Below are positions 1 through 41,897 of a stretch of 41,897 nt of DNA, piece after piece. Source of the DNA: a virus. How positions within the stretch are numbered: position 1 is the stretch's first letter; every line of letters starts with the position of its first letter. The DNA is taken from IMG/VR virus record IMGVR_UViG_3300043435_000100, positions 1-41,897 of that record; one strand, 5' to 3'. The notes below the pieces were generated by a model. It was given only the letters and a program-made list of their open reading frames with translations, ran no database searches and was not told the origin of the DNA. Both the position numbers and the translations under genes were made by a program.

Positions 1-127
1 TATTTGGGGTGAAAGAAACACATCACCAGCAACAGGCAACTTCTTTGCATTTGGAAACGGTGGCAACAGTTCTGCAACTGGAGTTAATTTAACACAGTCA
101 GGAACGCTTGATAGTTTAGCGGTACAA
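1..127. repeat. Terminal direct repeat, left copy (circular overlap)
   Basis: Bases 1-127 are identical to 41771-41897. A coding frame continues across the join, so this is the overlap of a circular assembly and not a biological duplication. The length of 127 equals a commonly used maximum assembly k-mer. It may reflect a circularly permuted or terminally redundant virion genome. Confidence 0.95.
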
Positions 128-700
128 GCGGCAACAGCGTTTACTGGCACATTTACGGTTGAAGTTTACAAAAACGCAGCAGCAACAGGCAAAACACTTT
201 CTGTTGCAAGCGGTGCAAGTGAAGGTTATACAACAGGGTTAAATCTTTCAGTAGTTGCGGGAGATTCAATTAGTTGGATTGTTGTTGCTGGCGGTGTTGG
301 TGGTACATCGGTTGTTGTTTCATCTGGAATTGTTACAAGTGGAGTTGTTGTTACTGGCGCGATAGGTGCAACAGGGCCTGCTGGAAACAATCTAGTTGGG
401 TTCAATACTCAAACTGGTACAACTTACACTTTAGTTGCTAGCGATAAAGACAAAATTGTGACAGCAAATAACGCTGCTGCCATTACTATCACAGTGCCAC
501 CGTCAGTTTTTGTTGCAAACGAAATAGTCAATGTGGCACAATACGGGGCAGGTCAAGTAACTTTTGCTCAGGGTGCAGGAGTTACGATTCTTTCTGCTGG
601 TATTGTTAGTACCGCTCCAAAGTTGCGACAAATCAACTCAGCATCTAGCGTGATCTGCACAGCATCAAATACATTTCTTATTGTGGGGGATATTGTATAA
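1..700 (+). CDS. Collagen-like tail fibre, C-terminal part (5' part at 40215-41897)
   Basis: This is the 3' part of the fibre gene that begins at 40215. The frame is open from base 2 to the TAA at 698-700, and it matches the frame running off the right end of the window once the 127-bp terminal overlap is removed. The joined gene encodes 751 residues. The part here is a beta-rich, Thr/Val/Ala-rich region with one more short collagen-like stretch (GATGPAGN, near base 370). It ends in a domain rich in small residues that probably trimerises or binds the receptor. A GTG at 458 could be mistaken for a start, but the upstream frame is uninterrupted and similar in composition. The next gene starts directly after the stop. 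Role as an adhesion fibre is inferred from repeats and context. Confidence 0.85.
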   Translation, partial: IWGERNTSPATGNFFAFGNGGNSSATGVNLTQSGTLDSLAVQAATAFTGTFTVEVYKNAAATGKTLSVASGASEGYTTGLNLSVVAGDSISWIVVAGGVGGTSVVVSSGIVTSGVVVTGAIGATGPAGNNLVGFNTQTGTTYTLVASDKDKIVTANNAAAITITVPPSVFVANEIVNVAQYGAGQVTFAQGAGVTILSAGIVSTAPKLRQINSASSVICTASNTFLIVGDIV

Positions 701-1480
701 ATGCCTATTCTTGGAATTTTTGCTTCATCTAAAAAAACCGTAACAGGCGGCACTTTAACCAGCGACGCCACTTATTATTACAGAACATTCAGAGCCAATG
801 GAACTCTTGAAGTTTTGATTCCAACGCTAACGGTAGACATTCTTATAATTGGTGGCGGTGCTGGCGGTTCTAATGGTGGAAACTTTGGTGGCGGTGGTGG
901 TGCTGGTAAGTTCTTATCTTTATCCGCTCAAAGTTTGACGGCTCAAAATTATACTTGCACAATAGGCGGTGGCGGTGCTGGTCAAACAAATGGCGTGGCA
1001 AGTTCAGTAACTGCAAGTGGATTTTCACAAACAGCAACATTTGGTGGCACGACAACTGGCGTTACTGGTGGAACATCTGGTGACGGATTTACTGGTTCGG
1101 TTGGTAACAACAATTCCCCAGTTTTTGCAGGCGGTGGCGGTGGCGGTTCAACGGCGAATGGTGTTGCGGTTGTGAACAACATCGGTGGCGTTGGTGGTGC
1201 AGGCAATTCTTCACTTTCCTCTTGGGCAACGGTAACTTCAACAGGAGTATCTGGCGTTTATGCAGGCGGTGGCGGCGGTGCAGGTGCTGATAGAACTATC
1301 GGCGGGGCTGCAGGTGGTTCTGGTGGTGGTGGGCGTGGTAATCGGTTTGACAACACTCTTGGAACTGCTGGAACAGTGAACACGGGTTCTGGTGGTGGTG
1401 GAGCAGTCAATCAAACTGGTCGCGCTGGTGGTTCAGGAATTATAATTTTTAGATACACAAGAAGTCAGGTTGGCGGATAA
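701..1480 (+). CDS. Glycine-rich tail fibre / adhesin-like protein
   Basis: 259 residues. After an N-terminal beta-rich segment of about 45 residues, the protein is dominated by glycine runs (GGGGGAG, GGGGGGGS) broken by short Ser/Thr/Asn stretches. It ends with GGSGIIIFRY, a C-terminal signature typical of glycine-rich domains in phage tail fibres and adhesins. Glycine-rich helix sandwiches of this kind form compact distal tips in some phage fibre adhesins. The start ATG directly abuts the stop of the collagen-like gene. A second protein of the same type lies at 5160-6017, so the virion probably carries two variants. The role in receptor binding is inferred from family and position. Confidence 0.75.
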   Translation: MPILGIFASSKKTVTGGTLTSDATYYYRTFRANGTLEVLIPTLTVDILIIGGGAGGSNGGNFGGGGGAGKFLSLSAQSLTAQNYTCTIGGGGAGQTNGVASSVTASGFSQTATFGGTTTGVTGGTSGDGFTGSVGNNNSPVFAGGGGGGSTANGVAVVNNIGGVGGAGNSSLSSWATVTSTGVSGVYAGGGGGAGADRTIGGAAGGSGGGGRGNRFDNTLGTAGTVNTGSGGGGAVNQTGRAGGSGIIIFRYTRSQVGG

Positions 1481-1830
1481 TGGCGCACTGGGCAGAATTA
1501 GACGAGAACAACACAGTCATTCGTGTAACCGTTGGTGATAACAATGATCCCAACGGTGATGAAGGGTATCAATGGCTCATTGATAATCTTGGTGGCACTT
1601 GGGTCAAAACATCTTACAACGGCAACATTCGCAAGAACTACGCTGGCGTTTCGTATTACTTTGATGAAGAACGCGATGCCTTCATTGCACCGAAACCTTT
1701 TAACTCTTGGGTACTTGATGAGGAAACTTGCCGATGGCAAGCGCCCGTACCTTACCCAACAGATGGCTTAATGTATATGTGGAATGAAGTTGATCTGAAC
1801 TGGCAGGCCGTTACACTTCCAACAGAATAA
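1480..1830 (+). CDS. Conserved phage tail-region protein of unknown function
   Basis: 116 residues. The start overlaps the previous stop (TAATG), so translation is probably coupled. The sequence starts MAHWAELDENN and contains tryptophan- and tyrosine-rich motifs such as KTSYNGNIRKNYAG and a PFNSWVLDEE segment followed by PVPYP. I recognise this pattern from proteins next to fibre genes in aquatic phages, including cyanophages, where it is usually left without function. No catalytic motif or membrane segment is visible. It may be a fibre-associated or assembly protein. It is the last gene before a terminator-like hairpin. Confidence 0.7.
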   Translation: MAHWAELDENNTVIRVTVGDNNDPNGDEGYQWLIDNLGGTWVKTSYNGNIRKNYAGVSYYFDEERDAFIAPKPFNSWVLDEETCRWQAPVPYPTDGLMYMWNEVDLNWQAVTLPTE

Positions 1831-1854
1831 ACCTCACACCTGTTAGGTTTTTTT
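1829..1854 (+). terminator. Rho-independent terminator-like hairpin
   Basis: A 6-bp stem, AAACCT (1829-1834) with AGGTTT (1845-1850), has a 10-nt loop and leads directly into a run of seven T. It overlaps the stop codon of the upstream gene and would end or attenuate the fibre transcript before the glycosyltransferase gene. Confidence 0.6.
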
Positions 1855-1870
1855 ATACAAGGGGATTAGA

Positions 1871-2917
1871 ATGAAAATAGCAGTTTATACAATTGCTAAG
1901 GATGAAGAACAATTTGTAGAACGATGGTATGAAAGTGCTAAGGATGCTGATTATCTACTGATAGCAGATACAGGTTCCTCGGATGCTACCGTTGCCAAGG
2001 CAAAGGCTTTGGGCATCAATGTAATCGATATTACAGTATCTCCTTGGAGATTTGATATGGCTCGCAATGCCTCACTTGCTGCGATTCCAGCAGATATTGA
2101 TTATTGTATAGCCCTAGATATGGATGAAGTTCTTGTTGCTGGTTGGCGTGAGCAGTTAGAAAAGGCTACAGCAACCAGACCAAGATATGAGTACACGTGG
2201 TCTTGGAAAGAAGATAACACTCCAGGTCTAGTCTATGGCGGAGATAAGATTCATAAGCGTCATGGCTACAGATGGAAGCATCCAGTCCACGAAATTCTAG
2301 TCAACTATAATATAGAAGAAACTCAAGAGTGGTTAAAATTAAATATTGAACACCACCCAGATAGCACCAAGTCTAGGTCTCAGTATCTACCACTGTTAGA
2401 AACTGCTGTTGCAGAAGACCCTACTGGAGATAGAAACCTTTACTACTTAGGCAGAGAGTATTACTTTAATGGCAGGTTAAAAGAGGCTGCTGAGAAGTTT
2501 AAGGAGTATAGTAAATATGCTATATGGGCTCCAGAGATTGCAGCCTCAAAGATTTACCTAGCAGAGTGTGAACCAGAAAATGCAGAGGAACATCTTAAGT
2601 CTGCAGTAGAAACTAGCAAAAGACGAGAGTCTTTAGTTGCACTATCTAAGCATTACTATAAAAAAGAAGATTGGGCTAAGTGTGGATTCTTCGCACTGGA
2701 GGCTCTAAAGATTACAGAGAAGCCACTTGACTACCTTTGCGAAGGCTGGGCTTGGGGTGAACAACCATATGACTTCGCTGCTATCTCATATTACAATTTA
2801 GGTGAATATGAGTTGGCTTATGAGTATGGCAAGAAAGCAATAGAAATAAATCCAAATGACGAACGGCTGCAGAATAACCTGCGCTTCTATCAGGAGAAGA
2901 TAAATGGCAACACTTAA
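1871..2917 (+). CDS. Family 2 glycosyltransferase with C-terminal TPR-like repeats
   Basis: 348 residues. The N-terminal half is a GT-A fold: MKIAVYTIAKDE opening, a TGSSD motif near residue 37, and the metal-binding LDMDE (a DxD motif) near residue 91, all typical of GT2 enzymes that move a sugar from a nucleotide-sugar donor. The C-terminal half (about 190-345) is helical with repeated tyrosine/alanine pairs and a GEYELAYEYGKKAIEINPND stretch, which reads as tetratricopeptide-like repeats. Position inside the tail-fibre cluster suggests it modifies a virion or host surface component. The acceptor is unknown. Its 3' end overlaps the next gene by 14 nt. Confidence 0.8.
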   Translation: MKIAVYTIAKDEEQFVERWYESAKDADYLLIADTGSSDATVAKAKALGINVIDITVSPWRFDMARNASLAAIPADIDYCIALDMDEVLVAGWREQLEKATATRPRYEYTWSWKEDNTPGLVYGGDKIHKRHGYRWKHPVHEILVNYNIEETQEWLKLNIEHHPDSTKSRSQYLPLLETAVAEDPTGDRNLYYLGREYYFNGRLKEAAEKFKEYSKYAIWAPEIAASKIYLAECEPENAEEHLKSAVETSKRRESLVALSKHYYKKEDWAKCGFFALEALKITEKPLDYLCEGWAWGEQPYDFAAISYYNLGEYELAYEYGKKAIEINPNDERLQNNLRFYQEKINGNT

Positions 2918-3809
2918 AGATATGGTTGATGAGGTTCGCGCTAACCTCCAAGGTTACACAATGCGTCAAGATCGTATTACTTATCTTGCCAATCCTAGTG
3001 GTATCACCACTACATCAAACTCAATCTCTATTGGTTCCTCTAACAACCTTGCAAAAGGTGTTATCGAAATCGATGACGAACTTATATGGATTGACTCATT
3101 TGATAAAATCTCTAGCGTATTAAATGTTATTCCAGGCTTTGGTAGAGGATTTCAGGGTACTAACCCTGCACCACATGCTCAATATGCTCAGGTAACTCTT
3201 TCTCCTACATTCCCACGAGTAACTATTAAGCAGGCTATTAACGATACAATCAATAGCGTATTCCCTAAACTGTGGGCAATTAACACTACTACATTTAGTT
3301 ATAATTCAGCCAAAATAAGTTACGCATTGCCAGATGATTGCCAAGATGTTTTGAGTGTCTCATGGGAAACAACTGGGTCCACTAGAGAATGGCTACCAGT
3401 TCGCAAGTGGCGTATGGATGGAATGGCTAACGCAGCGTCATTTGGATCAACCTCAACTATTTCTATTTATGATGATGTCCAAGCAGGACGCACAATACAG
3501 GTCTGGTACACAACTGAACCTAATACTCTTGAATCAAACACCGAAGATTTTGCTGATGTGACAGGTCTACCAGAATCATGCAGAGATGTAATCACTTTGG
3601 GTGCAAGTCACAAGTTGCTCTCTTATGTAGATGCTGGTCGTATTAATCTAACATCTGCTGAGTCAGACGCTGCAGACAGCAAATTACCTTCACAGGCTGG
3701 AACCAACTCAGCAAAATACATACTTGCACTTTATCAGCAACGTCTTAACGAAGAAGCAGGAAAGTTACAAGGCAAATATCCAGTCAAACTTCACTATACA
3801 ATACGCTAA
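2904..3809 (+). CDS. Head-tail adaptor / tail-tubular-like virion protein
   Basis: 301 residues, starting ATG-GCA within the end of the glycosyltransferase gene. The first 20 residues look helical (MATLKDMVDEVRANLQG), followed by a beta-rich middle. The C-terminal third is alpha-helical (DVITLGASHKLLSYVDAG and YILALYQQRLNEEAGKL), which resembles the helical core of connector/adaptor proteins such as the tail tubular A proteins of short-tailed phages. It is followed by fibre genes and the 750-residue tail protein. The adaptor assignment rests on fold impression and gene order, not on a diagnostic motif. A generic minor structural protein is the alternative. Confidence 0.5.
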   Translation: MATLKDMVDEVRANLQGYTMRQDRITYLANPSGITTTSNSISIGSSNNLAKGVIEIDDELIWIDSFDKISSVLNVIPGFGRGFQGTNPAPHAQYAQVTLSPTFPRVTIKQAINDTINSVFPKLWAINTTTFSYNSAKISYALPDDCQDVLSVSWETTGSTREWLPVRKWRMDGMANAASFGSTSTISIYDDVQAGRTIQVWYTTEPNTLESNTEDFADVTGLPESCRDVITLGASHKLLSYVDAGRINLTSAESDAADSKLPSQAGTNSAKYILALYQQRLNEEAGKLQGKYPVKLHYTIR

Positions 3810-3818
3810 GGAAAACAA

Positions 3819-5150
3819 ATGACACGTAAATATACAAGCACAAGCGTTGAAACAACTCTTGCTTCTGGCATATCAAGTACCGCTACAACTATGGTAGTTG
3901 CTACTGGTACTGCTGCATCCCTAGTAAGGGAGACGCTTGGACCAGCAGTTGGTGGTGTATACCCAGACCAGTTTACGGTTGCAATTGACCCAGATACAGC
4001 AAATGAAGAAATTGTTTTTGTTCAAAATGTGACTTCTGATACCCTTACCATAGTAAGAGCCCGTGCTGGTACATCTGCTATTACTCATAGTGGTGGTGCG
4101 GTTGTAAAACATGTGCTTACATCTGATGACCTTAACTACTATACATCAGGTGTAGACAGTTCGGTAACCCTTACTGGTTCTCAGACTTTAACAAATAAAA
4201 CTTTAACTTCACCAACTTTGACCACTCCTGCCTTGGGAACTCCCGCTTCAGGAGTACTTACAAATACAACAGGGTTGCCTTTAACAACTGGAGTGACAGG
4301 AACATTGCCTGTTGCAAACGGTGGTACTGGCGTTACTACTTCAACTGGTAGCGGTAACAATGTTCTTGCCACAAGTCCAACGCTTGTAACTCCAATCTTA
4401 GGCACACCAACATCAGGTACATTGACCAACGCTACAGGTTTACCATTAACAACAGGTGTTACTGGAACACTTCCTGTTGCAAATGGCGGTACTGGAGTAA
4501 CTGTTTCAACAGGTTCTGGTAATAATGTTCTCTCTACTTCTCCAACTTTGGTGACTCCAATTCTTGGCACTCCCACATCAGCAACTCTTACTAACGCTAC
4601 TGGATTACCTTTAACTACTGGCGTTACTGGAATATTACCTATTGGAAATGGTGGAACTGGTGCCTCTGGATCTTCTGGTACTGGAGTAGTAGTTCTTACT
4701 ACTGGCGCAACTATTACTACCCCAACTCTTACTGCTCCAACCCTTAATAATCCTATTCTTAAATCACCAGAAGAGCGCACGACAATTTCAGCGACAGCAG
4801 CAGGTGGAACTGTTAACTTTGAGGCAGCCGATGGAAGTGTTTTATACTACACAGTTAACGCTACTGGTAACTGGACACTCAATGTTCGTGCCAGTGGGGG
4901 TGCAACACTTAGTTCAGTCTTACAAGTAGGTGATGCTATAACCGTTGTATTCCTAGCAACCAATGGAACGACTGCTTACTATCCAACTACGTATCAAATT
5001 GATGGCTCAGCAGTTACTCCAAAATGGCAGAACGGTATAGCACCGACTGCAGGTAGCGCATCTTCTATTGATGCTTACTCATTAACAATTATTAAGACGG
5101 CAGCGACACCAACATACACAGTACTTGCTAGCCAAACAAAGTTTGCATAA
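3819..5150 (+). CDS. Tail fibre with 55-residue repeats
   Basis: 443 residues. The N-terminal 120 residues are beta-rich and may attach the protein to the tail. [19 protein letters not shown] segment follows, a motif widespread in phage fibres. Three tandem copies of a 55-residue unit beginning [11 protein letters not shown] and containing NGGTGV and SGNNVL make a repetitive shaft. The C-terminal 120 residues ([19 protein letters not shown] onward) form a beta-rich knob similar to those that end other aquatic phage fibres. The gene has GAAAAC before its ATG and is followed 9 nt later by the next fibre gene. Function as a receptor-binding or side fibre is inferred. Confidence 0.75.
4269..4763 (+). 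repeat. Tandem 165-bp coding repeats (three units)
   Basis: Units start at 4269, 4434 and 4599, exactly 165 bp apart, with start bases ACAGGG/ACAGGT/ACTGGA. The protein repeat is better conserved than the DNA, because synonymous changes are frequent. The third unit degenerates in its second half. The pattern fits an old in-frame duplication in a fibre shaft. Confidence 0.85.
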
Positions 5151-5159
5151 GGAGTAACA

Positions 5160-6017
5160 ATGCCTTTATTAGGAACTATAGCAGGTAACTCTGCTCGCGG
5201 TTTTGGTTTAACATCTGGATCGTTACCTGATTACTCTCTTGCTGCAACAATTGTAAATAGCGGTCAAACTTGGACAGTTCCAGCAGGCGCTAGAAGAATA
5301 GCGGTGTTTCTCATAGGCGGTGGCGGTGAAGCATCTAATGGAAGCGCCTCTTCTTATAGAGTAAGCGGAGCAGGTGGAGCAGGTGGCGGTGGTTCGCCTG
5401 GAATTGCTTTCAAAGATTATGGAGTGAACCCAGGAGATATTTTTAATGTATCTGCTGGAAGCGCTGGTAGTCCCTCCACTTTTGCAAGTTTAGCAAACTC
5501 TGGTTACGGACAAAATAGTTCTTTTGTCAGTGGAACTTGCTCCGTATCTGGATTCGTTTCAGCATCAGGAACTACTGGTGCTAATGGTGGAAGTTCCAGA
5601 ACTTCTACTGGAAATGGTCTCACTGGTGGCAGTAGTGTTTCTGCTAATTCAATGACATTATATCTAGGACCAACTTTAGGCAATGTTACAAGAAACGCTG
5701 GAATTTCTGGTCCTGGAGGCGGTAGTGGTGCATTTTCATTAGGCACTTCTACTACAACATTTTCTGGTGGCGTGGCTGGTACAGGTACAGGTGGCAAACT
5801 TGCTGGCGCTGGTGGAACTGCTAGGGCATCAACACCTGCTGCAACTGGTGGAGCGGCTGCTACTACATCGAGCACATCTTATGGCGCAGGTGGTGCAGGC
5901 GGTGGCGGTGGTGGATATGCTGAAAATACAAGTACATTGATTGACACTTACGGCTCAGGTGGTGCTGGCACCTTAGGTACTCAAGGCATTGTTTATATTT
6001 ACACAAGCAATACTTAA
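5160..6017 (+). CDS. Second glycine-rich tail fibre / adhesin-like protein
   Basis: 285 residues, same architecture as the protein at 701-1480 but clearly divergent. It has an N-terminal strand-rich segment containing VPAGARRIAVFLIGGGGE, a long glycine/serine-rich body, and the end GTLGTQGIVYIYTSNT where the other protein has a GIIIFRY-type end. A GGAGTAAC sequence precedes the ATG. Having two glycine-rich genes on either side of the repeat fibre suggests a modular adhesion apparatus in which both or either may be used. No enzymatic motif is visible. Confidence 0.7.
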   Translation: MPLLGTIAGNSARGFGLTSGSLPDYSLAATIVNSGQTWTVPAGARRIAVFLIGGGGEASNGSASSYRVSGAGGAGGGGSPGIAFKDYGVNPGDIFNVSAGSAGSPSTFASLANSGYGQNSSFVSGTCSVSGFVSASGTTGANGGSSRTSTGNGLTGGSSVSANSMTLYLGPTLGNVTRNAGISGPGGGSGAFSLGTSTTTFSGGVAGTGTGGKLAGAGGTARASTPAATGGAAATTSSTSYGAGGAGGGGGGYAENTSTLIDTYGSGGAGTLGTQGIVYIYTSNT

Positions 6018-6065
6018 ATAATACAACAAATAAAGTATTGAACTAACTATTTTAAGGAGATAATA

Positions 6066-8318
6066 ATGTCCTACGGCTATGATATCACTGAGGGTTTACC
6101 TTTATCCCTTTCCAATCCAGTTGGTGCTATTAGTTATTCCTCTAATTCAGAAGCATATGACATAGCCATTAACGATATGCCGTTCTTGCTTCACACTGGA
6201 GATGAGTTTCCGCATACTAGAGAAACTGCACAGTATCGTAAGCAACAGATTGACCAGTCAAATGAACCTGGCGAGCAGTCAATTACTGGTTGGTGGGTTC
6301 GTGCTCAGTCATCTTTTCATGGTGGTACGGGCATTAATTTTTATGATCCTGCTTCTGGTGAGTCTATAGATTACCGTTACTTTGCTTCCCAGGGTGTCAA
6401 CCCTTGGGTTAAGGGTCAAGTAACCCTACTCAAAGATACAACTAATGTTCACGTTACAACTGGTGCTGTAGTTGGAACTGACCACCAGCACCCAAACCAG
6501 CACGTTCGCTCTATTCAATGGTCTGGTATCAATGCAGTACTGCTCCACGATGAGTTTGACGTGGATAAAATATCACCAGCAATTACTGTATCTATCAATA
6601 ATAAAGCACGGACAACTAACGTAGCGACACTGACTACTACCGCAGCACATGGATTAGCAGTAGGTATGACTATAGTTATTACTGGTGTAGATGCTACCTT
6701 TAATGGTACTTATAGAATCACCGCTGTACCTACAACAACCACATTTACATATACAACAGCAACAAGTGGAACAGTGGCATCAACAGCAGTGTCACCAGTA
6801 GGAACTGGTGTAACTGATCCAGTAGTTCACTTTATCGACTACATATCAGGCACTGATAGAAAAGTATTTGCTATCTGCGATGATGGAGTCAATGCTTACT
6901 GGGTAACTAATAAAACATCTGGTGGAAACCAACGCCTGACTATGTTCAAGAAGCCACTGACTGGCGACTCAGTTACTGGCTCATCTAACCCTTCTGCATC
7001 TGGAGATGTTACTCAAATGTTCCAGGATGCAAACATTGAGATTCAATATGCTGCTATGGAGTTTGTCAAAGATCGTATTATTCTTTGCGTCAACAATAAT
7101 GTATACGAATTACCAACAAATGCAACATCGTTAACTGGTACTGGTGGCGGTACTTTGGTGTATACTAACCCCAACACAAATTATCACTACACTTCTGTGG
7201 CAGCCTCTGGCCCTGCTATCTACACTGCAGGTCACTCTGGTATCTACTCAACTATCCAGAAGTACACACTAGGAACTAATGGCTCTATGCCAGTCCTAAC
7301 ACAGGCTGTGGTTGCTGCTGAATTTCCATCAGGAGAAATAATTGAGAAAATCTATTACTATCTAGGCTATATGATTATCGGAACCAGTAAGGGTCTGCGC
7401 GTTTCTAATGTTAATGACCAAGACGGTTCCCTGCAATACGGCCCTCTTATCTTTGAGTCGACTCAGCCTGTCTATGACGTAGCATGTGCTGATCGTTTTG
7501 CATGGGTTACCACAGGTGCAAGTCCTGATGCTGGTCTTACCCGTGTTGATCTTAGCCAAATTATTGAGGGTGAGCCATTACGATTTGCCTATGCAAGCGA
7601 CTTAGTTGGAGCGCATCAAACTGATCATCCGACAACTGCAGTTGCTTTTATGGGAACAACTAATCGTTTAGTATTTTGCACTGCTTATGATACAACTGAT
7701 GGTGGTGTCTATTTAGAATCTGCTAGCACTCTAGTTCCAAGTGGATATATTACTACTGGCGCTATCCGCTATGGAACTCTTGAGAATAAGATATTCAAGA
7801 ATATAAAGGCGCGTATCGACAATACCAATGGTGGGATAACCATTAGATCTGTTGATAAATCTGGAGCAGAGTATCAAGTTGGATCTTTCGCTCAAGGTGA
7901 TTTTACCCCAGAGGCCTCAGTCTCTTACCCAGTAGGTGCTCAGGAATATCTATCTTTCAAATTTACTATATCTCGCTCTTCAACTGATACCACAAAGGGA
8001 CCTATATTTTCTGGGTATCAACTTAAATCATTGCCAGCCGTTTCACGACAGAGATTAATATCTTATCCTCTTCTTTGCTATGATAGAGAAAAGGATTCAT
8101 TTGGTAATCAGGTTGGGCATGAAGGCGCAGCATATGATAAACTTACCCTGCTAGAAACAGTAGAAAGTCTTGGAGATACAATCCGTGTTGAAGATTTCCG
8201 CACTGGTGAGTCCTATCTAGGTCTTATTGAAAGCATTCAATTTATAAATAGAACACCGTCAGACAAACGCTTCTCTGGATTCGGTGGAATCCTCGTAGCA
8301 ACCATCCGCACCATCTAA
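6066..8318 (+). CDS. Large tail structural protein (750 aa)
   Basis: 750 residues, preceded by a good ribosome site (AAGGAGATAATA). The protein is beta-rich throughout, with repeated short strands and loops suggesting a propeller- or sandwich-like fold. Around residues 178-230 it contains an inserted domain with TTAAHGLAVGMTIVITGV and YRITAVPTTTTF, a small beta-domain that recurs in many phage tail proteins. It is the last structural gene before the lysis genes. In a short-tailed phage the large beta-rich protein next to an adaptor is often the tail nozzle (tail tubular B), which is possible here but not shown by a motif. Minor tail protein is the safe call. Confidence 0.6.
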   Translation: MSYGYDITEGLPLSLSNPVGAISYSSNSEAYDIAINDMPFLLHTGDEFPHTRETAQYRKQQIDQSNEPGEQSITGWWVRAQSSFHGGTGINFYDPASGESIDYRYFASQGVNPWVKGQVTLLKDTTNVHVTTGAVVGTDHQHPNQHVRSIQWSGINAVLLHDEFDVDKISPAITVSINNKARTTNVATLTTTAAHGLAVGMTIVITGVDATFNGTYRITAVPTTTTFTYTTATSGTVASTAVSPVGTGVTDPVVHFIDYISGTDRKVFAICDDGVNAYWVTNKTSGGNQRLTMFKKPLTGDSVTGSSNPSASGDVTQMFQDANIEIQYAAMEFVKDRIILCVNNNVYELPTNATSLTGTGGGTLVYTNPNTNYHYTSVAASGPAIYTAGHSGIYSTIQKYTLGTNGSMPVLTQAVVAAEFPSGEIIEKIYYYLGYMIIGTSKGLRVSNVNDQDGSLQYGPLIFESTQPVYDVACADRFAWVTTGASPDAGLTRVDLSQIIEGEPLRFAYASDLVGAHQTDHPTTAVAFMGTTNRLVFCTAYDTTDGGVYLESASTLVPSGYITTGAIRYGTLENKIFKNIKARIDNTNGGITIRSVDKSGAEYQVGSFAQGDFTPEASVSYPVGAQEYLSFKFTISRSSTDTTKGPIFSGYQLKSLPAVSRQRLISYPLLCYDREKDSFGNQVGHEGAAYDKLTLLETVESLGDTIRVEDFRTGESYLGLIESIQFINRTPSDKRFSGFGGILVATIRTI

Positions 8319-8336
8319 CTCCTAGGAGCGCAACCA

Positions 8337-8534
8337 ATGACCGCAGCAAATTGGGCTGGACTAATCGTGTCCATTATAGCAGTAATATCAGCATTCGCTG
8401 GTTCTGTTAGATGGCTAGTTAAGCATTACCTTTATGAACTCAAGCCCAATTCAGGCTCAAGCCTCAAGGACTCGGTCATACGTCTCGAGGAAAAAGTAGA
8501 AATCCTCTACCAGATATTGATACAACGAAAGTGA
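8337..8534 (+). CDS. Small single-span membrane protein, holin-like
   Basis: 65 residues. A hydrophobic segment (about residues 6-27, WAGLIVSIIAVISAFAGSV) is followed by a short polar stretch and a predicted amphipathic coiled-coil helix (SVIRLEEKVEILYQILIQ). GGAGCG lies upstream of the ATG. It begins the lysis cassette, directly before the M15 peptidase gene and a second membrane protein. Phages of Gram-positive hosts often pair two such small membrane proteins as holin and antiholin. The call rests on size, topology and position. Confidence 0.6.
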   Translation: MTAANWAGLIVSIIAVISAFAGSVRWLVKHYLYELKPNSGSSLKDSVIRLEEKVEILYQILIQRK

Positions 8535-8540
8535 GTTCGA

Positions 8541-8993
8541 ATGAAACCTGTAGCCAAGAAAGCCACACCTGCTGCAATTGCTGTTCTGCGTCAAGCAACG
8601 GCTTTGTCACCGAATCGGGCCAAGGCCAGCGATGGGCTCCTGCCCAGTGCTGCTCATATCAAAGCCAGTCCTAACTCAGACCACAATACTGGTCTTGCAG
8701 TTGATCTGACTCATGATCCAAAGCATGGCATTAACTGCGTAGAACTATTTATCAAACTGCAAGATGATGAACGAGTAAGTTATCTAATATTTCAGGGACG
8801 CATCTGGTCACAGGCCAAGGGTGTCTTGAAGTATACAGGTTCCAATCCGCATAACAAGCACTTGCATATCTCCATCAAGGAGGGCTATGGAAACGATGAA
8901 TCCGCATGGTTCCCATGGTTAGGCAAGGCTAAAGTAGTAGGCAAGATTGTTTCCAAAGTAAAACGACTACCAAAAAAGAAGGATACAAAATGA
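8541..8993 (+). CDS. M15-family peptidase (endolysin)
   Basis: 150 residues. The motif SDHNTGLAVDLTHDP (about residues 46-60) gives the zinc ligands His48 and Asp55, and HNKHLHIS (about 104-111) gives the catalytic and ligand histidine pair. These are diagnostic of the VanY/D-Ala-D-Ala carboxypeptidase and L-Ala-D-Glu endopeptidase family, which cuts peptidoglycan stem peptides. The C-terminus is a short basic tail (KRLPKKKDTK). No signal peptide is present, so export would rely on the adjacent holin-like proteins. The gene overlaps the next one by 4 nt (ATGA). A separate transglycosylase is encoded at 12157-12588. Confidence 0.85.
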   Translation: MKPVAKKATPAAIAVLRQATALSPNRAKASDGLLPSAAHIKASPNSDHNTGLAVDLTHDPKHGINCVELFIKLQDDERVSYLIFQGRIWSQAKGVLKYTGSNPHNKHLHISIKEGYGNDESAWFPWLGKAKVVGKIVSKVKRLPKKKDTK

Positions 8994-9193
8994 AGAAGTT
9001 TACACTATCTGAAAAGTACAAGAAGGCTATCAAGGACTATGCTCTTGCTGTTGTGGCTGCTGCCGTAACCATGGGTATCGCTCTTGCTACAGATATGGCT
9101 CCACAGTATGCTGTAGTAATCGGCGCATTGGCCGCACCACTGGCTAAATGGGCTAACAAGAACTCAAAGGATTACGGTCCAGGCTCCAAATAA
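8990..9193 (+). CDS. Small membrane protein, probable holin
   Basis: 67 residues with a charged N-terminus (MKKFTLSEKYKKAIKDY) and two hydrophobic stretches (about 18-36 and 39-54) that could form a helical hairpin, followed by a basic/polar tail. The start overlaps the M15 peptidase stop (ATGA), so the two are translationally coupled, the usual arrangement of holin and endolysin. It is the last gene of the rightward virion/lysis arm, with a strong hairpin terminator 39 nt after its stop. Holin is inferred from topology and context. Confidence 0.65.
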   Translation: MKKFTLSEKYKKAIKDYALAVVAAAVTMGIALATDMAPQYAVVIGALAAPLAKWANKNSKDYGPGSK

Positions 9194-9231
9194 GGCCATT
9201 CTAAGGCCCTAGCAGGCGATTTAAGACACTT

Positions 9232-9273
9232 AGCCCCTCATCCGAGTAGAAATACTCTGGTGGGGGGCTTTTT
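9232..9273 (+). terminator. Strong terminator ending the virion/lysis transcript
   Basis: A stem of up to 17 positions, with a few mismatches, is formed by 9232-9248 (AGCCCCTCATCCGAGTA) and 9253-9269. It has a GAAA tetraloop and a T5 tail (9269-9273). It lies between the convergent holin gene and the leftward zinc-ribbon cluster, so it separates the two transcription units. Confidence 0.85.
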
Positions 9274-9280
9274 GTCGTTT

Positions 9281-9448
9281 CTATCCACCTGTTGAGTAGA
9301 ATCCTGAGCCGTTAAACTTGACTGGAACTGCCGTAAAAACACGCCTCATAACGTCGCCACAGGCGCATACAGGAGCCTCATGGTCGAAGGGCAGGGTGAA
9401 CTCTATGACTTCCCCATCCCCAGCGCATTCATAGTCGTAGGTAGGCAT
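9281..9448 (-). CDS. FmdB-like zinc-ribbon protein
   Basis: 55 residues from MPTYDYECAGDG. This opening is typical of the FmdB/zinc-ribbon family (MPxYxYxC), and CACG near residue 28 supplies a second cysteine pair. The true start is taken as the ATG at 9448, because it overlaps the stop of the upstream 37-residue gene (TGATG) and because the family begins with this sequence. The zinc ribbon probably binds nucleic acid or protein, but the specific role is unknown. It is the last gene of a three-gene leftward cluster that converges on the lysis arm. Confidence 0.75.
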   Translation of the reverse strand: MPTYDYECAGDGEVIEFTLPFDHEAPVCACGDVMRRVFTAVPVKFNGSGFYSTGG

Positions 9449-9561
9449 CAGACATTCCTCCAACAATCGTAGCAGTAGTATACTTTGTCGACAATTACAA
9501 AGGTATCATCTTCGGTGTTGATCGTCTTGCGACACTCACCACATAGCGCTATCTCTATCAT
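9448..9561 (-). CDS. Tiny zinc-ribbon protein (37 aa)
   Basis: 37 residues. It has two cysteine pairs, CGEC at 7-10 and CYDC at 30-33, separated by about 20 residues with a hydrophobic core (FVIVDKVYYC). This is a minimal treble-clef or zinc-ribbon layout. Its ATG overlaps the stop of the upstream gene (ATGA at 9558-9561) and its stop overlaps the start of the FmdB-like gene (TGATG). This gapless packing supports it as a real gene despite its size. Function is unknown. Confidence 0.65.
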   Translation of the reverse strand: MIEIALCGECRKTINTEDDTFVIVDKVYYCYDCWRNV

Positions 9562-9680
9562 AGGTCATCCCAACAGTTTTCACATATAGCACCGTCAGCA
9601 CGTCTGACTAGCGTTTCAGTACCAACCATAGCCGAGCATCGTGTGCATTCCGACACGTCATTTTCATCATAATCAATCAT
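9558..9680 (-). CDS. Tiny zinc-ribbon protein (40 aa), leaderless start
   Basis: 40 residues starting MIDYDENDVSECTRCSAM. Cysteine pairs CTRC and CENC make a zinc ribbon like its downstream neighbour. The ATG at 9680 is preferred because an extended -10 element (TGATACGAT, 9696-9688) ends 7 nt before it, giving a leaderless transcript. There is no Shine-Dalgarno sequence. A longer frame could start from a TTG near 9791, but its extra 37 residues would overlap the promoter and have no ribosome site. It begins the leftward three-gene cluster. Function is unknown. Confidence 0.6.
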   Translation of the reverse strand: MIDYDENDVSECTRCSAMVGTETLVRRADGAICENCWDDL

Positions 9681-9851
9681 GCGAAAGATCGTATCACATG
9701 ATATTCTTTTTGCGCGGGTTAAACCGTGGGGCAGAAACTTCAAATGACGGACGACGGCAAAGCCTAGTTCATCGCCTCCCTGAACCACCAATTTTTTTTG
9801 GGGGGTAGGGGGGCATTTCTTAAATTCAGGACTCAGGCAGGAGGTTAAGAA
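9681..9851. other. Intergenic divergent region with T8/G6 tracts
   Basis: This stretch lies between the divergent leftward and rightward units. It contains T8 (9792-9799) directly followed by G6-TA-G6 (9800-9813), an unusual homopolymer block that could be prone to slippage or melting. It also holds the left arm of the start-codon hairpin (9813-9823). No convincing gene is seen. Confidence 0.6.
9688..9696 (-). promoter_or_regulatory. Extended -10 promoter, leaderless, leftward
   Basis: On the minus strand the sequence is TGTGATACGAT: a TG-N extension and a TANNNT hexamer ending 7 nt before the ATG at 9680. It closely resembles the rightward promoter TGTGATATAGT at 9967-9975. No good -35 is visible, as expected for an extended -10. 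Confidence 0.55.
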
Positions 9852-9855
9852 ATGC
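9813..9855 (+). promoter_or_regulatory. Hairpin occluding a start codon
   Basis: A perfect 11-bp inverted repeat pairs GCATTTCTTAA (9813-9823) with TTAAGAAATGC (9845-9855). The 21-nt loop contains the Shine-Dalgarno AGGAGG (9839-9844), and the right arm contains the ATG (9852-9854) of the 40-residue gene. In RNA the stem would hide the start codon while exposing the ribosome site, a layout suited to translational control. Confidence 0.65.
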
Positions 9856-9974
9856 GGAGATGTAGTGTATTGGGGAGTTCGTCAGAACTCTGGATAGATA
9901 TCGAATCGGATATCGACGACGCGGTTGACTTCGTGGAGGGTTCAATCTTCCTAAAGCACAATCGTGTGATATAG
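9852..9974 (+). CDS. Small acidic protein of unknown function (40 aa)
   Basis: 40 residues starting MRRCSVLGSSSELWID, rich in Asp/Glu/Ile in the middle (IESDIDDAVDFVEG). It has a perfect AGGAGG ribosome site with 7-nt spacing, which is the main support for it being real. A perfect 6-bp stem with a 4-nt loop (GAGTTC GTCA GAACTC, 9875-9890) and a repeated GATATC lie inside it, so part of this DNA may also serve as a binding or origin region. Its TAG stop lies within the -10 of the next promoter (TATAGT, 9970-9975). No family is recognised. It could be an early regulator or inhibitor, but that is a guess. Confidence 0.5.
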   Translation: MRRCSVLGSSSELWIDIESDIDDAVDFVEGSIFLKHNRVI

Positions 9975-9975
9975 T
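9967..9975 (+). promoter_or_regulatory. Extended -10 promoter, leaderless, rightward
   Basis: TGATATAGT (TG-N plus TATAGT) ends 6 nt before the ATG at 9982. Transcription would therefore start at or next to the start codon and give a leaderless mRNA for the replication arm, as is common in actinobacteria. The nuclease ATG has no Shine-Dalgarno sequence, which agrees. Confidence 0.65.
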
Positions 9976-9981
9976 ACTTCT

Positions 9982-10737
9982 ATGAGCGAATTACCAAAGC
10001 ATATTTCCTATTCATCACTAACCACGTGGCAAGAGTGTGGCTGGAAGTACTATCTCACTAAAGTCGAGAAGGTACAAGAAGCACATGCAGTCTGGTTCAC
10101 AGGTGGCACAGCTGTACATAAGGCTACAGAAGTCTATGACATTGAAGGTGGAGATTTAGAAACCATCTGGAACAAGGTCTGGTTTGATCAAGTCAAAGAA
10201 GATGAAGAACTCCATGGAGACATGAGCGAGTGGCAGTATGCCAAGCGTGAGGATATGTCGTGGTGGTATGGCGAAGGCATCTGGATGCTTGAGAAGTGGA
10301 TCAAGTTTCGCAACAATGGCTGGAATGTCTACGAAGATTTTATAGAAAAAGAGTATGAAATTCCTATCGAGGATACTGTCGTCAAGATGGCAATCGATAG
10401 AGTCATGACCGATTTCGATGGGAATAGGGTACTCATCGACATCAAGACTGGTGCGTCATCCCAGAGGCATCCTCTGCAACTTGCAGTGTATGCATGGGCG
10501 CTGGAGAAGCATGGGATTACTGTCGATAGGGCAGGCTTCTGGGATGCACGTACTGGCACTGTTTCACAATGGAACCTAGAATTCTTACACTCAGAGCGTG
10601 TCGAGGACATGCTTAACACCTTTGATCTGGCTCGCAAGAGTACGATCTTCCTGCCAAATTTATCTAACTGTGGCAGATGTGGTGTGATATCATCATGCAA
10701 GTTTCTTCATTCGACGAAAAAAGGAGATAACAAATGA
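9982..10737 (+). CDS. Cas4/RecB-like PD-(D/E)XK exonuclease
   Basis: 251 residues. It opens with ISYSSLTTWQECGWKYYL, the usual start of Cas4/AddB-type nucleases. GTAVHKATE at about 42-50 carries the conserved His. MAIDR (Asp139) and LIDIKTG (Asp153, Lys155) form the PD-(D/E)XK centre, and QLAVYAWAL is the following QxxxY motif. Cys19 plus a C-terminal CGRC...C cluster (about 229-240) matches the four-cysteine iron-sulphur pattern of this family. The likely role is end processing in phage recombination and replication, together with the helicase and resolvase downstream. Translation is probably leaderless. The gene overlaps its successor by 4 nt. Confidence 0.85.
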   Translation: MSELPKHISYSSLTTWQECGWKYYLTKVEKVQEAHAVWFTGGTAVHKATEVYDIEGGDLETIWNKVWFDQVKEDEELHGDMSEWQYAKREDMSWWYGEGIWMLEKWIKFRNNGWNVYEDFIEKEYEIPIEDTVVKMAIDRVMTDFDGNRVLIDIKTGASSQRHPLQLAVYAWALEKHGITVDRAGFWDARTGTVSQWNLEFLHSERVEDMLNTFDLARKSTIFLPNLSNCGRCGVISSCKFLHSTKKGDNK

Positions 10738-11159
10738 CTGGAAACTTCCAAGTCAGTAGCAAACTACCCGATGGACGTATCTTCGTGGTAGCATCGGAAA
10801 CCTATGCAGGTTTCTGTGAAGCACTAGAGAGTGCTGTCGGTATCGAAGAGTCACAAGATGTACTCAAGATCATGGCACAGTCTCTAACAGGAGCACCTAC
10901 CAATGGTGTTCAGGCAGTTACAAATATCGCAGCAGCATTTCCAGGGGCTGAGGTAGTTCATACTGCACATCCAACCAATCCTGCTGGTAATGTAGGACCC
11001 ACATCAAAGAGTTGTTCTCACGGTGTAATGACCAAGAGAACAGGCGCTGGTGCTAAAGGTCCTTGGAAGGCATACATGTGTCCTTCACCTAAGGGAACAC
11101 CAGATCAGTGCGAACCTATTTGGGTACGCAGACATGATGCAGATTGGAATAGTTTCTAA
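10734..11159 (+). CDS. Zinc-binding protein between nuclease and ATPase
   Basis: 141 residues with a strong ribosome site (AAAGGAG). The N-terminal half is small and beta/alpha mixed. The C-terminal half has SCSHGVMTKRTG and MCPSPKGTPDQC, giving one His and three or four Cys in a zinc-ribbon arrangement, and the protein ends HDADWNSF. The acidic/aromatic tail faintly recalls the C-terminal tips of single-stranded DNA-binding proteins, and the position between a recombination nuclease and a DnaB/RecA-like ATPase would suit an accessory DNA-binding protein. No family is firmly recognised, so the role is inference only. Confidence 0.55.
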   Translation: MTGNFQVSSKLPDGRIFVVASETYAGFCEALESAVGIEESQDVLKIMAQSLTGAPTNGVQAVTNIAAAFPGAEVVHTAHPTNPAGNVGPTSKSCSHGVMTKRTGAGAKGPWKAYMCPSPKGTPDQCEPIWVRRHDADWNSF

Positions 11160-11162
11160 GAG

Positions 11163-11957
11163 ATGAGAACCCTAGCCCGTGCAGTTGGTGGCAAAGATAT
11201 CGGTGGCGAACCATTGCCATCTGTATTCCGCACGTTTGACGTCAACAAGATAGTCATACGCAGATCCGAAGTGTCGATGATTGCTGGCACCCCAGGTGCT
11301 GGTAAGTCAACGCTAGCCTTGGCTATTGCGCTACGGGCTAAGGTTCCCACTCTCTATGTATCAGCCGACACAAACGCCCATACAATGGCTATGCGTCTGC
11401 TCTCTATGATTACTGGCAAACCCCAATCAGAGGCTGAGAATATGCTCAACCAAGATGTTGAAGGTAGTCGTAAAATAATTAATGATTCCTCGGGACATAT
11501 CTTCTGGTCGTTTGAGTCAGCACCTACGCTGGCAGATCTCGATCAAGAGGTAGAAGCATTCGAGGAGTTGTGGGGCTGTTCGCCGACTCTCATTGTTGTT
11601 GATAACCTTATGGATATCTCCAATGACGGGGGAGAAGAGTTTGCGAACATGCGCTCTACAATCAAAGAGTTGAAGTATCTTGCAAGAGATACCAACGCTG
11701 CTGTACTAATACTGCACCACACCAAGGAGTCGTATACGGGGAACCCATGTCAACCACGCTCTGCTTTGCAGGGTATGGTGGCGCAGTTGCCTGCACTTAT
11801 CTGTACAGTGGGGACTAACGCACCAGGCTACATCGCTGTAGCAGCAGTTAAGAACCGCTATGGTAAGGCAGATCCAACTGGGGATACGGCTTTTTGGTTG
11901 CAGTTTAACCCAGAGTATATGGATGTTTCAGACATCCCAGAACGCGTTGTTGTATGA
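11163..11957 (+). CDS. RecA/DnaB-like ATPase (replicative helicase-like)
   Basis: 264 residues. Walker A is GTPGAGKS (about 42-49), Walker B is TLIVVDN (about 141-147), and LILHHTKES carries the sensor-type His-His-Thr of RecA/DnaB ATPases. The family is the DnaB C-terminal/AAA_25 type, which couples ATP hydrolysis to unwinding or loading on DNA. There is no N-terminal DnaB domain, so it is a minimal helicase or a RadA-like recombinase. With the primase downstream, the helicase role is preferred. The start overlaps nothing and follows TAAGAG. Its end overlaps the next gene (ATGA). Confidence 0.8.
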   Translation: MRTLARAVGGKDIGGEPLPSVFRTFDVNKIVIRRSEVSMIAGTPGAGKSTLALAIALRAKVPTLYVSADTNAHTMAMRLLSMITGKPQSEAENMLNQDVEGSRKIINDSSGHIFWSFESAPTLADLDQEVEAFEELWGCSPTLIVVDNLMDISNDGGEEFANMRSTIKELKYLARDTNAAVLILHHTKESYTGNPCQPRSALQGMVAQLPALICTVGTNAPGYIAVAAVKNRYGKADPTGDTAFWLQFNPEYMDVSDIPERVVV

Positions 11958-12154
11958 AAGATATAAATGAATTAAAACCTGACTACACGCAAGCCATGGA
12001 CATCAGAGGTGAACCTACCCGTGTCTGTGTATGTGGATGTTTCGTTTGGAATCTTAAAGTAGTATTCGATGAAGATAATACAATAGGAATGTATTTCAGA
12101 GATATGGAGTGCGCTGACTGTGGAACACAGGCAACTGCCCCAATTGAGGAGTAA
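11954..12154 (+). CDS. Small zinc-ribbon protein (66 aa)
   Basis: 66 residues. Cysteine pairs CVCGC (about 24-28) and CADCG (about 53-57) flank a beta-rich segment, a clear zinc ribbon. The start overlaps the ATPase stop by 4 nt, so it is coupled to the replication genes. It could be a nucleic-acid-binding accessory of the helicase/primase, but nothing specific is seen. Confidence 0.65.
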   Translation: MKDINELKPDYTQAMDIRGEPTRVCVCGCFVWNLKVVFDEDNTIGMYFRDMECADCGTQATAPIEE

Positions 12155-12156
12155 AG

Positions 12157-12588
12157 ATGAAACTAAGAAACTACATATTCTTGATGGTTTTTGTAGTCTT
12201 TGTGGGTACACTTCCCCACACTGTGGGTGCGTTGTTTATCCAGAAAAAAATTATAGATATTGAAAAAGAAATCTTTTACCACTGCTCATCGCCAGCCATG
12301 TCTGAGATGAAGTTAGCAGCCCGAGAAGTAGCCAAAATCAAGGTTTTTTCGCTATATAACAGCAATCTTCAATGGATAGCGCTAGAAGAATTATGGGATA
12401 AAGAGTCACGCTGGGATTACACAGCAGACAATCCTCGCTCCACTGCCTATGGCATTCCGCAATTGCTCAAGATGGATCCGCGTACACCTATGGTGGAGCA
12501 GATTGACTTAGGGCTCAAATATATTAAGCACCGCTACAAGACTCCTGTAAAGGCGTTAGAGTTCCACAAGAAAAATGGATGGTACTGA
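12157..12588 (+). CDS. Membrane-anchored lytic transglycosylase
   Basis: 143 residues. An N-terminal hydrophobic stretch (about 5-28, FLMVFVVFVGTLPHTVGALF) is a signal peptide or anchor. The catalytic region has ELWDKESRWDYTADN with the likely catalytic Glu83, STAYGIPQLL (about 95-104), and ends KALEFHKKNGWY. This is the SLT/goose-lysozyme-like pattern common in actinobacterial cell wall hydrolases, which cleave the glycan strand. GAGGAG precedes the ATG. Unlike the M15 peptidase, this enzyme sits in the replication arm, so it may act early or be needed for another step such as superinfection or entry. Confidence 0.8.
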   Translation: MKLRNYIFLMVFVVFVGTLPHTVGALFIQKKIIDIEKEIFYHCSSPAMSEMKLAAREVAKIKVFSLYNSNLQWIALEELWDKESRWDYTADNPRSTAYGIPQLLKMDPRTPMVEQIDLGLKYIKHRYKTPVKALEFHKKNGWY

Positions 12589-12932
12589 TGAGTAGTGCAG
12601 CGAAAGCAAAAGGCTCCAAAGCCGAAAGAGATGTAGTCACCTATCTAATTGAGAATGGATACCCATACGCTGAAAGGCGTTTAGCAGGGGCACAAGAAGA
12701 TAAGGGCGACATCGCTGGTGTCAATGGTGTGTGCATCGAAGTTAAAGATCACAAGAGCATGGCACTATCTGGATGGATAGAAGAACTTATTGTTGAGATC
12801 AAACATGCTAAGGCATGGACTGGTGTTGTATGGCACAAGCGCAAAGGTAAATCATCTCCTGGAGATTGGTATGCTACAATGCCTGGGTCAGTATATTTAG
12901 ATCTACTAAAGAAGGCGATGAAAAATGAATGA
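12588..12932 (+). CDS. Holliday-junction-resolvase-like nuclease
   Basis: 114 residues. The start is set at the ATG at 12588, which overlaps the previous stop (TGATG). An ATG 9 nt upstream is possible. KGSKAERDVVTYL (Glu13), DKGDIAGV (Asp41) and CIEVKDHK (Glu51, Lys53) form the E...D...ExK centre of the PD-(D/E)XK superfamily, in the order seen in archaeal-type Holliday junction resolvases and related phage nucleases. It probably resolves branched DNA before packaging. It overlaps the primase gene by 8 nt. Confidence 0.75.
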   Translation: MSSAAKAKGSKAERDVVTYLIENGYPYAERRLAGAQEDKGDIAGVNGVCIEVKDHKSMALSGWIEELIVEIKHAKAWTGVVWHKRKGKSSPGDWYATMPGSVYLDLLKKAMKNE

Positions 12933-13302
12933 TGCGCCAGATATAACAACAATACTTGAGTACTATGGTGCTGTTGTACCTACCCGTAGTGGTTGGGCTA
13001 AACTTAAATGCCCATTCCACGATGATTCACATGCATCTGCAGCAGTCAACCTAAGAGATAATATCTTTAAGTGTCATGGTTGCCAATATAAAGGCGATGC
13101 GTATGCTATCATTATGTTAAAAGAAGGAGTTGGTTTTCGTGAAGCAATCACACTTGCAAAAGGAATCTTTGACCAGAGCGGCAAAGTATTACCACAGCGC
13201 ACTACACGAAGCGGAGGAATACCTCGCAGAACGGGGTATAACAATGGAACACGCCCTGAAAATGCGCTTGGGCGTCGTGCTAGAGCCGCTCACGGGTCAT
13301 GA
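12925..13302 (+). CDS. DNA primase, CHC2 zinc-finger part
   Basis: 125 residues. Residues 25-60 contain LKCPFHDDSHASA and FKCHGC, giving Cys29, His32, Cys50 and Cys53 of a CHC2 zinc finger, the template-recognition domain of DnaG-type primases. The remainder (GFREAITLAKGIF) continues the usual primase helix. After about residue 90 the sequence becomes basic and low in structure, and the expected primase core continues in the +1 frame (13169-13759). Either two polypeptides are made, or ribosomes shift +1 in the 13160-13250 overlap to fuse zinc finger and Toprim. If a shift occurs, the last 40 residues of this frame are the unshifted product. Confidence 0.75.
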   Translation: MNDAPDITTILEYYGAVVPTRSGWAKLKCPFHDDSHASAAVNLRDNIFKCHGCQYKGDAYAIIMLKEGVGFREAITLAKGIFDQSGKVLPQRTTRSGGIPRRTGYNNGTRPENALGRRARAAHGS

Positions 13303-13759
13303 AGCCTATATCAATCGCTTGGCGATTCCGTATCTTACGCGTTCGGGGGTGGTTGACCTTCGATTCAGGTCGATGGACCTCTCAGAGCCAAAATACATGG
13401 GGATCAGCGGGGCGACTACCCATCTCTATAACGTGGGTTCGTTTTTCAAAGCGTCCTCATATATTTCTATCTGTGAAGGCGAGATTGACACCATCACGCT
13501 TGATACAGTTTGCGGGATACCTGCGGTGGGGGTCCCTGGAGTGAACAACTGGAAAAAGCATTACACCAGACTACTTTCAGACTTCGAGAGAGTGTTTCTC
13601 TTTGCCGATGGTGACAATGCTGGGTCTGAGTTTGGCAAGATGTTAGCCAAAGAATTGCCCAATTTGACCATTGTGACCATGCCTGATGGCGAGGATGTGA
13701 ACAGCATATATCGGACAAATGGTGTAGAATATTTCCAACAGAAGATTGCGAGTGCATAA
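13169..13759 (+). CDS. DNA primase, core and Toprim part
   Basis: About 196 residues if started at the TTG at 13169, which has AAAAGGA just upstream. An ATG at 13244 region (MEHALKMRLG) is an alternative, and fusion by +1 frameshift from the CHC2 gene is the third. It contains the primase core pattern (SALHEAEEYLAERGI, then RLAIPYLTRSGVVDLRF) and Toprim motifs SICEGEIDTITL (catalytic Glu) and FLFADGDNAG (DxD). It should synthesise RNA primers together with the zinc finger domain. Split primases in adjacent frames are known in some actinobacteriophages. The stop overlaps the next start (TAATG). Confidence 0.7.
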   Translation: MTRAAKYYHSALHEAEEYLAERGITMEHALKMRLGVVLEPLTGHEAYINRLAIPYLTRSGVVDLRFRSMDLSEPKYMGISGATTHLYNVGSFFKASSYISICEGEIDTITLDTVCGIPAVGVPGVNNWKKHYTRLLSDFERVFLFADGDNAGSEFGKMLAKELPNLTIVTMPDGEDVNSIYRTNGVEYFQQKIASA

Positions 13760-14115
13760 TGTTAGTACCAAATAAAGATGGCATCCTCAAGTGTGATGAT
13801 GACTGTGGCTTTAGTACCTCAGATATATTCGAGTTCCTACAGCACTGCAACATGGACTTTGAGTGGGGTGTGCGCCTCAATAAGAGATTCTCATTTGATC
13901 TATTCACATTCCTTAGCCTCATCAATGACCTTGCTAATCATGGCGATCTTGATGGTGTATGGGATGCTGTTCAGAGTGCAACCTTGATGATGGTCAATGT
14001 TAGTGATGGCGACCTAGAGGAGTTCGTAGAAGAGATTGTCGTTGCTGGTGAGATGGACGACATGATAAGTGACCTAGAAAAACTACTCAAGAAAGATGGA
14101 AATGAAAAAGAATAA
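13759..14115 (+). CDS. Hypothetical acidic protein (118 aa)
   Basis: 118 residues, not recognised. It opens MLVPNKDGILKCDDDCGF with a CxxxC pair, then a largely helical body with many Asp/Glu/Phe residues (FDLFTFLSLINDLANHGDLD) and a strongly acidic C-terminal third (DGDLEEFVEEIVVAGEMDD). The start overlaps the primase stop and the end overlaps the next gene by 20 nt. It may be a replication accessory or DNA-mimic type protein given its charge, but this is only suggested by composition. Confidence 0.6.
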   Translation: MLVPNKDGILKCDDDCGFSTSDIFEFLQHCNMDFEWGVRLNKRFSFDLFTFLSLINDLANHGDLDGVWDAVQSATLMMVNVSDGDLEEFVEEIVVAGEMDDMISDLEKLLKKDGNEKE

Positions 14116-14515
14116 GCAAAGGCAAACTAATCTAGTAGACGCAATTAAAAAACTTGATTACGACTATACATGGTCGCTTCGTGAGAGAGCACACCCTGAA
14201 AAGTTAAATGAATATAAGTTTGACGATCTCGGACCAACTGATTTTGAGTTAGATCTATGGGAGATCAGCGACACACTCACTAACTTGCTACTCAAGAAGC
14301 ATAAGGATTACGGTCCAAAGAACATCTCACAAAGTCCTGGAGGCCCACTCAATGGATTGCGTGTGCGTATGTGGGACAAGATGGCACGTATCAATCACTT
14401 ATTAGACAATGATTTTAATGCAGTCAATGAACCTCTCGAGGATTCCTTTGCTGATCTAGCAAACTATTCTATCATCGCACTCATGGTAATGAAAGGTAAA
14501 TGGCCAAATGACTAG
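14096..14515 (+). CDS. DUF1599-like (nucleotide modification associated domain 1) protein
   Basis: 139 residues. The central part reads LLLKKHKDYGPKNISQS, then GLRVRMWDKMARINHLL, then EPLEDSFADLANYSIIALMV. This arrangement (KKHxDYG...N, R...DK..R, EDxxxDLANY) matches the DUF1599/Nmad1 family, all-alpha proteins found in phages and named for association with nucleotide modification genes, with a MazG-like acidic core. It may bind or hydrolyse nucleotides. It starts at an ATG within the previous gene, and a second ATG two codons later is also possible. It overlaps the next gene by 8 nt. Confidence 0.65.
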   Translation: MEMKKNKQRQTNLVDAIKKLDYDYTWSLRERAHPEKLNEYKFDDLGPTDFELDLWEISDTLTNLLLKKHKDYGPKNISQSPGGPLNGLRVRMWDKMARINHLLDNDFNAVNEPLEDSFADLANYSIIALMVMKGKWPND

Positions 14516-14705
14516 ATATAAAGTACAGATTATAACTAAACAGCGTTACACGATCATTTGTGATGCTACTGATGAAGAGACCGCTATTCAAGGTTTCTTG
14601 GATACAATTGAAGAACAACCTGATGGTTATACTACGGGAATCTATGACAAGTTTTTACTCGGTCCAGATGCGGAAGTGACTGAACTAGAGGAAGAATTAA
14701 AATGA
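14508..14705 (+). CDS. Hypothetical protein (65 aa)
   Basis: 65 residues, not recognised. It has a beta-strand-like start (MTRYKVQIITKQRYTIICDA), an acidic middle (TDEETAIQGFLDTIEEQ) and an acidic tail. The layout is like small phage proteins with a single beta-alpha-beta fold. It overlaps the genes on both sides by a few bases (ATGACTAG at its start, ATGA at its end), so it is part of the replication operon. Confidence 0.55.
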   Translation: MTRYKVQIITKQRYTIICDATDEETAIQGFLDTIEEQPDGYTTGIYDKFLLGPDAEVTELEEELK

Positions 14706-14920
14706 TTAAATCACTGCGTTACATAAGACCAAAACCACTGCTAGCAAAGCCTTTTGAGTGGATTATGCGAGGGGCATATAATATCCATTTATGGCTTGAT
14801 GGTAATTCTCAATGGTTCTTATTAGATTCAGATGAATTAGATGAAATTATCATAGATTTTTACAACTGTGGTATGGCAAAGGATATGGCAAGAGACAAAA
14901 AATTAGGAGTATACAAATGA
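14702..14920 (+). CDS. Hypothetical protein (72 aa)
   Basis: 72 residues, not recognised. It is rich in aromatic residues (FEWIMRGAYNIHLWLDGNSQWFLL) with an acidic LDSDELDEIIIDFY segment and a basic C-terminus. No transmembrane segment is clear. It is coupled at both ends by ATGA overlaps. It precedes the HNH gene. Confidence 0.55.
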   Translation: MIKSLRYIRPKPLLAKPFEWIMRGAYNIHLWLDGNSQWFLLDSDELDEIIIDFYNCGMAKDMARDKKLGVYK

Positions 14921-15252
14921 AAAAGTCAATCAAATCAAAGATCAAAAAAATGTTCGGACCTTATAAAGGTAGCGAACAAAACGGTGGACGACCAATCTAC
15001 GTATTCAAAAGGAAAACTAAAGATGGCAAAGTGGTTACAACTTCTAGCAATAAGGCTCGCGTTGATTACGAGAAAGCCACAGGAAAAACCTTACCCAGAG
15101 GAACAGAAGTAGATCATAAGAATAACAAAGGCAGAGCAGGCGATGACAGGATCTCTAATCTTCGTACTATCTCCAAGAAGAAGAACGTTGGGCTAGAGAA
15201 CAAGCGCCGTGCTAAGAAAACAACAGTGAAGAAGGCGACCAAAAAGAAATGA
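14917..15252 (+). CDS. HNH endonuclease-like protein
   Basis: 111 residues, very basic at both ends. The middle has TEVDHKNNKGRAGDDRISNLR, with the His and Asn of an HNH_3-type metal finger. The preceding KARVDYEKATGKTLPRG segment is the usual lead-in. HNH proteins of this size are nicking or homing-type endonucleases, and some assist DNA packaging, but this one is far from the terminase. It overlaps its neighbours by ATGA junctions, so it is a regular member of the operon and not an inserted free-standing homing gene. Cleavage site unknown. Confidence 0.75.
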   Translation: MKKSIKSKIKKMFGPYKGSEQNGGRPIYVFKRKTKDGKVVTTSSNKARVDYEKATGKTLPRGTEVDHKNNKGRAGDDRISNLRTISKKKNVGLENKRRAKKTTVKKATKKK

Positions 15253-21623: not shown

Positions 21624-21654
21624 CCAGCCCCGCCCGCCCGATCTCGGAGCATAG

Positions 21655-21686
21655 AAAAAACCCGCCACCCCCGAAAGGGTGACGGG
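21655..21686 (-). terminator. Terminator after the 198-residue gene
   Basis: On the minus strand CCCGTCACCC (21686-21677) pairs with GGGTGGCGGG (21670-21661) with one mismatch, followed by T6 (21660-21655). This makes the 198-residue gene a separate transcription unit. Confidence 0.85.
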
Positions 21687-21702
21687 TTCGATCTTCTAGG
21701 AC

Positions 21703-22299
21703 TTAGGCGGATTTTTTGCCCTTCACTGAGGGATGTCCTGCGCGGACTGAGCCACTGATCGCCTTAACCTTAGCGAGAAAATCTGCCCAGAGTTCAGAAT
21801 CTTTAGGAGTGATGTCCTCAAGATTAGCGAACCCATCCACGAAGTTTTTCAAGAGAGCATCGATCCCCTCAGCCTTAGGAGTCGGAGCCTTCTCCTTAGC
21901 AGGAGTCTCCTCGACAGTCTCAGCGAGATCAGCGAAAGATTGAGCAGTCTCGATCAGCTCAGCAAAACCCTTCTTGCCTAATTTTCTCGTGCCTTGAATT
22001 GTGACATTAATGAGAGACTTAAGAGGCTGATCGATTCCACCAGCGAGAGCGCGAGCCTTCTCAGAGGCTAAGAGATACTGGCAAGAAGTGATCGCGATTG
22101 AAGGAAGCGCGCCGACCTCGTTTATAGCCTCAATAGTAGCCTTAGCACCGCGAACCGATAGAGAGCCAAGGTTTAGACCCTTTAGGAGACTTTCGTAGAT
22201 TTCGACTTCAGTTCCAAGTTCTTTAGAGATTAGATCGACTCCCAATGAAACGATGTACTGGCTTGCTGAGTCCTTCTGATCTAGGTTAATTACTGACAT
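21703..22299 (-). CDS. Hypothetical helical protein (198 aa), separate transcription unit
   Basis: 198 residues from the ATG at 22299, which has a perfect AAGGAG followed by an A-run. The protein is almost wholly helical, rich in Ala/Leu/Ser/Glu/Lys, with a Lys/Pro/Glu hinge near residues 130-145 (PAKEKAPTPKAEG) between two helical domains and a basic tail (RAGHPSVKGKKSA). It is not recognised. The strong ribosome site, own promoter region and own terminator suggest high expression. Palindrome 8 lies 104 nt upstream. It is the most upstream gene of the leftward arm and could be a DNA-binding or regulatory protein, but no helix-turn-helix is evident. Confidence 0.65.
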   Translation of the reverse strand: MSVINLDQKDSASQYIVSLGVDLISKELGTEVEIYESLLKGLNLGSLSVRGAKATIEAINEVGALPSIAITSCQYLLASEKARALAGGIDQPLKSLINVTIQGTRKLGKKGFAELIETAQSFADLAETVEETPAKEKAPTPKAEGIDALLKNFVDGFANLEDITPKDSELWADFLAKVKAISGSVRAGHPSVKGKKSA

Positions 22300-22345
22300 T
22301 TTTTTCTCCTTATCATTCGAGACATTCGCTCGACCTGATAAGAGA

Positions 22346-22374
22346 ATCTTCTCATGGATCAGCACATAAGTCAA
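22346..22374 (-). promoter_or_regulatory. Possible promoter of the 198-residue gene
   Basis: On the minus strand TTGACT (22374-22369), a 17-nt spacer and GAAGAT (22351-22346) preceded by TG give a -35 and a weak, TG-extended -10. It lies between palindrome 8 and the start codon. Confidence 0.35.
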
Positions 22375-22403
22375 ATAGGCTAGGCAAAGAATCTCAGGCG
22401 CGA

Positions 22404-22420
22404 TGTACGATAATCGTACA
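22404..22420. promoter_or_regulatory. Palindrome 8 (TGTACGA-TAA-TCGTACA)
   Basis: Perfect copy 104 nt upstream of the 198-residue gene and 30 bp upstream of a possible -35 element. It is the outermost site on this side. Confidence 0.85.
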
Positions 22421-22508
22421 GCGATCCACGCTCAGCCAGCCAGCCCAGAGCCTCGCCCAGCCTCGCCCAGATAGTCCACCCACACAAACCACGCACCAAC
22501 ACAAACCC

Positions 22509-22700
22509 AAAAAAATCGGCGCTCGCCCCGCAAGCGGGGCTCGCCCTAGACCCTCGGCGGTACTTAAATCGCGGAGCGTTATTAAAAACACGAAGGGGCA
22601 AGCCCCTCTCGACACCCCAAAAGCGCGAATGCGCTCGTCCCTCGCGCTCATCATTCGCCAAAAGACTTCGAGTCGCGTACCCGCGACCCCAGTGCTTATA
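22509..22700 (-). ncRNA. Candidate structured non-coding RNA, leftward
   Basis: No credible gene is seen here. On the minus strand a TATAAT lies at about 22730-22725, and the following 190 nt contain successive GC-rich stems: GTCGCG/CGCGAC (22687-22682 with 22677-22672, 4-nt loop), GCGAATG/CATTCGC (22658-22652 with 22631-22625), GGGGC/GCCCC (22606-22602 with 22599-22595) and GCCCCGC/GCGGGGC (22540-22534 with 22531-22525). The last stem is lengthened by GGCG/CGCC and followed by T7 (22515-22509). Promoter, stems and terminator together suggest an RNA gene. Repeated stop-free frames on this strand look like low-complexity artefacts of GC-rich DNA. No known RNA family is recognised. Confidence 0.45.
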
Positions 22701-23032
22701 ACTCCCGCTGGTCGTATATTATACTATCGCACTACAATATTTTTCCAGTATTTACGGGGGAAATGTCCGTATTAGTATAATAAGTTAGTGAAGTGTATCA
22801 CATTTGCTAATATGTAGCGTTCGGATTTCCGTTTTGAACGGGTTTATATATATAGACGAACGACTCCTACAGAGTGAGTCTATCTTAGATGTGAGTGGGT
22901 GGCTGAGACAGCCGTAGCGATAGCGTAGGCTGGCTTGATGCCAGCCACGAACCCAGGGGTTAGCGAGGCTCGCCTGAGCGAGCCGAGCGATAAAGGGGAG
23001 TTTTATACAAGGGTTTTATTAGAGGAGTTATT
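22701..23032. other. Divergent control region upstream of terminase
   Basis: About 330 bp without a gene. The first part (22715-22865) is AT-rich with TATACT/TATAAT-like sequences on both strands, including TATAAT at 22776-22781 for rightward transcription. The second part holds consecutive GC-rich hairpins: GGCTG-AGA-CAGCC near 22903-22915, GGCTGGC-TTGAT-GCCAGCC (22928-22946) and GGCTCGC-CTGA-GCGAGCC (22967-22984). It ends with the terminase ribosome site AGAGGAG. It may hold the late promoter, a structured leader and a packaging site. Confidence 0.55.
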
Positions 23033-24907
23033 ATGGCTGCCAAGGGCGGTAAAGAGCATCATAATGTAGTTGCTCTCAGAGAAGCCAAGGCAAAAGTCTT
23101 AGACTTTGTACGCCAAGGATTAGAATTAACAGATGCAATTGCAAGGGCTGGGCGTAAACCAGATGTCATGAAACTCTGGCGTCAAGACTCAGCATTCATG
23201 AGAGACCTCGAAAAGGCAAAGACCGAAGGCCAGAAGACTTTAAGTATAGTTACAGGCGATGCCAAATTCAAAATTGGCTTTGAGGAGTTCAGCCGTGAGT
23301 TTCTTGACTCGCCGATCTTCCCACACCACAAGTCTTGGATTGACTTGCTCGAAGGACGGGAACCTTCCTATATTCACCCGTCGATGGTCTATGACCCTGC
23401 CTCTAAGAAGCGTCTGCTTATCAACGTCCCACCAGAGCATGCCAAGTCTACGGTCATCACAGTCAACTACTGTGTCTACCGAATTGCCATGGATCCTAAT
23501 ATTAAGATCACCATCGTTTCCAAGACTCAGGAACGCGCTAAAGAATACCTTTACTCGATTAAGCAAAGGCTAAGCCACGAGCGCTGGTCTAAGTTACAGG
23601 CAGTCTATGGATCTGCAGGAGGTTGGAAAGAGGATGCGGATACTTGGAAGGCTGATCGCATTTACCTTTCTCGTGATTCTACCGAAAAGGATCCGACGGT
23701 GCAAGCGCTTGGAATTGGTGGCCAGATTACTGGCGCCCGTTCGAACCTCATCATCCTGGACGACGTTGTTACGACTTCAAACGCGCATGAGTGGGAGAAG
23801 CAACTTCTCTGGCTCCAGCGAGATGTAGTCACCCGTCTGGGTGATAATGGTAAGTTACTGGTCGTGGGCACACGTATCGCCCCGAACGATCTCTATCGAG
23901 AGATCAGAAGCCCTGAACACTGGACAGGTGGCAAGTCACCGTTCACGTATCTATCAATGCCAGCAGTGCTTGAGTTTGATGATGACCCTGACAAGTGGGT
24001 TACACTCTGGCCTAAGGCTCATATCCCATGGGAGGGCTCAGATGAAGATGTTGTTCCTGACGAGGACGGACTTTACCCCAAGTGGAACGGTGGAGCGCTG
24101 TTCCGTCGACGCAGCGAAGTTAGCCCTAGCGCATGGGCGCTGGTCTATCAGCAGCAAGACGTTCAAGAAGACTCGATTTTTGCCCCTCTCTGCGTACAAG
24201 GCTCAATCAACAGGATGCGAAAACGCGGCCCACTAAAGGTCGGTAGCGCAGGGCATCCTTCTGAGAAGGGTTCCTGGTACACCATCATGGGTCTAGACCC
24301 TGCTATGTCTGGTAATACAGCAGCAGTGGTAATGACTGTAGATCGTAACAGTCGCAAAAGGTACATCCTTGATGTCAATAACATGACAGATCCGACACCA
24401 CAGAAGATTCAGAAGTTAATCCAAGAGTGGGTGGAGAAGTATCGCCCCCAAGAATTACGCATTGAGACTAACGCTCATCAGAAAGCATATGCCCTAGATG
24501 AGGATCTACGCCAGTTCCTAGCCTCAGCAGGGGTTCGGTTCTCTAGCCAGTTCACTGGTAAGAACAAATGGGATACACAGTTCGGTGTAGCAGCCATGTC
24601 AGGGCTCTTTGGAACCATGCGTGGCACATCATTTAATAACGACAACCTCATAGAACTTCCAGCAGTGGAAGGTTCTGAGGGGATTAAGGCTCTTATCCAA
24701 CAGTTGATTACTTGGGAGCCAAACACTAAAGGCAAGACCGACTGTGTAATGGCGCTCTGGTTCTGTGAACTACGCGCCAAAGAAGTAATCACAATCGGTA
24801 GAAGTAATCAGAGCCACATCACCAACAAATGGGCTACTCGTAAACAACAACAAGAACGCTATGTACTCAATGTCAATGACTATGAGTTTGGCGAGGAACA
24901 GGAATAA
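23033..24907 (+). CDS. terL: Terminase large subunit with N-terminal HTH-like domain
   Basis: 624 residues. The ATPase part has PPEHAKST (133-140, a variant Walker A) and LIILDDV (239-245, Walker B). The nuclease part has GLDPAMSG (420-427) and ETNA near 474, with further acidic residues in the C-terminal region (GKTDCVMALWF), as expected of an RNase H-fold nuclease. Residues about 20-65 (GLELTDAIARAGRKPDVMKL, then WRQDSAFMRDLEKAK) look like the helix-turn-helix of small terminase subunits, and no separate small subunit gene is seen. It packages DNA into proheads at the portal. AGAGGAG precedes the ATG. Confidence 0.9.
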   Translation: MAAKGGKEHHNVVALREAKAKVLDFVRQGLELTDAIARAGRKPDVMKLWRQDSAFMRDLEKAKTEGQKTLSIVTGDAKFKIGFEEFSREFLDSPIFPHHKSWIDLLEGREPSYIHPSMVYDPASKKRLLINVPPEHAKSTVITVNYCVYRIAMDPNIKITIVSKTQERAKEYLYSIKQRLSHERWSKLQAVYGSAGGWKEDADTWKADRIYLSRDSTEKDPTVQALGIGGQITGARSNLIILDDVVTTSNAHEWEKQLLWLQRDVVTRLGDNGKLLVVGTRIAPNDLYREIRSPEHWTGGKSPFTYLSMPAVLEFDDDPDKWVTLWPKAHIPWEGSDEDVVPDEDGLYPKWNGGALFRRRSEVSPSAWALVYQQQDVQEDSIFAPLCVQGSINRMRKRGPLKVGSAGHPSEKGSWYTIMGLDPAMSGNTAAVVMTVDRNSRKRYILDVNNMTDPTPQKIQKLIQEWVEKYRPQELRIETNAHQKAYALDEDLRQFLASAGVRFSSQFTGKNKWDTQFGVAAMSGLFGTMRGTSFNNDNLIELPAVEGSEGIKALIQQLITWEPNTKGKTDCVMALWFCELRAKEVITIGRSNQSHITNKWATRKQQQERYVLNVNDYEFGEEQE

Positions 24908-24909
24908 CG

Positions 24910-26649
24910 ATGGCATTAGATATTGAGAGAATTGCCAAGCGCGTTGATAACCTCAAGCACTTGCATGCTGATCGTGATTTCCGCATGTCACAAATCCAGG
25001 CTGTTCGCAAGGGTCAACTCGCTAGCATCTTTCCTGATATGTTCCCTGAGGGACTACCATTTTCAATGGTTGCCAACTTTATTGACGTTGCTGCCCGTGA
25101 CTTGGCTGAGGTATTAGCACCACTGCCATCATTTAACTGTGGCGCAGTCAAGGTAACAGATGCCAAGGCTCGTAAGTTTGCTGACAAGCGCAGCATGATT
25201 GCCAATAACTATGTTGCCAATTCACGCCTCCAGTCACAGATGTACTGGGGTGCAGACTGGTACTTCTCATACGGATTCCTACCAATCCATGTAGAGCCAG
25301 ATTTTGAAGGCAATATTCCGTTTATCCGCATAGAAGATCCTATGGGATCCTATCCAGAGTTTGATCGTTTTGGACGTTGCGTTGCATACGCTAAGCGTTA
25401 CAAGAAAACATCTAATGAACTCGCACATGAGTTCCCAGAGTATGCAGATCGTATCCTTGGTCGCTTTGGCCAGAATACTAACAATGAAATTGAACTTGTT
25501 AAGTACATGGATAAAGATCAAACAGTACTCTACCTACCAAGCAATAACAATCTTGTTCTCAGTCAAGCAAAGAACCCACTAGGCAAGATGACAGTACGCA
25601 TTGCACGACGTCCTGGAATCGATGATCAACCTCGTGGACAGTTTGATGATGTCATCTATGTACAGATGGCTCGTGCTCGTTTTGCTAACCTAGCGATGGA
25701 AGCGGCTGAAAAGTCAATCCAAGCGCCACTTGTTGTACCTAGCGATGTACTCGACCTACCAATGGGTCCAGATGCAGTCATCCGTACATCACAACCACAA
25801 GGTGTCGGGCGTGTCCGTTTGGACATTCCCGCTGCTGCCTTTCAGGAGCAATCAGCACTCCAATCAGAATTACGACTTGGTGCTCGATATCCTGAGGGTA
25901 GAACTGGAAACATTGATGCCAGCATTATTACTGGCCAAGGTGTCCAGGCGCTACTTGGTGCTTTCGACTCTCAGATCAAGGCTGGTCAAACCATCCTTGC
26001 TGAGGTGTTTGAAGATGTCATGCAATTAGCGTTTGAAATGGACGAAATGCTTTTCGATACAGAAAAGAGTGTCCGAGGAACAGCACAGGGTACGCCGTAC
26101 GAGTTAAAGTACAAGCCAAGCAAAGACATCGGTGGTGACACTTCTATTGAAGTTCGCTACGGTTTGATGGCTGGATTAGACCCTTCACGTGCATTGATCT
26201 TCTCACTCCAAGCACTTGGTGCTGATCTTGTATCTAAAGACTTTATCCGCCGTGAACTACCATGGAATGTTAATACAAGCATGGAAGAAACACGTATCAC
26301 AGTTGAGAAAATGCAAGATAACCTTACACAGGCTATTACAGCAACTGCTCAAGCAATTCCTGCAATGGCAGCACAGGGTGCAGACCCTTCACCGCTTATT
26401 AAGAATATTGCTGATGTGATTGATCGCATCACCAGGGGAGAAAACATACAGGATGCTGCGTTGGCAGTGTTCACGCCACCCGCGCCTGAACAACCAGCAC
26501 AGCCAGAGATGGCTCCACCAGGCGCACAAGGCCCAGTTGAGCAGGCACCTTCATCCCCAGCCGCTCCTGAACAACCTTCTGGTGGAGCCCCTCAACAAGC
26601 AGGACCACCAGCAGATTTAGCAACCATGTTAGCAGGACTAGGAGGATAA
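24910..26649 (+). CDS. Portal protein
   Basis: 579 residues directly after terminase (2-nt gap). It has the usual order: helical N-terminus, clip/stem region with WGADWYFSYGFLPIHVEPD and RIEDPMGSYPEFDRFGR, long helices around AAEKSIQAPLVVPSDV, then an acidic region and a Pro/Gln/Ala-rich disordered C-terminus (from about residue 520). The IEDPMGSYPEF type segment and position identify it as the portal that forms the dodecameric DNA gate. The disordered tail probably faces the capsid interior or binds scaffold or internal proteins. Length is typical for short-tailed and siphovirus portals. Confidence 0.85.
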   Translation: MALDIERIAKRVDNLKHLHADRDFRMSQIQAVRKGQLASIFPDMFPEGLPFSMVANFIDVAARDLAEVLAPLPSFNCGAVKVTDAKARKFADKRSMIANNYVANSRLQSQMYWGADWYFSYGFLPIHVEPDFEGNIPFIRIEDPMGSYPEFDRFGRCVAYAKRYKKTSNELAHEFPEYADRILGRFGQNTNNEIELVKYMDKDQTVLYLPSNNNLVLSQAKNPLGKMTVRIARRPGIDDQPRGQFDDVIYVQMARARFANLAMEAAEKSIQAPLVVPSDVLDLPMGPDAVIRTSQPQGVGRVRLDIPAAAFQEQSALQSELRLGARYPEGRTGNIDASIITGQGVQALLGAFDSQIKAGQTILAEVFEDVMQLAFEMDEMLFDTEKSVRGTAQGTPYELKYKPSKDIGGDTSIEVRYGLMAGLDPSRALIFSLQALGADLVSKDFIRRELPWNVNTSMEETRITVEKMQDNLTQAITATAQAIPAMAAQGADPSPLIKNIADVIDRITRGENIQDAALAVFTPPAPEQPAQPEMAPPGAQGPVEQAPSSPAAPEQPSGGAPQQAGPPADLATMLAGLGG

Positions 26650-26650
26650 G

Positions 26651-26905
26651 ATGGCACCGCGTAAGAAACCAGTCAAGAAGGTAGCAGTAAAGACTGTACG
26701 CGATGAGTCTTACAGCAAACTAGAACTTTATTGCATAGCAATGAATGAATATTACAAAGCACTACGTGCAGCAGGATTTCCCGCTGATGTGTGTATGACA
26801 GTCATGATGGATCGCAATTCATGGCCAGATTGGATGTTGCCAGATGTTGGCATTCCAAACAAGATGGATCCACTCGAGTATATTGATGATGAAGATGAGG
26901 ACTAA
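26651..26905 (+). CDS. Hypothetical small protein (84 aa) after portal
   Basis: 84 residues. Basic start (MAPRKKPVKKVAVKTV), a helical middle (LELYCIAMNEYYKALRAAGF) and an acidic tail (PLEYIDDEDED). A similar small protein after the portal is common in actinobacteriophage-like genomes but has no known function. GGAGGATA precedes the ATG. It may bind the portal or internal proteins. Confidence 0.6.
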   Translation: MAPRKKPVKKVAVKTVRDESYSKLELYCIAMNEYYKALRAAGFPADVCMTVMMDRNSWPDWMLPDVGIPNKMDPLEYIDDEDED

Positions 26906-26907
26906 AA

Positions 26908-27336
26908 ATGTCGAATATTGCACCTATATCAGGAGTCGGAAAGAACGCAAAGCGTACTGACCGTGGCATGGTCCAGAAAATTCAGCGTAACGCTAAGATT
27001 GAAAATGCATCTGGTGGATCATACGGAGAACGCAAAGATATGAAGTCTCTTGCATCTGCCGAGTCTACAGGAAAAACAGCAAGTGCAGTCTCAGCAGGAG
27101 ATGTTGTAACAGCAGGAACTCCTGTTGCTACAGTAAATGCTTTTGCTCCAGGCACACAGGGACTTCCCCTTTCACACGGTGCTAAGGGTGGTCCTGGTGC
27201 TAACGATAAAGCACAGCAAACACCAGTTGATTCTTTTAATCCTGATTCTATGTTTGTTCGTGCAATGTATGCGGCTAATCCAGAATCTTATCAGTTAATG
27301 ATGATGGTAGAAGCATACAACGAACTGGAGTCTTAA
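26908..27336 (+). CDS. Hypothetical disordered protein (142 aa)
   Basis: 142 residues. Mostly Gly/Ser/Ala/Thr/Lys-rich and probably disordered (residues 1-110), with a helical C-terminus (FVRAMYAANPESYQLMMMVE). The helical end may dock on a larger virion protein. It overlaps the start of the 1944-residue gene by 1 nt. No family is recognised. Confidence 0.55.
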   Translation: MSNIAPISGVGKNAKRTDRGMVQKIQRNAKIENASGGSYGERKDMKSLASAESTGKTASAVSAGDVVTAGTPVATVNAFAPGTQGLPLSHGAKGGPGANDKAQQTPVDSFNPDSMFVRAMYAANPESYQLMMMVEAYNELES

Positions 27337-30300
27337 TGGCTGATAATCTAAAAGCCATCCTAGATGCTAGGAAAAATTCTTATAAGACAATGATGCAGTA
27401 CTCAATGAATTCATTGTCCCCAGATGCACTATCTAATTTTAATTCGATCACCCAAAAATATCCTGGGATGAGCAATGATCTAGTTATATCTATGGTTCGT
27501 CAAGGATTGAATGCAAATACTCCTGGACTAAACAAGATAACAACCATTGATGGTATTGCTGCACTTAAAGCAGACGCTTTTAACATTGATAAGATCAAAA
27601 AGAGCGTAGAACCTGATCGTGGATTCCTTGGAACCATTCAGGCTGGACTAAAAGAAGGCATTTACGATCCATTTAAGGGTCTAACTCGTACTCTTTTTGC
27701 AGGACTTCGTTTACCTTATGATGCTATTACAGTTCTGACACGCGATGCACTAGCAGTTAAGCGTGGTGAAAACATTTCGAACCTGCAAATACTTACAGGT
27801 GGTGTATCTGAGTCAACTGCTTTTGGTTCTTTAGTAAGAAACTTTTCAAATCAGGGTTCTGGATTCTTTGTTGATCCTAAAAGCAAAGCAGGAAAAGCAC
27901 AGATTAAAGCCATGGGCAAGTATGGTCAGATTAATGGTGAATCCTACACCATTGGCCGTAACATTTTTAATACCATCGGTCTTAATCCAGAAGGTAATGC
28001 TTATAAAACTCTTTCAGGCATCGTAGATGCTACGCTAAACGTAGGCTTAGATCCATCTATGTGGTTTGGACCTGGCGCTGCAGGTAAGATTCTTACGCAG
28101 GGCAAGAAAGCAACAGCATTTGCAAATGATGCAATGCAGTATAACATACCTGGAATGAACCAGGCTGCTAAAGAAGCAGAAGAAATTCTTCTAAAAGAAG
28201 GCAAGATTGTAGAAGATGAAATTACAAAAAAGGTATCTTCGGCATTTAAGCGTAATGCAAAAGCCGTTAAGAAAAAAGAAGATGAAATTATTGCAACTGA
28301 AAAGAAAATTGTCGACAAACAAATTTCAACTGCTCGTAAACTACTAAATTTTGAAACTGAAAACGCCAAGCGATTTGAATTTTCTCCAGCAGATGATGTA
28401 TCCAAACAAACACTTTCTTCTAGAAGCATTTCAGAGTGGTTTGTAACCAACCCTAAAACTCAAACTGGTGAACTATCTCAGGCAATATCACTCTTGTCTA
28501 CCGATATGAAGAGTACTGGCGGTTTCTTTGATGGGTATATTCTTCTTGACGAAGTTCCACAGTATGGCAAGGTCAGCGCTGGAGCACATTATCTAGACGA
28601 ATATGCAGTTACTGCAAACACAGCAGACGAATTAAAGTTACTAGATCTTTCTGATGACCTTACAAAGGCTGATGAAGCAACACGCACAGCAGAAAATCTT
28701 CGTCGTTCTCAACTAGCAGATCGTTTAGATAAACTAGGTAAGAACGCAGCAGACCCAGAGTTTAGAGTTTATAATGAACTAGCAACTATGCTTCGTGACG
28801 ATGCAGCAAACCTTGATGGTTTTTTCGGATCTTTATTTTCTATCGGAGATGAACTTGTAGCGGCAAAACCCCTTGGTACTCTACTTGGTGAAGTTGCAGC
28901 GCTAAAGAATCCTGTAGTTATGTCTAAAATATCAGACCTTGTACAGGAAATCTGGAAGGTTGATGGCTTTACTAACGTTCGTTCTATCTATGGTAAAACT
29001 GGTGGAGTTGCGATTACTAATACTGCAAAGATTGCAGCCACACGTGCCGAAATCGGTATTGCATCATCAGAGTTTGCAGATCCTACCAATCTAGGACCTA
29101 ATGTTTTGAAACTACTAGATTCAATTAAAGGCCCTAAAGATGACTTGGCTGTGCGCGAATCAGAATTCGAACAACTTGTCAACAAGCAAATAGATCTTGA
29201 AGATAAAGAAGCATGGTTTAGACTTATACGCGAAAAGGCAAATGGCGATCCAGAGATTCTTAAAGAATTAATAGCCGATCCAAGGTCAAAAGGTCTTAAA
29301 GGTGTACTTAAATTAGAGGCAGAACTTTTAGAAAACAATGTTCTTAGAGAGTCTATCCTAGAAAACGTTGGACTTGTAGATGGCTTTATGGGGAATGTTC
29401 TTGACACTCCAAACATGGATAAAGCAGTCAAGTTCATGCTTGGTCGTCAATTTAAGGTAGTCGCTGAAATTGTTGCTGGTGAAAAAGATGTAGTTAAACT
29501 TCGCAACCTATTTAGACGTAAACTAGACGATAGAGTTATTATAGAACTTGCTAATTCTGCTACAGTAGACGACGTATATAGAATCTTACTCAACCAAGTA
29601 AGCAGTGGTGCAGATCTACTTGCAGTCAAGAAGGCTGTTGGAACTGGTCTTAAAGTTGCAGCCAATCCAGTTGCTCGCCTTATTCCTGGTGTAAATCTAA
29701 ATGCTATTCGCATGTCAGAGCACATTAACAAACAATTTGGTCGTTTCTACATGAGATCTACAGTAGTTAATCTCAGCGATCTAACATCGACAAATACTGT
29801 CGTTGAAGACTGGATGAGTTCTATCCTTGTTGCATCTCGATTTGGTGGAATCATTACCAAGGCAACCCGAGATAGAGTCATTGCTAATACACAGAGAGCA
29901 ATCTTTGCTGCTGGAACTAATGCTGAACGTGCTGCTGCTATTTATAACGGTGTTGGGAAGTTACTAGATGAGATTGCTGACTCAATCGGTGGCGTTGATA
30001 AAGAGGTAGTCGCTAAACTTAAAGAGCAGATTAAAATCTCTGGTAGAGAAGATGTAATTGTATCAAACTTTACACTTGAACAAGCACTTGCTAACGGCGG
30101 TGGCGGTATTATAACAGCAGGTGGAAAAGAAGTTCGTTTAACAAAGGGAATGCTTGAGAGCCAATTGGCTAAGTCTGTACTTAATCTTCCAGATTCACGC
30201 GCAGTAACTCGATCTATTATAGATCTTAAAACTAATATTCCATTATATGGCAAGTCACGATCATTAAAAATAGCCCTTGAAGAAACTGGAGATCTTTGGC

Positions 30301-33170
30301 GTACAGCGCAGTTGGTAGGTCGTTTTGCCTACATCATGCGTAACGTAGGAGAAATGCAAATGCGCCAGTTCCTATCTGGCCATAACAGTTTATTCAACAA
30401 CCCTATTGGTTTCATCTCTATGATGATTGCTAATCCAGAGGGTAACTGGGCTCAGAAAGCATTAGCAGGCAAGAGCAAACTTGGCGTAAATGCTATGGGT
30501 GAGTTCTTTAAGTCTACAGATGCAGAGGTTCAGTTCTCTGAATCTATTATTGCTCGTCAGGCTTTAACCCGTCGTGGTAAAGATTCTACTGCAGACTACG
30601 GTGCTCCTGGAAGAAAACCAGCAAGTATATTTAGAACATATAACGTTGTAGATTCTACAAGTGAAGATTACTTACAGGGTCTTGCTTGGACAATTAACAA
30701 CTTCTCATCAGATAAATTTATCCCAGATGTAATCCGTGTCTTCCAGACTGGAAATCCTGAGGCACAGGTTCAATATGTTGATGATTTAATTGATACATTT
30801 GATGAACCAGGAAACAAGTTAAGAGAATTCCTCTCAGCAATTTACGATGATAATGAAGGAATGAACGAACTACTTCTTATCAATCCTTTCAAAGAAACTG
30901 GACCTGGTGTTGTAAAGTCAAACATCAATAAAGACAACCTTCTTACTTACCTATTTGACGCAAAGCAACCTAACACAGTAATCGGACAGGTTGATCTTCT
31001 TGCCGGCCAGGGAGCACAAAGAGATTTAGTTCTTTCTATCCTGCGAGATGGAGAAGCAAAGGTTCCAGTAGGTGGCAAGTTAGTTACTATTAAACCACCG
31101 TATTCTCAAAGAGGTTTGACAACAGAGCAGGTTATTGTTGCAGAGAAGAACTTTGAAAAGCAAGTTGCTGCGATCTTTAAGCCAGATCAAATGGTTGCAT
31201 CTCGTGTACGTGTGTACAACGAAAAAGTAGTCTTTGATGGCAGTTCTAAAGTAGCAAAGCAATTTACAAATTGGTTCTTTGATCTAGCGGCAAAAGTCGA
31301 AAGTAAAGTTAACTTTGGACCTGAGTTTGATGCTAGTTATTGGGACTTTGTTGCATCATATGCAGATATGCTCAGCACTGATGATTTGATTAAGTTGCGT
31401 AACAACGCCAACAAAGCCTTCGCTCCTACATCTAAGGGTGGAAAGAAGATCATTGGTAGACTTCCAGCACCATTACGTGCTATTAATAATACACTCAAGC
31501 AACGACAAAAGAACCCTTCTTATGTTCACAGAGGTGGAGCAACGCTAAGAACAGTCGATTCTCTTGCTGCACAGCAAGCCTCTAAGTATGTAGAGGGACT
31601 ATTCTACAATGCTGCTAAGCAGAAACAGTGGGCTAACGCAGCACGTTTGGTAGCACCATTTGCTCAGGCTCACTACAATACCATTGGTAAGTGGGGAGAA
31701 CTAATGTTCTCTAACCCAGTGCCTATGATTAAGTTTGCCAAAGCATTTGACTCTCTTACAAAAGAAGGCTCAAACGTAATCTACGATCTCACCAATGTAA
31801 CTTATGATGACAACCAAGGATTCTTTTACAAAGATGAAATGTCTGAGGATCTAAAGTTTAAGATGCCTCTTGTTGGTTCTGTTATCGGTGCTCTTGCTGG
31901 TAAAAATATTAATACAAAAGATGCTCTACAGATAACTTCACCAATACAGTCTTTGAACCTTGCATTTGGTTCTGTTAACCCTATATCTCCTGGCATGGGA
32001 CCTGCTATGGTCGCTGCCTATACAATGAGTGGACGAGATAAGGCATTTGGTCCAGTAGATGACTTGCTTAGAGATATTGTTACACCGTTTGGTGAGCCTA
32101 AGGGCGTAGAAGATATCATCTTCCCAGCATGGGCAAAGAAAATATTCAATGCTTTCCTTGCAGATGATGCAACTACACAGCGTGGAGTTAAAGACTGGGC
32201 TTCTTACCTAGCCTCTACGGGTGACTACGGTGATAATCCATTCGCTAATGACAATGCAAGAAATCAACTATTCAGCGATGCTGAAAATATTTCTAAGTGG
32301 GCAAATGTTTTGGGTGCTATATTCCAGAGTATCTCTCCAGCAACCCCTATCCAAGAGGTTCTGCTAAGCATTAAGAATCCTAACAACAAGCAAAACTTTA
32401 TGACCATGACAATGCTTTATAAAGAGTGGGATACACTCAAGAAGCGTTATCCTGGCGATAATGGCACAGCAGCGTCTAAGTTTGCCGAGAAGTTTGGTCA
32501 CAAGAATATCCTAGTTGCAATCAGCAACACTACACCAGGAACCTCTGGTACAGCCGATGCTTGGACATTCTTGAATAACAACCCAGATGCAGTCAGTAAA
32601 TATGCTACACCTGCTGGAGATGTCATTCCTTACTTCTTCCCTGGCGGAGAGTATGCAATAAAGTATACTAACTGGCAGAAAACGATGGGTGCTCGTCGTC
32701 AGATGTCTAGCGCAGAGATATCACAAGAGGCAGAAGGCATGGTTTACTCCATGCTCAAGAGCCAGATTGCCGAGCAACAGATTGCTGGTCGTTACACCGA
32801 TTTCTGGTATAACGAGCAGATTGCTATCTTGAATAAGCAATTTGGTGGTGCTAGACCAGTAGATGCTATCGTAACTGGAGTTCAGGATGAGAAAATAGCA
32901 ACAATTGGTCGGGCTATTGAAGATCCGATATTCAAGTCATCTTCCGTCTATGAAGAAACAGTTACATTCTACAAGCAGTTCGATGAGTTTAGAAAACTTC
33001 TTAATGACTTCAAGGTTTCAAACTATGCAGAACTATCATCTAAGGGCGGAGTTCAAACACTTATGCGTAATGAACTTGTTGCTCTAGGAGAAACATTAAT
33101 GTCTAACAATCCTGAATTCTCCCGTATGTACTACGGTGTATTCGCTGGTATATTAAGAGAGGCTGAATAA
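27336..33170 (+). CDS. Giant internal virion / ejection protein (1944 aa)
   Basis: 1944 residues, about 14% of the genome. It is largely alpha-helical, with a few hydrophobic/glycine stretches (GPGAAGKIL near 250, VGSVIGALAGK near 1520) and charged coiled-coil segments (about 285-345). No protease, lysozyme, kinase or nucleic acid polymerase motif is seen. A very large helical protein encoded between portal and scaffold, with two further large proteins after it, fits internal core or ejection proteins of short-tailed phages, which form a channel for DNA into the cell. A tape measure protein is a weaker alternative because no tail-tube or chaperone genes are present. It overlaps neighbours by 1 nt at each end. 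Confidence 0.65.
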   Translation: MADNLKAILDARKNSYKTMMQYSMNSLSPDALSNFNSITQKYPGMSNDLVISMVRQGLNANTPGLNKITTIDGIAALKADAFNIDKIKKSVEPDRGFLGTIQAGLKEGIYDPFKGLTRTLFAGLRLPYDAITVLTRDALAVKRGENISNLQILTGGVSESTAFGSLVRNFSNQGSGFFVDPKSKAGKAQIKAMGKYGQINGESYTIGRNIFNTIGLNPEGNAYKTLSGIVDATLNVGLDPSMWFGPGAAGKILTQGKKATAFANDAMQYNIPGMNQAAKEAEEILLKEGKIVEDEITKKVSSAFKRNAKAVKKKEDEIIATEKKIVDKQISTARKLLNFETENAKRFEFSPADDVSKQTLSSRSISEWFVTNPKTQTGELSQAISLLSTDMKSTGGFFDGYILLDEVPQYGKVSAGAHYLDEYAVTANTADELKLLDLSDDLTKADEATRTAENLRRSQLADRLDKLGKNAADPEFRVYNELATMLRDDAANLDGFFGSLFSIGDELVAAKPLGTLLGEVAALKNPVVMSKISDLVQEIWKVDGFTNVRSIYGKTGGVAITNTAKIAATRAEIGIASSEFADPTNLGPNVLKLLDSIKGPKDDLAVRESEFEQLVNKQIDLEDKEAWFRLIREKANGDPEILKELIADPRSKGLKGVLKLEAELLENNVLRESILENVGLVDGFMGNVLDTPNMDKAVKFMLGRQFKVVAEIVAGEKDVVKLRNLFRRKLDDRVIIELANSATVDDVYRILLNQVSSGADLLAVKKAVGTGLKVAANPVARLIPGVNLNAIRMSEHINKQFGRFYMRSTVVNLSDLTSTNTVVEDWMSSILVASRFGGIITKATRDRVIANTQRAIFAAGTNAERAAAIYNGVGKLLDEIADSIGGVDKEVVAKLKEQIKISGREDVIVSNFTLEQALANGGGGIITAGGKEVRLTKGMLESQLAKSVLNLPDSRAVTRSIIDLKTNIPLYGKSRSLKIALEETGDLWRTAQLVGRFAYIMRNVGEMQMRQFLSGHNSLFNNPIGFISMMIANPEGNWAQKALAGKSKLGVNAMGEFFKSTDAEVQFSESIIARQALTRRGKDSTADYGAPGRKPASIFRTYNVVDSTSEDYLQGLAWTINNFSSDKFIPDVIRVFQTGNPEAQVQYVDDLIDTFDEPGNKLREFLSAIYDDNEGMNELLLINPFKETGPGVVKSNINKDNLLTYLFDAKQPNTVIGQVDLLAGQGAQRDLVLSILRDGEAKVPVGGKLVTIKPPYSQRGLTTEQVIVAEKNFEKQVAAIFKPDQMVASRVRVYNEKVVFDGSSKVAKQFTNWFFDLAAKVESKVNFGPEFDASYWDFVASYADMLSTDDLIKLRNNANKAFAPTSKGGKKIIGRLPAPLRAINNTLKQRQKNPSYVHRGGATLRTVDSLAAQQASKYVEGLFYNAAKQKQWANAARLVAPFAQAHYNTIGKWGELMFSNPVPMIKFAKAFDSLTKEGSNVIYDLTNVTYDDNQGFFYKDEMSEDLKFKMPLVGSVIGALAGKNINTKDALQITSPIQSLNLAFGSVNPISPGMGPAMVAAYTMSGRDKAFGPVDDLLRDIVTPFGEPKGVEDIIFPAWAKKIFNAFLADDATTQRGVKDWASYLASTGDYGDNPFANDNARNQLFSDAENISKWANVLGAIFQSISPATPIQEVLLSIKNPNNKQNFMTMTMLYKEWDTLKKRYPGDNGTAASKFAEKFGHKNILVAISNTTPGTSGTADAWTFLNNNPDAVSKYATPAGDVIPYFFPGGEYAIKYTNWQKTMGARRQMSSAEISQEAEGMVYSMLKSQIAEQQIAGRYTDFWYNEQIAILNKQFGGARPVDAIVTGVQDEKIATIGRAIEDPIFKSSSVYEETVTFYKQFDEFRKLLNDFKVSNYAELSSKGGVQTLMRNELVALGETLMSNNPEFSRMYYGVFAGILREAE

Positions 33171-34492
33171 TGGCAGGAAAATATGTAGGATCTATGTTCG
33201 TTCCTGACACACCATCTGCATCATCTAAGACGCAACAAGAGGCTGCAGGAATCCTTGGCTTATACAGCGATCCAAAAAACCCTTTTGTACTATTTGCTCA
33301 GGAAACTGACCCAGTAAGAAAAGCAGGGTATCTTATGGATATCCAAAGAACAATGGGTGCAGACTTTGTTGAGATGCAAAACTTGCTTCGTAAGGGTGGA
33401 TTAAGCAAGTCGACAACACCTCTAGGAGTTGGAGTCGTTGGAGTAGACGAATCCGCTGCTATTGAGAAGATTATTCTTAGATCTATAGAAAGCCAACTGC
33501 TTCCCCTTGATTTCCTAAAAGCCTATAACAGCACTGTTAAGCCAAAGGCTGGCCCTGCTCAGCCAGATATGACCACACAGTACACTAAGCAAATCCAAAC
33601 AGCACTTCAATTCAAGGATCTTGGCGATGCTCGCCAGTATTACAACAATGCCTACTTCACAGCATTTGGTCAGTGGCCAGCCCCAGAACTAGATAATAAG
33701 TTTCAGACTGCGTGGAATACACAGGTCAAGCAACAGAATCAGCCTACAACCACAAACAATGTAACCGAAAAGGGCTACCAATACGATACTAAAAGCAAGC
33801 CAGTTATTGACCCAAAAACTGGTAAGCAAAAAGTTGATAAACTTGGCCAGAAGATATATTCTGTAAGACTTAAAAACGACCAAGGTCAGTATCTTACAAA
33901 AAGTAAAGTTGTTGGAACATCCACATCACAGGGCGAAGGATTCACCCCAGAAGAACAAACAGAGTTCCTTGCTGACTTCCTTGTAGCAAACTTTCCAGCA
34001 GCAAAGTGGAATGTAGAAGATATTGGTGGTTCTGCAAAGACCATTTTTAATACAATCAAAGCATACCACGAAGGAAACTACGATTCCGTTCCTGACTTTG
34101 CTGCCGTTTCTCCGCTTATCAAGAATCTTCTATCTAATCCTGATGAGAAGGTTCAAAACGAGATCTACAATCAGTATATATCAGAGATTCAGGCTAAGTC
34201 TGGCAATCGTTTTATGGCAATCAAGCCTTATCTAAAGGCTGGTGAAACCGCCAACAAGTATGTTGCTCCAGTGCTACAGCAGTTATCTGCTGGCCTTGAG
34301 ACCAACATTGGAATTAAGGATGATCTCGCTCTAATGGTACTTAACTTTAAGGACGAAAAGGGAGAGTACAGATTGCCTAATGAGTTTGAAATGCAGAATA
34401 TTATTAAGAGCGACAAGCGCTATGAAAGTACATCAACAGCAATCAATACAGCAGTCAACATGGCTCAGTCACTAAAGAATGCGTTAGGTTAA
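33170..34492 (+). CDS. Virion-associated protein, internal-protein candidate (440 aa)
   Basis: 440 residues. Helical with Gln/Asn-rich and Lys/Gly loops (QQNQPTTTNNVTEKGYQY, KPVIDPKTGKQKVDKLGQ). The start overlaps the giant gene's stop (TAATG), showing coupling. The C-terminal region is helical (NIGIKDDLALMVLNFKDEKG). No enzymatic motif is visible. By position it is an internal or ejection partner of the 1944-residue protein. Confidence 0.55.
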   Translation: MAGKYVGSMFVPDTPSASSKTQQEAAGILGLYSDPKNPFVLFAQETDPVRKAGYLMDIQRTMGADFVEMQNLLRKGGLSKSTTPLGVGVVGVDESAAIEKIILRSIESQLLPLDFLKAYNSTVKPKAGPAQPDMTTQYTKQIQTALQFKDLGDARQYYNNAYFTAFGQWPAPELDNKFQTAWNTQVKQQNQPTTTNNVTEKGYQYDTKSKPVIDPKTGKQKVDKLGQKIYSVRLKNDQGQYLTKSKVVGTSTSQGEGFTPEEQTEFLADFLVANFPAAKWNVEDIGGSAKTIFNTIKAYHEGNYDSVPDFAAVSPLIKNLLSNPDEKVQNEIYNQYISEIQAKSGNRFMAIKPYLKAGETANKYVAPVLQQLSAGLETNIGIKDDLALMVLNFKDEKGEYRLPNEFEMQNIIKSDKRYESTSTAINTAVNMAQSLKNALG

Positions 34493-34494
34493 TA

Positions 34495-36102
34495 ATGGCA
34501 TACACAAGGGCAGAATGGAACAAGCGCCAAGCAAAACTTCCAGAAGAGGATAGAACCTCCTATGAGACATATCTTTCTTTTCAATCACCCACACCTGAAC
34601 CTAAACCTGCGGAAACTTCTGCACCTACTGCAGAGGTAAATCCAATTGCTGCTGCTATACCCGTTGCTGGAGTTGTAAACACTCCTAGGAATCCTAAACC
34701 TAAACCAAACTCAGCAGCAACAATGCCTCCTACAATGACTCCTACACCAAAGCCTGCAAAACCGTCATCTGATTCTTATACACAATTTGGACCACTTGGT
34801 GGTCTATCATCTGGAGCAGTTGGTGATGTTCTTGCTCCTACTGGCTATGACGCTAATGGAAACCCTACGGGAATACAAGGCAATGAGTTTACAGGTGCTC
34901 AACCCTTTTTAGAAGCAATTGGACAAACACTTGCAGATCTATACATCTCTCAGGGACTTAACGCTGACGGAAGTACAATAGTAGATCCAATAATTCCAAA
35001 GAAAGAGGAAAAGGAAGATCCAGATCCTCTTCGCAATCCAGATATACAACCAGATTCCCCAGATGGATTTGAATATATATGGACTGATGGTATCTGGAAA
35101 TTATATCCAGTTAAAAATAATGGCGGTGGTGGCGGTAGTGCAGGTGATGATAAACCAGCAGTTGATCTTACAGCAACTCCATCTACAAGCGTAGATGTAC
35201 TCAAGGCTTTGCTTCGTGCACAGGGATTTTCAGATAAAATACTTGATTCCTCAACATCTTATCTTAACTCACTACTTAAAGATAACATTGACTATGATAA
35301 TGCTATAACCTTGTTTCTTAATACCAAGGAATATACTCTTAAAAATGGAACTAAGTTAACCTCGCCATTTTATACAGAATATGGATACCTAAACGAAGGT
35401 CTTGCAAATCCAAAAGATGCAGGTGAACTATTTAATGCTGTCGAGGGATACAGAGGACTCCAGCAGAAGTATGGTTTTAGCGATAAGTATCTAAGCCAAG
35501 AGGCACTCAAGAACTATGTGAAGAATAACGTTACAGTCCTTGATCTTGATGAACGCGCTAATACTGCTCGTTTGGCTGCCATACAGGCAGACACTGCCAA
35601 GACAGATGCACTCGTTGCTCTGGGATATATCGCTAGCAAAGAAGGTCTGCAAGACTTCTATCTTGATCCTAAAATTGGCAAAGAGCAACTAGAAAGCAAT
35701 AGAAATACAGGAGCATTTGTAGCCGAAGCGATTCGTCGCGCTGGCACAGGCATCTCTTCACAACCTGGTCAGATTGAAGGCATGAAGGCTCTTGCTGCTT
35801 CTCTTACTGAGAAGGGCTACTCAGAGGCTCAGATTTCACAACTTGCATCTACAGGTTTCGAAGAAATAGGAAGAACTCTTCAACCTCTTACTAAACTTGA
35901 ATCTATCTACGGAGTCAATGCTGACAAAGATGCTATCCAGAAGCAACTACAAGCAGAACAATTCCAAGGAACAGAATCACAACTACGCAAGAAACGCAAA
36001 GAACAAGAAGAACTTGCGTTCCAACGTAAGAGTGGAACTTTTGGAGCAGGCCGTGGATATGGTGGCTCACTAGGAACACGTTCCACAACAGGAGCAATAT
36101 AA
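34495..36102 (+). CDS. Virion-associated protein with Pro-rich N-terminus (535 aa)
   Basis: 535 residues. The first 110 residues are Pro/Thr/Ala-rich and disordered (PTMTPTPKPAKPSS), then a Gly-rich linker (NNGGGGGSAGDDK, about 204-216) leads to a helical C-terminal half (DERANTARLAAIQADTAK, QEALKNYVKNNV). The tail is again Gly/Arg-rich (GRGYGGSLGTRSTTGAI). It probably belongs to the internal protein set with the two genes before it. No catalytic signature. Confidence 0.55.
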   Translation: MAYTRAEWNKRQAKLPEEDRTSYETYLSFQSPTPEPKPAETSAPTAEVNPIAAAIPVAGVVNTPRNPKPKPNSAATMPPTMTPTPKPAKPSSDSYTQFGPLGGLSSGAVGDVLAPTGYDANGNPTGIQGNEFTGAQPFLEAIGQTLADLYISQGLNADGSTIVDPIIPKKEEKEDPDPLRNPDIQPDSPDGFEYIWTDGIWKLYPVKNNGGGGGSAGDDKPAVDLTATPSTSVDVLKALLRAQGFSDKILDSSTSYLNSLLKDNIDYDNAITLFLNTKEYTLKNGTKLTSPFYTEYGYLNEGLANPKDAGELFNAVEGYRGLQQKYGFSDKYLSQEALKNYVKNNVTVLDLDERANTARLAAIQADTAKTDALVALGYIASKEGLQDFYLDPKIGKEQLESNRNTGAFVAEAIRRAGTGISSQPGQIEGMKALAASLTEKGYSEAQISQLASTGFEEIGRTLQPLTKLESIYGVNADKDAIQKQLQAEQFQGTESQLRKKRKEQEELAFQRKSGTFGAGRGYGGSLGTRSTTGAI

Positions 36103-36219
36103 AAGAATCCCATTGGACCTGTCGGCCCCAATGGCGTAATAAGACCGATAGTACGAGCCAAGATGGATCCCCATCCACACTTGAGGCGTATGCCAACTAC
36201 TAACAAGGGAGAGGTTGCT

Positions 36220-36699
36220 ATGAGCAACAACCGCGACAACATCAACTGGGACTTCGATGACGAAGATGACGAGGATAATACCCCGACATACGACACCGAT
36301 ACCGATCTAGTAAAGAAACTCCGCAAAGCACTAAAGGCCGAGCAGCGCAGAGCAAAAGAACTAGAAACTAACCTAGGAGAACTGAGCAAGGCTCAGAAAG
36401 AGCGGATACTAAAGGATGTATTTACATCCCGTGGCGTTAATCCAAAAATTGCTGCATTCGTTCCAAATGACATCGAAGCATCAGAGGAAGCAATTTCCTT
36501 ATGGATCGAGGAGCATGCCGATGTATTCGGTATTCAAAATGATGCTCCAAAAGTATCTAAAGAAGATATTGCTTCAATGCAGAAGATAAACAATGTGTTA
36601 ACTAATGCAGAAGCGCCTGGATACTCAGATGATATTGCAAACCGCCTAGCGGGTGCAGATTCTGAGGAAGAAATCCTAACAATCCTCAGCGGTCAATAA
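36220..36699 (+). CDS. Capsid scaffolding protein
   Basis: 159 residues from the ATG at 36220, which has GGGAGAGG 7 nt upstream. An upstream ATG at 36163 lacks a ribosome site. It has a very acidic start (NWDFDDEDDEDNTPTYDTD), a coiled coil (LVKKLRKALKAEQRRAKELE) and a helical C-terminus (DSEEEILTILSGQ). This charge and coiled-coil layout, directly before the major capsid gene, is typical of scaffolding proteins that guide prohead assembly. The 117-bp gap before it holds a CCATTGG/CCAATGG hairpin (36110-36135 region). Confidence 0.75.
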   Translation: MSNNRDNINWDFDDEDDEDNTPTYDTDTDLVKKLRKALKAEQRRAKELETNLGELSKAQKERILKDVFTSRGVNPKIAAFVPNDIEASEEAISLWIEEHADVFGIQNDAPKVSKEDIASMQKINNVLTNAEAPGYSDDIANRLAGADSEEEILTILSGQ

Positions 36700-36738
36700 C
36701 AACCGCTTTCCAACTAATCAGAAAGGAGATATCTCCAA

Positions 36739-37926
36739 ATGGCAGATATCTTTACCACTACAACCTCTGGTTTAGGTTCCAATCTTGTAACTTTGGCGTA
36801 CGATAAGTTAATCGAAATTAACCTTCGTTCAACACCACAGTTCCGCGCAATCGCGGACAAGAAGATCGGAAGCCCAACCCACGACGGTTCTTCAATCCGT
36901 TTCCAGTTCCACAACGATATTGCTGACACCTCAATCGCAGGTGCAACACTCGCTGAAACTGTAGACCCAGATGCAGTAGCACTACCAGCAACCACAACTC
37001 TTGATGTCACACAGCAAGAACTTGGTCGCGTAGTACTCCCAACACGCAAGTTGGCACTTATGTCACTTGCTGATGTTGATCCATGGATTGCTAACGCAGT
37101 TGCGTTCAACATGGCAACAACACTAGACAACGGTATTGCCGCTGTTCTAGATGCAGGAACAAACGTCATCCGTGAATCAGGCGGAGCACTTTCAACAACT
37201 GCTGCTAAGTCAACAATTGACTCAACAGACACATTCAAGGGACGCGACGTACGTTACGCAGTAACAAAGTTGCGCGCTGCAAATGTTCTCACACGTGGAG
37301 GAATGTATGTTTCATACATCCACCCAGAAGTTTCACACGATCTCCGCACAGAGACAGGAAACAACATCTGGCGTACACCACATGAGTACCAGAATGTCGG
37401 GCCACTCCTTGCAGGAGAACTCGGCGCATGGGAAGGTGTCCGTTTCATCGAGACACCACGCATGACCAACACTATCTCAGGTAAGGCTCTAACAGCACTT
37501 GCTACTGCTCCTGCAGTAAGCGGAGTTTCAGGCGAGTTCACAATCGTTGCAGCAAACGCTGCTTTCGGTGGTCTTGCTGAGGTTGGAGATGCTATCTCTG
37601 GTACAAACGTAGGCACTGGTGCTTTAATCACAGCAATCTCAGTTGGTACAACAAACACTACATTCACAGTGTCTGTTGCTAACTCAGGAACTGTTGGAAC
37701 AAACACTCTCACAGTGACTCCAAAGGCTCGCGTTTACAACACCTACGTACTCGGACAGCAAGCACTTGCTGAGGCAGTATGGAAGGAACCAGGCATTGAG
37801 TTTGGTAACGTTGTAGACAAGTTGAACCGTTTCCGCCCAGTCGGCTGGCACGGTATGATCAACTGGTCTGTATTCCGTCAAGAAGCGCTTTATCGTATTG
37901 AGACAGCATCTTCTGTACGTGCATAA
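36739..37926 (+). CDS. Major capsid protein with inserted beta domain
   Basis: 395 residues, AAAGGAGATATC upstream. The N-terminus (GLGSNLVTLAYDKLIEINLR) and the region around NDIADTSIAGATLAETVD and RKLALMSLADVDPWIANAV fit HK97-fold capsid proteins of the N4-gp56-like group. Residues about 255-330 (GEFTIVAANAAFGG, ISGTNVGTGALITAIS, TTFTVSVANSGTVGTN) form a Thr/Gly-rich beta insertion before YNTYVLGQQAL resumes the fold. Such insertions often project from the capsid surface or stabilise it. The gene has tRNA-optimal looking codons (many GCA/ACA/AAC), consistent with high expression. A hairpin follows its stop. Confidence 0.85.
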   Translation: MADIFTTTTSGLGSNLVTLAYDKLIEINLRSTPQFRAIADKKIGSPTHDGSSIRFQFHNDIADTSIAGATLAETVDPDAVALPATTTLDVTQQELGRVVLPTRKLALMSLADVDPWIANAVAFNMATTLDNGIAAVLDAGTNVIRESGGALSTTAAKSTIDSTDTFKGRDVRYAVTKLRAANVLTRGGMYVSYIHPEVSHDLRTETGNNIWRTPHEYQNVGPLLAGELGAWEGVRFIETPRMTNTISGKALTALATAPAVSGVSGEFTIVAANAAFGGLAEVGDAISGTNVGTGALITAISVGTTNTTFTVSVANSGTVGTNTLTVTPKARVYNTYVLGQQALAEAVWKEPGIEFGNVVDKLNRFRPVGWHGMINWSVFRQEALYRIETASSVRA

Positions 37927-37946
37927 TCTAAGTAATTAGACGGGTG

Positions 37947-37966
37947 GGTAGGGGGCAACCCCTACC
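37947..37966 (+). other. Intercistronic hairpin after capsid gene
   Basis: Perfect 8-bp stem GGTAGGGG/CCCCTACC with a GCAA tetraloop, 20 nt after the capsid stop and without a T-run. It may protect the 3' end of capsid mRNA or act as a partial terminator. Confidence 0.65.
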
Positions 37967-37993
37967 TATCAGTAAAACGACTTAGGAGGTCAA

Positions 37994-38245
37994 ATGACAT
38001 ACAGATTCACAACACCAACAATCAGCGAAGGTCCTGCTGGCGATGGGCCACTTTTTAGTCGCTTTCGCCTTACACGCGGGATTAGCGTTATCAAGATTGA
38101 AGGGGAATATTACGAAGTCAGAAACCCTTCTAGCGAAGAGGTAGCAGAAGCAGAGGCATTCTACTTAGGTGGGATTACCTACGATGTTAATGAAGCAGAG
38201 AAGGCTGGCCTAGAGGCCGCAGGATACACGGTGGAGACAGTATAA
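37994..38245 (+). CDS. Hypothetical protein (83 aa) after capsid gene
   Basis: 83 residues with a strong TTAGGAGGTC site. Beta-rich start (TYRFTTPTISEGPAGDGPLF) with a helical acidic middle (SSEEVAEAEAFYLGG). Small proteins of this look follow the capsid gene in many actinobacteriophages. It could be a decoration or head-completion protein. No family is assigned. It abuts the next gene with no gap. Confidence 0.6.
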   Translation: MTYRFTTPTISEGPAGDGPLFSRFRLTRGISVIKIEGEYYEVRNPSSEEVAEAEAFYLGGITYDVNEAEKAGLEAAGYTVETV

Positions 38246-38683
38246 ATGTGTGATCATATCAGTAAGGTACTTGAATGGGGATTCACTGAGACTCACGATT
38301 TTAAGGCTACAAAGTATGGATGCTTGAACTGCGAGGAAACCTCTCCAGTTCCATTTGCATCACAAGATGTTTTTGTTGATCATAGCACCTGTGGCGGTCC
38401 AGATGTCTGCTTCGGATGCAAGGCTGCAGGACTCCAGTTAAGTACTGGAGACGCCCACAGCGCTAAGTCTATGAGCAACAAGAAATGGGAAGGCGAATTG
38501 GATGCTTACCGCTCTGCACGGGCTGAGGGGATCCAACCTGCTGGAACTAGCACACAAGCAATTCAGGAGGCTAGAAGGGCCTCTGAGGCTTTAGGAGCGG
38601 CATATGACGCCAATACTATGGTCGACTCTAAGATAATCCAAAAGAAAACAGTATCCAAACTCAAAGAAGTAGGAGCGGTATAA
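38246..38683 (+). CDS. Cysteine-rich head-region protein (145 aa)
   Basis: 145 residues. The first 65 residues have CDHI, YGCLNCEE, CGGPDVCFGC: a zinc-binding module. The remainder is helical (DAYRSARAEGIQPAGTS then EARRASEALGAAYDANTMV). I recognise this N-terminal motif from structural clusters of aquatic actinophages but know no function. It may bind DNA ends or the connector. The stop overlaps the next start (TAATG). Confidence 0.6.
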   Translation: MCDHISKVLEWGFTETHDFKATKYGCLNCEETSPVPFASQDVFVDHSTCGGPDVCFGCKAAGLQLSTGDAHSAKSMSNKKWEGELDAYRSARAEGIQPAGTSTQAIQEARRASEALGAAYDANTMVDSKIIQKKTVSKLKEVGAV

Positions 38684-38838
38684 TGCCAAAAGTAGGAAAA
38701 AAAGAATTCCCATACACAGCAAAAGGTATGGCGATGGCCAAGATGGAAGCCAAAAAGACTGGTAAGAAGGTTGCCAAAAAGTCCGCTAAGAAGAAGATCG
38801 TAAAGCGCGGTATCTTCAACAACAAGCGTGGTATGTAA
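38683..38838 (+). CDS. Small lysine-rich protein (51 aa)
   Basis: 51 residues, about one third Lys/Arg (KKTGKKVAKKSAKKKIVKRG), ending IFNNKRGM. The start overlaps the previous stop. The high positive charge suggests a DNA-condensing or DNA-binding virion protein, like histone-tail-like small phage proteins, but this is inference. Confidence 0.6.
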   Translation: MPKVGKKEFPYTAKGMAMAKMEAKKTGKKVAKKSAKKKIVKRGIFNNKRGM

Positions 38839-38840
38839 TC

Positions 38841-39086
38841 ATGCCAGGAATGATGAAGAAGGCTACACCTTCACCTAAGCCTAAAGTAACACCTAAGCCT
38901 AAAGTAACACCTAAGCCTAAAGTTACTGCAAGTGCTAAGCCAAAGGCTACACCAATACCCAAGTTTACCCCACCAACTCTAAAAGAGTTTAAGCAGTCTG
39001 CAGCATACAAGGCAGGAGACTGGACATACAAGCAGTATGTTGATGAATTCATAATGCAATACAACGCCAAGTATAAGAAGCGCTAA
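38841..39086 (+). CDS. Lys/Pro-repeat protein (81 aa)
   Basis: 81 residues. The N-terminal half contains three tandem PKPKVT repeats encoded by an 18-bp DNA repeat. The C-terminal half is helical and aromatic (SAAYKAGDWTYKQYVDEF). The layout, basic flexible arm plus helical anchor, suggests binding to DNA or a virion shell. Function is unknown. Confidence 0.55.
   Translation: MPGMMKKATPSPKPKVTPKPKVTPKPKVTASAKPKATPIPKFTPPTLKEFKQSAAYKAGDWTYKQYVDEFIMQYNAKYKKR
38874..38927 (+). repeat. 18-bp tandem repeat (3 units)
   Basis: CCTAAGCCTAAAGTAACA at 38874-38891 and 38892-38909, then a variant ending GTTACT at 38910-38927. It encodes the PKPKVT repeats. Confidence 0.85.
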
Positions 39087-39096
39087 TAAAGAAGAA

Positions 39097-39375
39097 ATGA
39101 AAGACTCAAGATTAAAACGAGCAGGAGTATCTGGCTTTAACAAGCCAAAGCGTACACCTAACCATCCTAAGAAGTCACACGTAGTTGTGGCTAAGGTTGG
39201 GGACAAAGTTAAAACTATTCGCTTCGGCCAACAGGGCGTAAGCGGTTCTCCCAAGAAGGCTGGAGAGTCTGCATCTTATGCTGCACGACGTAAGTCTTTC
39301 AAAGCAAGACACGCAAGTAACATATCCAAGGGAAAAATGAGTGCCGCATATTGGGCAGATAAGGTGAAATGGTAA
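39097..39375 (+). CDS. Basic conserved viral protein (DUF5872-like, 92 aa)
   Basis: 92 residues. The C-terminal half has IRFGQQGVSGSPKKAGES and RRKSFKARHASNI followed by KGKMSAAYWADKVKW. This signature (RRxSFKARH...KxSAxYWAxxVKW) occurs in small basic proteins of large DNA viruses and of aquatic phages; I match it to DUF5872 from memory. The function is unknown. The basic charge and virion-gene setting suggest a DNA-binding structural protein. Coding starts 10 nt after the previous stop. Confidence 0.6.
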   Translation: MKDSRLKRAGVSGFNKPKRTPNHPKKSHVVVAKVGDKVKTIRFGQQGVSGSPKKAGESASYAARRKSFKARHASNISKGKMSAAYWADKVKW

Positions 39376-39376
39376 A

Positions 39377-39847
39377 ATGAAAAAGATGACAAGCGCAGGA
39401 CAACCTTCGGGATATAAGAATCCTGCAGGATCAAAGAAGGCATCAGCAATCAAAGTGAGCCAAGCAACAATCGATAGCATTAAATCAGCAGGAATGGCCG
39501 CTGCTCTTAAGAAGGCAGCAGGCGGAGCAAGTGCAGCATACGTCGAAGGCGTAAAGCGCATGTACGGTGCAAGCCGTCTAAACGCAGCACAGGCTAAGGT
39601 AAAGAAGGCAGCACCAGGATCTGGTTCTGGAACTAGCAATCCTAAGCAAGCAGGACCAATGATGGGTCAGCCATCTGGCTACCGTAGCACCAAGCAAGCA
39701 GGACCAGCAAAGAAAGCATCAACATCGTATTCTCCAGTCAAGAAGTCTGCTCCTGCTAAGAAAAAGCAAGGAACAACAGATCCATTTGCTAGATTTGTAT
39801 TTGGCGTGGGTCGTGCTGCTGCAGAACCTTTTAAGAAGAAGAAGTAA
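39377..39847 (+). CDS. Ala/Lys-rich basic protein (156 aa)
   Basis: 156 residues. It has repeated SGYKNP/SGYRST blocks (QPSGYKNPAGS, GQPSGYRSTKQAGP), alanine/lysine tracts and a helical middle (AALKKAAGGASAAYVEGVKR), ending in a KKKK tail. Repeat-containing basic proteins of this kind may condense DNA or coat the inner capsid. It follows the DUF5872-like gene after one base. Confidence 0.55.
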   Translation: MKKMTSAGQPSGYKNPAGSKKASAIKVSQATIDSIKSAGMAAALKKAAGGASAAYVEGVKRMYGASRLNAAQAKVKKAAPGSGSGTSNPKQAGPMMGQPSGYRSTKQAGPAKKASTSYSPVKKSAPAKKKQGTTDPFARFVFGVGRAAAEPFKKKK

Positions 39848-39871
39848 CTTAAACCTAAAGGAAGTATTACC

Positions 39872-40213
39872 ATGAGTGCAAAACACAATTTAGTCTGTGA
39901 GCAGGGTTCTACATTTGTTTTCCAATTTGTTGTTAAGACTGGCGATACTCCTTGGGACCTAACAGGTTATACCGCAACAATGACGGTTAAACCGTTTATT
40001 GAATCAACTGCAGCAACCGTAACAGCAACTACCGCTAACTCTAAGATTGTTCTAGGTACAACTAATGGGCAGGCAACTGTCACCCTTAGTGCTACCGAAA
40101 CAGGAAATATAGATCCAGGTCGTTATGTTTATGATTTTGTATTTGATTCTGGTTCAGTAGTTACCCGACTACTTGAAGGTAAATTTGTAGTAACGGCAGG
40201 AGTAACAGTCTAA
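39872..40213 (+). CDS. Ig-like beta-sandwich virion protein (113 aa)
   Basis: 113 residues. All-beta, with [18 protein letters not shown] near residue 29, a motif seen at the start of baseplate or fibre-anchoring domains in many phages (BppU-N-like), and [20 protein letters not shown] near 86. It directly precedes the collagen-like fibre gene by 1 nt, so it may anchor that fibre. GGAAGTATTACC is upstream of the ATG. Confidence 0.6.
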
Positions 40214-40214
40214 T

Positions 40215-41897
<1,683 letters not shown>

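Follow-up and report, generated by a model that had tools for sequence, protein, structure and literature searches.

Does the GC-rich stretch between the two divergent transcription units upstream of the large terminase gene (terL) of an uncultivated virus code for a discrete RNA on the minus strand, or are its hairpins part of a leader, a DNA site or a row of terminators? A preliminary description of this DNA had proposed a structured RNA of about 200 nt that is not a leader. The DNA analysed here, called the window, is the complete IMG/VR record IMGVR_UViG_3300043435_000100 (G000), a viral sequence of 41,897 bases.

The virus and its relatives

The window carries genes for the terminase, portal, major head protein, a replicative helicase, an exonuclease, a glycosyltransferase and a WhiB protein as well as a phage sigma factor gene (15983–16687), and this gene set, including WhiB, points to an actinobacterial host. 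In its leftward operon, an amidoligase-like and a class II glutamine amidotransferase-like gene are adjacent (18318–20656, minus strand). The closest named records in the terL search (58%) were OX376641 and OX376640, the Planktophila phages F5 and E7 of PMC10202952; according to that paper, the genomes of LanE43AprE7 and F5 harbor whiB, sigma-70 and glycosyltransferase genes, as does the window.

Relatives were taken from the terL search as the best 80 of 597 related loci, and a second search with the terL of a relative as query recovered mostly the same contigs. Many loci are copies of one contig, so that counts are based on distinct sequences. A DNA word from the promoter region matched 38 stretches, of which six represented one protein-like sequence unrelated to the region and were dropped. 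The other 32 adjoin terL: 31 include terL in the stretch, with the word at -284 to -331, and in the last one (L101) the piece ends just inside terL. A genome scan with a word from the plus strand led to four matches, none with a terminase match and alike only in the word, which we read as chance. Among the collected sequences, HMM searches revealed 237 matches for the minus-strand head and 248 for the plus-strand RNA described below. Thirteen loci with the plus-strand RNA only are contigs, or copies of contigs, beginning within about 300 nt of terL, while L079 and L303 matched in this search with the head only.

The intergenic stretch in the window

Reading of positions 22509–22747 on the minus strand confirmed the elements listed in the preliminary description: four short stems lie between a possible promoter at one end and a hairpin with T7 at the other. 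The T7 (22509–22515) follows the stem GCCCCGCAAGCGGGGC (22525–22540), and further stems are GGGGCAAGCCCC (22595–22606), GCGC..GCGC (22623–22634) and GTCGCG..CGCGAC (22672–22687), with TATAAT at 22718–22723 and TGGAAA 18 nt upstream of it. The GC content of this DNA is about 59%, at which four short stems are not rare, and the fold z-scores of the minus strand were -1.45 (22500–22740) and -1.61 (22509–22711). The fold of the single sequence is thus hardly beyond chance and no proof of an RNA, and single-sequence folding was dropped as evidence since the minus strand is not exceptional. Terminator-like sites were enriched in the surrounding region (21500–23100, both strands), with eight found versus 2.0 expected. 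Coordinates of all features are given in Table 1.

Table 1. Features of the control region and its neighbors in the window
Feature	Position	Strand	Remarks
Next minus-strand gene, 198 aa	21703–22299	-	no PHROG or Pfam match
Conserved DNA element AGATAGTCNNCCNACACAAAC, possible virion DNA end (cos)	22469–22489		conservation and contig ends
Candidate discrete non-coding transcript, about 200 nt	22509–22714	-	predicted; 5' end about 22711–22714, 3' end at T7
Terminator T2	22509–22541	-	hairpin, then TTTTTTT
Terminator-like hairpin T1	22584–22608	-	GAGGGGCTTGCCCCTT, CGTG, TTTTT
P3, two-part helix	22625–22658	-	GCGAAT/ATTCGC outside, GCGC/GCGC inside, GAG-containing bulge
P2 hairpin with invariant GGGTC	22670–22690	-	GGGGTC at 22685–22690
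P1, 5'-terminal hairpin	22701–22715	-	AC-GA-CC/AGC/GG-GA-GU (tandem G.A); Watson-Crick in most relatives
-10 box TAGTAT	22721–22726	-	place of TAGTRT in most relatives; overlaps TATAAT 22718–22723
-35-like TGGAAA	22742–22747	-	sequence reading
GTGA-N6-TCACA palindrome	22788–22802		between the two divergent promoters; in many relatives
Second structured RNA, putative 5' leader of late operon	22816–22998	+	covariation; just upstream of terL
Helix H1	22818–22840	+	
Helix H3	22854–22881	+	
Helix H4	22928–22946	+	
Helix H5	22963–22988	+	
terL, large terminase subunit	23033–24907	+	gene match

Two minus-strand open reading frames of 93 and 86 aa overlap the stretch. Full-length matches to them were found only in the window and its near-identical copies L001, L084 and L317, the next best relative covering 51 of the 93 or 37 of the 86 residues. 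Both overlapping frames match about alike in the relatives, only in fragments and some with stops; therefore, the conserved protein frame that would have spoken against an RNA gene was sought in the relatives and not seen. No Rfam family matched the window at the gathering score, and at E values up to 5 the region 22380–23060 gave CRISPR-DR28 as the sole match (E 0.033, plus strand). A search for an antisense target of the head within the window ended at a longest complement of 10 nt, GC skew gave no clear pattern pointing to an origin, and a description of either RNA was not found in the open-access literature within the terms searched.

A conserved head with a predicted promoter, P1 and P2

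Comparison with relatives gave a clearer picture, as 110 distinct head sequences share one minus-strand unit consisting, in this order, of a -10 box, the hairpin P1, a linker with GGGTC and the hairpin P2, a variable body and sometimes a clear terminator (three loci fell outside the -10 pattern used for extraction, and two of the 110 heads were too short, leaving 108 for the analysis of P1). The head is opposite in strand to terL in all 107 cases with terL in reach, and its -10 box lies 197–333 nt upstream of terL in 106 of them and 763 nt upstream in L062. The box reads TAGTRT in most heads, GAGTGT in some and TAGTAT in the window, and in most relatives it is conserved together with an upstream stretch AATACTG..AAATATT. 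L079 harbors TTATCCACAGG twice on the minus strand upstream of terL, at the place of the minus-strand RNA; we take these repeats to be similar to DnaA boxes.

P1 has at least five pairs in 87 of 108 heads, a length reached by about 20% of dinucleotide shuffles, and in 66 of 80 distinct segments; when the 3' halves were swapped between sequences, 12.3 segments on average and at most 22 reached it in 500 trials. Among 93 sequences with at least four pairs, 58 different stem/loop combinations were found, and P1 appears to be freely rewritten in sequence with its predicted pairing maintained. In all 86 stems of at least five pairs, the first paired base is located 4–7 nt past the -10 box, which is where, judged from this spacing, a transcript would begin. 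Only one G-U pair occurred in 66 stems; therefore, pairing alone neither fixes the strand nor excludes a DNA hairpin, and the strand of the head is set by the predicted promoter, not by P1 pairing. The clade of the window is an exception in which P1 is degenerate. There, P1 reads ACGACCAGCGGGAGU, with CC/GG only, flanked by tandem G.A and AC/GU pairs and thus with fewer than four standard pairs in a row, and the head model matches the window at E 8.2e-6 with the P1 pairs marked broken.

The GGGTC motif is invariant in all 91 aligned head rows. P2 has at least five pairs in 95 of 105 heads (about 35% in the control); its stem is GTCGC/GCGAC in most cases and, for example, GTCGGC/GCCGAC in others. 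A longer P2 with an outer helix looked convincing in L304 and L316, but across the family this extension was not above the control (mean 4.74 versus 4.65) and is not claimed. In 18 register-matched rows, preselected for having P1, 97.0% of the cells were paired with a covariation score of 0.554 versus 0.130 in shuffles, all variation falling within P1 and none within P2, and double changes were seen in 6 pairs, no more than in shuffles (5.8). A plain MAFFT alignment of the 91 heads does not keep P1 in register, so that RNAalifold predicted no pairs from it, and alignment-free tests were used instead.

The reach of the head model is limited: it did not match deeper relatives (terL identity 61–63%) and, up to E 1, found nothing in the Planktophila phages LanE43AprE7 and F5, a difference between these and the window. 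Within the family it misses L061, L196 and L275 and finds L303 only at E 0.19. In L256 and L257, a CUGGGGUC..GACCC hairpin can still be recognized.

Body, terminators and downstream genes

After P2, little is conserved across the family, and P3 is a predicted conserved body helix of the window's clade. It was examined in 23 sequences chosen by their inner loop, including the window, of which 20 form an outer helix of at least six pairs (mean 11.1 and maximum 17 in 500 swapped sets). Counted by columns in the same 23 rows, 78.3% of the cells were paired with a score of 0.213 versus 0.162, and 4 of 500 shuffles scored as high; this count is weaker because registers differ among rows. The covariation check proposed in the preliminary description gave covarying pairs in P1 and P3, and its minus-strand structured RNA with a promoter-like start is supported by the relatives. 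In other points the description does not hold: its list of stems lacked P1, the hairpin with the best covariation, and the conserved body helix is P3 and not GCGCGAATGCGC. The suggested duplication of GGGGCAAGCCCC and GCCCCGCAAGCGGGGC was abandoned, as both hairpins vary among relatives on inspection.

In the window, the next minus-strand gene begins at 22299, behind T1 and T2, so the earlier statement that a terminator parts the RNA from this gene holds there. Across 60 unique regions, a minus-strand terminator was detected in 21 (3.5 in shuffles) and a plus-strand one in 20 (0.25 in shuffles) by the later criterion; a first search, with a stricter criterion for the minus strand, had given 16 and 25 regions, respectively (about 2.7 and 0.7 in shuffles). 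The other 39 regions showed no clear minus-strand terminator by the later criterion, and the RNA may end differently in these.

In a subgroup with 413–433 nt between the conserved DNA element and terL, a plus-strand gene of 132–170 aa ends inside that element in 17 of 22 loci. The remaining five are L264, L282, L287 and L293, in which the frame is absent or shorter (the contig ends early or no frame exists), and L280, in which it is longer. A plus-strand terminator follows this gene in 17 of 20 distinct regions by the first criterion and in fewer by the later one. With this gene behind it, the RNA has no adjacent minus-strand gene there for which it could serve as leader. A minus-strand operon further left was present in all 16 genomes inspected, including those with the intervening plus-strand gene.

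The leftward genes of the window display a repeat of their own. The palindrome GTACGATAATCGTAC or near variants occur at eight sites between 17048 and 22419 (16 matches on the two strands versus 0.05 expected), and five of the eight precede the ATG of a minus-strand gene by about 17–26 nt, a placement expected of an operator or promoter repeat. The exact form was found in 48 of 329 loci.

A second structured RNA before terL

The best-supported candidate RNA of the region lies on the plus strand (Table 1), outside the interval 22509–22730 to which the preliminary description was confined. It begins near the presumed start of the terL transcript and stops shortly before the gene itself. Its alignment comprised 31 representatives of 98 distinct sequences in 222 loci, with 26 loci unparsed by the pattern. 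Within four helices, 98.3% of the cells were paired, double changes occurred in 16 of 27 pairs (10.2 in shuffles) and the covariation score was 0.340 versus 0.122, all slid controls being at or below 0.051; further pair types were not more frequent than in shuffles (27 versus 28.1). H1 is almost invariant. In both H3 and H5, covarying RC/GY pairs enclose an internal GA/GA loop that is conserved. On inspection, the T2 hairpin and the P1 of the window can be drawn in the same tandem GA/GA form, and the consensus of the plus-strand RNA (A2) is unrelated to that of the minus-strand head (A1).

Two tRNA genes are inserted between this RNA and terL in L062, and a short extra reading frame in L079 and L081; therefore, the plus-strand RNA would head the late operon and not terL alone. 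The same interval of L062 (2030–2336) that holds the two tRNA genes also matches the Rfam abiF RNA (RF03085, 45.5 bits, gathering score 37). Weak matches of the plus-strand model appeared in terL relatives at 58–63%, ranging from E 8.9e-6 (L079) to 0.098 (L075), among them phage F5 (L124:2749–2820, E 0.00075). The GTGA-N6-TCACA palindrome of Table 1 resembles a CRP-type site, and both Streptomyces phage WRightOn and L124 have similar sites ahead of their terL genes.

A conserved DNA element and a possible DNA end

The element AGATAGTCNNCCNACACAAAC, conserved between variable flanks, was detected in 77 viral contigs, 413–586 nt upstream of terL in 67, the remaining 10 not extending as far as terL. 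Among 38 loci with short upstream sequence, four from four different metagenomes have their first base exactly at CACAAAC, another two start 9 and 13 nt ahead of it and all others at different places, in counts that include loci not confirmed as true contig ends and leave out nine loci obtained with a query that contained part of the plus-strand gene. On the opposite side (38 loci examined of 63), the end of L132 coincides with the matching place, L155 ends nine bases past the first C of CACAAAC, and most others overrun the place or end elsewhere. The 41-kb relative L017/L151 has overlapping ends, as in a circular assembly. Altogether, conservation and contig ends suggest a possible physical virion DNA end (cos) near AGATAGTCNNCCNACACAAAC. 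Immediately to the right of CACAAAC, close to where the window has its hairpin, L302, L005, L267, L013 and L319 display CGAACA..TGTTCG-like palindromes, which are similar to actinobacterial LexA boxes.

A small RNA or a structure acting in cis

Conservation of the unit, its pairing, its position beside terL, its promoter spacing and the lack of a conserved coding frame are observed in the relatives. A 5'-terminal hairpin, a P2 bearing GGGTC and a terminator together form the anatomy of a stable small RNA. We favor a discrete small RNA of about 130–200 nt, which would be stable and act in trans, and assign this reading a probability of about one half. As expected of a small RNA gene, it appears to have its own promoter, to judge from the conserved -10 box with its upstream stretch and the fixed spacing of P1, and pairing is conserved in P1 and P3, apart from the outer helix of P2. 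Starting in the divergent control region of this family of actinobacterial viruses, the transcript would be read leftwards, and P1 at its 5' end could protect that end and stabilize the RNA. The invariant GGGTC strand would then be displayed inside P2, as a contact for a protein or RNA partner, followed by the variable, hairpin-rich body (with P3 in the window's clade) and an end at an intrinsic terminator. Transcription, both ends, stability, the partner and action in trans are what we infer from sequence comparison.

The main rival is a cis-acting leader, in which P1 and P2 act on the elongating RNA polymerase as in HK022 put, or serve as an attenuator, and thereby decide whether it gets through the terminators and into the leftward genes. 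Two hairpins right after a promoter, followed by terminators, correspond to the layout of putL as outlined in PMC9378689, the plus-strand transcript likewise opens with a structured RNA, and the minus-strand operon further left in the 16 genomes could be what is gated. Against this stand the convergent gene that precedes any minus-strand gene in most loci of the 413–433 nt subgroup, the unlikeness of the two divergent RNAs, in contrast to putL and putR, and the palindrome before five leftward genes, which may thus have a control site of their own in the window. The earlier assertion that the RNA is not a leader is supported for the subgroup as far as an adjacent minus-strand gene is concerned, and overall a leader seems doubtful to us. 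Next comes a role of the hairpins as DNA, extruded or bound at a packaging start (cos/pac) or replication origin with an incidental transcript. Strict adjacency to terL, the conserved element with its contig ends and the near lack of G-U pairs in P1 would fit such a role. The fixed distance of P1 from a conserved -10 box on one strand, its free sequence, in contrast to a protein site, and the enrichment of terminator tails on the minus strand argue against it, and we regard it as unlikely.

It is quite improbable that the stretch is only a stack of terminators and a GC-rich spacer insulating the divergent units, with no RNA function of its own: T1 and T2, the terminators on both strands in relatives and the ordinary fold energy of the window agree with this reading, which leaves the promoter-locked P1, the invariant GGGTC, P2 and P3 unexplained. 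By analogy with the pRNA of phi29, a small RNA transcribed next to terL in the direction of the DNA end might even join the terminase or portal as a packaging RNA, with the plus-strand RNA as a counterpart controlling terminase synthesis. We know of no packaging RNA in tailed actinophages, and this version of the small RNA is a long shot.

If the favored reading of a small trans-acting RNA is true, the main control region of a family of actinophages known mostly from metagenomes, and distantly related to the first phages isolated on 'Ca. Nanopelagicales', holds two structured RNAs that are arranged back to back and lack an Rfam match. One of them, the leader heading the late operon on the plus strand, shows very strong covariation. 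As both RNAs are constant neighbors of the terminase gene, roles in late-gene switching or packaging are directly testable.

Comparison with known RNAs

The phi29 pRNA is encoded near the genome end, and Rfam holds a phage pRNA family. Like it, the candidate is a short non-coding phage RNA, here next to the terminase gene and possibly close to a DNA end as well; unlike it, the RNA of the window has no Rfam match, the DNA end is only putative, and a packaging role would be analogy alone. GOLLD is linked to phages and far larger than the RNA of the window, which differs from it also in having no Rfam match. Both are structured RNAs of aquatic origin, GOLLD being described (PMC12286853) as a large, ornate RNA from lake samples; the carriers of the present RNA are viruses of freshwater bacteria, namely actinophages.

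The likeness to HK022 putL is one of layout. Unlike in putL, P1 is freely variable here and one subgroup has no minus-strand gene directly following, and similar elements on both divergent transcripts, as for HK022 put, were not found, the plus-strand partner being dissimilar. According to PMC9378689, putL comprises two stem-loops at the start of the leftward phage transcript, just past the promoter, and P1 and P2 are likewise two stem-loops at the presumed start of a transcript, here with terminators following.
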